Source: Apricaphanius iberus | Taxonomy: Eukaryota; Chordata; Actinopteri; Cyprinodontiformes; Aphaniidae | Reading direction: 5' to 3' | DNA: 64,000 nucleotides | NCBI GenBank assembly: GCA_028564705.1 | Contig: JAPXFQ010000385.1 | Coordinates: 1,488,001-1,552,000, forward strand | In this document: piece by piece, positions 1 to 64,000 of the stretch | Layout: each line of letters begins with the position of its first letter | Numbering within the stretch: the stretch's first letter is position 1 | Notes under the pieces: model-generated | Seen by the model: only the letters and a program-made list of their open reading frames with translations | Database searches by the model: none | What the model was told of the DNA's origin: nothing | Translations under genes and position numbers: made by a program

Positions 1-299
1 ACAGTGAGTCAGTTAAGACAGTACAAGTTGGATCCATCAAATACAGTCTTTAAAGCAGCATCTACAAGCAAAGCCTCTGGATAATATGCAAAAAAATAAA
101 CTGTGATGTGGATTTCATTTTAAGTTTAGTTTCAACTTGCTACTCTTCTTTGAAAACAACATATTTCTGCTTTATAAAAGATAAAATGTTTATTTTGTGC
201 TTATACAAACCCTGACTTTTGATTTAGCATCTCATTAGTTTAGATTAGTTTAGTGTAGTGCAGGAATCTGTGATGCTGCAGGCCTATTTCTGTTTCCAA
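1..299. other. Intergenic, nothing recognised
   Basis: A/T-rich sequence with no open frame, splice pattern or repeat structure that I can support. Confidence 0.5.
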
Positions 300-1390
300 G
301 GCATTTGGGACCCTATTATGCCCCCTTTCAACAATGGCCAGAACGGTCTGGAACGGGTAGGTTTAGAACCATTCTGGCATGTTTCCATTACCTGTGTCCG
401 GTCAGAGCCGTCCCCTTTGTTTTGACTACCTCTGCCTTGGTCCGAAGTGAGCCGAAGCGACCCAACACACCCACCAATCGACTGATTGGTTCAGTAAAGT
501 GATATCAGTCACACACCTACCTAGCAGTGGTAGACACTGATTGGCCTGGCATTGTTAGTTTGAAGTAATGTCATAGAAAGTTAACAGTGAATTCAAAACA
601 TTGCTGGGGGGGGGACTAAAGAAATAAAAATGTGAATAATGGGCAGTGGAAAACCATAACGGCTGGAGTGTGGCAGACTGCAAGAACTGATGGAGCAGAA
701 ACGAATGGCATGTACCGTGAAAGGCCAACAAGCAACAGGGGTGGATGCAGCTTCGGCGTCTGGGACATCGGAAAACTGTGAGTGATGGTTGATTTTGTCA
801 GGTCGCCAAAAGCAATGGAGCTGCGATCAGGGCTGCAGTTAGGGCTGTTATCGCGCTCCACATGTGGCTTGGACCAGGCTCCAGTAGGGTAGCGGTACAG
901 CAGGCAAAGTCGCCGTCCGACAGGACGAAGAAGCTGCGGCAAGCCCGCGGTGTCGGGGAGGAAAAAGGATGGTACCCACCGGCAGCAGCAGAGAAGCAGG
1001 TAGTCTCTGTGGTGATCATAGAGCAGGAGCAAGAGTTGGCTGAATCGGGCTGGAATGCTGCAAGGTCGGAGTCTCCACAGACTGGATGATCGCTGGTTAG
1101 ATCAGTACTGTCATGAGGAACACATATCAGGAGATGGAGGCATGAACAGATTGATGTCTGAGAGATGTGAGTCAACAGTGTTTTAACTTTTGAGAGGATC
1201 AGCGTTGTCATGATGACATGTTGACTAATCTTTGCTGGAGCTTTTGTTAATCTAAGTCCGTCCATGTCCTCGCCCACTACCATGCTTCTGTGATGGTAAT
1301 GGAAGCACAACCATCCTGTTCTAGGCCTTAACCCGGCCCTATCATGGAAAAGGGCACTCGAGTCCATGGCACCATGGACTCAAAAGGGTT
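300..1390. mobile_element. Degenerate non-autonomous DNA transposon (tentative)
   Basis: A block richer in G+C than its surroundings. Its two ends resemble each other in inverted orientation: the left end near 349-402 and the reverse complement of 1285-1345 share a GAAC/GGCCGGGTT start, a GAAC-ATTCTGG/GGATGG middle and TTCCATTACC. The ends are imperfect and I could not fix a target-site duplication. Frames at 616-1032, 798-1367 and 862-1089 overlap each other on both strands and match no domain I know, so I do not call them genes. Seen: the inverted similarity. Inferred: the transposon origin. Confidence 0.35.
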
Positions 1391-3185
1391 CAAGTTTAAA
1401 ATTTAGTTTCACCACAGTAAATTATTCACAAAACTTAAAAGCAACCTTCTTTCAATGTCACCACAGTCCACAGACCTAAATCCTGTGTAAAACGTGTTGG
1501 ATGAGTTTAAGATATGTTAAAATAGAGAACCCGAGGGGGTGTTCAAACTCCCATGTAGGCCCAAGTCATCAAATTTAATGATCCAGTGGTCCGGAAATCG
1601 GAAACAAATCTGTTTTTAATAAAGAAAGAAACATAAAATCGACTTTCCTTTGAATTCTATGAAATGTACGGTAAATACCCTCTCTGTGTGTGTCAACCTT
1701 GTGAGATGTCACAGAAAAAGACTGGCACTGTCTAATGTAAATAAATTGTTTACTTACACATGCAAAGATTGTAGCAAGGTAATGTATAATGTATACCAAT
1801 AGTGTAAAGATTGCTCCAAAACCACAAAGGAACTACTGGGCCTCATTTCCCAATACCTTTTTTAACCCACCATGCTTACACAAAGGAACACAAGGTAAAA
1901 TGACAGAAAAGTCTTTAATGCTAAATGTTGTAATTACCTCTTTATTAAAAAAAAGCATGGTGTTTAATCGGAAAGGTAGCATAAAACAAAACCGTTCTCC
2001 TTTGAGCTACTTTAGTGACTTTGAAACCTTTTTGTCAGAAAGATAAAATTCACATTCACAACAATAGATTATACTTTGGACTCCAGTATGCGAACGAGCC
2101 ACAAATACCTCATTGGGGTTGTGTGGGCGGTAGCAGAGAGAAGCTTACTGTACACTCCCGCAGGATAAAACATCCTGCGGCCTTGTGCCTCCCACCCTCA
2201 CATCATCTTGTGCTATTTCCACAGTTTGAACGTCATTTACACAGACCCAAGAGGCTAAAAATGGTTGCAAATATTTAATTTAGTTAAATTTATATTTTTT
2301 TCCCTTTGATAAACTGTTGCCAACTCCTGGTCTTTGCTTAAAGCTAGGTAAAGTTTCCCCCGGCTGTCTCACTCACCAGCCAAATATTTAATCGGAAGCA
2401 TAATGACGTTTAAAGTAAGCTGAAAACATACAAATTCTCCTGTGAACGAACAAAAGAACACAATTTAATGTGAAAAAAATACTCAATGATTGTTAGATAA
2501 TTAGACTCACAAAATATATTCCAAGCCACACTATGTTTTATCTGAGAATGTCAATAAATTTAGTCATTCTGGCATATAGTGACAACATTTTCTTCCAATG
2601 TTAGTTTGGTCTTCACTGCAGAAACTATGTTCAATGATACTGCATCATTCAGAATAACTGGCAGCTCTGGTAGAGATGTTTGGTAATCTTTAAATAAAAT
2701 ATTTGCAGCATTTCTTTTACAGTGAACTTCATGGATTTTTTTAAAATTTATTATTATCCTACACACTAGTGTGTGGTGACAAGACAAACGTGGACCCTCA
2801 CTAAAGACAATACCAGATATTTCAAACCTTTTAATTATCGCTCTGGATGTAGATATGGACAGGTTTAGGCACGTAAGTATTTTCTTGTAACCATTCCTTC
2901 ACTTTGGCATTTCTTCTTTCTTTGTTTTGCTGTGTAATTTTAATTTCCCTGTTTTTTTTGTATAAAACGTTTTGAGATATCCACTGTGTGTATGAATATG
3001 CTCTGTAATTGGAGACCGATTGGTTGTTTTTGTGACTGTAGCAATTGCATTCTTTATTTGTAACATATTATTAATACCTCATTATTTAAAAGATATGTAC
3101 AAAGTTTTTGCTCAAGTATGGTAGCGGCATTTGCTTATAGTGTTTACCTCCGTCTCCTAACACATTTCCTCCTACATCCCGTTCG
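1391..3185. other. Intergenic, nothing recognised
   Basis: A/T-rich sequence with short chance frames on both strands. No domain, exon chain or repeat structure seen. Confidence 0.45.
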
Positions 3186-3189
3186 TCAG

Positions 3190-3350
3190 TGAGGTGGAGG
3201 CTGGTGAATATACACGTAAACCAGAGATGTAGAATTCTGGTGCAGAGCTGACGTAAGTCGCAGATGGCTCTGTCTGTTGATCGGAAGATGCATGTAAGCT
3301 CCTGCCAAATCCATGTGCTAACGAGAAACTGAATCAGCCATGTTATTTTC
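3190..3350 (+). repeat. Diverged dispersed repeat, copy A
   Basis: This stretch and 5078-5216 share a series of blocks in the same order and orientation: AATACACGTA, GACG(T/C)A, CGCAGATGG / CACAGATGG, TGATC(G/A)GAAGA, AGCTCCTGCCAAA and GAGAAACT. The copies are diverged and separated by about 1.9 kb. The family is unknown to me. Confidence 0.5.
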
Positions 3351-5077
3351 CTTGTCAAGTTATGCATCCATCTTTTAGACCCACTTAGACCTTTTCAGGG
3401 TCTGTAGGAGCTGCACGAAGCAGGGCACACCTCAATTAGGTATATCTCAAACCCACATCAAAAAAAATATATTTTTGTGAAAATATTAAAGCTGAAAATC
3501 GTAAGTCAAAGCATGGTCTGAAGCTTCCTGCCCTGCATGTTCCCTAGGTTGATCTGCTCCAAACCTCCTATGTGATACATGTGGGTATCACATCATTGTG
3601 ACAAGGGTAGTTACAAAGTTCTTTAAATGCAACTGGGTTATTAAATTTCATATTTGTTGTATTTTTTAAGCTTTACAGTGGATAAGACACTTAAATGTTT
3701 AAGACACAGCAACTATATCTAATATTTTAAAGTTTATTTATAAATTAATTTTCAAGGACGTTTATCTTGGCCCCCGAGAACAAATAACAAGATCGGTGTT
3801 ATGGACTCTGGGGAAGATCATTAAAGTATTGTTAAGGGCATTTAAAGATGTTTTTTTATTTGTTTATTGAGCCATTAGTAATACTTGACAAGTCAAGTTT
3901 TGCCCCTTTCTGCTCTTTGACTGCTGCTTCGTCTATCTGTATCACTCTTGATCCTCCTCACATAGTTCCACTTTTTAAGGTATCTTTACAGAGAAAATGA
4001 GGGTTGCTGAACTCATGTATTAAACCTGTCTTTGTCTGAGCCCCTGGTTTCTCTTTTATAATATAATTGTTTCTCTTCCTGATGGCTAAAAAAATTGGTA
4101 GTGAAGAGGACCCTGTGATTGCAGTAATCACTATCCATGGAGAGGTGTACAGCTTCATGGATATTTTCTCCAATCTCAAAAAGTTTTTCGCTGCAGGTGC
4201 TTTATTTCCAATTGGACACTTTTGCTGCTGTGCTGATTCTCCAAATAAAATGATAAAGTGGTTAAAGAGCTTTTTTCATTATGGCCACAAACCGTTTTAT
4301 TTCCGTAGTCTTTTAAACAAACATGACTTTTGTCAACAAAACATTTGTAACTGGTTTTTACCACTGACCCTGTTTAGCTTCTTGTTTAATCTTATTATCT
4401 TATTATTATTTTCATCTTTTTGTGAAGTACATTGTGTTTCCTTTTAATGGTATAAAAATGGCTCTTGAAATAAAGAATGAGTGAGTCTTAGGTTCCCATT
4501 ACCAAATATGTAATTGTCAGTATCCATCTGTTATATATTACGTCTACCCAATGCAGAGTGACGAGAGAGGTCCTGCTGGTGCCTATCTCAAGCAATTATC
4601 AGGTCAATGCAGAGATGCACAGGACAAAAAAACACACACACAAAAACACACCTAAGGGCTGACAATATCCATCAGGCATGTTATTCTGTAGATTAACTAA
4701 ATCAACCTAAAAATAGGACAATTTAAACCTATTTTTAAGAGTTAGTGTGCTCTTGGTCTCAGCTAGTGTGGTTAGTAGTTGATAAGATGGCAATTCCCCT
4801 CTCATTTTTTGTATAAATCTCCATAATTTAGCTGATCAGTAAATACAAGAGTTCCTACGGTCAGTGAAGGAATCGCCTTCAACACCCTCAACTGTTGGGA
4901 TACTGGGAAAGTCTTTGTGATCTTTATGTGTGTGTGTGTGAAGCAAGTTATGCCAGCACCTCTCTCATTCTGTGTTGAACAACTGATTGGGATATTTTGA
5001 GGGTGGACACCGCATCCTTTTATAGTGATTGCCTAAGCATGTTCACACCCTCAACATGCATTTTTTCAGCGAGCCGT
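3351..5077. other. Intergenic, nothing recognised
   Basis: No gene seen. The frame at 4067-4447 has no recognisable domain and low-complexity hydrophobic ends. A short (GT)n run lies at about 4927-4940. Confidence 0.45.
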
Positions 5078-5216
5078 GGGCTGTTGTCAATACACGTAGA
5101 TTGTGTTGCATAGTGACGCAGGCCACAGATGGAACAGACTACTGATCAGAAGAAGCATTTCAGCTCCTGCCAAAAACGGTGCCGTTGAGAAACTACATCA
5201 GCAGGTTCCTGTTTTG
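5078..5216 (+). repeat. Diverged dispersed repeat, copy B
   Basis: Partner of 3190-3350. Both contain AGCTCCTGCCAAA followed by GAGAAACT and a CAGC-type block, and both are preceded by an AATACACGTA motif about 100 bp upstream. Confidence 0.5.
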
Positions 5217-8061
5217 GAGATAGCAGTTTGTCTTTTTCCAGGATCCATCAGCATCCACACTCGGGGCTTCTCAGATGTTGACATGAAAGCAGTTGACCTA
5301 TCCATCTGGAGTGTGCTTATTTCTTCGTACAAAAGTATTTTTATTCATTTAAATTTGGAGGTACAATAAGCAGTGAACGTGTCATCATTGTCTTATTTTA
5401 AATTAGGCCAATGACATAAAATTCACATCAGATGACAGCAACAACCCAGATACTCCATACATAAAGAAATCAAAGCAAATCAGTCTTCCGATTAAGTAAT
5501 TGTCAAAAAAAAAAGGAAAAAGTAATAAGAAGACATTTGTGCGGAGAAACATAAAGTCGTGATACCAACTAAAAAAACTGAGTTACTATTTGCAAGTTGA
5601 TGGCTTATACAAAAGTTTCTCATCAGAAAGTATGGCTTTGTTTTAAGGTTGGCAAAGGAAATTAGACCTTTACAAAAACTAATTGTTGTAAATTACATTA
5701 ATAGCAATGGTTAGAGCTGTATTTCTAAACTTTTGGTATACCAGAGTGTTGTGGGAGCCCTAATCTGAAAGCGTACAGATCATCTCAGAAGTAAACAGGC
5801 CAATGGCCATGTCCCTTCATAAGATTTCTGACCAAAAAAAAGAGTGAAAATAATAAAATTATCATCCAAAAGCTATAGGAATACCTCACACTAAGCTAGG
5901 GAGAGACTGAAAAAGCAGGTACAGTTTTTTCTACGAAGAGAATAATTAAGTAATGCACTTAACACCATTGCCTCTTTGCATACCAAGTACGCAAGACTCC
6001 TTTCTTGAAGGGGGAGCATTTTGAAGCTTTTTTAAACTCCGTAGATAATTTGGACAAGCCACTGAAATGAAGATAAAACTGGTGTGGATTTCTGCAAGAC
6101 AGTTTTACAGAACCACACAACCATGGGGACACCTAGCTGGATCGTATGAAGAAAGCAAAACTGTGCTAGAATTACAAAGTTGATCATCAGTCTTGGACCC
6201 AACTGAAAACCTATGGAAAGAATAGAAGATGAGCACATAAACAGCAGCTCCAGAACCTTCCAGATTTGTGTACAATAGGTCAAACTCACACCTGAGCAAT
6301 GGTTGTGACAACTTTCTCCATACATGAAATATCTTGAAGTTGTCTTTACTAAAAAATCTTTTTTCCATTTAAGTATTAATTCATTTCTCTAAGTTAGTTC
6401 AATGCATTTTCCATTCATGTCAATCCACTTTTTTCTGTTACCAACAACTTCAATTTGTGGACTAATTCACTCTGAAATATTTGCATGTGTGGATTACTTG
6501 GCTTTTAATCACATCTGGTGTGAATTTCATGTCAATTGTTCCATTAAAATATTCAAATCAAGCATGATGTTATGTTGTATGCATAAAAAGGTTTATTGTA
6601 TATCTCACCTTCAATAAGACATTTACTGCTTCGAAACTTCCTTTGAAAGGAGGTCAATCTCCTGAGGTCCTCTTCAAATTAGTTTTCATTTAAATGCAGA
6701 TATTTGTGGCTATGTTTTGTACTCATAAATGTACAAATGTTCAAGAGGGAGTGTTTTTTATGTTTTTTGTTTGCACAAATTGGGGTACTCTGCTTTAGAT
6801 TAAATGGTTTAGAATTTACTGTGGAAGTAAAATGCTAAGGTTCCACATTAAAAGAAAAAGGTACCGGTCAAGCAGGTCACTAAATGTTCAAGGTTTAGAG
6901 TGCTTTTCCATTATCAGTAAATCTCATCAGCATCCGGAAGTGAGTCAGTTCCTCCCATTCGCTACTCGTTGGTTTAGGAGGAGAGAGCTGACATTCATCC
7001 ATCCAAACTGAGCAATCAGAGGCTACTAGGGAACAGATGCCAGTTTATCATTTCCAAATAAAGTTCATCTCAAGCCACAGAGACATACCAAGCAAACATG
7101 ATGCGGTCGATAGCAACTTTGATGCCCATTTTCCTTGGATGGAGCCAAACCTGCTTCCATCTGGGGATGCACTCTCTCCCACACACCATTTGTCAGAGAC
7201 ATGTAGGTGGGTGTCGGTACTGGGCAACAATGAGCTCATGGAAATAGCGTCAAAGCACACGTGGCGTTTGCAGCCAATGGCTCTGCTTCATCGGTTGTCA
7301 AAATGCCTTTACCACCCATTAGAGATGTGTTGTGTGAGGTGAGCTTGACACATTAAAGTTCAGTAAAGCAAAGTGAATGATTTCACACAGTTTTTCTATG
7401 CACTGCACGTACAAACATAAGCAGATAATCTGAACTCATTTTAGGCAGAAGAGCAGATCAAGTGTAGTGAAACACTGTCGGTCTGTTCTCGTTCTGATTG
7501 GACAAGGGCTTCGCAGGAAGGATTTGATGCAATCTCCTTGGATCCAAGACATTTTTTCATAAATTGGCACATATTAACTCAATTCAACTACTGTATTTTA
7601 AATACACTTATCTGGTATTAAATGGGCCTGAAGCATGAACTTAGAAGTTTGTTGTAAACAATTGTATGTAAATCGTATACGATAAATTCTGAATCAAGGT
7701 GCATGAAGTAGCCTGACTAAACTCTGTATCCCATCTGCGTACCACTCAGGTCACTCATACATCCATACTTCGCCATCAAGTCTCAACCACCTTTAGCATG
7801 GGCACCCCCCAAATTAATGGCCTAATTTCCAGTGCATGGCTTGCAGGACTAGCTAATGCAAATTATTTAGATCAAATCTTTTTTCACAAAGTTTTTTACT
7901 TTCTAAAATTAAAAATTGTGAAAGTAATCATGAGCAGGTTTGTTCAAGTTTCCCAATTTGTGTAATGTCCATGCTTTGTGTCTTGATAAATCAAAAATTC
8001 CAACTTCCATGTTTAAGACTAAAACCAGGTTGAGTTTACACCAACCTAGCTAAAGTGCTAG
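5217..8061. other. Intergenic, nothing recognised
   Basis: No supported gene or repeat. Open frames here are under 105 codons and without recognisable motifs. Confidence 0.45.
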
Positions 8062-8062
8062 C

Positions 8063-8086
8063 TATATATATATATATATATATATA
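8063..8086. repeat. (TA)n microsatellite
   Basis: Uninterrupted TA repeat of about 12 units. Confidence 0.9.
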
Positions 8087-8449
8087 CATACTGAGGATAT
8101 TACATTTAAGGTGTGAAGTGGGAGGTATTTATACCTTTGGACAAGATTGTCTGAAACTGAAATATTTTATATACCAAATTAACAAGCCATATTAAGACAG
8201 TTTAGACATGCTAGCTTTAGCTTTGCACTTTAGGAAATAGTCAAGAAAATATCAGCAGGGGCAAAAAACCTCTTTATGGAAGATTGGATATGGATGTGCT
8301 GATTCCACGTAGAGGAATCCAGCACAACAGCTCTTCCCAAAAGTGAATGTTTCCTCAAAACATTGGCAGACTTTATGATTGCAAGAGGACATGAGTAAGA
8401 ATACTAGAAAATTTCAGGAAATTTAGAGAAGGGACGGCCACAGTGTGCA

Positions 8450-8880
8450 TGCTAAACAACTAGCATGCTAATGCTAATGTTAGCTAACATGTTGGCATTA
8501 CTATAAACCCATTCAGTACCAAAATATAGTCAAAAAGCTCAAATTAGCTAAAATGCTAACAAGAGCTAGCATGCTAATGCTAACTAGCATGCTAATGCTA
8601 GCTAACATGTTGGCAATACTATAAACCCATTCAGTACCAAAATATAGTCAAAAAGCTAAAATTAGCTAAAATGCTAACAACAGCTAGCATGCTAATGCTA
8701 ACTAGCATGCTAATGCTAGCTAACATGTTGGCATTACTATAATCCCATTCAGTACAAAAATATAGTCAAAAAGCTAAAATTAGCTAAAATGCTAGCAACA
8801 GCTAGCATGGTAATGCTAACTAGCATGCTAATGCTAGCTAAGATGTTGGCATTAGTATTAATAGGATTAGTATGAAAATA
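8450..8880. repeat. 118-bp tandem repeat, about 3.7 copies
   Basis: The marker GTTGGCA recurs at 8491, 8609, 8727 and 8845, an exact 118-bp period. Each unit holds a run of overlapping palindromic words (GCTAGCATGCTAATGC, GCTAGC) followed by a unique part with CCCATTCAGTAC and CAAAAAGCT. Copies differ by point changes, and the last one is the most diverged and is cut short. Confidence 0.9.
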
Positions 8881-8984
8881 TACTGAAAAAGCTGAAATCA
8901 ACTAAAATGCATACAAGTGCAATGTAGTACTGTGTATAACATAGGGATTTTGGTTCCAGCTTTCAAACAAGAAAAAAAAAAATT

Positions 8985-9272
8985 TTGCTCCCCCTGGGAT
9001 TCGAACCCACTACCTCTTGCATTGTATTCCTGTTCCTTCACAGTTACACTACAACATCAGTTATACAGCATTGAGTTTTAGGCCATATGATCTGTTGTCT
9101 CGTCTCCCAGTTCAGCTTTCAGCAAAGAAAAATTATTTGCTGCTCGCTCCTGGATTTGAACCCAGTACCTCTGGGATGCAAACCCTCTTCCTTAACCACT
9201 ACGCCATCACAGACATACATATAACATTGAGTTTTAGGCCATATGATCTGTTGTCTCCTCTCCATGTTCAGA
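8985..9272 (-). repeat. Tandem pair of tRNA-like SINE modules
   Basis: Read on the minus strand, two modules about 155 bp apart each carry a pol III B-box: GGTTCGAATCC (8997-9007) and GGTTCAAATCC (9152-9162). The second module also has an A-box-like TGGCGTAGTGG (about 9200-9215). Each is followed on the plus strand by a near-identical block beginning CATTGAGTTTTAGGCCATAT (9069 and 9225), so the whole unit was duplicated. The stems do not form a plausible tRNA, so these are SINE-type relics and not tRNA genes. Confidence 0.6.
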
Positions 9273-9537
9273 GTGTTAAACAGCTGCGAACGAACCTTTC
9301 CCATTCGAAACCTATAGCAGCTATCAGGAAAATTATTGGAGTGTTAGCGAATTTTATCCTTTGTGTTCAATTATTTCAAAGCACAACTCTCTATCTTATT
9401 CACAGATGAAATGGTATAGGCAGACAGGGGGACTGAGACAGACAGTAAGACAGACAGACATGGTCAGAAAGACAAAGACAGATGGACTGACACATGGACT
9501 TTTTTGTAGTACTTCTCTCTATAGTACTGCATAGCAT

Positions 9538-9569
9538 AACCTGTGTTTAAGTGGGGTTAAACACAGGTT
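9538..9569. repeat. Perfect 13-bp hairpin
   Basis: AACCTGTGTTTAA and its exact reverse complement TTAAACACAGGTT are separated by a GTGGGG loop. Function unknown; it may be the end or core of a small repeat. Confidence 0.7.
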
Positions 9570-9589
9570 TAAATGTATATAGACTGTGG

Positions 9590-10560
9590 AATGAACTTTA
9601 GTGAACTCTGATCAAAGGTGCTCCGTTTCCCCAGCAACAAGTGTGAGTGAAAACTGCAGCAGCTGCAGACACTTTAGAATGATTAACAGCTTAGATTTAG
9701 ACTTTTTCATTCAAAAGTGCGCCGAACAAATCGTTCCCATTCGAAAACCGTACAAGGTATCGGAAAAATTCTTGAAGTGTGAGCGAGATATATCATTTCT
9801 CTTCGTTCATGCCAAAGCAGAAGTCTCTACCTTATTCACAGTCCGAGAGGGAGCGAGAGAAAAATGACTAAGAACATCTCTCTGGCTGAGATAATCCTGA
9901 CCAGCCACAATGATAAAGTATAGGCGAAAAGCCCTAAAACTGGGTTCCACTTTGAGCGATCTAGAGCTCGCTGAGAGAAAACCGTGCGACATAGGGAAAT
10001 TTTGAAATGATCCTGAGAATCACAAAGGGCGGCTCTATTTCATGACCGAAAATCATGTCACTAGTGCGAAATATGTGGCCGTGACGTCGAGTTAAATTTT
10101 GATGAGGACCTTCCAAAAGTTCATCACTCCACACTCTGCTTAACGAGCTGCTCCACTCTAAAAATCATCATTTGGGAAAACTTTGGGTCGAACAAAGTCA
10201 GATTGCGACAAAACCGTAACAGCTATCGACATGCGGTCTTCAATGCTGAACACAGCACGGACGTGGCTATAATCTGAATTTTTAATGGATTTTTTAGGTT
10301 ATTGTATGGCTACACAGTAAATCTTCAAAAATAGTGGATTTTCATGATTTTTGGCCGTTTTTCCATTCATTTCCTATGGGGATTTTGGGCATTTTTTGGC
10401 GTGGTTTTTCGCTTATTACGTCGCCATGGTAACTCCAATCGCTTATAAAAGTAATAGCCCGGATGTCGCGATCGAGCCGGTCGTTTTGATGTATATATTG
10501 TGGGGGTGCACGCTACGGTACGACCCGCATTAACGGTGGCGGAAGAATAATAAATAATAA
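9590..10560. repeat. Anonymous dispersed repeat (tentative)
   Basis: This stretch differs in style from its surroundings: CpG-containing, with CATTTCCTATGGGGATTTTGGGC, cut here to its start CATTTCCTATGGGG, and CGCCATGGTAAC blocks that I associate with common teleost repeats. No coding potential is seen. Assignment is by recollection of similar fish sequence, and the ends are not defined. Confidence 0.3.
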
Positions 10561-10592
10561 TAAGAGTCCAGTTTAGGAGTGAAGAATAATAA

Positions 10593-10682
10593 GGGACTGC
10601 CCATGCAATTGCATGGAGGCAGTGCAATACATTGCTTTGCAATGGATTTGCACTGCCTCCATGCATTGCATTGGGCCGTCCC
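10593..10682. repeat. Imperfect inverted repeat, about 35-bp arms
   Basis: GGGACTGCCCATGCAATTGC at the left is mirrored by the reverse complement of 10648-10682 (ending GGGCCGTCCC). The loop is about 20 bp and itself contains CATTGC/GCAATG. It resembles a tiny MITE or the tip of a larger hairpin. Confidence 0.65.
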
Positions 10683-11025
10683 TTAACTAGATAATGTAAC
10701 TTTTGGCCTTTGAGCTGATTGGCTAGAAAAATTATTGGATTGAAAATCCATATATTTGATACCAATCGTGGGGCCACTTAAGCAGCCACAGTGTTTCCCT
10801 GCTGGAATTCCAACTTCGTTTAAATGCCATTCAAACACTACTTGCTGTTTTTTTTTAACCAAGCATACTCTGTAACAATAAAAATACATTTCAAATAATT
10901 TGTACCCCGTACATGAGTTTACTAGGGATAATAATGCCTCAGATTTAAGATTTTGTCTACTTTTGTCATGACTGATAACTCAATAGGGCACCTTCTGCAA
11001 CATAAATAAAACAAAGCTTTTGAAA

Positions 11026-11031
11026 TTTATT
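11026..11031 (-). terminator. SLC12A9: Candidate SLC12A9 polyadenylation signal
   Basis: AATAAA on the minus strand (TTTATT on plus), about 283 bp past the SLC12A9 stop codon. It is the first canonical hexamer that I noticed downstream of the gene. Confidence 0.5.
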
Positions 11032-11313
11032 TTTATTATTCAACATGTGCAAAAGGTCAAATTACACAACCACCTGTCCCACACCCTAATGCAACACCTT
11101 TCACACAAAGGCATGAATATATGCACACAGCAGGCTCTTTTATTCTAAAACTCTGGTCACATTGTTATATTGACCCAAATATTAAGCATGTATGAATGTG
11201 TCATTTTTGTGTAATTGATGCTTAAAACAACATTTTCATAATAAAATCAGCAGCATAATGTAAGTACTAAATTATTTGACTTTGGGTGTTAATTTTAAAG
11301 ATGCTAATGAAGT

Positions 11314-12218
11314 TTAGAGGTCAGTAGTGACAACTGGAGTGATTCCATGGATTAGTAGTGTTGGGCCAAGGTCCCTACTTAACAAGTCAAGTTGATGAAG
11401 ATAGGCACAATAACGATTTGTATCTGCTGGTGGGTGGGGTAAATACAAGAAACGCACAGCTGGCTTAGGAGATCCATGGCGATGAATCAGATTGTTGACT
11501 GCGCTAATATATTCATCTGTCAAATGATAAGTATTATTGGGGAACATCTGGGTACCATCGTGATCTTCACCTTCTTGTCTCAGGCTCATCTCATTCTGTG
11601 AATAATCTTTCTCTCCTCCCCACCCTCCTCGTCTCTGCCAGTGCATCGCCACCACCTGGTCCCATACCACTGTTTGGACTTGAGCCGATATCCTAAGCTC
11701 CTTCAGCATCTTCTGGAGCTTCATCTCCTCATCTTCTGGTAGTGTGCAGCCTTCCTCCACACACAGGAAGAGCCGAAGTCTTGCCTGGCTCCAGGCCCGG
11801 GTTTCATGGAGAACACAGGCCAGCTGTAGCAGGAACAGGGAGCAGACGTTTACATAGCCGTCGCTGTCTGGATGAAGAAGGTTCAGAGGCCACACGTCTA
11901 CAAATGGTCCATCTGAGCATTGGGGGCCCAGGACTTCCTCCCGACTGAACTGATTAAAATAACGAGCCAGAGCCACGTTCTTTCCCATTTTAACAGCATC
12001 TGCAATAATGGACACATATTCCTCTTCTTGAAGGCATTTAGGTTCTTCAGGACTCCGTACACTTGGAAAGAAGAAGGAGTGCTGTGGCTCAGAGTCTGCA
12101 GCTGGACACGCAGCATCAGTTTCAAAGCTCACCGATCGGAGAGGTTGACTCGTGAGGCCATCTTCAGGCAAACAATCATCATAAAAACCCAGAACAAGAG
12201 TGTTTGGCCTCATTCCAC
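11314..12218 (-). CDS. SLC12A9: SLC12A9 exon 14 (last, with stop)
   Basis: Residues 628-928 and [14 protein letters not shown], then a variable acidic stretch, [21 protein letters not shown], and the conserved end [10 protein letters not shown]. Acceptor TTTAG. A single large final exon. Confidence 0.95.
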
Positions 12219-15200
12219 CTAAAAACAAGGAAATATATTAATATGGTGCAAAACAAAAGTTAAGAAGTCCTTAAAATAGACAACTGATCATACCAAAGCC
12301 TGAGATGAACAGCAGATTCTGAACTCCATGCCGAACAGAGTCAGCTAGGGTTAGGTTCACAAACGCCTTTATTTTTAAATTATCCACCAAGGACAACCAG
12401 GAATCATAACGGCTCTGCAGGGGATCGTTTGGCAACCCATCTGTAAAATTACAAAGACAAAAAAGGTGAAAGTAAAATGACACATTCACTAAATGGACTG
12501 AACTTATATAGTGCTTTTCTAGTCATACTGACCACTCAAAGCGCTTTACATTGAAGCCATATTCACCCATTCACACTCACATTCATACACCGACACCCAA
12601 CATGGTTCGGTAAAATGATGTTTTTTGGGGTTAAGTGCCTTGCCCAGGGGCACATGGTGACTGGAGGAAGCTAGAATCAAACCTACGACCCTCCGATTGC
12701 AAGCCAACTCTACTCTACCACTGAGCCACAGTCGCCCCTAAAGAGAATCATGCTTTCATTATGGTAGATTACCCAAAATGTAGATTTGGTACATTTTACA
12801 TTAATGCAGTGACATAAATGAAGCATGCAAGCTTAAAGTTTTCTGCAAACGTTTACTTGATTGAACTTTTCTGGCCTCAGCAGGAAAACATGCCATAGTT
12901 ACATAACAATTTAGGAGCAGCAAGATGTTAGTTACCTCTCCCACTTCGATGCAACATAAAATATAGTATATCTTCAGAAAAATGTACATATTAGCACCCT
13001 GTATTTTATCAAAGACAGCAACAGTATAACCAGTCTGGCTAAGAAATAATTTAAAATGTCTTTTCCCATCCTCAGCAAAGCAAATATTGACTGAATAATC
13101 AAACAAGCCATTCTTGTTGTCATACTTATTTGAATTTAGTAATAAGTCGACTTGCCGATGCTAAATTTCCTGAAAAATAAACTCTCCATCTTTCTAGGAG
13201 ACGCACCTGAAGGTCTCAGCCAAAATTTGGAATGCTTATAATTTCACACCCATTGAAAAAATAAAAAAAATCCTTTTGGAATGAAGCCTGAACTTCAGCT
13301 TCGGCTACCTCAAGGCTATAGATTATATGTATACCTTGCATAAATAGGTAGCTAAATAAACAGGTTACTAGACTTTCATTCAGGTCAATGAGTGTTACAA
13401 TATGTGATGTTAAGTTGGTACCCAAAAACTGAAAGCAGAGTTAAATCAAAAGGTGCATTCAAAAGTTCAAGCGTGTGTGTGTTTCTATAATTAGGTTATT
13501 TCTGCTAAACACTTTTTAAAAACTTTAGCTCATTCGTTTTGTCACCAAAAACCTCAAAGTTTTGAATTTACAACATTCCCATTTTCTGTCAAAATTCTGA
13601 TCAAATATATTGGGACTAAAAATATGTTTAATTTTGTAGGGATTGACTGCAAGTAAACCCTGAGGTTTTAAAGTGTACATAATACGCTTAAGCCGATTTG
13701 AAAAATACATTAGGTATAGCTTATAATACACACTTTACAGCTACTCATTCTAAAATTAAAACTTTTAGGTCATCTAGTCGTGACTTTTGTTATTTGCCAA
13801 AAATGTTAGATGATCTGAAGTTTTGTCAGGTAACATGAAACTTCTTTAAAGTCATTTGTTTGGTAAGTTGAGTTGAAATAAATGTTAAATCAAACAAACT
13901 TAAACATGAAGTTAAAATATAGAAAGAAAACTTGACTTTGTACTAACGGAGCATTCACGTTATGAAACTTTTTACAATACCATTTCATGCCAACTCATAA
14001 AAGACGACATTACTCCTGATGTCAAACGTTCACTTCTAAGGACTGCAGCGGCATTTTGACAAACCTGATATTGTCTCTTTACACTTACCAAGCAGGCCAA
14101 GCTTCACATGTCCCAGGACATACAGGCCACTTTTCTTCAAGTCATTGATGAAAGTCACAAGACTCATACAGGTGCGAGGGTTTGCTACCATCAACAACAC
14201 CTGTGGCCTCCAGAACTTTACATGGTCCTTCCGCACATCCAGCAGCAACAAGTACTTGCGCACCTAAGGACAAACAATTGACCATTTTTAAATACAGTCT
14301 TAAAACGTTGCCTTTTTAAGATTCCTAAAAGTTCGAGAAAGTTTAGAGACTTCTTGAACTTTAACATTTTGTAAAGTTACACCCATAAATTTCAATGTTT
14401 TCTAACAGAATTGTTTAAGTGATTGTTCCAACAGGAAATAACAACTGTAAAGTGATAAAATGGGTTTTCAAACATGTCAAAATATTTTAATGTGGCATTT
14501 GTGTTCTCTCCTACAGCTTATTCCATATACATTCCACAAGAATGTAGCTGTGACGTCATTTAATCAAAGTCAACCACCTTTGCATGTTTAGATTAACATC
14601 TTAACCCATTCAGTGCAAAATACTGCAGTTAAAACTCAGGACAGAATAATTGAAAAAGTCAGGGCCATTGTAGTAAAAATAAAGTATTTTAGAGTACATT
14701 TCTGTCAAAAAAAACCCCATAAATGTTAAAATCAATGCCACAAATTTTCCAGAAAAAAAAAATAATCTCAGAAAAGTTTAAAATTTGCAAGCGAAAACTC
14801 AGACATGTTTCATGATTAAAGCCATACATCTTTTATATTTAAACTACAAGTTTGCTGAGATTTAATTATTTCCGAAAGAAAAGGCCATTCTTGTAAGATG
14901 TAGGAGCTAAATTTACAAGATGGGCATCTGGACATTTTCAGAAGTCTATAATTGGAAACTACATCCAACTCTTTTCCCGATGAGAACTATGGCTCAGATT
15001 TGCAATGAACGCCTGTAAACAGGAGAGACTGTAGGCATTTTTGAAAGACACTGTGGCAGCATATTATGGTAAGATTGCCAGCACAGTGTCTTTTAAATAC
15101 ACAATGGCAGCAAGGCGATGATATTCCACTTTGTGGCAGCATGCTCGTTTGTAATATTATTTAAATATTCCCTCCGTGGACTTATGAATGACAATCACGC

Positions 15201-18200
15201 ATTGTCGTAACAGAGGCTGATGACATAGGGATGTGTGAAATGTGAGCTGAGCCCAGTACACCTGTTGCAGTATTTAAAGGACAACTAAACACCAAATCAA
15301 CTTTTTGTAGCTTATAAACTGCATAAATATGCTTCTTATAGTGCTCTCTACATGTCCTGGTCCCTTTTTTGATATTTGAGTGCAAATTAGATAAAATCTC
15401 ACTTTTGAGCCTAAAACCGTCTGGCGCCATCTGTGCATTTTCGGTTGCAGTACATTTGAATTTCATTCCTGTCCTCCCCATTTGCTCAGAAGAGTGTGTG
15501 ACGTGATTTGGTGGTGTGTGACGTCCATCGCTCTGCCGCTTGGGTTATAAAAACATTCAAGGCTCGCATACGCCCCCGTAGCGATTTGGAGTTTGAATAG
15601 TGAGCGAGCGTTTGACATCGATTTTGAGGGTTTGCAACTTCTCATTAGCATAGTATTTAGTTAGTTCTTTAGCGTAGCGTTTCTAGTATAGTTACTTTTC
15701 TAGCATTATATTTGGTAACAACAATGCACCACCCCGAGACGGCGCTCATTCTATGCTGCGATGCCGCTACAGGTTCGGCACCTGCTGCTGAGAACGAGAC
15801 ATCGGCCCGAAACGATATGACTCAGAGCCACTCAGTTACTCCACAGAACTGGAGAAAAACTCAACCTACAGATTATTTCCCTTTGAGGCAAAGGAGCATA
15901 TGGCGTTGCTGTGGCTCTCTCCGCCTTTCTGTCCGTCTGTGACTCTGCGCAGTGTTGCCAACTCCTCAGTAAGGAAAGTAGCTATTGGCTGTCCCAAAAG
16001 TCGTCAGAAGTCGCTAAATGAAGTCATCGCCTAATTTGCATAATTGGCAATTTGCAAATAACTGTAACGGACGCTGTAGGAGAGAGGAATTACGTCGTGG
16101 GAGAGACAAAAGTGAGTAAAAAAACACCCTAAATATGTTTAGAACTACAAATGTACAAAAATAATTTCAACATTAACAACATTTAATGATTATAATGCTT
16201 TGTCTAGATCCACATTACACACATCAGTTTTGTCCTGTATTGTTAAATGTTATAACAGCAAATTTAATCAAAACATTGTTATGTAGGGTGAAATTGCTAG
16301 CTCTACAACCAACCCTCCTTTATCCGGGCTTGGGACCGGCAAAGTGACCCAAAAGACACACTCTGGCAGAGTTACTTAGGTTTGTTTTTTTAAGTTGTTT
16401 TTTTTTTTAAGTTTTTTTTTTTTTTAGCTCAGCTAGCTAGCAAGATCTTATGTCACAGAGAGGTAGGCTACACACACAGTGGACGAGGTGAATAAGTGAC
16501 TGAGCTGCTGAGGTTGTATGAGTCAAATGCAGTGATTTATTTGTGTGACAGCGTCACAGCGAAAAAACGTTTACATTTAAATCCCGCTCTGCAAGCCAGC
16601 GGCGGCTTTCTTTTGCGCATTTCATTTGCAGTCTGGACGCCGAGTGGTGAGGGTCTCCTCTCTCTCCCTCTCTCTCTGCTCCGCCCATAGACTGTAGATG
16701 GGACTGCTGCGCAAGGCTACTGTGAGACTGGCCGCCTCTAAGTGCTTTGGGACGGGGGAGGGGCTCACGTTGAGGACAGTAATTGCAGAACAATACGTGC
16801 TTCACGCCAGAGTCTCCAAAACACCAGATAAGTCTCCAATAACACCAGAAAAAGTCGCTAGATTTGTCGCTAGTGGCTAAGTTGGCAACACTGACTCTGC
16901 GCTGCTGCCTGCCAGTCAGTCACAGCCCAGGCCACGCCCAGCCAGTAGTCTCCCCGTGTCTTTCCTAGTCCGCCAGGCAACGCCTTCTATTGAGCCGTGT
17001 TTTAAAAAATAAATGTGGGCGGGGTTATACTCTGGTGGGGTGTCGAGTTACTCTTTAAGATGCAATTAAACATTTCTGAAGAAAAGAAACAAAACTCCTG
17101 GTGCTGTATTCACAAAGACTTATCTTACCGCTAGGTGTTACTCCTAACTCGCGCTCAAAGGTCTTACGTAGGAGTTGTCGTCTAAAACCTATTCACAAAC
17201 GCACTAAGAGCTACTTTTAGGACAAATCCCTAAACTTAAGATAAGCGACGTCGTTATGGAAAACGTCATTTCCTTTGTATGAGTAAATAGACGGACAGCA
17301 GTGTGATTGGTTGTTGAATGACACATGTGAAACCAGGAAATTGAAAACTTCGATGTGAATAAAAGCCTAATTATGAACAGCGCAAATAGAAATTATGCAT
17401 GATGACATTTGTTTCGGCCACGAGAATCTCACTTTATACAATTTACACTCAATAGCCTACTTACAGAGAGGGTGAAGTTTAAAATGAAAAAAACGTGAAA
17501 TGCATCATATTATGTGACAGACTGGAGTGATTGCAAGTAGGCTATAAACAATTGTGAAGATGAGCACATCAGTCACCTCTTAAATAGACCCCCCCACTAT
17601 CGGGAAAAGCACATCGTGAACTGAAAATTAGCGGCGAGAAAAGAACAAGGAAACTTAACTGGGCTCAGGACCAATTATTACTACTGGCACAGTTGGTACT
17701 GGACGAGAGGACGGTCGTCAAAGGGCGATTTGGAGCCGGGATTACGAATAAAAAGAAAAGAGAGGCATGGGTGGAAATTAGCAGAAACATAAATGCATCT
17801 TATCCAGCGGTTTCTCGAACGGCAGAAGACTGTGAGAAGAGATGGTATTCTCTACAATCCCAGTGGCTCGGGATCACCGCTTATAAAAAGGATGCTGCTG
17901 TAACAGGTAGGCAATGTCCGTCATATAGGCATCCCTACATATGTTGCATAAATTGGAAGACGTGCACGTTTTCTTCTTTGTGAAGGGGGAACAACACGTA
18001 GCTGGGTATCTCACAAAACTGAGGTATTTTTCTACGGTTTAGCCTTTCACCCACACGTAACCGGAGATTTTCAGCACCAAAAACAAATCTTTTGAAAAAC
18101 TCCGGCCAAAGTGGAGATTTGCGTTTTCTCCATTTTCAGTATCTGCGTGTGGACGGTTGAAAACTGAGTTTTAAGAGCCGTAACGTCACTATCCGCAACA

Positions 18201-21200
18201 AAAAAGGCTCCAACATCACTTGGCGAACTGTGTGTACATTTATGCCCTCAGAGCTGTGTTGGTATCATCCATTGTTAAAGCACGTTTTGTTTGTTTGCTT
18301 TTATAAGCTCTATCACTGCTGCGTACTGAAGATGGAGGAAAGAGTTATTCTTAGCGGATAAGATTTGGGAGAAATACTGCCCCGTACTGCTTTGTCACGT
18401 CTATGAATGTGCTGAAAAACGCATTTATCCGGTTACGTGTGGAGGGAGATTTTTTTTTTCTTCCAACGAGCGGAGGAAAATCTTCGTTTGAAAAAAACCC
18501 CGGCTACGTGTGGACATCGTCAGTATTGTTTGGTCAATTCAGAATCATCCAGTGTCTAACACATTACGTCTGGCTGCAGACATTTTGGGAGTCTTTGTGA
18601 ATAGGTCTTAGGGAGTTAGGAGTCCTGACTTCTTTTAAGGACTCCCAGAATTAGGAGCTACTTTTAGGCCTAAAAGTGGTTGTGAATAACTTTTATCTTA
18701 AGAATCTAGGAGTCCTCAATTTAGGAGTGACAAGCCCACATTATTTAGGAGTTACTCCTAAATTCGCCAGTTATGACCTACTTTTATCCCTAAGATTCTT
18801 TGTGAATACGGCCCCTGATCTCTTATTGTCACAGGTTGACATAGTAATAGTTATGGGATAAGTAATTTTTATCCAGGAAAAGAGTCACATTAACAACTAA
18901 GGGTATACTTTTGAAAATATCCAGATACACATCATGGCATTTTCTGTCGGAAATAGCAAATATATAAATAAAGAAGTTTTTTCTGACAAATGTGTGATTT
19001 TTTTTCTTGCAAATGTCTGACTTCACGATTTCAGAAAAATCCATAAATATAAAAAAAAGTATGCCTTATATAAGACATTTCTGAGTTTTCTCTCCCAAAT
19101 TTAGTCTTTTCCAAATTAGAAAAAAATTCATTTTCTGGAAAATGTGACCATCTCAAAATTTGACTGTTTTGGGTGGAAATGCCCTCCAAAACATTTCTCT
19201 TTTGTCTACAGAGGCCACAATACTCAATTGTAGACCACAGAGTTTATAGTGTCCCCTTGTGGCAAAGGGCACCATGTGCAGCGTCATCTATGGCTCATTT
19301 TCCTCCAATTCTTCTATACGCACACCAGATTTAAATGGTTAAGTAAACATACAATAACTGTGCTTTCAATAGATTCTCCTAACTGAACAATTATTCCCTG
19401 CAGCTCCTGAGTTTCCAAGGGTTCTATAATTGGCTTCTTATGTGAATGATGCCCTTGATTAAGTTGGACAGCAACATTTTGAAAGATTTCCATTTGCGCC
19501 CTACTCTATTTTCATTTGAAAGGTGTTCAGTTTAAAGTATGGGGTATGATTTTAAAACTTAGTCATTCTTTGAACTAAGAGACTTCATGGTTTATAACAG
19601 TGAAATGCACACAAGCAGACATATTAGCCTACATCTGAAGGCATCTGGCTGCAATTTGAGGGTTAAAAGGAGGTACACACAAAAGCACAACACACTTTAG
19701 ATCTTATTTAAAATATTCAAAAACGTATTTTTTTCCTGTCATAACACAGATATGCTAAATTACATCATCACTAACAGAAACTCCAGGCCAAATGCATAGA
19801 AGTTGGTATGTGTTATTAAAAGTAGGAACCATTGCCTGATACCTGATGGAAGATGAGGGCTTGACTAATGTAGCCCCAGTTGCTGATGGGCCCCAGGTAG
19901 TGTATAAGCATCCAGAGCAGAAGCATAAATGCTATGCTTGCAAAAGCATGAATGGAACTGATCAGGAACATCATAACCAGGCAGCCAAATATACCCAAAG
20001 TGCAGGTGTGCCACGTGAAACAACGGAAAGATGGTCTAAAAACAAAAAAAACAAAACAGGTTTTGGTGAACAGAGTAAAGGTAAATCCCAAAACACAAAT
20101 CCTACTGCTGGTCCTAGTAAAAAATACCTGAAGTTTGGTGCAGATGCCCACTCAAGCGCCAAACAGGCCAGATTTACAGCAGCATACACCAATAGGAAGA
20201 AGACTGTCACAATACCAGCTATGGTGTTCAATTTACCAGCAAACAGCACCACCTAGTGGAATGAAAACATTACTTCAATTTATGCACTACTTTCAGAATT
20301 GCTTGAAAACACAACTAATCCAAGACCAGATTCTCAGACAATTTAAAATGTCCCATTTCAACATTTACTATACAAGGCCCAGTATAGAGGAATACTGATT
20401 GCTTATACAAACATTTGTGAATATATAATAAAAATAATTACTTTAAAAATCTGAATTCTAACTTTGTATAGGATTTGATACTATGTGGACACCAAAGTCT
20501 GGTGAGTCTAGAAATATCCTCACAATTAAATATTGTACAAGCCAAGTATATATTACAGATAGGGCAACAAAATCAGAGGGGGATCTATGATATGCATCTT
20601 TTAAAAAAATTAGAAAGCCCGGTTGCCCTTTAACAGATGGCCTGCACCATTAAAACAGTTCAGAGGCCCAACCATCTGCCACAAACAGGAAAAAAGTAAG
20701 GTTAGAGTAGCAGTGGCCAGTTCTGGTCATCAAAAGCCTTTGTCCCTCATGCATTTGAGATTTCTCTCTTTAACAGCCAATTGAAACAAACCAGATCTTT
20801 AGCAGTCCTGCGAAGAACTTATAAATAGGTGTTGGGAATAACAATTGTCATCCAGTGTCTAAAAACACAAATGACGTTGGTTCTTAGAGTGGAATTGCCC
20901 ACATCTTTGTTAGGGGTAAATGGGATTAATCCTTTAGCCATTGTGCCATAATCTAAAACATTCACCTGTACAAGTAACCAGGAGATAAGTACAGAAACCC
21001 AGGGGTTCCCACTGTGAGATGTTCTTCTTGCCGGCGCCAGGACACCACCTGAACAAATGTGGAACATTAGGAAAATCTCCCAAATTAGTCATCAAAAAAT
21101 CAAAAACAACTGAGTCATCCTGCACTCCTGCAGCCAAACACACACACAATGAAAAGTTGTTGGTTTTTTTCTGAGAAAGTGAAGAGAGCAAGCCATCTGT

Positions 21201-24200
21201 TGACAAACGATGCCTTCCAGATTAAAATGCCTCCACCGTGAAAAATCAGTAACAAGTGACATTTTGTCACAACGGGGAACGAGGCCAATTTTAAACAGAT
21301 GGATGATTATTAAAATGTTTAGACAAGCTTTACAGAAGAGACGGCTAATTAGAAGTAAACTATGCATCAAGATAAACGAGATGATCAATGAATAATTTAA
21401 TCCTTGTTCCAGGCATAATCATCCTGCTTTAATCACCTCAGTTTCCATCTTCGTATAAGCTTGTTTGACTTTCATTTCTAAAGGTTTTTGATTCTTCTCA
21501 TTTTCATTCACTGTAGATTTAATCTTTACCGATAAATGTTTTATGCCGAGTCAAGAGACATTAGCCAGTCTCAGGGGCTAAATTGTGCTTGGTAGACTCT
21601 GCAAACAATTAGCAGTTAGTTTCATATTCTCACCCAGCAAGTTATCTTTGGCCAGAGCATAAAGGATCCTGGAAGCTCCTATGAGGTTACTCATTGCAGC
21701 AGACATGGCGGAGGAGTAGATACCAACTGTCACCATGGGAGGCCATACATTGATGTCTCCCAGAAAGCTGTAGTCTCTCTGGAGAAGATAACTATGCATG
21801 ATCCAAAAAATTAGGAACCGTCAAGTCTTTGTTCCGCATGTCATTTGGTAGTAATTTTCGTAATAAATGAGTGCAAAAGTTGAGCTATTCCATTTTTAGA
21901 AATAACTTGCAGCTTTGTGTGTGTGTAATCTCTCTAACCGGTCACAGGATCCTGCAGCCAGCAGACTCAGCAGATTGTATGCGATGAAGGTTGTAAGAAC
22001 GGCTGCAAGCGTTCCTCTTGGGATGGAGTAACTGGGGTTTTTAAGATCACCTAAAGAAGACACAGCAAAAGGGGTTTCTTCAATAAAATAAATAACTTCA
22101 CCTCCATGTTCCATTTTTACAAAATTGGCACACAAAAGGAAGGACTCCAACAGCATTCATGAGTCAAATCAAAATGTATTGCAAACTGGGAAACAGTGCA
22201 AGGCAGTTGCCCAGATGGTAGCTAGATGTTAAATTGAATTCTTAATTGGGACGCAGACTCTCAATTTACACTCGTTTGTGAAGCTATTAGGTCATATTCC
22301 ATTGATTAGTTAGACAGCAACATAGTAAAAGTAATGAATCTTCCATTTTTTTTAGCCTTAATGCCAAAATCCTTAAACTGGGGGGGGGGGGGCTTGGCGG
22401 GTTGAGATCACAAGCAGTCAAGCCCAATCAGTGAGAAAAAATGTTTTGAACAGAAAATACATTTTTGATTGTATAAATGAGCGTTCAGCTCAGACTGGAT
22501 GAAATAGCAGTTGCATTAGCTCAAATTTTAAATATATTAGATGTTCAAAACTGCAAAAGGTTTTTTTGGCTCAAACGTAGCATCTAATTCCTGTACCTGA
22601 ACCACCTGGACCCTGCCCCCAAGAAACAATATTACCAAGAAGTGTACTAGCGTGTTTGTACTTTATCATTACAGCACCTGACATATTGGAGCCTGCCATG
22701 ATTCCAGTGCAGCCATTGAACAACACTGCGAATACCCGAGAAAAACTCATCAAGCCACCGGTGGTGTAGTCCACTGTATAATTAGCTTGAAGGGATGAAA
22801 AAAGGGCATGATCATTTACAAAGATCAGAGATTACTTAAGACGTTAAGTGTACATTTCATCCGTAAAAAAGAAATTTTCAAACTTTTTTGGCACTTACAG
22901 AATAGGTTGCCCCTCAATGTGCGGAACTGGAGGCCAGTATAGTTAGCAGTCCTTCTGAATGTAATGTTGGCTAGAGAGGTTTCTGGTAGAGGCACCACAG
23001 TTGGTCCCACAATGAAAAAACTAACGAAGATTGAAGCCAGAACGGTCAGGACGATGAGGAAAATAATAAAGGTAGCTTTGGCATAAATGTGGGCTCCAAC
23101 CTGTAAAGACAAAGCCAGTGTAATACAGCAACACTGACATTTACTACATAGCTGTTGACCTCTATCAAATGTAAACCACAAAAGCCCTTTTACTCAAGTG
23201 CTGTATCCCTGAATTGAAATGTGCTTAAACATGGGAAGACTTCCTTTCAGAAACCTTACAGCTTTCCCATGTCCCAACAAGCTGGACCCGGTTTTTGAAA
23301 AGGTTTAATCCAGACAAAATTGATGTGGATTTAGTAATCTTTTTTTTTGCGATCTGATCACGTAATCCTTCTTACTTTTGAGCCAGTTTTTCAAAGCAAC
23401 ATCGGATTGGATCAATCTGATCCAGATAGGAACTTTTCAGGATCACCAAATCTGGATAACGAGTGCTCAAACAGGATAGGACATCACAATGTAGAACTAT
23501 AGATAGCCAGTGTGGGGTCGATATAACTTTTCTTTTTAAAACAAAAACACACATTTAAATGTGCAATGTGTAATTTTCGGCCAGTAGGGGGCAGTGCATA
23601 CCTAAATTATCACAAACATGCGCTATCTGTCTCTTCGAGTAAGAAACTCAACAATGGAGGTCCAACTAGTGATGTTTTCAAACGCTCAATTCCCTGAGAA
23701 TGATCTATTTGCAGCAACATGACGAGCACATCAGTCTCTCTTTCATCGCTTGGAACTAGCAAAGAGGTAAAAATGTATTTATGGCGAAACTTTTTTGCAT
23801 TTTGAGGGAAAAATCAATGTTTTTATAGCGGGTGTGTTTCGTGTGCTTTGTCCATCCAGGCTCTTGTAGAAGTAAAGACGTCATCTAATAAGGCTTTCCC
23901 CTGAAAAGAGAACCCACGCCTATGTATTGTAAAGCTGATTTTTAAAGTCATATTTTACAATATCGCCAATATTTTGCAATTAATGTGCTTTACGTAATTA
24001 TTATATAATAATATTTTAATGGCTATTTTAAAAGATGTACTGCAAAAACTACACACTGTCACTTTAAAAAAAAAAAAAACAACACCCCATCCTCTTCCAG
24101 CAGTCTGCTCATCTGAGACCTGACAACCACAAACACTGTAAATGGAGGATAATTATAACAAGTTTCAAATATAGATGTATTGAATTCAATAAAAAGACTT

Positions 24201-26838
24201 ACTGTCAAATACTTAATTTCAGACGATGTGGAAAGACCAGCTTGTCTGAGCGTAGAATTTAGGAGGCAGCTCTCAAGTCTGCCCTTTGTTTGCTGCAGTT
24301 TGGTCAGAGTCAGTTGTTCCTCTGCCAGAACGAACAAACAGGACGTGCAACAAGGGATGCAATAGTTAGACACTATTTCTGATTTGAATTTGTTTTGGAT
24401 TTCAAAAAATCAGTGATTGCCATCGTTTGCATTTATCACTAATAAATATTCTAAAAACAAGAATATTTTCGATTGTGATGAATATATACATCAATTAGTG
24501 ATAGAATAAAATGTATTGTTTTTGGTCAATTTTGACAGCTATTTGGGGGATTATTTTATGGGGCCAAACTCTTTCTACTTTGCTGTAGGCCTTTAATGAA
24601 TGGCTGAATACGTTAAAACCTACCTAATCACTGTAGCCTAACGGATGAACAAATAAAATTAAAACCTTATGAATAAATAGGATATCTTGTTAGATACTGC
24701 ATGATACAAAATATATTATTTGATACATTTTCAAAGTTTTTATTACATTTTGGGCATGAAATCCACACTGAATCCACCCTTTTGAAGGGCTCAGTTTAAT
24801 CCACATTTTTTGGATCAATGTGATGCAAATCCTAGAAAAAAAGTTCTGAAAAACCTAAACTAAAGGTTTGATCCGGATCAAAAACAAGATTGGATTAAGT
24901 GATCTAATCTGATTATGTAATCCGTTTTCTCTTTTGAAAAACCCACATTCAAGATTTGATCCAAGCAGTTATCCAAAATCCTAGTGGATTACTTTTGAAA
25001 AACTGGGCCCTGGTTACCAATGTGTTCTCTTTTAGTCAAAAGTGTCAGAGACTAGTGGACTGTAACATCTGTAGCAATACTCCGCCAACTTTGTGGTAGT
25101 TTTGTTTCCATTACATTATAAGGAAATTGTTTTGTGAATCTCTGATTTTATGGCTCAATGTTTTTTAGCATAAAAAATGTATTTTACTATGATAGACTGG
25201 TTGATATTAAACGTGCAGAAATAAGGCCCTTCAGTATCTTTCTTAAGGATATGTTGCACAATTTTAAAGTGTAAAAAAAAGGCACCAGTAAAAGTGTGAT
25301 TAGTGTGCTAGAAACAGCACACTTGAGCTGGCGTATTAGGTTCGAATTGAAGATGGTTTACTGTTACAGAACTCCACATAAGGCACTAATTCAGCCAGAT
25401 GGAAACCTTCAAAGTTGAAAGAAGCAATCCTTTAAAATATCTAAATATTAGATGGATGGCTTCTTAATAGCAGTATTCCTTTGTTGCCATAGATTTATGG
25501 TAGGATTAAAGCCTGGACTTTGACTGGGCCATTTTAATCCAAATTCTTTAATCTAGAACATTTCACTGTATTTTAAAACATAAAAAAAAAAACTATCAAC
25601 CAAAAAATAAAGTTTAAAATACATGATCCGTTATTGCACTGAATTAATCTGTTTGCACTTTTTCCCATTTAAATTGTTACACCTTTAGTTTAATTAGTCA
25701 CTTATAATTAGTAGCAAAAAATAACAAAACTACCCCCACCCATCACAATTGTTGAAATAAAGAAAATACTCACCAAACAGACTACAAAACACAGAAAGAG
25801 GATGATGGTGCCGTAAAGCAGGCACCACCAGTATCCTGATGGCAACGTCTGATGAAAACCTGTAAAAGCTGTACTGCTCTCTAAAACATTGAGACAAGGC
25901 ATTAAGTAAGCCACTATATCAATAATGTCTTAGGTTACATGAATTTTACCTTCTGGCACTCCGAAAGCTGACATGATGGCCTCCACCAAACCCAAAATAT
26001 ACAGAGCACAGCCACAGACATTAGCAAGAAAAAACATGATGCCAATACTGCCACCAAATTCAGGACCCAAGGCTCGACTAATCATATCTGGGAATAAAAT
26101 AAAGGAATTTTTCCTTGATCACAAAAAGCATATATTACTTTAAACTGTGCTACAAAGGGCAAGTAAAAAAAAAGCAAGGATGTTTTGTCACATCAACGAA
26201 ATCTAATCACTGAGACTAAAGTTAGGTTTTAAAGCTACCACATTCACCTCTGTCAGCTATAGAAAGGATACAGTAGGCACCACCAGCCTCTAAAGCCCCA
26301 TTAGTGGAGATGGCACAAATGGAAAGAACGGTCAATGTGATGATAAAGTAGGCCACCAGGAACATGGTGATGGAATGGTACAGTCCTGCCTGACCAACAA
26401 CAAATCCTGCAAAAATGATAATACATTTCTTTCAAATTAGCCTACAAACCACACGTTTGGTGAAGAAGCTGTTTTAAAATTCTGTTTTAAAACAACCGTT
26501 TACTAGCAGTCTGTGTAATAATATAAGTGAAAACAAAATTAGTAAAGTTTTTGAGTATTTGACGGTCTTGAAAAAACACTGTAAAAGAAAATGCATGGTC
26601 AAATTTTAGTTTTAATCTACAATAGCGTTTTAAACTCACCAATTCGCAGGAACACCACGACGCTAAACATGGACAGTAAAGTCGGAATAACCACTCCAAA
26701 TATCACCCCCAATTTCGGAACCGCAGACCGTGAAGCGTCTTTACTTGAATGCAGCCCAACCCCATTGGTCACATCCCCTAAGATGGGTGCGGAACTTGTG
26801 GCCAGACGGTATTGTAGTAAAGGAGTCCTTTCTGCCAT
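11314..26838 (-). CDS. SLC12A9: Solute carrier family 12 member 9, complete 14-exon gene
   Basis: The 14 exons listed separately join in phase into 2,787 nt, giving 928 residues; the human protein is about 914. SLC12A9 (also called CIP1) is a membrane protein of the cation-chloride cotransporter family with a 12-helix amino-acid/polyamine/organocation permease fold. Its own substrate is still poorly defined, and it has been reported to modulate NKCC1. Family landmarks seen: MAERTPLL start, [16 protein letters not shown] (first helix), [72 protein letters not shown], the cytoplasmic block [30 protein letters not shown] and the C-terminal [10 protein letters not shown]. The ATG at 26838 is preferred because an in-frame stop at 26941-26943 has no other ATG after it, and its context is good (A at -3, G at +4). 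No frameshift or stop interrupts it. Identity is very secure; expression was not assessed. Confidence 0.97.
12294..12440 (-). CDS. SLC12A9: SLC12A9 exon 13
   Basis: Residues 579-627. [20 protein letters not shown] and LLFISGFG. Acceptor TACAG, donor G|GTATGA. Confidence 0.93.
12490..12739 (-). mobile_element. tRNA-derived SINE with L2-like tail (SLC12A9 intron 12)... intron between exons 12 and 13
   Basis: Read on the minus strand it starts GGGGCGACTGTGGCTCAGTGG, of which GTGGCTCAGTGGTAGAG is a good pol III A-box. GGTTTGATTCT follows as a B-box. It ends with the AAAGCGCTTTGAGTGGTC and GCACTATATAAGTTCAG blocks typical of fish SINEs that borrow an L2 LINE 3' end. It lies in the intron in the same orientation as the gene. 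Confidence 0.75.
14089..14263 (-). CDS. SLC12A9: SLC12A9 exon 12
   Basis: Residues 521-578. Start of the cytoplasmic domain: [19 protein letters not shown], ending [14 protein letters not shown]. Acceptor CTTAG, donor G|GTAAGT. Confidence 0.93.
14661..14900. repeat. Half-copy of the AGGGCCATTGTA palindromic family
   Basis: Starts AGGGCCATTGTAGTAAA and continues with TATTTTAGAGTA, matching the end of the complete element at 27893-28444. An oppositely oriented end of the same family lies near 19170-19222, so these could be the two halves of one copy opened by later insertions. Confidence 0.45.
15712..15942 (+). pseudogene. Fragment frame inside the TTAA element, cut by an hAT insertion
   Basis: The frame runs through [17 protein letters not shown] and stops seven bases before the hAT insertion at 15950. 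It sits downstream of a TATAAAA motif and may be the first exon of the element's protein. I do not recognise a domain, and no transposase core follows, so the element is probably non-autonomous. Confidence 0.3.
15950..16893. mobile_element. Non-autonomous hAT element with 8-bp target duplication
   Basis: Ends CAGTGTTGCCAACT and its inverted copy AGTTGGCAACACTG are exact. The direct repeat ACTCTGCG sits at 15942-15949 and 16894-16901, the 8-bp duplication expected of hAT transposition. The 944 bp inside hold no transposase. It is inserted in the TTAA element, so it is younger than that element. Confidence 0.88.
17588..17983 (+). pseudogene. Myb/SANT-like DNA-binding protein fragment of a Harbinger-type element
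   Basis: The open frame follows a TAG at 17585-17587 and has no ATG before its conserved part, so the start is missing. It encodes a trihelix-like pattern: [15 protein letters not shown], then a basic KKKREAW, then [19 protein letters not shown], then KRWYSLQS. The spaced W residues and the CEKRW motif are typical of the Myb/SANT-like proteins carried by PIF/Harbinger transposons and related host genes. The frame runs into non-homologous sequence and stops at 17983. Probably a dead remnant. Confidence 0.6.
18045..18525. mobile_element. Small DNA element nested in the Harbinger-like element
   Basis: CCACACGTAACCGGAGATTTTC near 18050, cut here to CCACACGTAACCGG, is mirrored by the reverse complement of 18495-18515 (CCACACGTAGCCGGGG). 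This end type is common in fish non-autonomous elements. The exact borders and target duplication are not fixed. Confidence 0.5.
18860..19222. repeat. Second half-copy of the AGGGCCATTGTA palindromic family
   Basis: Ends TCCAAAACATTTCTCTTTTG then GAGGCCACAAT, a diverged inverted version of the element terminus seen at 14661 and 27893. Rich in AGAAATTT / TCAGAAA words, as in the complete copy. Confidence 0.4.
19843..20035 (-). CDS. SLC12A9: SLC12A9 exon 11
   Basis: Residues 456-520. Two close hydrophobic helices between [13 protein letters not shown] and [14 protein letters not shown], the last membrane part of the protein. Acceptor TTTAG, donor G|GTATCA, phase 0. The next intron (5.6 kb) is full of transposons. 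Confidence 0.93.
20128..20252 (-). CDS. SLC12A9: SLC12A9 exon 10
   Basis: Residues 415-455. [10 protein letters not shown], a helix, then [14 protein letters not shown]. Acceptor ACTAG, donor G|GTATTT. Confidence 0.92.
20966..21048 (-). CDS. SLC12A9: SLC12A9 exon 9
   Basis: Residues 387-414. [16 protein letters not shown] followed by the start of a helix. Acceptor TTCAG, donor G|GTGAAT, phase 0. Confidence 0.92.
21634..21791 (-). CDS. SLC12A9: SLC12A9 exon 8
   Basis: Residues 334-386. [17 protein letters not shown], then a helix with [20 protein letters not shown]. Acceptor CATAG, donor G|GTGAGA. Confidence 0.93.
21939..22050 (-). CDS. SLC12A9: SLC12A9 exon 7
   Basis: Residues 297-333. [14 protein letters not shown] followed by a helix and ending GSCDR. 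Acceptor TTTAG, donor G|GTTAGA. Confidence 0.92.
22678..22785 (-). CDS. SLC12A9: SLC12A9 exon 6
   Basis: Residues 261-296. Carries the hallmark [19 protein letters not shown]. Acceptor TCAAG, donor G|GTGCTG. Confidence 0.92.
22899..23100 (-). CDS. SLC12A9: SLC12A9 exon 5
   Basis: Residues 194-260. Starts [11 protein letters not shown], then a helix ending VSFFIVGP and an extracellular loop with two N-x-S/T sites (NITF and NYTG). Acceptor TACAG, donor T|GTAAGT. Confidence 0.93.
23285..25009. mobile_element. DNA transposon with CTG target duplication (SLC12A9 intron 4)
   Basis: Left end GACCCGGTTTTTGAAAAGG and inverted right end GGCCCAGTTTTTCAAAAGTA. Flanking CTG lies at 23282-23284 and 25010-25012. 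Further inverted similarity (GGATTA / TAATCC words) runs inward. It contains a TTAA-flanked insertion at 23559-24063. No transposase is seen. A 3-bp duplication suggests a PIF/Harbinger-type element. Confidence 0.6.
23559..24063. mobile_element. TTAA-flanked MITE nested in the intron 4 element
   Basis: TTAA at 23555-23558 and 24064-24067. Ends ATGTGCAATGTGTAATTTT and inverted AGTGACAGTGTGTAGTTTTT. 505 bp, non-coding. Confidence 0.65.
25774..25880 (-). CDS. SLC12A9: SLC12A9 exon 4
   Basis: Residues 158-193. Contains [13 protein letters not shown] followed by a membrane helix. Acceptor TTTAG, donor G|GTGAGT. The following intron holds a nested pair of DNA elements. Confidence 0.92.
25950..26087 (-). 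CDS. SLC12A9: SLC12A9 exon 3
   Basis: Residues 112-157. Begins [16 protein letters not shown], then a helix with [15 protein letters not shown]. Acceptor CCCAG, donor G|GTAAAA. Confidence 0.93.
26272..26406 (-). CDS. SLC12A9: SLC12A9 exon 2
   Basis: Residues 67-111. Acceptor TGCAG. Encodes the second helix with [13 protein letters not shown] and ends in GGAY. The donor is T|GTATCC. A later GTGAAT would extend the exon but does not fit the family sequence or the phase of exon 3. Confidence 0.88.
26640..26838 (-). CDS. SLC12A9: SLC12A9 exon 1 (coding part)
   Basis: Residues 1-66 plus one base. Holds the cytoplasmic N-terminus and the first membrane helix, ending FLRI. Donor G|GTGAGT. Confidence 0.92.
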
Positions 26839-26943
26839 TTTGTCTGGTTTAGTTATTGAGCACTGCACAATACATTTTGACGAAGCACCCCTAAATAACC
26901 TTTTGTACAGTGAATTTTCTTGGTCAAAGTGGCTGATTGTCTA

Positions 26944-27100
26944 ACATCTACATAAATAAACCGCTGACTCCCCCGAAACATCCAGAGTAGGACTCCATCT
27001 GCACGATGCACCTGTAAGGAATTACGCCTCGTTAATTAACAGTGACGTAATTTCCTCCAATTGTGTTATCCAATCAAGTGCCAGTTGAGGTTTAATTAGG
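26944..27100 (-). promoter_or_regulatory. SLC12A9: Probable SLC12A9 promoter region
   Basis: Upstream of the SLC12A9 start. On the minus strand it shows two ATTGG (inverted CCAAT) words at about 27055-27075 and a CRE-like TTACGTCA at about 27043-27050, and no TATA box. The transcription start was not located. Position relative to the gene is the main support. Confidence 0.4.
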
Positions 27101-27892
27101 TTTCAGGTACAGATGATGGGTGATAAAATAAGATAGCCAATATTTAAAGAAGTGTCATGTTGGCAGAAATATTTTGAGATGTTGGTATTTACATAAATTC
27201 CTTGCTATTATATAAATATTTGTACATATATAAACATCAACATATAAGCACATGGACGCTTTTTTTTAAATACTGCTAAAATACTAACACGTTGTGAGAA
27301 ATAGTGAAATATTTTTCTTATATTGACAAGCAAATTGTTTTTATCTCAAAAATTCTTTGTAATATTTACATATTTGAGCTCTTTTGTAATTACAATTTTA
27401 GCACATGTCCATATATATTATGGTTACAGGATTCTTTTGTTTTAATTGGGATTAGGATAATTCCCTGGGTAGCATTTCATAACATCCAGATATTTAACAG
27501 ATATTAACACTGTTTTGAAAATTATATATACATTGCTTAACATCACATCATACATCAGACTTTCCCAACATAATTTGTTTTTATTCAGTGTGAGAAAAAG
27601 GGCTTATTAATTTAGGGGAAGAGTGGGTTAGGTGGCGCCAATTTTTACCTAAAGTGCCTCCAAAGTAAGGGAACTACAGTAAGGGCTCCAACTAAATAGC
27701 TTAGGATGTTGTGCAACGGAGAGCCTGTGATTGGTCAGCTCAGCAGCAGCCAGATATCTTTTGGCAAATTTGAGCACAAGGAAGTGTACAGATGCTGGTG
27801 AATGTGTTTGTTTATATGTGTTTTTAGAGTATTCTATGAGCTGCACTTCTAGTAAAAAGCTTTACAGCCTAATCAAAACGTACAACAGAGTA
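27101..27892. other. Intergenic, nothing recognised
   Basis: Very A/T-rich sequence without supported genes or repeat ends. Confidence 0.45.
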
Positions 27893-28444
27893 TTAGGGCC
27901 ATTGTAAACAAAAGAAAAATTCAGAAATTCTAAGAGTAAAGTCACATATTTTCCAGAAAAAACACATAAGTTCTCTGATGAAAGTAGTAAGATACAGAGC
28001 AAAAGCCAGACATTTTTAGATTAATATCAAATATTTTCTTGGAATTCTGTAATTCTGATGTAGAAAAGTATGAAATTTTAGAGAAAAAATCCCAAGAAAT
28101 TTTTATGATTAAAGGCATACATTTTTTTATTAAGATTTTCTCACTTTACAATGTCAGAAATATCTTAGTTTAGGTATCGAAAATGTATGCCTTTAATCAT
28201 AGAAATCTCTTTTTTTCTTCTCACAAATTTCTACTTTTCTACATCAGAAAATTTTTCTTTTTTCCCTAGAAAATATGTGCAATTAATGTCAGAATTTCTG
28301 AGTTTTTACTCATAATTTTGCTACTTTTTGACATCAGAGAATTTCCTTTTTTTTTTTCCTGGAAAATGTGTGACTTTTTTCTCAGAAATTTTTTTGGCAA
28401 AAGTTTACTCCAAAATATTTTACTTTCGTTTACAATGGCCCTAA
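27893..28444. mobile_element. 552-bp palindromic element (MITE-like)
   Basis: Both ends read TTAGGGCCATTGTAAAC inward (AAAAG on the left, GAAAG on the right). The inverted similarity continues through the arms: GATTAAAGGCATACAT in the left half and ATGTATGCCTTTAATCA in the right. Non-coding. The target duplication is not clear. Diverged relatives lie at 14661 and 19222. Confidence 0.75.
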
Positions 28445-28530
28445 TGCTCCGTCATAGAGAATGCGTTCACAAGCTGAAGAAAATAAACTTTAGTTGACCA
28501 GAAAAGTATGAGGGGCCGTTTAGACCATAA

Positions 28531-28920
28531 TTCATTCTCCCTCTTACATACATACATGTTCACTCTCACATACATACATTCTCACTCTCACATACATCTA
28601 TTCTCACTTTCATATTTATATATATATTTATTTTACAAATACCACCATACTCTCACACAAATACTATTATACTCATGCACAAGCAATGGTACTCTTTCTT
28701 ACAAATACTTGTATATAATCTTGCATGCATAATCATACTCTCACATAAATACTACTAAACTCTCACATAAACAATAGTATACTCTCTCTCAAATTCCTGT
28801 ATTTACTCTTGCATGCATAATCATACTCTCACACAAATACGATCATAGTCTCATACAAACAATTGTATACTCTCCCATAAATACTTGTATACTTTCTCAC
28901 AAGTATAATCATAGTCTCTT
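28531..28920. repeat. Left terminal and subterminal repeat array of the composite transposon
   Basis: Two parts. 28531-28620 holds about four copies of a roughly 22-bp unit (CATACATACATTCTCACTCT). 28640-28920 holds a looser array built of ATAATCATACTCTCACA, AATACTTGTATA and TTGCATGCATAATCATACTC words. The first part is the inverted counterpart of the right array. Confidence 0.7.
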
Positions 28921-29049
28921 TTATTTACCAGCTTAGTGAATACAAAAAATGGTGTGGAAGTGTTAAGTTTTTTTTAATTATCTTTTGTTATTATATTGTT
29001 ATATATATTATATTGTTAATATTAATGTTGACAATGTTTAAAATTGTTA

Positions 29050-29115
29050 ATTTTTACAGTGTCCTTGGGTGTTTAGAAAGGCGCTATATAAATATAATAT
29101 ATTATTATTATTATA
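29050..29115 (+). repeat. SINE/L2-type 3' tail fragment
   Basis: CTTGGGTGTTTAGAAAGGCG followed by CTATATAAATATAAT and an ATT-rich end, the tail type of fish SINEs and L2 LINEs. Confidence 0.5.
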
Positions 29116-29982
29116 AGTAACAAAATGACTGAATGCAAAACAGCATGATATGGTGTGTAAATGAGAATAGTTGTATGTGTAAGAGAGTTTGACTGAAAAG
29201 GAAGTTAGTTTGATTGAAACGGATATAGAGTTAAATTCTCAGTTTTTTATTGGTTATCTTTCATGAAGAAAAAAGCGGGTTATGACGGACCTGGCCTGCC
29301 CTTCTGGTTTGGGAACATGGCGGAACGAGAGCGCCTTAGTGAGGCCATTAGTCTGCTAAACAACATAATAAGCACTCCAACTGTTGTCTCGACAATGTCA
29401 GAAATGCTGGAACAAACTCGGCAGCCGCCATCCTCAGTGATGTCTTCTAATGAGGCAGTTGAGCAAGAAATACGGCGGCTATTCAGGTCAGGTGTATCCA
29501 GGAGCGCCAGCAGCACTTCCTCCGGAGCTAGCCTCAGTGTGAGCCAGGTGACGCGACCACGATTTCAAACTCAACAGTATTTCGGTGGATGGGCTAAGAA
29601 ATCCAGAAAGAGGTGAGTAAATAAAATAAAATGTTTGTCTATTTTTCTTAGGATGTTGGTGGATCAATTAGTTCTTCTCTGGCAGCAGTATTACAAAAAA
29701 AAAAAAATCAGGATTACGAGTGGACAATGCTTTCGAGTAGCTAGGCTTCAGACCACATATTAAGTTACTAAAGTTTAAAATGATGCGATCTGATTGCTGG
29801 AGCTGGAAACACGAAAAATCAATGACTATAGCGCCAGGTACGGTGATTCTTGGAGAACTTCGTGCTGCAAATGTCCTCTGCTTCTGGTCTCCCGACTGGG
29901 ACGCTGCACGTTGACAGGTAAACTGGTCCTGTGAAGTCATACAACAATACGAAAAAATAATAAAAGAGAATATATATAACTG

Positions 29983-29983
<1 letters not shown>

Positions 29984-30027
<44 letters not shown>
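29984..30027. repeat. (AT)n microsatellite in HECT gene intron 1
   Basis: Uninterrupted alternation of A and T of more than 40 bases. Confidence 0.9.
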
Positions 30028-30028
<1 letters not shown>

Positions 30029-33000
30029 CAGGAATGATGGCTACAGAACACCCATTTAAAATTAAGTTTATATAGCCTAACAAACATAGGTCAATTAAAC
30101 ACTTTTAATTTATTTACCTGAAATTCGCTGCATCGTTATGTTGCCTAGTAACCGATTTTGTTTTCAGTAGGGGGTTTTATGTAAACTCATGCTGACATCC
30201 TTACGTCTTTTGCAATTCCCTTAGTCATCTGAATATAGTCCTTTTTTTATCCCCATAAAAACATCAAGCTCTTTGAACTGAAACCGAATTCTTATCTATT
30301 GAGATTTGCTTCATTCTTGTTTAATTTTCCTGTTCAAGAATGATAAACATTTTCACAAGGATATGATGTAGCCTACTGTATTCTAAAAAAATAATTAACA
30401 AGACAATGGAGTTCTATAGACATTGTCTTTGGCAGTTGTAAAGGTAACGTTACTGATATTGCAATACCAAGGGATAGTTTATGACTCATTCGCCAATTTT
30501 GTTTGGACTTGTCTTGGGTGGATCCTGAGGAGACCGTTTTGAGAGGTTAAAGCAATCTTTGACTGACACAAGCTAACATCATATTTTGTGACCACACTAG
30601 CATATTATTGAATCTAGGTGAGAAAGATGATGTGGTAGTCAAACAACTGGATGCAGTTATCAAGTGCAGCTGCAGCTGGTCTTGCCCAGTAACTGCTTGA
30701 TTTTTTTCCCTCCAAGTGCACCAGATTGATAGCCTGGCTAACGCCAGACCACGTCATTACACACAGCTCATGATCCGTACCTTACAGCGTAAATAAAATC
30801 GTGCTGCGTTCAAGGCAGCATGGGAAAACCCAGGTTACCAGATTGATGCTTTTAACTATAAAACATCCAAAATTTTCTTCTGGGGGAGCAGTCCCCCCCA
30901 AGAGGGGTTGTCCTCTTATCTTTTTCACATATGACATCTTTTTCATGCCTGTGTACTTGTACCTGGCATTAGTATTTAATTTTTTCTGTGCCATGGTGAA
31001 TGACTCATACAGTACAGTATGTTAAGTCTATTGCTATTAATATTTTGTTTCTATAATTTGTTTTAATCATTGATATTGTTTTGCCTTTTTGGTAACTGAC
31101 AACAACTATGCTATTGTCTTTCCTCAATTGAAGCCAACATGATTTAATGGTTTTCTCTTTTAGGGCTGCCCTTCCAAATCATCCTACCTTCAACAAGGAT
31201 GTGGTACTCCTGCCCAATCCTGCATGGGATAAAGTGTGCAAACACAAAACAAAAAGAAGACTTCATGAAAGTGGCTACATTTTAAGTGCCTTTGAAATGA
31301 GTAAAGCATGGGACTGCAAGACTGTCATTGCAGAGATAAAAGAAGCATTCAAGGACAGAATTCCTGAGGATGTCAGGTATGATATTGTTGATTTACTTAA
31401 GACACAACATACACTGTAGCCAATGTGTTGATGCATAACACATTTTGAAATTCGGGTTGTTTTTTAATTTGTTCTTTTCCTTTTTATTATTTGACATGTT
31501 TTTCAGTATTGAACTGTTGATGCCATGTGGAAACAAACTTGTGTCACCAAAGTTGCGCGAAGGCCAGGAACTGAATGGCTTTATGATTCACAAGGTATTC
31601 AAATCTAAGGCAGTGTACATTAGGCCATCAAGTGATCTTCCTTTTACGGTAAGCTATCAAGCATTTGATGCAGAGTGCATATCAATATGGTTTCATGGAT
31701 TGGTTATAGACTCCACCCCAGCATCTTCTAAGTAAATGTTTGTTTTGTTTTGCCAGTTTGACAGCACAGACTCTGAGGACAACTGTATGGATCTTGACAT
31801 GACATCTCCATCTAGTGAGCAGGGCACTAAAACCAACAGTCAGACAAGTGACTATATAATTACAAGGGCCAGGAGGAACCAGATTGCATCAACTCAAGTT
31901 TCCAGTTATACTTTGACTACCACCGCTAAACTGCCCTCAGCAATGCAGGAAGCTACCAGTGAGCTCCAGAATGGAACTAACCAGACTGCATCAACGTACC
32001 CAGCAACTGGTGATGATCTGGTTAGAGCTAGCCATCCCTCTACAACACACCAGGCAACCAGTGATGACCTGACCAAAGTTCACCATCCCGCTGTAGTATC
32101 ACACACATCCATCGTTACTGGCTTGGAGAGCCAGCCTACATCTACTGGCAGTGATGACTATGCCACCTACCTGTCAATTATGGGTTCCATCTCTGACGCT
32201 TCCTCTGACAATGAAGAATTAAATCAGCAATAATGGCCAGTCTTGAGAGTCATGTGTAAGTGCTTTTCACTTAATGGGTTCAGTGATTTAAGATTTATAT
32301 TGACAGCTTTGGCTGAAACTTTTTTGTTACAAACAAATAGTACCTCAAAGATATTTTAGTCTTCTTTCTCATTTGGGATTAAACAAAAGGTGGCCTTTGA
32401 TATACTGCTTGCTTTGCAATTTTATACATGATTTAAATTTCAGAACTAAGCACCTATAGATAAATAGTCTGTGTTATTAAATATTACAGGAGGAATGGTG
32501 TACAAATGGTGAAAGATGACATGTAAATAGTGACTGAAATTATTATATCGGAGAAAGACAGAACACATTCCTCTGAAAGTGGTCATGTACAGTAGGGATG
32601 GACTTTGAAGACCATCAGAAAGATGAAGAACTACAAATCAAGACCCTAGAGTGTTGCAACAAAGTCTTACTGCTCTGAATGCAAATAAAGTAGCATTTTG
32701 CCAAGACTTGCAAAGTACTGTATGCAAATAAAAGCACAAGACTGAAATGGAAAAATGTTTACATTTTATGTCTGCGCTGAAGTCATTGAAGTAGTGATGT
32801 TTAGAGGAATTAGGCCTTGCTTTAATAGAAAGCTATGTGAGAACAAATTGTTAGAATTGTTATAATAACTATATTGTTATCAATATACTAATATTTTTTT
32901 CATTTCAACAGGACATCTGAACAGTCAAACACAAAGTCAGCACAGGAGGTTCTTCTTAGTCTAGGATCCCAAATTAACAATAACCAGAGCTGCAGATTCA

Positions 33001-33240
33001 ACATTAACAGGTCTTCTGTGCTCGACGGTGCTCAACGAGGCTTCAAACGAGTGTCCTATAATCCCATGTACCAGATGTCCATCAAGTTTTCAGATGACTT
33101 GGGAATGGATGAAGAGGCTGTGGACCTTGGTGGCCCTAGAAGAGAGTTTTTACGTTTGCTTTTGGAAGCTGTTGCACAATCACCAATGTTTGAAGGAAGA
33201 GATGGCAAATTGAATTTAGCTTTGGACAGTTCAGGTATAC

Positions 33241-33364
33241 TGCAACAGACTGGCGTCCTGTTCAGGGTGTACCCTGCCTAACGCCTGATAATTGCTGGGA
33301 TAGGCTCCAGCTGCCCCGTGACCCTGAATTGGATAAGCGGTTAAGAAGATGGATGGATGGATGG
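33241..33364 (+). mobile_element. Short LINE/SINE 3'-tail insertion at a splice donor
   Basis: A 124-bp insert begins TGCAACAGACTGGCGTCCTG, passes through GGGATAGGCTCCAGCTGCCC and GACCCTGAATTGGATAAGCG, and ends in a GGATGGATGG simple tail. This module is abundant in teleosts as the 3' end of a 5'-truncated retroposon; the family name is uncertain (L2/RTE-type). The 13-bp direct repeat AGTTCAGGTATAC flanks it (33228-33240 and 33365-33377), proving insertion by target-primed reverse transcription. The duplicated bases include the splice donor CAG|GTATAC of HECT exon 5. Confidence 0.88.
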
Positions 33365-35441
33365 AGTTCAGGTATACATGTTTTGTCATTGCTATATTTT
33401 TCCCAGCCTCAGTTTTTTTGGTTTTTTTGGGGCTTCTGCTTTCTGCCATTCAATTGATCCTGTGTTTTCTGTCTCATGCGTCATGTTTAGCTCTGAGAGA
33501 AGATCGATATTTTATTGCTGGGCAGGCTATTGCTGTAAGTCTTGTCCATGGCGGTCCTCCACCAGGATTCATTTCACCAACACTGTATTCTTGTCTAGTT
33601 GGTGGATGTTCCTCAGTGAAGCCTGTGTTGGAAGATATAGCTGATGCAGACCTCTATGAAAAGGTTAAAAAGGTAAAAAATATTATAAACACTTCTATCA
33701 GTGTATTTTCCTTCACCTTAAGTTATCTTTTTCTAGTCATCCCATATTCATGAACTTTAATATTCTGAATGTTCTACTATAGTCAGTACTGAGTTGGAGT
33801 GTTTGTATATTATACAAACTAACAAAAGATAATACTGTTATCAAACTATGATCCGTTCTTCTGTATTGTAAATTGTGTGCTCTAGTTCAACAATACCTAA
33901 TCCCAAGCATTCAACAAAATGATCAACACCTCTGTTAAATGGTTTCCTTTCTTATATTTCTCTTTTACCATAACACTTAAGGAAGGAGTTGCATTTTTGG
34001 TTGCCAAATTATTTAATTATATTTCTCTATTGTTGTGTTTTTTAGGTGTCAGAATGTGCATGTTTAGAGGACCTGATTCATGCCATTGAACCACTGCAGG
34101 ACTACCTGGCAAATGCTGGGTGTCTCAGACCACTGAAGAGCATTGAGGACAAATACCTGCTGGTTCAAGATATTCTCATGTTTCAAGTGGTCCACAGAGT
34201 CAGTGGGGCATTTGAAAGGTTTGTGAAATACTGTTGACAAGAAATTAAATGGGTGACATTTTTTTCTCATGAAATAAATTATTTGCTACGATTTTCCACT
34301 TTATAAATCCAGTCATTTAAAAACCTTTCTTATTTAGTTTTGTTTCCTTTTCATTTTACTTTTTTTCTTCTGATTAGTTGTCTAAGGCTGATTCCAAAGT
34401 TTAAGAATTTAAACATTGTTCTGAAGTTAGAATTTAAGGTCTATGATTATAGAAAGTGAATTCAGAATAAACAAGAATGCAATTTAGTGTAATCTTGATA
34501 TTATCTATCACAAAATGAACATTTTAAACACAGAATATTTTAATTATTGAGATTTTTACAAAGAATACAAATTACTCATTTTAACGATGTTTGTAATATT
34601 GCTTTTTCCTAAAATTATTGCTAGCTTGTAGATTTTGGACGAGACTTGATGTGAAATTTGGCAAGTAAAGCTACAAAAATATTTATTCTTACACTTACTT
34701 TAAGTGAGGAGTTTTCCCGGTGTCTTTAAGTATATCTATATGTTAACCATAATCAAGTTTACAGGTTTTGTTTTCTTGTGTGTCTTCTTTTTATAGATTT
34801 AGGGAGGGGCTGAAGACACTTGGTGTTCTGGATGCTATCAGAATGTATCCTGATAGTTTCAGACACTTAATGTGTCATGAACCATCCCCACTTACTGCAG
34901 ACATGATGGATCACCTTTTCAACATCCGTCTGTCTGCAGTGGGAAGCAACAAGAGAAGGGCAGAGGAACGTGCGGTCCCATTTTGGAGGGACTACTTGCA
35001 GGATGTTCAGGGTAAATATTGATGTTGGATATGACACATGTTAATGTTTTTTTCATGTATTATTACTGCATCTTAGTTTTAATGTTTGTCTTTCTGAAAG
35101 TTTTTCCTGTTATTCTAAACTTTTAAGAAGTTGCAGTAAGTTCTATTTTTTACTATGGGTTTTGCTTGTGCTTTGTCATTGTTATAGAACAAATGGGACC
35201 ATCAAAGCTTGGCAAAATCCTGGCTTTTGCAACAGGTGCAAGTGTCGTCCCTCCTGTTGGCTTCTCCCCTCAGCCATCAATTTCTTGCATGATTCCTCGG
35301 TCAGCTCTGGACGTCATTTGCCTATGGCAAACACTTGCATCAATTGTCTTAAGTTGCCACTGCTTGACACATATGAAGATTTTAGAGAGAGTATGGACTT
35401 TGCATTAGGTAACACACAAGATTTTGGAAGAGAATAAGATC

Positions 35442-35447
35442 AAATAA
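35442..35447 (+). terminator. Possible polyadenylation signal of the HECT gene
   Basis: AATAAA directly after the stop codon of the last HECT exon (within GATCAAATAAAATACTG). Position is approximate within a few bases. Confidence 0.35.
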
Positions 35448-36269
35448 AATACTGTACCAAGTACCCTGTTGAGAAGATTTAGTTCAGCTATTTTACTTGC
35501 TTGTTTATTTTCTAATTTACTACAAGCAAAACTACCTGGATTTTAATCCAAGTTATCATTTAATAGTGTTGTTTAAAGGAATGAGCCAGACAATCCATAT
35601 TATTGATCTTTTTTGCTTTTTTCTTTGTGCAACACAATCAATGCATTTAAACTTTCTTCACCTTAGAACATATACAGTTGTGCAAAAGAACTCAAATGTT
35701 TGTTACATAATTTGAGACAGATCGGTTTAACAGTATATCGGTAAATGTGTTAAAGAAAAAGTAAGCCACAATGTTTTAATACATCAGCAACTTACTCAGT
35801 TACTGTTCTTTCAGAAAATTTACCAGACATAAAAATACTCGAATACCATAGTTTCCATCCTCTGTCCTCGGGTGTATGGTGTCTTAAATTATGTTCATTA
35901 TGTTACATTAAACTCATTAACTGGAACAACAATATTGTTTTCGGTCTCTACCTGTATAGGGGTATCTGCACTAGAACTTGAATCATCTGCCTATTAAAGA
36001 TGGACTTGGATGATCTATTCCAAATTCCAAATTAATCAGCCAACTGATACACTTTGAAATACTTCAGATTTGTTTTTCTTTTCTTTAAATTTTTTTTCTC
36101 CATGTTTTGAAAATCGTTTTAGGGTTCATTAAGTCGTACTCTAATACGTACTTAATTTTTACTGTACAATTTGTGTACATTTGACATGACCAAGATAAAC
36201 CATTACCAAGTATTTGAAAGAATATTTTTGCAAGTCATTGCTACAAACTAGAATGGTGTTTACAATCAG

Positions 36270-36480
36270 TCAGGGGTCTCCAGAGTTGGTCCTCGGGGAC
36301 CATAGGCTTTGGATGTTTCCTGCTGCAGCACAATGGAATCAGATTTATGGCTTAATATGCTTTTGCGGAACCTAACAAGCTATTAAGGAGAGCCATTTAA
36401 CTTGAATCAGGTGTGTTGGACCAGGGAAACCTCTCATACTTGCAGGACTGGCCCTTAAGATCTGGAGCTGAACACCCCTG
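36270..36480. mobile_element. MITE with imperfect inverted ends inside the composite transposon
   Basis: Left GGGTCTCCAGAGTTGGTCCT and right end reading inverted as CAGGGGTGTTCAGCTCCAGA. The middle contains a partly palindromic GAATCAGGTGTGTTGGACCA block. This is a widespread fish element type, and it lies between the two transposon genes. A relative is at 43865-44085. Confidence 0.55.
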
Positions 36481-37251
36481 CAATAAGACTTTTATTTAAT
36501 ATTTTACAAAGCAGAACCTTTAATCTAATAATCCTCAAATTTACTTGAAATTTGTGTGATTCAAAATTATTTGTTTAATAACTTATTTTTGGATGACAAT
36601 TGATCTACAAAGTTAATTCCTTTGTATTTGATGTGTTCCCCAATATATTTTCTGTGTTACATGAAAATCGGCATGAACATCTGAGTACAACTTCTTTTAT
36701 GAAATGGACACAATCACATTCAGCATATTGTACAGTGAAAAAGGCATGGTCAGTTGTGAATAATGTAATGGGAAATTGATAAATTATGTTTGTTTTGGCC
36801 TTGACTCTAGCGTTTAGGTATACTACCTATGTCCTTTTAAATTCTAATTTTCACATCAGGGTCCACAGTCTACTCGTCCACCAGTTTATTCAACAAAGGA
36901 TATCGAATATTAAACATAAGTATTTCTCTGTGGCAGTTTGAGTTATCCAGGGCCAGACGTTTAATAAAATATTTCATGTGTTTGACTATTTTTTCACAAC
37001 AGTATGAACGTGTATAAAATAAATTTTTTTAATGTAAACATTAAGGTTTAAACTTAAAAATGCATTTACATAGACAAAATTCTGAACAGAGCAAAAACTA
37101 GTTCAAATTATTAAGTGTAATGCTGTGCTATTACAAATCTTGACATTGTATTATTTGACTGGAATTACATTACCTAGATTATATTCATATTTTATTTCTA
37201 ACATCATGTAAAACTGTTGGAAAAGGCTTTTCAATACAAGTATGGATATAA

Positions 37252-38671
37252 CTAGGAATTCCTCCCTTCAAGAAAATGCACAAGGTTGCAAAATAAATCT
37301 ATTCCATGATTTCTATCATCTTCAAAAGGATCAAAAGTGTGCTGAAGATACTGCATTGTGGCATCACTGATAGTTATATTAATAGATGGAATAACAACAT
37401 TATTGTTGGTCTGTAACTGTGAAAGTGTTGCATTATCATTATTACCAAAGTGGCTGTTAAAGTCGAAAATGCCATTCATACTTGGGTTATGTATTCCAGC
37501 ATTGTTGACTACACCCTGCTGCCACAGTTGAAGAGGAGTTTTGCCCCCTTGTGTTGAAAGACCATGGTTATTCCACTGATTCTGAAATTCAGTGGCAGCC
37601 CTTTGAATTCGTGGCAAATAGATGTAATGAAGACAAAATAAATGCAATTCATTAAGGGAATCTAGTACACTTTGCTCCTCCATAAAATTGAACAGATTAG
37701 CAAAATGAAATGACACAACTCTATTCAATTCTGCCCACAATCTCTCAATTCTTTGGTTATGCACTGACCTGCCAGTAATCACACTATTCCTATTTAATCT
37801 TCTCCTGTGAAGCATAAAACGGGCAACGCCAGTGTTTTCCTGTCCATGATCACATCTCACCCTAGATGGTAATCCAAAGTTCTGAGTGCCAGCAATGAAT
37901 AGTGACAAAACACCTGTGGCTCTATTGTTGTCCAGACAAGCAAGGTAGATGATGGTCCGACTGAAACCATCTACACAGCCATGAAACACCATCCTCCATC
38001 TTACAAGCTTGTGGTCTAACACGCCACCTTTGAATGCGTAATCCACGTGACCTCAAGCTTCCATGCACATATCTCTCACCTGCATTTCTAGTTAATTGGA
38101 GAATTTCACCAACAACTCTGTTGAGATTGTCATTTGATATGGTTGAATATGAAATCGGCTGAATCCCAAGCTGTTGCCTGTGCCTGTAAAGGGTGCGACG
38201 GCTTACTCCTAGGCAAGTTGCAATATTTTGCCAGTTCATTCCAAGGGAAACTAAATGAGAGATTTGCTCTTCTGAAATGTTGTACTGAGGTCGAGCTTGA
38301 TGTGTAGTCATGAGTGGCGGTGGCAAAAGGACATCTCTGTTGTCAGATCTGCTTCTTTGTCTGGTTTCATAACCACTCAGCAAAAATTGTAGACATCCGC
38401 ATAAAGACTCTAACATACCAATTACATCTCTGTTTCTTGAATCTTCAACAAATCTTGGGATTGACAGAAATCCAGATAAAATTCTGATATGATCACGAAG
38501 GTCTTCATGGAGCCGCTGATTAACAAAACGATCTGCAGGTTGTCTTTGTATTTGTTCAATACATTCTAAAACCTTTGTAAAAAACAATCTTATATCATTT
38601 TCATTGCTACTTACTCCTAAATTGAAAAACAACAGCAGAGAAGGAATTGCAATGAATTTGAATAGCATCAT
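37252..38671 (-). pseudogene. Integrase-core (DDE) transposase, internally deleted
   Basis: Two overlapping minus-strand frames, 38671-37922 and 38046-37252, together make one protein. The N-terminal frame has a helical region and a helix-turn-helix (ISEEQISHLVSLGMNWQNIA, then LGVSRRTLYRHRQQLG) and GERYVHGSLRSRGLRIQRWR. The C-terminal frame gives the rve-type core: FHGCVDGFSR, an Asp in RVRCDHGQEN, the Glu in VHNQRIERLW, then HLFCLHYIYLPRI. The family usually has a segment between RWRVR and HKLV that includes the first catalytic Asp of the DDE triad. Here the two are fused out of frame at about 38015-38030, so the first Asp is missing and the frame breaks. The start codon is uncertain, since the 38671 ATG precedes a hydrophobic stretch unlike the rest. 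No function is expected from this copy. Confidence 0.82.
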
Positions 38672-38847
38672 TGTATTGTATTGTTCTGTATATTACTACC
38701 ACATCTGGATATTCTAAGCAAGTGTTGTTAAAGCATTTCCTGGTTTGAGAGTCACTTCCTGTACAGGGAAGAACTTCCTGTGTCATTGAAAGTGATGGAC
38801 ACCAAGAAAACAACAAAAAGAGGATACATACAATTTATATGTGTGTA

Positions 38848-39108
38848 TGTGAAGAGAATGTATATATATATATGAGAGTGTATGAATGTGAGATGGAGAA
38901 TATATTTAAGTGTGAGTGAGAATGTATGTATGTGAGAAGGAGAATGTATGTATGTGTGAGTGAGAATATATGTATGTGAAAGTGAGAATATATGTATGTG
39001 TGAGTGAGAATGTATGTATGTGTGTGAGTGAGAATATATGTATGTGTGAGTGAGAATGTATGTATGTGAGAGGGAGAATGTATGTATGTGTGTGAGTGAG
39101 AATATATG
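38848..39108. repeat. Right terminal repeat array of the composite transposon
   Basis: About ten copies of GAGAATGTATGTATGTGTGA with small variants (GAGAATATATG, GAGAGG). It is the reverse complement of the array at 28531-28620. The minus- and plus-strand frames across it are low-complexity artefacts. Confidence 0.75.
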
Positions 39109-39254
39109 TACACCCCCTGCTGTCCAGGTAAGGAATTGCCTTGCAACACAGAAAGATCAATGGAGGACTATAAACAAAAAAATGTCTCTGTCAATGTCTG
39201 CATCTGGGTGCAAACTTCCTGACGGAGAGGTATAAACTAGGTATAAACTATGAA

Positions 39255-39555
39255 ATGTTCATGTACTTGATTAGCAACCATTTTCTCAAGGATTTTGGAT
39301 CAGAAAGAAGGGTTAGATATAGGTCTGTAATTAACTAAGTCATATTGATCGAAGGAGGGTTTCGTAAGTAAATGTTTAATTACAGCAACCTAAGCTCCTG
39401 TGGTATGTATCCATAAGGATAGATTCAGCATATAAAATAGGTCCAGTAACCAAAGGAAACACTTCTTTAAATAATTTGGTTGGGATTCGGTCCAACATAC
39501 AAGCTGAACGTTTAAATAAAGCTAATAGTTTTTTACAATTCCAAAAGCTGGGCTG
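39255..39555 (-). mobile_element. L2 LINE fragment (reverse transcriptase N-terminal part)
   Basis: Closely parallels 59130-59440 of the large L2 copy: TTTTCTCAAG, GGTTAGATATAGGTCTGTA, TTTAATTACAGCAA, CTCCTGTGGTA and CTTCTTTAAATAATTTGGTT blocks in the same order. The minus-strand frame reads DRIPTKLFKEVFPLV, the segment before the RT fingers. It is heavily frameshifted and is placed immediately beyond the right transposon end. Confidence 0.75.
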
Positions 39556-42269
39556 GATCAAACAGTCCAAACATAAATGAGGTTGAGCGGATCTGGAACC
39601 TGGTTTGTCAGTGTTTTGGAGGACTAATAAATCTGGCCAGTTTCCTAGAAAGAAGAGGTACTCTTGGCATCTGAGTGGGTTGTTAGCTCATGTCAGTAAA
39701 GGACTATTTTGACTGGGAATAATTGCTTATAATAATTACTGTTTACATTTCGTTCACTCAACAACATTCATTATTGCTAAATCAACCCAAATTAGTTATG
39801 TGCATTTTTTTCCATGTGCGTGTTGGAGGGTTAACAGTCAAAAAGATGTATGTGATAAAAACATTGCAAATGTAATTCCCGTTCCAATGAATATGTCATG
39901 GGTGGCTATATTTAGTCATCTTTCAATTTTTGGATGCATTCTTTCGGTAATACACCACATCGCCATATGTGATACACTTCCTTTTTATAGGGTCATGTTG
40001 GTTTGGATAGCTTTTTTTCCCTCAATGAATGAATACACCAACTAAAAACTGTTGCTCAGATTGTCTTCATCTGACAATAAAGGGGATATGATTATCTTAA
40101 ACAATTAAAACTGAGCAAAAAGCATCCACATAAAATTCCTCGCAAGAAATCATTTCTCACAGCTCTATAGAAAGATTTCAGAGAGAACTTTTCATGATTA
40201 TCTTTGTTTTGTCTTGGGGTTCTTTGTACTGTTTTATGAATTACTGAAAACATCTCTAGCCAATTCCCAGGTTTTTTTTTTTTACTCGCTTAATTTCTTA
40301 ATTGACGTGTAGCTACATTTTCCTAATGCTAAACAAATTTAGATTTAAGAAATGTCTAATACTTTGCCTTTTTAATGTGTTGTACTCGTTCAATGGGTTT
40401 AGGAAATGTATTTTAAATGTTAATATAGCTTGTCATTGCTGAAATTATATATTTGTGGCACTTCAAAACTATTTGCTAAACTGTTAACACAAAAGTCTAC
40501 AAATTAAGTCAACAAGATAACACATGCATGTAATGTGATTTTTCTGAAGGAGTCTCTTTGCAGGAAAATACGCAACCCTATCTCTTTCTTGTCCTGAGGA
40601 AAGAAGGTTCTTTGAGTCAAAAAGCCTAGTAAGGATTTATAAGAAACCAGGATATCTCCTAGCAGAGGAAGCTAAGAACATATTTGAATCCAAAGCCAAA
40701 CAAATGAAAGAAAAACAAAAGAAGGCGTGTTTGATTAGTATTAAAGAATTTTAATCAGCGCACAGCACGTGTTGCAAGGTTTGGTGTGAAAGAGACCATG
40801 TGCAAGTGGAAGGCTCCAAGGTTTTAATGTTTCAGAAAGAAGCTAATTTGATGCCTTTGCTAATAATTATTAATCACAAAACAGAACTAATCTTGAAATA
40901 AGTTTCCCACTACAATGGCCAATAACGTTAATTTGACAAGCAAATTGGAACTTACCCTCAGAGCTTATGCGACTGTTTCCATGTAGTTTGTCACTGTGAC
41001 TGCATCATCTAACACCAAGTTGAAACTGTGCTACTACAAGTAGGTAGTTGTTGATGTTATTCTCCATTTGCTGCAGACACAAAGTCCCACAACCTTTTTT
41101 TTGTAAGGATCCTAATAACCCTAACACCCCCTGTGAGAAGCCTAAACTGTCTCCTCTCTTTTCATGTTGCAGCAGGGGAAAAAATTGGAATGTTATCAAT
41201 CAAATAAAAATGAAGCAAGCCAGTGCACAAGTAATTGATGCATTCTTATGGTGACACACATTTTTAATTTTCCAAGTTGCTCCTTGAAGCTCAATGTGGG
41301 ATGATTTAAATGGTGTGGGGATGTTAGTAGACCCAGAACACTCACTCAACAACTAAACAGGGAGGAAGGAGAAGCCAGAAAAACCTTTACCAACACAATT
41401 TCCATCTCTGACTCAATAGTCACAGTCTTTCTGGCAACTTTATTGCACAGAAACCCTACAGGTCTGGTCTCGGTTCACCTTAGAATCTAGCAGCAGGAGA
41501 ATTGGATGGACCCATAGCAGCAATCCGTGGATCCAAAAGCCAGCCTTATTACAAGTCCATTAAAATACAGAAAAATGCTCTGATGCACTCGCTGCTTAAA
41601 GCCAAGCCCTGCTTGACTGCTTCTGATGAGTCCACATTAGCCTCATTAAGTGATTTATCAGGTAAAAAATAGCTAAGAGTCCACTGTGGTATCTCATAAG
41701 AAGGAGCTGTGTGTCATTTTTGTCCTCCCACCACTTGATTTCCCACCTTCTCATTTGGTAGTGGGAAGTGCGAGTGCTATTTGGACAAGGAGGACAGCCC
41801 ACTCCAACTTTCACTGATTGACTGTAAATGGCATTTAACTTTGAATATTTTCTTGCATGGTCTTCAGGAAACAGAATGGTTAAAACATGCACATATCTGC
41901 CCGTAGATCCTGTCACTACAGATCAGGATTTTTTTTTTTTTTTTTTTTTTAAAGCCTGGGTGCCCTGAAATGAATCAGCTGTTTGTGTAAAGTACTACAT
42001 CCATCTACAACAATGAACAAGAGCATGATGCTGTGTGACATATTACTTAATGTTTTGTTTTGTTTACCTAAGTAGAGATTGTTATACAAAATAGTCTAAG
42101 TTATTGTTTATGACTATGTGCCTGATAAGGCTCAGGTTATTATAAAATAATGGATGAAGGATTAAGACTGTGGCTTTCTTCGAAAATATGTTACAACATA
42201 TGTATACAGAACAACAACAAACAAAGACTTTCCAAAATACAAGAGAATAATAAAAGAAATCCAACTTTC
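39556..42269. other. Intergenic, nothing recognised
   Basis: A/T-rich sequence without supported genes. A run of about 22 T lies at 41930-41951. Confidence 0.4.
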
Positions 42270-42272
42270 CAG

Positions 42273-42518
42273 TCAAAGTACTTCAGTCAACAAACCAACT
42301 AAACACATAAACAACCTCTTCCTCTCAGCTGTCAATAAACTGCTGCTCCAACATACAACACTGTAAAAAAATAAGGGATGCACCACAGAGTCATAGAAGG
42401 TCTTTAAAAGCGCTCCCTGGACTCCAAATGACCTTAGCCGGCTCAGCAGGTAGAGTCTGCTCTGACCCTTCCTGTAAAAAGCAAGCAATGTGTTAGGAAC
42501 TTGTGTTTTCTGAGGCAA
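42273..42518 (-). mobile_element. Non-LTR retrotransposon fragment (C-terminal part of RT protein)
   Basis: Minus-strand frame with RKGQSRLYLLSRLRSFGVQG followed by FYDSVVHPLFFYSVVCW, the region after the reverse transcriptase palm found in fish LINEs, where LRSF followed by FY-SVV and a VCW motif recurs. Both ends are lost. The clade is not determined. Confidence 0.7.
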
Positions 42519-42520
42519 AA

Positions 42521-43649
42521 AACAAAAAAATAGTACAAAATTGTTTATGTGATAGCGCTATTAAAAGACATATATACTCTGGGAACTAAAATACCAAGCA
42601 CATACCACTAACATTAGCAGAAAATTAATAATAATACTATCAAAAAAAAATGGCTGAGAGGCAATAAATTAATCTCTAAAATAAAGTTTGCCATAATTTT
42701 TATATCCTTCCATGGAGTGGAGACAGGTTCATACTTTGAAGTTCTTGTAAAATTACAATAGTGGAATCATGATGTGAAGTTTAGGATAATTTTACCTAAA
42801 CTTCCTCCACTTCATTTGGCCGGGTTGAAAGGGCCATTTTCGGGGTCATTTCAGTAACCAGTACCTGCATGGGGGTATGTACTCAGAAATGGCCTGTTCA
42901 AGTTGCTTGGTGGGAGCTGTGGTTAAGTCACACTGAATGGTTATAATTCAGAGGAGATGTCTCCAAAAAATTGGCTTTGTAAAATTAGAAGAAGTTTTTA
43001 AACAGAAATTCAGCAACAAGCCTTGCTTCTGCCATGCCAATATATTGTTATTTCTACTGCTGTTGGGGCCTTTTGATGCTGATGAGTGTCGATACTTACT
43101 GCCAAGAGAGTTGTGATATGCGGATGTGTTAGCTGACTCCTTAAAGGGCCCGTTTTGTATGGAGATATGACGGGTGATAGGAGCGGGCCAATAGATTACC
43201 CTGTCAGAAAAAAAGATCTGATAATTAACCCTGAACTTCCGATAATGGAAACACAGCAATGCATTATATATTTTTGTATATAAGGAGCTCCAACCCTCAC
43301 CAGCAAAACATGGAAGTTTACAGCTTGCTGGTCTCTCTGATGCAAGTCTTTTGATGACTCATGGACTAGGAAAAAGAGAGGGGCAGCGCATGTGCTTAAA
43401 TAGGGATGATGATCTCACATTCATGCTGTGAAGTTCCTCCTCTTCCTGTCGAAACTGAAAGAGGGTTTAATGCTCTGCATTGTAGGATTTTTATTCCTTA
43501 CAGCAGGTCTGTCGCTGTTGTCTAGTTCTGTCATGATAGCGAATGGCAGTGTAAGTGATTTTGATACGAATATACAAGGAAAGAGAGTTTGTAACATCAG
43601 CTAAAAGAATGAAATATTGCATTCAAGCGTTATGGTCTGTTGTGGTGTG
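42521..43649. other. Intergenic, nothing recognised
   Basis: No supported gene or repeat. Confidence 0.4.
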
Positions 43650-43805
43650 TTAGTGTTTCACAAACTGCGAATGACCCTGAATGCTCCATTGCAATGAAGT
43701 AATATGCTGGGGGCAGCATCATTATGAGGGGATGCTCTTCTACAAAATCAAAAAGAAAGGTATTAAGGGAAGCTGGGTAGATGGCTGGAGCTAAATACAG
43801 AGATC
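43650..43805 (+). mobile_element. Tc1-like transposase relic
   Basis: GCTGGGGGCAGCATCATTAT followed by GGGGATGCTCTTCT and ATGGCTGGAGCTAAATACAG recalls the Tc1 transposase segment encoding GGGSIM-WGCF and MDGAKY. Many frameshifts. Confidence 0.5.
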
Positions 43806-43864
43806 CACCTTCTGGTAGTATCAACCTTTGAAGAGCGTGAGCTACACTGCAAGGGTTTAGAAAT

Positions 43865-44085
43865 GGTCACCAACCTTGGTCCTCAAGCCCTGCTGTCTTG
43901 CAGGTTTTAGAGGTGTCCTTGCTCCAGTGCAGCTGAATAGCTTGTTACCAGGTCTTTGCCTGAATTCATGGCATGCTGAGGACGTAATTTTATAATTTGA
44001 TTCAGCTGTGTTGGAACAAGGATGCATCTAAAACCTGCAGGACAGTAGATCTTGAGGACTTGTGAGGGTTGGTGACCATCGTACA
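43865..44085. mobile_element. MITE with imperfect inverted ends
   Basis: Left GGTCACCAACCTTGGTCCTC and the right end, reading inverted, as GGTCACCAACCCTCACAAGT. CCTGC...CAGGTTTTAGAGGTGTCCTTG is partly mirrored by CAAGGATGCATCTAAAACCTGC. Same style as 36270-36480. Confidence 0.6.
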
Positions 44086-44689
44086 TGGAAGGGTTTAGAT
44101 GCATGCAAAATCCATACAAAAATATCCCAGGCCAAGTTTCAAACCTAGGACTTTCTTATGACAACAGGGCTACCAACTGTGACACCCTTTTGTTCAGTGA
44201 AAACAAAACCAAGAGTCCTCCTGCATATTTCACTCTTATCTTTGCAAGCAGGGCAAGGTGACATCACTGCCCTCCAAAGCTATTTTAGTGTCGCAGTATT
44301 AATCATCAAGAATGAGAATAAACAGTCATACTTTGGGTTTTAAATCTTTCAGGTAACAGCTGGAAGATGCAGTGACTCCAATTCAATTACCATGTAGAAG
44401 GGGGATAAGTGCTGTTAAATGTATGAATAATAATAAAAAAACATGAGACAAGCACATCCATCCTAATATCCAGACACATCTGTACACCCTGGTCACCTCA
44501 TATGGGACAGTGACTGAGCCCCTGCCTTTTTACATTTTGCGCCTCTGCTTTCCCCTCTTTTTTTCTCTCTCCTTTTGGCGTCCCCTTATTGTGACCCATT
44601 AAGCCCAATTCAGACATTTTTTAGAAGTGCATTTGCCCTGTGACACGCATGGAAAGACACACCATCAGCAAAACACATATGTTCTCTTT
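44086..44689. other. Intergenic, nothing recognised
   Basis: No supported gene or repeat. Confidence 0.4.
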
Positions 44690-45312
44690 CTCTCACTCAT
44701 GTTTCCGACGACAATCCTGGCTGTCATTAATTAAGACGAATGTGCGTCGCGCCTCCGCAGATAACGAGCGGAGCGAAAGGATCTCTGCACACACAGGGAG
44801 AAGACTGCGAGCCAAAGCGCTGACTGTACCTGCATTGCATCACGGACACGACACCCGGTACCCCGCTATCTTCCTCCCACCTCAACAGGCGCAGATGAGG
44901 AGACTGTAGCATCTTAACGCATAGTTTTGTAGACTCATGCAGCCGCGCTCTCAGTCAAAGCCAACCAACAGATGTGCGCCGCACCGGAGGCGCAAAGCCG
45001 GGGATTTTTACGCGCCTTTCTTATAACTTTGGCGCGGCGATATTTATGGATTGCGCAACAGTAACAGGGCAGCCTCTAGGATCTGCTTATTTATCTCCCT
45101 TAGTGGAGTTTCGTGTCATCACCGGAGGTCACAAACTGGCGCATCGTGTTATATTCTGTAAGTGGGCGCTGCAACCTGTAGCTATGCGCCTCTTTTTATT
45201 CCAGTCAACATTCCGCTGAGGCGCAATGGAAGGACGCAGCTGACGCTTTTGAATCCCCAAACTCGAGGAGGAGACAGAAAAAAAAGAGCAAAAAAGCAGC
45301 CCAGAGGAAACA
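44690..45312 (+). promoter_or_regulatory. GC/CpG-rich promoter-like region with a possible non-coding first exon
   Basis: Marked rise in G+C and CpG compared with 10 kb on either side (GTGCGTCGCGCC, GGCGCGGCGATA, GTGCGCCGCACC). It ends in a purine-rich segment and a consensus splice donor (GGAAACA|GTGAGT, donor at 45313). It lacks repeat-type ends and has no open frame with a domain. It looks like the 5' end of a plus-strand host gene whose coding exons lie downstream, perhaps the exon at 62003 or outside the window. Seen: composition and donor. Inferred: promoter. Confidence 0.45.
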
Positions 45313-46774
45313 GTGAGTACACAGCGTCCTGACTGGCTCTCATATTTAGAAGTATATAACCCACTCAAATATCTCCTTAACTTTGTCCGCATCTGGCTCA
45401 AGGACATATTATAATTAAAGGTCGGATATTTGGTGACGTTCAGATTTCCTTTAGTGATTTCCCTCCAGTCAACATGTGTGTATCCCGCAGCCCATAGATT
45501 GACCTAAAATTGAGTGACTTGACTTAAAAAATAGATGGTGGTACAATCTGATGATGCGCAAAAATGTATTTGTAACACAACAAATACAAAATAACACAAT
45601 AATGATATTATCTTGTCTTAAATGTTGAAACAATCAAAAATCATCCCCCTTCCCAGAGAAATTTTTTACTTCGTTTTCCTAATATTGGATAATTATGTTC
45701 TCCTGACAGTATTGGGACCCCAAGGATAGCCTACCTCTATATGTCTCAGTAGGGAGCTGGTGAAGTGTATTAACCTCATCTTGGAGATGTGCCTGACTTT
45801 TTGCCCAAGCTTCTCGATCAGACAGGGTGATGAGTAATCCTTATTTCCCTCCACTTGTTGCCTTGCCAAGAACCAGCTGCAGCTGCAACCCTTTTGAGGA
45901 ATTGTTTAATCTCTTAACCAACCAGATGTCATCACTGCTTGAGGAGTCCTTTACAAGATCATAGACTTTCAAGGAAACCAATGCATGAGTGAACACCGAC
46001 ACTTATACAATTAGAAGTTTTTTAAATGCTAACTTTACAAATGTGAATAACACATTTAGTTGTTTCTTTAACAATTTGTAAACCATAACTTCTATAAATC
46101 TTTTTTTGTGAAGTTACGGTTGTATAGTTTTTTCTCATTTTCTGTATTCAAATCAGACTCAGAATTCGAATTTGACTCCATGACGCTAGGTGGCGACATG
46201 CACCTCTTCGTGTTAGCCTTGAATGTGGCTTACTGACAGTAAACAGTTGATGGTGGGAGTGAAGCAGAGGAAGTAAAACCAGGACATGCACAACCATAAC
46301 GCACCATCTCTTCCTTAGTCAAAAAATGCACTGATCGGCTGTTTACGTTTGTCTTAGCCGCCATATTCTTCTTATTCTACTATTGTGTTGTGGTTGATTC
46401 ACTCTTCCGCATCTTGTCACTTCCCGAGGAGGGGCGCAAGCAAGGGTTGGGACAGGGGGGTTGGTTGCAGAGAAATTCATGTGGTTACCTTAGTCCAATT
46501 TTTCCTACTTCATTTCAGTTGGACACAAGTCAGACTAAGGTACTCTACATGCATTTTAAAAGGCCATCAGTCAGGCTGTGACAATAATTAAACGTTTTCT
46601 TGCTGCATGTAAACGCACTGAGTGACTTTCTTTTCCTTAAGCCTCTTTGTAACCACTTTTGCTGTATGCTTACGAGTAATGTCCTGGAAGACACATTTGT
46701 GTCTCACCTTTTAACTTCTTAGTTGATGTCTGTAGATGTTGCTCTAGTATTTTCAGATAATGTTCTTTGTGATG
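45313..46774. other. Non-coding, nothing recognised
   Basis: A/T-rich DNA. It would be intron if the candidate exon ending at 45312 is real. Confidence 0.4.
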
Positions 46775-46960
46775 CAATATGTGCACCAGTTCCTCCTGCA
46801 GCAAAGCAGCCCAACAAGATGCTGCCACCATCTTCCTTCACAGTTGGGATGGTGTCCCAAGGCTTTCAAGTGTCCTCCCTTTTTCCTTCACATGTAGCAA
46901 TTTTCATTATAGGTAAACAGTTCCACTTTAGTTTCATTATAACACAGGGCATACATCCAA
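46775..46960 (-). mobile_element. Tc1-like transposase relic
   Basis: On the minus strand it reads like the Tc1 segment around GGGS-M-WGCFAA: the plus strand shows CCTCCTGCAGCAAAGCAGCC, AAGATGCTGCCACCATCTTC and GTTGGGATGGTGTCCCAAGG. Frameshifted and truncated. Confidence 0.55.
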
Positions 46961-46974
46961 AAACTGAGACCTAT

Positions 46975-47560
46975 ATAGGGCTGGGTGATATGGCCTCAAA
47001 ACCATATTGCAATATAATATAAAGCATGAGTGGTAAAAGTATTTATTGTGATATATTCTTTTTTCTTTATAAATGTCAAATGACTTATTATGAGCATTCT
47101 CACTTTCCAGATACATTGCAGCAGAACAACTTCCAAAAGGTTTAGAATGCCCTTGAAAGAACATTTCTTGTGCAAAATGCATTTAAGAAATATTCAAATC
47201 TTTTCCCAAAATAATGAAACACAAAAACTCTCACAACACAAATAAAGATGAAGATATTTTAAATAAAATAAAAGCTATTTTTTTTATTAAAATTGTCTGC
47301 TTTGGTTAGTTATTTATAAATGTAATATCACACAAAAGGAAACCTGCAAATTTTTTATAAAAAAAAGCCTTACAGTTCAACTGGTTTCTTTTTTTGTTAA
47401 CTGAGAAACACAAAAATTTAAACTTGCAATATCTAGTGTAAAGACAAACACTGAAAAACAGTAACTATCTTGTGTACCTGCTATAAAGTATGTAGGCACG
47501 GCTTGATGACGTCAGCAAAATGTGTAATTACGGTAGGGCCGTATAATCAAAGGGAGTTTC
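46975..47560. repeat. Possible repeat beginning GGGCTGGGTGATATGGCC
   Basis: The word GGGCTGGGTGATATGGCC followed by a TATTGCAATATAATAT stretch is a common start of fish DNA elements. The other end is not defined. Confidence 0.3.
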
Positions 47561-47564
47561 ACAA

Positions 47565-48213
47565 TGTCAAGGCGCCTCGCCTAGGCAAGGGGCCTTGCTT
47601 ACGAGACCACTGTCCTTCCTTGGTCAAAGAAAAGTTAAATGGAACAGACTTACCTCACGTCACCGCGCCTGCCGGCTTATGTAGTCTGTTTACGTCCGCC
47701 TGTCATAGTAGCATTGTAGCGTAGTAACATTACTTCAGCCATGGAACTTGAAATGTATAACGATTTTACTTTTTCTTAACTGTTCATATATCGGTTTAAA
47801 CAAATGTGCAAACGAATTAGTACCTGGTAGCCATCGAAGCTGCAACCAATAAGCAACTAACCAACCATATATAACTGCTTTGGATGTAAAAATATATAAT
47901 AGAAAAATAAAACAAAATCTTTTCGATATAAGCCAGATCGCTAAAATTAGTTGACTTACATTAAAACAGGAAATTTACCCCAGAAGTTGCTGCTGCCTGC
48001 TCCTACCATGCTGCATTCTGGGAATTTTTTAGCAGAGAGAAGACATCAAGGCACCTCTGATGTATCCTTGGTCAGTTAGCTAAACGGCTAAAAACGGAGG
48101 ACAGATGCCTCGGTAGCACATGAAAATTAGAACAGGCCTTGGTAGTGCCTGATGACGTATCTCCTAGGCAACCAGGGCGAGACCAAGGCATGAAGGCGAC
48201 GTTCCTGGGCATT
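47565..48213. mobile_element. hAT-like element with degenerate inverted ends
   Basis: Left CAATGTCAAGGCGCCTCGCC and inverted right end CAATGCCCAGGAACGTCGCC. TTGGTC/GACCAAGG and GCCTAGG/CCTAGGC also pair inward. No matching 8-bp target duplication was found, so the assignment is tentative. Confidence 0.5.
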
Positions 48214-48839
48214 GAAAAACACCCAAAATCTCTAACTTTGGCTATATTTATATCACTTCTACTTTATACTGTACCTTTGATTTTGCCTAATACTAGGACT
48301 ATGTAAGACCTGGATTTGTTCTTTTTCTTTTGGTTTTGGCTCATTCCTCCCTGAGTGGCCTTTCTGTCTACGTCAGTACAGGACATATTTCACTGTGGAT
48401 ATTTATACTGGCATTCCAGCTTCTACCACTATTTTCACGTGGTCTTTTGCTTTCGTTCTGGGGTCGATTTGCATATTTCAGCCCAAGACAAGTTCATACA
48501 TGGGACACTGAATGTGCACCTTCCTGAGTGGTATGATGGTTATACTTTCCCATAATGTCTATACTTGTGTATAATTGTTTGAACAGAGGAATGTGGCATC
48601 TTGAAATTGTTCTCAAGGATGAACCAGACTTATTTAGCTCCATAGTTCTCTTATTGAGATATTAGGTGATTTATTTTGACTTTCCCATTGTGTCAAACAA
48701 CAAAGCAGTTTGTTTCAGGTGTGACCTTTAAATACATCCACAGGTGTAACCCCAATAACTTAGATGTGTCTGTTAATCTATCAGAAGTTTTCAAAACCAT
48801 GGCATGAAATGGGTTTTCCCTCATTGTTTAAAGAGATAA

Positions 48840-49075
48840 AAATAATTAGCTCACTCAAGGAGGTTATGTTTTTGCCAGAGTTTGTCAGTTTGTTTGTCTG
48901 TTTGATAGCAACATAACTCAAAAAATATTGGCGGATTTTGAGTAAATTTTCAGTGAATGTCAGCAGTGGAACCAGGAACAAGTTATTAGATTTTGGGGAT
49001 GATCCGGATCACCGTCTGAGAGAGGGGACTGAGCTGCCGTGGCAGAGGTCTGCGCTCCCTGAGTGCTTTTCTAGT
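48840..49075 (+). repeat. Teleost dispersed repeat (GATGATCCGGATCACC family)
   Basis: Contains GGAGGTTATGTTTTTGCC, a TTTGTCTGTTTGATAGCAAC block, TTTTGGGGATGATCCGGATC and TGGCAGAGGTCTGCGCTCCC, in the order known from a very common fish repeat. Class not determined. Non-coding. Confidence 0.6.
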
Positions 49076-50289
49076 TCTGCATGTGAACCTCTGATTCTCA
49101 GTACAAATATGCACCACATTTGTTAGATTGTCTTTGTAAAAAAATGTAAAGAGCAATGATCACATTTCTTCTTTTGAGCAAATATGCACACGTTCGTAAT
49201 GATCTGTCACATAAATTTTACATGAATGAAGTTATGCCTGTAACATGACCAAATGTTTGAAAGTGTAAGTATTAGAAATACTTTGCACAACACTTGAACT
49301 ATGTCGGTCTTACTGCAACTTGACCCAAGTTGGTGAAGCTCATTCCCCTCTGTTTGATGATGTGGCTCTGAGCTATGGGCCCAAGATAACCACACAGAAC
49401 GAAATTACATTTCTGATAGTATAGTCAAGTCTAAATGGTTTCTCAGCTCATGATATGCTCTGGTCCCCCAGTCTGTCTCTCCACTTGTTGCCTTTCCAAG
49501 TGCTAATCAACCACTGACCACGCTCAACTATCATCACTTAGTTTCAGTCATTGTACGATCCTACCTGATTGTACAAAAAGCTGAAACAATTTTTCCCTGT
49601 GATGATAGTGTGGTGATCCTTAGTAGTTTTTGTATTTTTATTGGTAGGTTTGAATCTTCATTAAGTTCATTATGTCAGTTCTGTTTACTCTCATTGGATT
49701 ATTGTTCATTGATCTGAGTTTCCCTTTCACCGTATCCTTATTTTTATGTTCTCATTTTGCACTGTTGTTCTCCCCTCCTTTCTATTAAATTTGATAGTGC
49801 TTTTAATTTAATATTCTCTCAGTCTCCTTTATTCTCATTTCTTAGATTTCTGCTTTCATTAATTAGTCCTCAGGTTTCTCTCTCATTTCCTTGCTCCCTC
49901 CTCACTATTTAAGCAGTTCACTACTCGCTGGACTCGTTATGTCCCACCTCAGAAAGTATGTTTATTTTTGTGCTTTAAGTTCATTAAATTCCTCACTACA
50001 AGAGTATCTGCATTTGTGTCTTACGTTACTGCGAAATGACAGATGGTGAAATGCACAAAAAAACAACATAAGAAAAAACAACCCAGATTTCTATTTTAGC
50101 CTAAATTTAAGTAGTGATGCATGTTCAACCACACCGGGAAGTTTTTTCTTTAGTGTCAATGTTTTAATTGGTTTTGCTAATAAAAATCAGAAAAGTGTGG
50201 TGCACACATGAAGTCAGCGCCTTTTAATCTTAATATATAGTACAATCCATTTATTTTTGAAGTGACCAAACTGATGAATAGTCACCTAC
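49076..50289. other. Non-coding, nothing recognised
   Basis: No supported gene or repeat ends. Confidence 0.4.
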
Positions 50290-50456
50290 TGGTGTTGGCC
50301 AGAGGGGCTTCTGTCATTCTGCCCTAGGGCAGCTGTGGCTACAATTGTAATTTGCTTCCACCAGTGTGTGAATGTGAGAGTGAATGAATAACGCAATTTG
50401 TAAAGCGTCTTTGAGTGTCCAAAAAAGTGCTATATAAATGTAATGGTTATTATTAT
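50290..50456 (+). mobile_element. SINE 3' portion with L2-like tail
   Basis: GGGCAGCTGTGGCTACAATT, CCACCAGTGTGTGAATGTGA, then TAAAGCGTCTTTGAGTGTCC and GTGCTATATAAATGTAATGG with an ATT-type end. The tRNA-like head is absent. Confidence 0.7.
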
Positions 50457-50793
50457 ATGAAGTGCTCAGAAGTTATGTTAGTCAAAACATCTAAAACATA
50501 GAAAGAAAATACTGCTTGGGAACCTGAAATACTTAGATTAAGTGCTAATTGACAGTGACTGACATTAATTAGATTGGCTGGTGTACGGGTTCAGGTTCCA
50601 CAAATGCACTGAGCAGACAGTTGGATGGTCGGACACTATTTTCCCCAGATGGACTGAGTAGAATACATTTCCCAGCATGTCCCAAAACCTCTCCCACTGG
50701 TCTATGGCCAATGGTGACATCACAGCTCATCCTTGAACCTAGACAATAAATGACATTTGAGGCTAGCTCAAAGCTGTCATTCACTCAGTACTG

Positions 50794-51353
50794 TAGCTAC
50801 GTTTACATGTGCAAAATAGCTTTAGTCCAATCATAGATCAGATTAGAAATTCACATCTATCCGATTAAAAAAGGCGTTTACATGCACTACAAGTCTGAAC
50901 AACATAAATCATTTTGACATGCGCAGAACTTTTAAAACACGGGAAGCGGCCATAGAAGAAGAAATAGACTTCCGTAGTAAACAAACATGGTTGCAGCCGT
51001 TTGCGATGGAGGACTACGATGTTCTTCAGAGCGTCCTTTCATTTATTTTTTCTGGTCACGGTTTTACATCCTCAAGCCTTCATTCTTATGTACACAATCA
51101 AATTACAAACCAATTAGACGTGTACGCATGACTTAACAGACATGCGCTGGAATGATCTATATTTCGAAAAGGCGTTTACATGCACCACGATCAGATTAAC
51201 TATTGGAATAAACCAACCCTCTCAAACGGAATTAAATTTTGATCGGAATGAGTTTGTTTGGGTCACAGTAATCGGAATGGCATGTTTACATGAAGCATTT
51301 TTATTCCGATGACGTTTTTAATCCGATTACTTGTGTCCATGTAAACATAGCCA
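50794..51353. mobile_element. 560-bp MITE with CTG target duplication
   Basis: Ends TAGCTACGTTTACATGTGC and inverted TGGCTATGTTTACATGGAC. CTG flanks both sides (50791-50793 and 51354-51356). Inner repeats such as AAAAAGGCGTTTACATGCAC and GATTA/TAATC words mirror each other. Non-autonomous and PIF/Harbinger-like by its 3-bp duplication. The frame at 50919-51131 has no known domain. Confidence 0.65.
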
Positions 51354-51941
51354 CTGCTTGCAGTTCAAGAGGACAACTTGTTTCACCGCGGAAAATTTCT
51401 CCTTTGTTTTGACCCGCTGCGAAGGAAAAACTCTCACTTTAAAAACATTTGAAGTGCTACTGTCCAACAGCCTTTTGCATATCCAGCTTTAGGTGACAAT
51501 TTTGAACTGATCAAATTCAGTTCTTTGAGAAGGGCTCTGCTTTTCTACATTGAGCAGCTGCATTTTTGTCTTCCAAGCAGAATTGTACATGGACCTACCC
51601 TTTTTGGTTGTAAGTTTTTGCCTCCATCTGTTTCATTTTAAAATAATTTTACTCTCTTGTTCATTTGTTGGTTAAAAGTGGCTTTTTAAAAGTAGTGTTA
51701 CCTGACCTCACTGTGTTATGAAATGCATGAGTTATAAACTGTTGTATAGGCTGTGGAAAACTTTTTTGGTTTTGTTTTCTCCCTCTCTTTTTCTCTCTCC
51801 CTTTCTTGTTCTCCCGTCTCTTTCGCTCTCTGAGACATGGTCTGCAGAGCCAGGCAGTTAGCTGAAGGGCTACCTCCATTGCTCTGTGTCTTTTCCAGTA
51901 AAGATGAGGAGCCACAACATGATGTGTGCTTAGCTATCTTA

Positions 51942-52899
51942 TGGTGCATTCACACCAAAGCGTCAAAAACGCTCTCCAAGCGGATTGGATGCACGTCAAG
52001 CCAGAAATACACAACTTGTGGGAGGACCCTGACCGGAACTGCTCCATAGCAGTCTGCTGGCCTGCCCCTTTTCCTCCTCCTCCTGACCCTCTGGGCCGGG
52101 AGAGGGGCACCATTTCTGTCAAGCCTCGCGTGTGCTGGCACGGCTTCGCCTGCCAAGACACCAACTACAGGCGCTTAATCCCACCCGCTGAGAGACTGTC
52201 AATCTGTCTGCATTTAGTAAAAATGTATATGTGAGGGGCGCGGGATGTGCTGTGGTAGAGCCATTGCCAGGCTTTGGTCGAGTTTTGGCCAACAACTCCT
52301 CCAGAGAGGCTGTCCGGGTGAGGAAGCTGTCCATAGCCCGCTTCTCGGCGGAGGGAGCCGTGTCTTGGCAGCCACAACAGCTCTTTTAAGAGCCACCCAC
52401 AAACCTATTAAGAGCTTTCCTGTCTAAGTTGTTGAACCTCTTAATAATATATTTTTAAAAATCCTGTCTCTGTATAGAAAACAACTGTTACCATATAGCT
52501 CGGGGTGATTAGCGATGGTGTTTATCAGTATTTACTGCATGTCATGCTGATGCTGTAACTCCATGTCAGTCACAGCGTCATTGACACCCTGTCACCAGGC
52601 TCCTGAACGATTGACCTGGTGTGCATTATCGCTGAGGTTTAGATATTTCAAATTTAACGGCAGACGCAAAAACCCTAAATCGTTGAACCACATAAAATGA
52701 CGTGATTTTATGTAGTGCATCAAATGCCTAATTTGTGTGAAAATGACACGGAAATAAGCCAGAGCAGTGATTTTACACCTCAAATCTACCTCTGACGTGA
52801 CGTGGGACCCCATAATGTGGGTCAGTGCACTTCTACATTGACTTCACATGTAAACCTGATATCCATGACGGTTCAAACGTATTCGGTGTGAATGCACCG
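51942..52899. mobile_element. 958-bp PIF/Harbinger-like non-autonomous element with TTA duplication
   Basis: Left end TGGTGCATTCACACC and inverted right end CGGTGCATTCACACC. The flanking trinucleotide TTA lies at 51939-51941 and 52900-52902, the usual PIF/Harbinger target. The interior is richer in G+C than the host DNA, with several overlapping frames on both strands but no recognisable nuclease or Myb domain. Confidence 0.75.
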
Positions 52900-52902
52900 T
52901 TA

Positions 52903-54188
52903 GCCCAGAGCTCAGTTTTATGACTTTGTTCCCCATGTGCTCAACTCCATCTTGGTCCAAAGTATAGTTTATGGCCCCTTGTCTGATCCCTCTTTGAGCC
53001 CCCCCTTCTTCCCCTGTACAGATAGCTGTTTCTTTGTCCCTTATCCTATTGTCATTCCATTCACATATACATTTTTTAAGTCAGTAGATTAGTTGTATGA
53101 GCAGAGTAGACAGGATTTAGTGGTGGAATGTTTTGGCTAGAAAGTTAACATATTTTCTCAATAAATCTTGCAAAGTTGTTTGTGATTACTTGGTGTATAC
53201 GTACAATCATTGACAGCAACGTTTGGACTTATCCTTCAAATGAGACTGTAGTGTCCGGTAATATAGAGTTATTCATCAAAGACAGAAGTGGTGTCCCGAA
53301 TGTAAAATGAATAACTGAAACATAATCAAGAAGTATATTGCTTTAAAATATTTATCATAATTATTGGTGATTATTTAAACTAGACATTAATCACACTCCG
53401 TGTTCCCCAATGCTGGTGTTTGCAAAGTAACAAATCCAGGCCCTCATTTATCAACCATACTTACATATACGTCTGTGTGCATTTCATGTGTAGGAAATAT
53501 TTTATCCATAGTGTGGTATTTACCATCTTGTATTTGTGTGTAGAAATGGGGGAGTGCCAAATGCTTCGCAAAGGTCTATGTTGTCACATCAATGGCTTCA
53601 GCTTAAAAGAATGTCTTTACACTTATAATGTTTGCCAACTGTACTGTGGCAACTTAAGGGTCCTGTTTATCACTGCAGCAGGTTGTCGCTTTTCCCATGC
53701 ACACTGAAAATGCCATAGCAGTGTCTCAAATAACGGCGTTGACACATTTGTCAAATGTGGTGATCTTTGCACCCCTAGTAGAAGATCTGGCCATTTCTTT
53801 CCCTTTATTTCCGTCAGGGACCACTCCATTGTCCCGACCATATTTACTGCCTATATCACTTTCTCCCATGTTGTGTTCTTTAGTAGATAGATCCAAAGAG
53901 CAAGAGCAATGGGTGATGGGCATGAAGCAGAGAACCACTAACAATAGAAGGTAAAAACTATTGGTGATTAAATTAATTTACCTTAATTATGACAATTTTG
54001 AAAATGTTTGTTCATCATGGCTCTTTTCTTTTTTGTTGCTCCACTTATGTTTCATATTAATTTCGGTCTCACTGAAATTCCTTTTTTTAGTCTCTTGGCT
54101 ATTATTTTTGGGAAGAAAACACAGATTTAATGCATGTGCTAAAGGATATTATGTGTCCAATTATGATTAATTAGGGTGTTTTGGTATG
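52903..54188. other. Non-coding, little recognised
   Basis: CAGGCCCTCATTTATCAACC at about 53437 resembles the start of a common fish DNA element, but I found no partner end. Otherwise nothing. Confidence 0.35.
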
Positions 54189-54726
54189 CAAATTCAATTC
54201 AATTCAGTTTATTTATATAGCGCCGTTTCACAACAGATGTCATCTCAAGGCACTCTACAAGAAGAGTTATTACAATACAATGTTTAATTTAGAAATTAGA
54301 GAACCACAGAAGATTGCGTCGTGTAATTCTCAGCAATCCCTCACACTGAGCAAGCACGAAGCGACAGTGGAAAGGAAAAACTCCCTTTTAACAGGAAGAA
54401 ACCTCCGGCAGAACCAGGCTCAGCACAAGCGGTCATCTGCCGAGACCGTCTGTGGTTTGGAGAATACAGAACAGAGACACAGAAAGAACAACACAGCTGA
54501 TGCAGAAGTTTGTTGCAGGACGTGGAGAACTTTCCGTCACTGCAATCCCATCTTAGTCAGGGTCGTCAAGCAGGGCGGGTCAGGAGCACCTACTGTAGGA
54601 AGAGACTAAGAGAAAACAGGTTAGCGCTTGAATTGACAGCACATCATGCAGTTGGGGAGAAGTAGGAGAGAAAGTAGGAACAGACCCTAATAATGTCCTC
54701 CAACAGCCTAGCCTAAAGCAGCATAG

Positions 54727-54996
54727 CTACTAACATTAACCTGTCTCCTAGCTACTAGGAGACCTAGCTACTAACACTTTCTACCTGGCTTACATTAACC
54801 TATCTCTACCTAGCTACTCTACCTCTTCCTATCTCTTCCTAGCTTTTGATACTCTACCTGACTACTAACATTAACCTGTCTCCTAGCTACTAGGAGACCT
54901 AGCTACTAACACTCTCTACTTGGCTTACATTAATCTATCTCTACGTAGCTACTCTACCTCTTCATATCCCTTCCTAGCTTTTGACACTCTACCTAG
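54727..54996. repeat. 135-bp tandem duplication in the L2 3' UTR
   Basis: CTACTAACATTAACCTGTCT starts at 54727 and again at 54862. Both units run through CTAGCTACTAGGAGACC, TGGCTTACATTAA and CTAGCTTTTGA. The CTAGCTAC word, also the hAT target, recurs several times. Confidence 0.85.
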
Positions 54997-55000
54997 CTAC

Positions 55001-57795
55001 CAGTGGTGGGCCGTCAGGGCCTGCAAGGCCTTCTCTGCTGGCCTAAAAATATCTGAATCACAGATTCAGTTTTGGTCAAGTTTTGGTGGTTTTAGTGCCA
55101 TGAGCTTCCCACCCAATAAATTTTTTCTCACTGATCAGTAAATATTTTTTTTTTTCATATTTAAGCATTTGACCAATCACATTTCAGCCAGTATTTGTTG
55201 CCAGGGTCAAAGAAATCTGTCTGGAGGCCTTCACAATCAGTTCTGCGGGCCCTGTAGCATAAAATAAATGTCGATCAAACTGTTGCTTTAACCAATCAGA
55301 TTTTGAGTTAGCGACACCAAGGCCCTCTAGCAGGCGTACGGAAACGTCAGCGTATTCACACGCTTTGATTGGATAGTCAGAGCGTGTACTAGCCAGAGCT
55401 AGCAAACTGCATCGGTAGCGAGCCATACCAGCGAAAATATTTGTGTTGAGTTAATAGCTGTTTTGTCAACCCACAATGGCTGAAGGAGGAGAAGAAATGG
55501 ATTTAGTTGCAGATTTACTGTCAAAGCCATTTTCAAGACGGACTTTTCAAGAAAAGCTGGACATAGTTAAGCAAGGTCGGGCAACTCCGAAGCTAGCAAG
55601 CCTGTCACAACCGGGAAAAGGGTTTGTCCGTCACTTTCAGTCCACTAACTACGAGCGGTACTCCTGGCTCACAGGCTCCGAGCAACGTTGCAAATTGTAT
55701 TGCTGGGATTGCTTGTTATTTGCCACTGATCGACATGGTGTTTGGAGCCACACTGGATTTGTTAATTTGACTTGCCTAACCAAGGCAGCAACGAGGCATC
55801 AAAGCACTGCTGGACACTTACAAGCAACGGTGCTTTCCAGAACTTTTGGGGAAACCAGAGTGGATCTACAGCTTAGCGAGCAAGTGCGCAGGGAAACGGA
55901 GCTCCACAACGAAAAGGTGAAGAAAAATAGGGAAATCGTAAAAAGACTGATAGACTGTGTCATTTTTTTGGGCAAGCAGGAACTTTCATTTCGGGGGCAC
56001 GATGAAAGCGCTGGATCCAAAAACAGAGGAAACTATGTGGAGCTTCTTTCTCTCATTGCTGAGAGCAACACGGATTTGCATTACCACCTGACCACTAATA
56101 AAGTGTTTAGTGGGACGTCGGGCAAAATACAAAACGACCTGATCACTGCTATTGCTGAAGTGATGGGGGAAGAGATCAGAAGGGAAGTTAACAAAGCACC
56201 GTTTGTCTCTGTTATGGTGGATGAGACGACAGACGCGAGTAACGCAGCGCAGCTCGCGCTGGTTCTGCGTTATGTAACGGACACAGGTGTCAAGGAGCGG
56301 TTTGTCAGATTTGAAGATGTTACCAGTGGGAAGCGAGCCGATGACATTGCAGGTCTTATCATCCGATTTTTGGTAGAAAATGAATGTCTGGGTAAAGTTG
56401 TGGCACAGTGTTTTGACGGCGCAGCGGTCATGTCTTCTGGATTAAATGGGGTGCAGGCTAAAGTCAAGGAGAGAGCACCTTTGGCTTTATTCATACACTG
56501 CTATGCACATCGGCTCAATTTAGTATTTACTCAAGGGGCCTCAAAGCTTAAAGAATGCAAGATCTTTTTCGCCCACCTCAATGGCCTTGCTGCATTTTTT
56601 TCTAGATCGCCTCGGCGCACGCAACTACTGGACGAAATCTGCCAGCGGCGTCTCCCTCGTGTGGCACCAACACGGTGGCAGTACACATCCAGAGTGGTCA
56701 GTACAGTCTTTGAGAAGAGAAATGCTCTAAAGGAACTGTTTCATCACATTCTGGAGCATCATGACGAGTATGATGAGGACTCTATGCGCTGCGCTGATGG
56801 ATTTAAAGCACGTCTGGATGATTTTGAGTTTTGTTTTTTGCTTCACACATTTAATGGCATTTTTGAGTATTCAGATGTGCTGTTTTCAATACTACAGGAC
56901 AAAAAACTGGATGTACAGTTTTGTCTGGCAAGGGTAAAGGAGTTTTGTGACACCGTTGAGCGAGAGAGGAGCCGATTCGAGGAAATCTACGAGGCCACTG
57001 AACGCACCGCGGGCGCTCCGAGCGCACGAAGAGGTCAAGCGCAAGATCCTCGCGCGCACTACCGCCAACTCCACGGCAGGATTCTGGACAATATTATTTG
57101 TCAGACACAGACCAGATTTCAAGACCACGAAAAACTGATCTTTGTCTCCCTCCTCGACCCCCAGAAGTTTCGGGAATACCAGAAAAAATTCCCGCACGCA
57201 GCCTTTTCCAGCTTAGCACAGAGCCACGGAACACTTTTCGATCTGCTTCGGCTAAGAACAGAACTGACCGTAATGTATGCCATGGATAATTTTGCAGGAA
57301 AATCTCCCACTGATCTCCTTGACTTCCTTCAGCAGAAAAATCTGAATGAGAGCATGGGGCAGCTGTACACATTTGTGTGTTTGGCGGTGACCATCCCCGT
57401 GTCCACTGCTTCTGTTGAACGGACATTCTCAGCCCTAAAACGAATTAAAACCTATGCCAGAAATACGACAGGGCAGGCTCGACTTTCAGCATTAGCTTCG
57501 ATGGCGATAGAAAATTACTTCTTGATGGAACTGAAACGCCCGGATAATCTGCACAACAGAGTAATTGAAATCTTCTTGAGGAAAGAAAGGAGGATGGATT
57601 TTGTGTACAAATAATCAGGATTTTTGGTGAGTAAAATGTTGCAATTTTATCAGGTTATTTTTGATGCTTTTTTATGTGTGTCGCAGCTGTATCTGCAGTA
57701 GAAGTTTTATAGCCATAAAATAGTTATTGAGGGTTGGATTGATTCAGACGGAGCACTACTGAAGGCCTAGGTGTGAAATGCACGGCCCGCCACTG
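55001..57795 (+). mobile_element. Complete hAT transposon, 2,795 bp
   Basis: Terminal inverted repeats CAGTGGTGGGCCGT and, inverted from the right end, CAGTGGCGGGCCGT. They differ at one base in 14. The 8-bp target duplication CTAGCTAC is perfect (54993-55000 and 57796-57803). It carries one intact intronless transposase frame (55476-57614) with 475 bp before it and 181 bp after it. All features of an autonomous element are present. It lies in the 3' UTR of the L2 copy, so it is younger than the LINE. Confidence 0.95.
55476..57614 (+). CDS. hAT-family transposase (ZMYM1-like), intact, 712 residues
   Basis: A DNA-cutting and joining enzyme that would move the surrounding element, acting in the nucleus. 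In order: basic N-terminus; TTF/BED-like zinc-binding part around residues 60-115 (HFQSTNYERYSWL, Cys in KLYCWDCLLF, Cys100, His108 and His114); a DUF4371-type region; first catalytic Asp249 in SVMVDETTD; second Asp314 in QCFDGAAVMSSG; CYAHRLNLV (C342, H345); RWQY near 400; and the C-terminal hAT dimerisation block near 600-690 with PVSTASVERTFSALKR, including the conserved Glu648. Start ATG has A at -3. No frameshift or stop interrupts it. Proteins of this type are often annotated zinc finger MYM-type protein 1-like, and in this window it is plainly a transposon gene. It could be active; that is inference. Confidence 0.93.
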   Translation: MAEGGEEMDLVADLLSKPFSRRTFQEKLDIVKQGRATPKLASLSQPGKGFVRHFQSTNYERYSWLTGSEQRCKLYCWDCLLFATDRHGVWSHTGFVNLTCLTKAATRHQSTAGHLQATVLSRTFGETRVDLQLSEQVRRETELHNEKVKKNREIVKRLIDCVIFLGKQELSFRGHDESAGSKNRGNYVELLSLIAESNTDLHYHLTTNKVFSGTSGKIQNDLITAIAEVMGEEIRREVNKAPFVSVMVDETTDASNAAQLALVLRYVTDTGVKERFVRFEDVTSGKRADDIAGLIIRFLVENECLGKVVAQCFDGAAVMSSGLNGVQAKVKERAPLALFIHCYAHRLNLVFTQGASKLKECKIFFAHLNGLAAFFSRSPRRTQLLDEICQRRLPRVAPTRWQYTSRVVSTVFEKRNALKELFHHILEHHDEYDEDSMRCADGFKARLDDFEFCFLLHTFNGIFEYSDVLFSILQDKKLDVQFCLARVKEFCDTVERERSRFEEIYEATERTAGAPSARRGQAQDPRAHYRQLHGRILDNIICQTQTRFQDHEKLIFVSLLDPQKFREYQKKFPHAAFSSLAQSHGTLFDLLRLRTELTVMYAMDNFAGKSPTDLLDFLQQKNLNESMGQLYTFVCLAVTIPVSTASVERTFSALKRIKTYARNTTGQARLSALASMAIENYFLMELKRPDNLHNRVIEIFLRKERRMDFVYK

Positions 57796-57868
57796 CTAGC
57801 TACTAACATTAACCTATCTCTTCCTAGCTACCTGTCTAACCTGTCTCGAACTACCTATTAACATATAT

Positions 57869-60293
57869 CTAACTGTAAGCTTTGTCAAAGAGGAAAGTTT
57901 TAAGGCTAGTTTTAAAGATATACAAATTGTCTGCTTCACGAACCAACCCTGGGAGCCTGTTCCATAGGAGGGGAGCCTGATAACTGAACGATCTGCCACC
58001 CATTCTACTTTTAGAAATCCTAGGAACTACCAGTAAACCTGCAGTCTGAGAGCGAAGGGCCCTGTTAGGAACATATGGAACAATCAGGTCTCTTATGTAT
58101 GATGGAGCTAGATTATTAAGAGCTTTATATGTCAGAAGGAGGATCTTGAATTCTATTCTAGATTTTACTGGGAGCCAGTGAAGAGAAGCTAAAACAGGGG
58201 AAATGTGATCTCTTCTTTTAATATTCATCAGAATCCTAGCAGCAGCATTTTGGACTAACTGAAGACTTTTAATTGTTTTCTGTGGACTACCTGATAATAA
58301 AGAGTTACAGTAATCCAGTCTTGAAGTAATAAAGGCATGGACTAGTTTTTCAGCATCATTCCTGGACAGGATGGTTCTAATTTTTGCAATATTCCTAAGG
58401 TGAAAAAAGGAAATCCTAGAGACTTCTTTAATGTGAGATCTAAATGACATATCTTGGTCAAAAATAACACCGAGGTTCTTTGCTTTATTACTGGAGGCTA
58501 ATTTAATGCCGTCCAGGTGAAGGCGTTGACTAAGTAGTTTATTTTTCACAGCTTCTGGTCCAAAGACGACAACTTCTGTTTTATCAGAATTCAGAAGAAA
58601 GAAGTTTAGAGTCATCCAAGTTTTTATGTCTTCCAGACATGCCTGTAGTCTACCTAACTGATTGGATTCATCAGGATTTATGGATAGATATAGCTGTGTA
58701 TCATCTGCGTAACTATGGAATTTTATCCCATGCTGCCTAATTATTTTACCAATAGGAAGCATATATATAGTAAAAAGAATCGGCCCAAGCACTGAACCCT
58801 GTGGTACTCCGCAAGTAACTTTTGAGGTTGAGGAGGGTTTATCATTTACTTGAACAAACTGAAATCTGTTAGACAAATAAGATTTAAACCAGCCTAGGGC
58901 TGTTCCTATTATACCGACACGTTGAAGCCTTTCTATGAGAATATTGTGATCAACAGTGTCAAAGGCAGCACTGAGATCTAACAGGACCAGAATGGTCACC
59001 AGTCCATTGTCTGAGGCTATGAGAATATCATTAGTAACCTTCACCAGAGCTGTTTCAGTGCTGTGATGAGCTCTAAAGCCTGACTGAAACTTCTCAAACA
59101 GCTCATTATTGTTTAAATGCTCACATATCTGGTGTGCAACTATTTTCTCAAGAATTTTAGATAAGAAGGGAAGATTAGATATCGGTCTATAGTTAATTAA
59201 GTCGTTTTGATCAAGAGATGGTTTCTTAAGTAGAGGTTTAATTACAGCAATCTTAAACTCCTGTGGTACATATCCATTGACTAAGGATAGATTCATTATA
59301 TCTAAAATTGGAGCAGCGATCAGAGGGAAAACTTCTTTTAAGAGTTTAGTTGGGATTGGGTCTAAAACGCAAGTTGAAGGTTTAGATGAAGCTAATAATT
59401 TTAGTACATCAGAAGGTTCGGCTGCATTAAAGCAGTTTAAGCGTATATTAGGTTCAACCATTTTTGATGTTGCCTCATTAACTAGGGAGGAAGCAAGCAT
59501 ATACGTTTAAGCATATATTAGGTTCAACCATTTTTGATGTTGCCTCATTAACTAGGGAGGAAGCAAGCATATTGGGAAGGTTCCCAATTATTTTATTTTT
59601 TATAGAGTCTATTTTATTTATAAAGAATTGCATGAAGTCATCACTACTAAGAGCTTGGGGAATGGTTGGCTCGATAGAGCTATGATCCTGTGTGAGTTTA
59701 GCAACTGTATTAAAAAGAAACCTAGGATTATTTTTATTCTCCTCGATTAAAGATGAATAATATGCTGTTCTAGCTGTTCGAAGGCTCTTTTTATATAGCA
59801 ATAGACTATTTTTCCACACTAAATAGGAATCCTGTAAATGCGTGGAGCGCCATTTTCTCTCTAGTTTTCTAACGTTCTTCTTCAGGGTATGTAGCTCTGA
59901 ATTAAACCAGGGAGCTAATCTTCTAAGGCTGGCCACCTTCTTTTTCAGTGGGGCAACTTTGTCTATTGCCAGACGCAGGGAGGAATTAACGCTATGAACT
60001 AGAACGTCAAGTTGTGAGGGGTTACGAGTTAAATCACTGTTTTCTATTGTACTTTTATGTACTGAGGAAATTAAAGTTGGAAGAGCTTCTTTAAAACTTG
60101 CTACAGCATTGTCTGATAACATTCTGGTATAATGAAGTTTTCTTTCAGGTTTGATATGATCTGTTAGAGTAAGTTTAAAAGTGATGAGGAAATGATCAGA
60201 CAGGATAGGGTTATGTGGAAAGACTGTTATTTCTTCACAGTCAATGCCATAAGTCAGCACAAGATCTAAGGTGTGGTGACAGTAAACGGGCAC
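57869..60293 (-). pseudogene. L2 LINE endonuclease/reverse transcriptase, split by a 70-bp duplication
   Basis: Two frames make one protein: 60293-59478 (endonuclease edge and linker, with APWFNSELHTLKK and NPRFLFNTVAKLT) and 59500-57869 (RT and C-terminal domain). RT motifs seen: YRPISNLPFLSKILEK, FQSGFRAHHSTETALV, LDLSAAFDTVDHNILI, CGVPQGSVLGP, the catalytic YADDTQLY, and the late LHWLPVKSRIEFK and PLLWNRLP blocks of L2. The frame break is caused by the tandem duplication 59435-59504 / 59505-59572. The 5' part of the endonuclease is absent, so the copy is dead on arrival. The RT region from 59500 down to the stop at 57869 is otherwise fully open. Confidence 0.9.
59435..59572. repeat. 70-bp tandem duplication inside the L2 coding region
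   Basis: GTTTAAGCGTATATTAGGTT begins at 59435, and GTTTAAGCATATATTAGGTT begins at 59505. The two units are otherwise almost identical through GAGGAAGCAAGCATAT. Seventy bases is not a multiple of three, so it shifts the frame. Confidence 0.93.
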
Positions 60294-60944
60294 AAGGACC
60301 TAGGTACATACATGTGGGATTTTCTTAGTGCTTATGGGCTTTAAGGGCTAGGAAAGGTTAAGATTTTTGTTTGTATGATAGTTCTGTGGTTTTCACTGTA
60401 CATATCGATGCATATTATGGTATAGTTGTGTTTAAAGTATCAAAAAAAAGCAGCCATAAGCATCCTTAAGGGATGTTTGAAGTGTTAGTGATGCACTCCA
60501 AGAATCTGGCTGTTATGAAATACTGGCAAGAACAAAGGCGTTATTGAAAGAAAAAAAAAAATTGGTCCAGTTTGCAATTTGACACAACCTACGTAGAGGA
60601 CACTCCAACCAAGTCACATAAGATTATCTGGTAATGAATGAGAAAATCTAATTTTTGGCTGAGATTAACACAGAAAAAAGTCTGCACTTCAAGTCCAAGG
60701 ACTCAAATGCTTTGCACGGCAATCGGTCATTCACCCAGTCATACACTGATGGTGGTTTCCATTCAGTCAGTGCCACCAGGGATTTCACCACCAGCCAAAG
60801 CAGGTGAAGTTTGCTCCCAGGCACAACATGTAAAGATGGACAGAGTGGGGATTAAAACCGGCAACAGGACAAACTCCTACCTCCTGAAGTCACTTATCCC
60901 ACTTGCCGCCATCCGAAACGGGTGCAGAACGGGTACTACAGAGA
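60294..60944. other. Non-coding, possible SINE fragment
   Basis: About 60718-60890 has CACCACCAGCCAAAGCAGGT and GGGGATTAAAACCGGCAAC blocks like the inner part of fish tRNA-derived SINEs, heavily diverged. Nothing else seen. Confidence 0.35.
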
Positions 60945-61055
60945 AACCGCTCATGCACAGGAAGAACATACAAACTTCATGTAGAAAGACCCCAGGCTGG
61001 GATTTATACCAAGATTTTCTTGCTTGAAGGCAACAGTGCTACCAACTACTAAATC
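60945..61055 (-). mobile_element. tRNA-like SINE/LINE-tail fragment
   Basis: Read on minus: GTTGGTAGCACTGTTGCC (A-box-like), a degenerate B-box, and GGGGTCTTTCTACATGAAGT followed by TTGTATGTTCTTCC, the classic vertebrate repeat block. Diverged. Confidence 0.5.
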
Positions 61056-61208
61056 AAATTTAATAGTATTCTCATTTTCAGCAAACAAGATTTTAATCAG
61101 GGTTAAAATTAAAACATTTCATGGAGGCCAGCTTCTTAGTTGAACCACAATAATTTTAAATATTTATATTTTTGTATGAATAGTTTTGGTCTTAAACATA
61201 TACCTTAA

Positions 61209-61457
61209 AGGGATATTCCATCCCTAAGTAAAAAAAATGTCTGTTGCCATATTCCGTAGAGTTAGATACCCATGTACTGTAAGTGAATAGGAAATACTAC
61301 CATGGTGGTAGTTCCTATTCACTTACATTGGTTTATGGCAAGCTAAACCAAAGGGATTCCTGTCAGATCAGGAGAATGACTGGGCTGGTTACAATCTGCT
61401 TTTTCCTCTTGGGAATATTGCAACAGACTAATTTTTACAAAGGGGTAAAATATCCCT
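61209..61457. mobile_element. 249-bp TTAA-flanked MITE with central hairpin
   Basis: TTAA at 61205-61208 and 61458-61461. Ends AGGGATATTCCATCCC and inverted AGGGATATTTTACCCC. The interior contains TGTAAGTGAATAGGAA mirrored by TTCCTATTCACTTACA around ACCATGGT (61279-61328). Confidence 0.75.
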
Positions 61458-62002
61458 TTAATTTATATTTTTTCTTACCAGTTTAGATTCAAATTACTGG
61501 CCAGCCACAACCCTTATAGATCAATCATTCCCTTTTTTTATCAGTCAATGAGTGACTGATCTATGGAGCAAGAGACAGCTTTGTTTCTCAGAAATACCAC
61601 CTCAGAGTATACTGTAATATGTTTTAGCAGTGACGTACTGTATGACACCTGGACGCTGCCTTTGCATGCCCAGATCCAGAAGGAGAGAGCATTAGTGTAA
61701 AAGTCCTATAACAGCTGCCCCAAAGAGAGAGAGCAGCAGAGTAAAGTGGAGGAGGGAGGCGGTGTTTCGCAGTTAAACTGCATCGCTGCTGTGAGGCATC
61801 AGCCGACTGTACCTCTCATCTGGCTCACACACTAACACGTCAAGGCAGCTGTCCTCTGCACCATGCAGGCAGGCCGGTGATAACAAACCTGTTACACACA
61901 GCTCGTGCGATGGCAGTGAAGCACACCGAGTCCCCCTTCTCTTCCTCTGAAGATTAATTAGACGAAGAAGGATTTTGGCCTCTTAATGAGGATATTGCAG
62001 CG
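61458..62002 (+). promoter_or_regulatory. Possible promoter/5' UTR of an unidentified gene
   Basis: The G+C content rises from about 61650, with GAGAGAGAGCAGCAG and GGAGGGAGGCGG tracts, leading into the candidate coding exon at 62003. There is an in-frame TAA at 61955-61957. No TATA box or defined start. Confidence 0.3.
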
Positions 62003-62053
62003 ATGGTGAAGGGCAAAGCAGAGGAGCGGACGCTCCAGTATCAGCAAACTTTG
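62003..62053 (+). CDS. Candidate first coding exon of an unidentified gene
   Basis: ATG followed by 16 codons giving MVKGKAEERTLQYQQTL, then a consensus donor TTG|GTGAGT, phase 0. An in-frame stop lies 48 bp upstream with no other ATG between. The start context is GCGATGG. I do not recognise the protein. The next exon must lie beyond the part I could match, possibly outside the window. It may also belong with the GC-rich exon candidate at 44690-45312. It could be a chance open stretch. Confidence 0.35.
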
Positions 62054-64000
62054 GTGAGTTTTGGGTGATGTCATGGATGATGCTTGCAGTCGCAGATCAG
62101 ACATGCTTGGCTTACATGGTGGACAGAGGCACAGCTGCTGCTTGCTCTGCTCTGTCCTGCTGGAGGATGGGGTACTGTGCACTGCTGCTGTGTTTAGTGT
62201 CACCTATAGTATATAGGATGTGAAATGCTTCTGGCGTGCTCGTAAATCAGATGCAGGAGTCATCTCTGCTCTCCATTCATTCACCTTGATCCACAGGTGT
62301 TGCATCACTCTGCGTCGGCCTGCACCAACATAATTAATTCTTATCAGCTTTCACCAAGCCATGTCAGACACTTTTTTAGCCTGCAGGATTGCATGTATTG
62401 CTATCAATCTATAGACTAATGAGAAATTAGTAAGACGTTAATATACTTTGCATACTATCCTGTATTTTCCTGGTAATATCTCTTTCTGCCCTCTCCCTTC
62501 ATCTGAACCCCTGTCATCATCATCTCAGCCCTTCCTGGTTGTTGGCCTGACCCGATCTATCAACTAAAAGTGGAATGATTCTGAATATTAATTGCCTGAT
62601 GCACTAGTTTCCCCATCCACTTTCACTACAGGAGTGACAGTGATACCCTGGAGCTCTTTATCTATATTCAGATAAAGGGACAGACAGGCAGTCAGGCATG
62701 AAAACCTGTGGATTTGTGCCATTCCACATTGATTTATGTGTCTGAGACAATCTATGTGTGTCACCTTCTGTTTTATTTGTCACTGCATGCACAGATTTAT
62801 ACACATGAATTCACAATTTTCAGACATTAGATCTGTTCGTCATTGTGTTTTCTCACAGCTGTGTGGGCCCCTGATGAACACGAAGATGTTAGTTCTTTCT
62901 TGCTGGTGTGAAGATCGATGTCACGCTGTGTTTCTCAGTAAAGATCAATAGTAATGTAAAAAGACGGTCTGTGAAGATTGGAACGTGCTGTCTGTACGCC
63001 CCACCTTTGACTTTGACCATCTTATTCTGAGCTGTAGATTTGTTTTTAACTCTTTATTGTTCTGTTGCCAAAAATAGCCCGGTGTGTGTGTATCTGCAGC
63101 TGAATGCTAGTGCAGTAGCAGCACTATTTATTAAATGTTTTTTCTCAGGTGAAGCGAAGCCTCTGGGTTTTTCTTTTTGCTCTACAAACTGAATGAGATT
63201 CAGAGGTTGATAATCACCCACTGCAAAAGCCCCACAAAGAATAAAAGGAAAACATTTATAATCTGACGTGATAATTTTCTTTCAAGCTTAGCTGCATCCT
63301 GAAAATTGGATTCTGATGTTGACAAAAGGATCTTTTTGTGTTTTATTGTTTGCCCCCAGCAAGACTCAGACGATTTTCAGTCTTTGCTTGGAGCTTGGCA
63401 GAATGGTGCTGCGGGCCTGATGAGCAGATGTCACAAACCCTTTAGGGGAAAAAAAAGAGATGTATCTGATAAACCTCTCAACGAGAGGGCTCATTTACTT
63501 TTGAATCAGTTACTATATATGCATCAATGAGGTTTTATTAGAACCAGCACCTGGAAGGATGTAACCTTTGAAAACATGAAAAGGAAAACATTTTATTTTA
63601 TCAAAGCTCTTTTATGTAGCTGGAAGTTGACAACCCTGCAGAAATCAGTGCAGGCCCAAGGGAGGGGGCAGATAGAAACTTGATTTGGGGGTTACACATT
63701 CCCCAGCCACCACAACACCTGTGTTTTTTGTTGATTTTTTGTTTATCACCACTGGTGTCAAGCCGTACAAGAAAACGAGCATTTAAAGCGACTATATTCC
63801 CACATTAGCCAGTTCACATTACTTATCCAAAAATAGCTGTAAATGCACTGAGTAGGCAATGTTGTTCCTCTGTTGTTACTCATTTGGCCTTGCTGTCATG
63901 GAGCATGTAGAGCTTTTAGTACAGGCTCAGTAGAGTCTGTGTTAGGCTAGGCCAAGTTTGACTCAAATGACTTTAAGTGGTTGGTTGTGCATAAAATGGG
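62054..64000 (+). other. Probable intron or intergenic, nothing recognised
   Basis: No repeats with definable ends and no convincing exon. The frame at 63306-63530 lacks domain similarity that I can name, although a CCCCCAG acceptor-like site precedes it. Confidence 0.35.

What the first reader, a model, noticed from the sequence alone, without database searches (positions are those of the whole stretch)
28531..39108. A HECT ubiquitin ligase gene riding with an integrase-type transposase between inverted repeat arrays
Seen: a nine-exon HECT gene and a DDE integrase-core gene converge and are bracketed by tandem arrays of one 20-22 bp motif in opposite orientations. Known: DNA transposons need only a transposase, and a ubiquitin ligase passenger is unusual. 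Inferred: this is one transposon of about 10.6 kb whose HECT protein may help its life cycle, for example by targeting a host factor or the transposase for ubiquitination. I have a vague memory that fish G2E3-like genes are highly multiplied, which transposition would explain.
Basis: partly seen in the sequence, partly recalled or inferred. Interest (0 to 1): 0.75.

Follow-up and report, generated by a model that had tools for sequence, protein, structure and literature searches.

The report
Jumping gene carrying a ubiquitin ligase
A fish genome holds a family of cut-and-paste jumping genes that carry, beside their own transposase, a ubiquitin-tagging enzyme, which appears to be kept by selection and swapped between related elements; this suggests why "G2E3-like" ligase genes are so numerous in fish.

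Summary
A nine-exon HECT gene (+) and an integrase-type transposase gene (-) converge between inverted 22-bp arrays. Element ends are TATGAGGGGCC...GGCCCCTCATA. Of 17 end pairs tested, 16 have an exact 6-bp target-site duplication, including 6 of 6 that enclose matches to both genes. Contig C1229 carries the window's own family, co-linear through both genes. The window copy starts at 28507, has lost its right tip and is disabled in both genes. TA..TA ends, 6-bp duplications and the DDE core fit the IS3EU superfamily. The HECT protein is not a G2E3 orthologue: it keeps the catalytic Cys and -4 Phe that the five G2E3 proteins compared lack, has no finger domains, and carries a UIM-like motif. 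Between families both genes show near-saturated synonymous and restrained amino-acid divergence, so the ligase looks selected. Sister transposases in this genome carry two different HECT lineages: the ligase is exchanged between elements. What it ubiquitinates is unknown.

The parts
28507..28517 (+). left terminus of the element, TATGAGGGGCC; flank GAAAAG at 28501-28506
   Evidence: exact match, the only one in the window; terminus plus TCTCAC in 79 genome places, backward control 0
28526..28918 (+). left subterminal array of 22-bp units (possible transposase binding sites, inferred)
29317..29612 (+). HECT exon 1
31164..31376 (+). HECT exon 2 (N-terminal folded domain, first part)
31507..31648 (+). 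HECT exon 3 (N-terminal folded domain, second part)
31757..32255 (+). HECT exon 4: linker and UIM-like motif; frameshifted in this copy, stop at 32231-32233
32912..33234 (+). HECT exon 5: start of HECT domain; its end lies inside the repeated site of an inserted SINE-like sequence
33491..33672 (+). HECT exon 6
34046..34218 (+). HECT exon 7
34797..35011 (+). HECT exon 8
35188..35437 (+). HECT exon 9: catalytic ANTCINCL; frameshifted in this copy
37252..38671 (-). DDE transposase gene (rva_4), single exon, two frames (38671-38015 and 38016-37252); lacks residues 220-256 of P0001 with the first catalytic Asp
38839..39110 (-). right subterminal array, inverted; outer tip of the element lost at about 39104-39110

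Best explanation
This is an old, disabled copy of a cut-and-paste DNA transposon of IS3EU type with two convergent genes. Shown: common ends TATGAGGGGCC...GGCCCCTCATA, 6-bp target-site duplications, subterminal 22-23-bp arrays, a DDE transposase gene and a HECT gene inside one mobile unit, short TIR-bounded derivatives, and exchange of the HECT gene between sister elements. Inferred: the transposase binds the ends through its HTH and cuts and joins with its DDE core. The HECT protein is an active ligase (catalytic Cys and -4 Phe kept; UIM-like motif; N-terminal domain whose secondary-structure order resembles a beta-grasp) that acts for the element. Most likely it ubiquitinates a host chromatin, repair or silencing protein; second choice, the transposase itself. 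Probabilities: one transposon 0.97; ligase catalytically active in intact copies 0.8; acts on a host factor 0.5.
Against: The window copy itself shows no target-site duplication and lacks its right tip. 8 of 27 HECT contigs have no transposase match. Many transposase matches, mostly more distant from the query, have no HECT match (not counted), so the ligase is not needed by every relative. Window against C1229 gives dN/dS 0.65 (transposase) and 0.76 or 1.20 (HECT, two alignments), near neutral, as expected after inactivation; transposase dN/dS within the window's clade is 0.29-0.74. No ligase activity, substrate or expression was measured. The five near-identical contigs (C267, C927, C1021, C1323, C1803) are partly one locus, so the 19 are not 19 independent insertions. 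In C2, C1433 and C1579 the HECT match covers only part of the gene.
Confidence: 0.88

Rival explanations
1. The HECT gene is a captured host gene carried passively; it gives the element nothing and is kept only because it lies between the ends.
For: Many related transposase matches have no HECT match nearby, and 20 of the 26 inverted TIR pairs are only 1.28-2.31 kb long. The window copy decays near neutrality.
Against: HECT divergence between families is about as restrained as that of the transposase, synonymous sites being near saturation. Catalytic Cys and -4 Phe are kept in most full-length transposon-type models while all five host G2E3 proteins compared have lost both.
Confidence: 0.15
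2. The HECT protein controls the element's own transposase (turnover, or removal from the ends after strand transfer) and not a host protein.
For: Both genes lie in one unit. No direct evidence.
Against: Elements with closely related transposases carry different HECT lineages, which is not expected if the ligase must fit its own transposase closely.
Confidence: 0.25
3. Two separate transposons lie side by side or nested, and the pairing in the window is chance.
For: In protein trees the window's transposase and HECT fall into clades with different species (AU p 1e-110 and 4e-5, groups named after the first trees were seen).
Against: C1229 repeats the same pair between the same ends with a 6-bp duplication, and 19 of 19 linked pairs are convergent. 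No array units or long inverted repeats that could be inner ends were found between the genes.
Confidence: 0.02
4. The HECT gene is a host G2E3 paralogue next to which an element landed.
For: NCBI names many relatives 'G2/M phase-specific E3 ubiquitin-protein ligase-like'.
Against: No finger domains in the transposon type, catalytic residues differ from G2E3, and matches lie inside TIR-bounded copies.
Confidence: 0.01

Closest known systems
IS3EU / GingerRoot DNA transposons (Kojima & Bao 2023, PMC10045372, passages read)
   Same: TA..TA termini, usually 6-bp duplications, integrase-like DDE transposase without HHCC motif, first catalytic Asp 100-300 residues from the N-terminus
   Different: Carries a HECT ubiquitin ligase gene; 22-23-bp subterminal arrays; the words HECT and ubiquitin do not occur in that main text
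Fungal TET+ IS3EU transposons (PMC12730594, passages read)
   Same: IS3EU with accessory genes; alpha-kinase gene opposite in orientation to the transposase; accessory genes pass between transposon lineages
   Different: Accessory enzymes are a TET/JBP dioxygenase and an alpha-kinase; HECT and ubiquitin do not occur in the main text
Ginger1 transposons (Bao et al. 2010, PMC2836005, passages read)
   Same: Integrase-like transposons with ubiquitin/SUMO-pathway enzymes; the authors suggest that the ubiquitin pathway is involved in transposition
   Different: OTU/Ulp1 proteases that remove modifiers, fused to the transposase; 4-bp duplications according to PMC10045372; here a separate ligase gene
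Host G2E3 ubiquitin ligase
   Same: Nearest named host HECT protein in the list (candidates limited to 0.55-1.75 times the query length), mostly 39-44% identity over about half of the query
   Different: G2E3 has finger domains (Pfam PF13771 and others; names recalled) and has lost the catalytic Cys and -4 Phe in the five proteins compared

Membership tests
IS3EU/GingerRoot superfamily | TA..TA termini | tested here: met
   TATGAGGGGCC...GGCCCCTCATA in host copies (C1229 right end and C808 left end differ at one base); window left end exact, its right end lost
IS3EU/GingerRoot superfamily | target-site duplication usually 6 bp | tested here: met
   16 of 17 tested TIR pairs exact; C1963 differs at one base; not testable for the window copy
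IS3EU/GingerRoot superfamily | no HHCC motif before the core; first catalytic Asp 100-300 residues from N-terminus | tested here: met
   D255 in P0001; no invariant His or Cys among the columns before it in 21 aligned sequences; Pfam shows only sub-threshold HTH-type matches there
IS3EU/GingerRoot superfamily | phylogenetic grouping with Repbase IS3EU transposases | not testable with these tools
   Repbase sequences are not held
Ginger1 | transposase with C-terminal OTU or Ulp1 domain and zinc finger | tested here: not met
   Pfam scan of both window transposase parts at E <= 0.1 gave rva_4, weak HTH-type and two other sub-threshold matches, no OTU, Ulp1 or integrase zinc finger
HECT E3 ligases | HECT fold | tested here: met
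HECT E3 ligases | catalytic Cys in C-lobe | tested here: met
   [AH][NH]TC in 78 of 120 listed proteins; the 42 misses include host G2E3 rows and many models with other C-termini
HECT E3 ligases | ubiquitin ligase activity | not testable with these tools
   no assay
G2E3 orthologues | finger domains (PF13771 and others) N-terminal to HECT | tested here: not met
   none in 29 transposon-type proteins at E <= 1; listed for host G2E3 rows such as P0217 and P0233

The most novel reading that the evidence does not exclude
Teleost IS3EU-type transposons carry a selected, exchangeable ubiquitin-ligase cassette. Elements with sister transposases swap HECT lineages, and the same HECT lineage occurs in distantly related fish (72% identity over almost the whole length, linker included, between Paramormyrops and Misgurnus), so the cassette may travel horizontally. 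The ligase would be a counter-defence or host-manipulation enzyme, a 'writer' counterpart of the OTU/Ulp1 'erasers' of Ginger1 and Mutator elements.
Probability: 0.35. Interest if true: 0.85.

Novelty: new variant of a known kind. Interest (0 to 1): 0.72.

Why it matters
DNA transposons are usually thought to need only a transposase. Here a second gene, for a ubiquitin ligase, appears to be conserved about as strongly as the transposase and to move between elements. That makes a question raised for Ginger elements, whether transposition uses the ubiquitin pathway, directly testable with a two-gene element. It also warns that many fish genes annotated 'G2/M phase-specific E3 ubiquitin-protein ligase-like' are probably transposon genes. 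Published copy-number or B-chromosome signals attributed to g2e3 (PMC5638112 and PMC7976721, passages read) may reflect this element; that link is inference, not tested.

Tried and rejected
Rejected: chance neighbourhood or nested elements (C1229 and five other copies with both genes and duplications); host G2E3 paralogue (no fingers, different catalytic residues); a 6-bp repeat CAGAAA around the window copy as its duplication (about one such match is expected by chance, and it does not abut the ends). Led nowhere: scans of viral contigs with transposase, HECT and array letters (no relative); genome contigs gave only three short contigs with transposase relatives in a record titled as a sponge symbiont (probably sponge DNA, inferred); a chimeric HECT+transposase probe showed no protein with both domains among the 120 of 358 listed. 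One fused gene model was found, P0091 of Dissostichus, but its HECT part is at most 49% identical over short stretches, about 33% over 92 residues, to the listed HECTs. The N-terminal domain's fold was not tested alone; the beta-grasp reading rests on secondary-structure order only, and a sequence search of PDB gave no significant match. Correlating HECT and transposase identities over species gave r 0.16, which looked like evidence against linkage until the genome showed gene exchange. Papers: no paper describing a HECT gene in an IS3EU or integrase-type transposon was seen in the listings of searches; Repbase Reports and subscription papers are not held.
Full report
What is in the window. 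On the + strand a gene of nine exons runs from 29317 to 35437; its spliced reading matches one 787-aa fish protein over 100% of the query at 71% identity, so the N-terminal part and the HECT domain belong to one protein. On the - strand a single-exon gene runs from 38671 to 37252; its C-terminal part hits Pfam rva_4 'Integrase core domain' with E 3.3e-73, and D255, D312 and E347 (numbering of P0001) lie in the conserved motifs of 21 aligned relatives; D255 and E347 are invariant, D312 nearly so. The predicted fold of a relative (mean pLDDT 65.9, so modest) ranks retroviral integrases first, best Foldseek E 2.9e-3, none at 0.001 or below. Arrays of one 22-bp unit flank the pair in opposite orientation (score 139 against a control maximum of 33 in 155 random stretches).

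State of this copy. Relative to P0121 the HECT frame is shifted in exons 4 and 9, and the transposase lacks residues 220-256 of P0001, including the first catalytic Asp, its two parts lying in different frames. A SINE-like sequence lies at 33234-33363 with a repeated 12-bp site at the exon 5 donor (the SINE name is recalled). So this is a dead, old copy.

Element ends. Near-identical host copies on contigs C267, C927, C1021, C1323 and C1803 lose similarity at a sharp point, and the common end is TATGAGGGGCC. The same terminus stands exactly once in the window, at 28507. A genome scan for the terminus followed within 20-50 bases by TCTCAC gave 79 matches, backward control 0; 26 are + / - pairs less than 20 kb apart, 20 of them 1.28-2.31 kb long. 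A scan for the window's own type of terminus, up to 2 mismatches, gave 24 matches, control 0.

Target-site duplications. I tested 17 pairs of ends, picked by hand: 11 of the 26 pairs and 6 of the 7 pairs (the seventh, C1559, has no flanks). Exact 6-bp duplications: C1021 GGTGAG and C1363 TGTGCA, C2, C682, C1127, C6, C201, C242, C678 and C460, C1229 GATAAG, C1579, C1433, C1755, C1092 and C808 (read by eye): 16 of 17. C1963 differs at one base. Six of these copies enclose matches to both genes: C1021, C1363, C2, C1229, C1579, C1433; in C2, C1433 and C1579 the HECT match is only part of the gene. In addition, the C1803 and C927 contigs each end inside a copy and share the flank GCGTTT, so they look like two halves of one insertion. 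The window copy has flank GAAAAG on the left and no recognisable right tip.

Linkage in the genome. The HECT search gave 71 matches on 27 contigs. On 19 of these contigs the transposase search has a match in convergent orientation: 18 within about 15 kb, and C1229 at 22 kb. All 19 are convergent (counted by eye from the tables). Eight contigs (C102, C217, C469, C1697, C103, C1366, C223, C408; 42-53% identity in the HECT match) have no listed transposase match. The five near-identical contigs are not independent. Many transposase matches, mostly more distant, have no HECT match; I did not count them. Each query was one protein and only the best candidates are scored, so other lineages may be missed on both sides.

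The window's own family. C1229 aligns with the window in pieces over 28501-36084 and 37380-39088, the main pieces at 88-96% DNA identity, through both genes (I fetched 222000-226000, 247500-252000 and 265500-269300 of it), is bounded by the same ends (223677 and 268686) and has the duplication GATAAG. Its 45 kb imply inserted DNA that I did not read. This is the decisive copy: both genes moved as one unit. C1559 is a 16,555-bp contig that runs from one base inside one end to one base inside the other; a collapsed multi-copy repeat is the likeliest reason.

Gene exchange. In trees with reference fish proteins, transposases of C227 (window), C1229, C1559 and C614 form one clade (bootstrap/SH-aLRT 99/99), but the HECT genes of C227 and C1229 fall with Dunckerocampus and Perca (100/99), while those of C1559 and C614 fall with Melanotaenia, Misgurnus and others (100/99) (C614 HECT covers 44% of columns). 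Window against C1559: transposase dS 0.36, HECT synonymous differences saturated (pS 0.84-0.86). In the fetched parts, DNA similarity of C1559 to the window covers the transposase half (37206-39107, 79-87%), the terminus (28508-28631 against the transposase-side end of C1559, 78%), a 422-bp piece between the genes (36202-36616, 68%) and, in the HECT half, only 108 bp of exon 9 (72%) and the SINE-like sequence. C614 behaves alike. C1559 4115-4199 and 15000-16499 and C614 146501-147899 were not fetched. The window type of terminus stands on copies of both HECT lineages: C227 and C1229, and C1559 and C614. The protein-only analysis had shown the same discordance between species, which I first read as possible evidence against linkage.

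Selection. Leaving out the same-family pairs C227/C1229 and C1559/C614, HECT pN is 0.15-0.32 while pS is 0.70-0.90, near saturation; transposase pN is 0.20-0.33 with pS 0.68-0.78 across transposase clades and 0.10-0.19 with 0.29-0.38 within the window's clade (dN/dS 0.29-0.42). Where dS can still be estimated, C1021 against C174 gives dN/dS 0.07-0.08 for HECT and 0.13 for the transposase. C1559 against C614 gives 0.74 for the transposase and no HECT difference in 154-155 codons. Window against C1229 gives 0.65 (transposase) and 0.76 or 1.20 (HECT, two alignments), as expected for dead copies. dS values above 1.5 are rough.

Other fish. From protein listings only (120 of 2080 transposase hits; 120 of 157 HECT hits among capped candidates): Scophthalmus maximus LOC124850943 (HECT) and LOC124850944 (transposase) are consecutive, with the same longest-contig length; Triplophysa rosa has both on one 103,140-bp contig; Misgurnus LOC129423994 and LOC129423984 differ by 10. 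For five other species with comparable identifiers (Parambassis, Coilia, Melanotaenia, Dunckerocampus, Pungitius) the listed numbers are far apart. A Paramormyrops and a Misgurnus HECT are 72% identical over 795 columns including the linker, which suggests but does not prove horizontal transfer.

Literature. PMC10045372 (passages) gives IS3EU as TA..TA ends, usually 6-bp duplications and no HHCC. PMC12730594 (passages) reports fungal IS3EU with TET/JBP and alpha-kinase genes and transfer of accessory genes between transposons. PMC2836005 (passages) reports OTU/Ulp1 in Ginger1 and proposes that the ubiquitin pathway is involved in transposition. PMC5638112 (one passage) lists a G2E3 match among unclassified repeats in a copy-number study of Cottus; PMC7976721 (passages) lists g2e3 among B-linked genes in Astyanax. 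PMC12763893 (passages) names IS3EU in killifish; HECT does not occur in its main text. Listings 7, 8, 13, 26, 27, 32, 58, 59 and 88 showed no paper on a HECT gene in such a transposon; the library is open-access only.

Verdict. One transposon: shown. IS3EU type: the tested features are met, and grouping with Repbase members could not be tested. HECT as a selected, exchangeable part: well supported in this genome. What the ligase does: unknown; a host chromatin, repair or silencing factor is the first guess, the transposase the second.

Noticed in passing
38606-38671 (-) and relatives P0001-P0003, P0005, P0008-P0016, P0019, P0021, P0025: Fish transposases begin with a hydrophobic, signal-peptide-like segment of about 19-26 residues (in P0005 and P0025 after a longer start) before NE(N/D/E)DI or its like (15-residue Kyte-Doolittle maximum 1.41-2.86 in these 16 models); 17 of the 95 further listed rows also exceed 2.0. 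Odd for a nuclear enzyme; unexplained.
   Followed up: partly
27885-28452: A roughly 570-bp MITE-like unit with 36-bp inverted repeats ends about 55 bp left of the element.
   Followed up: no
33234-33363: SINE-like tail inserted at the donor of HECT exon 5 with a 12-bp repeated site; similar pieces occur in the C1559, C614 and C1363 loci.
   Followed up: no
39253-39584 and 59115-59454: A dispersed repeat shared at 75% identity starts about 140 bp right of the element.
   Followed up: no
G000:C1559 (16,555 bp): A contig that consists of one element from just inside one end to just inside the other; collapsed repeat or free element not told apart.
   Followed up: no
P0134 (Sardina pilchardus) and P0091 (Dissostichus mawsoni): Gene models that combine this HECT type with PF20231, and another HECT with the rva_4 integrase.
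   Followed up: partly
8471-8910, 54727-54994, 59435-59572: Other tandem arrays in the window with periods of 118, 135 and 70 bp.
   Followed up: no
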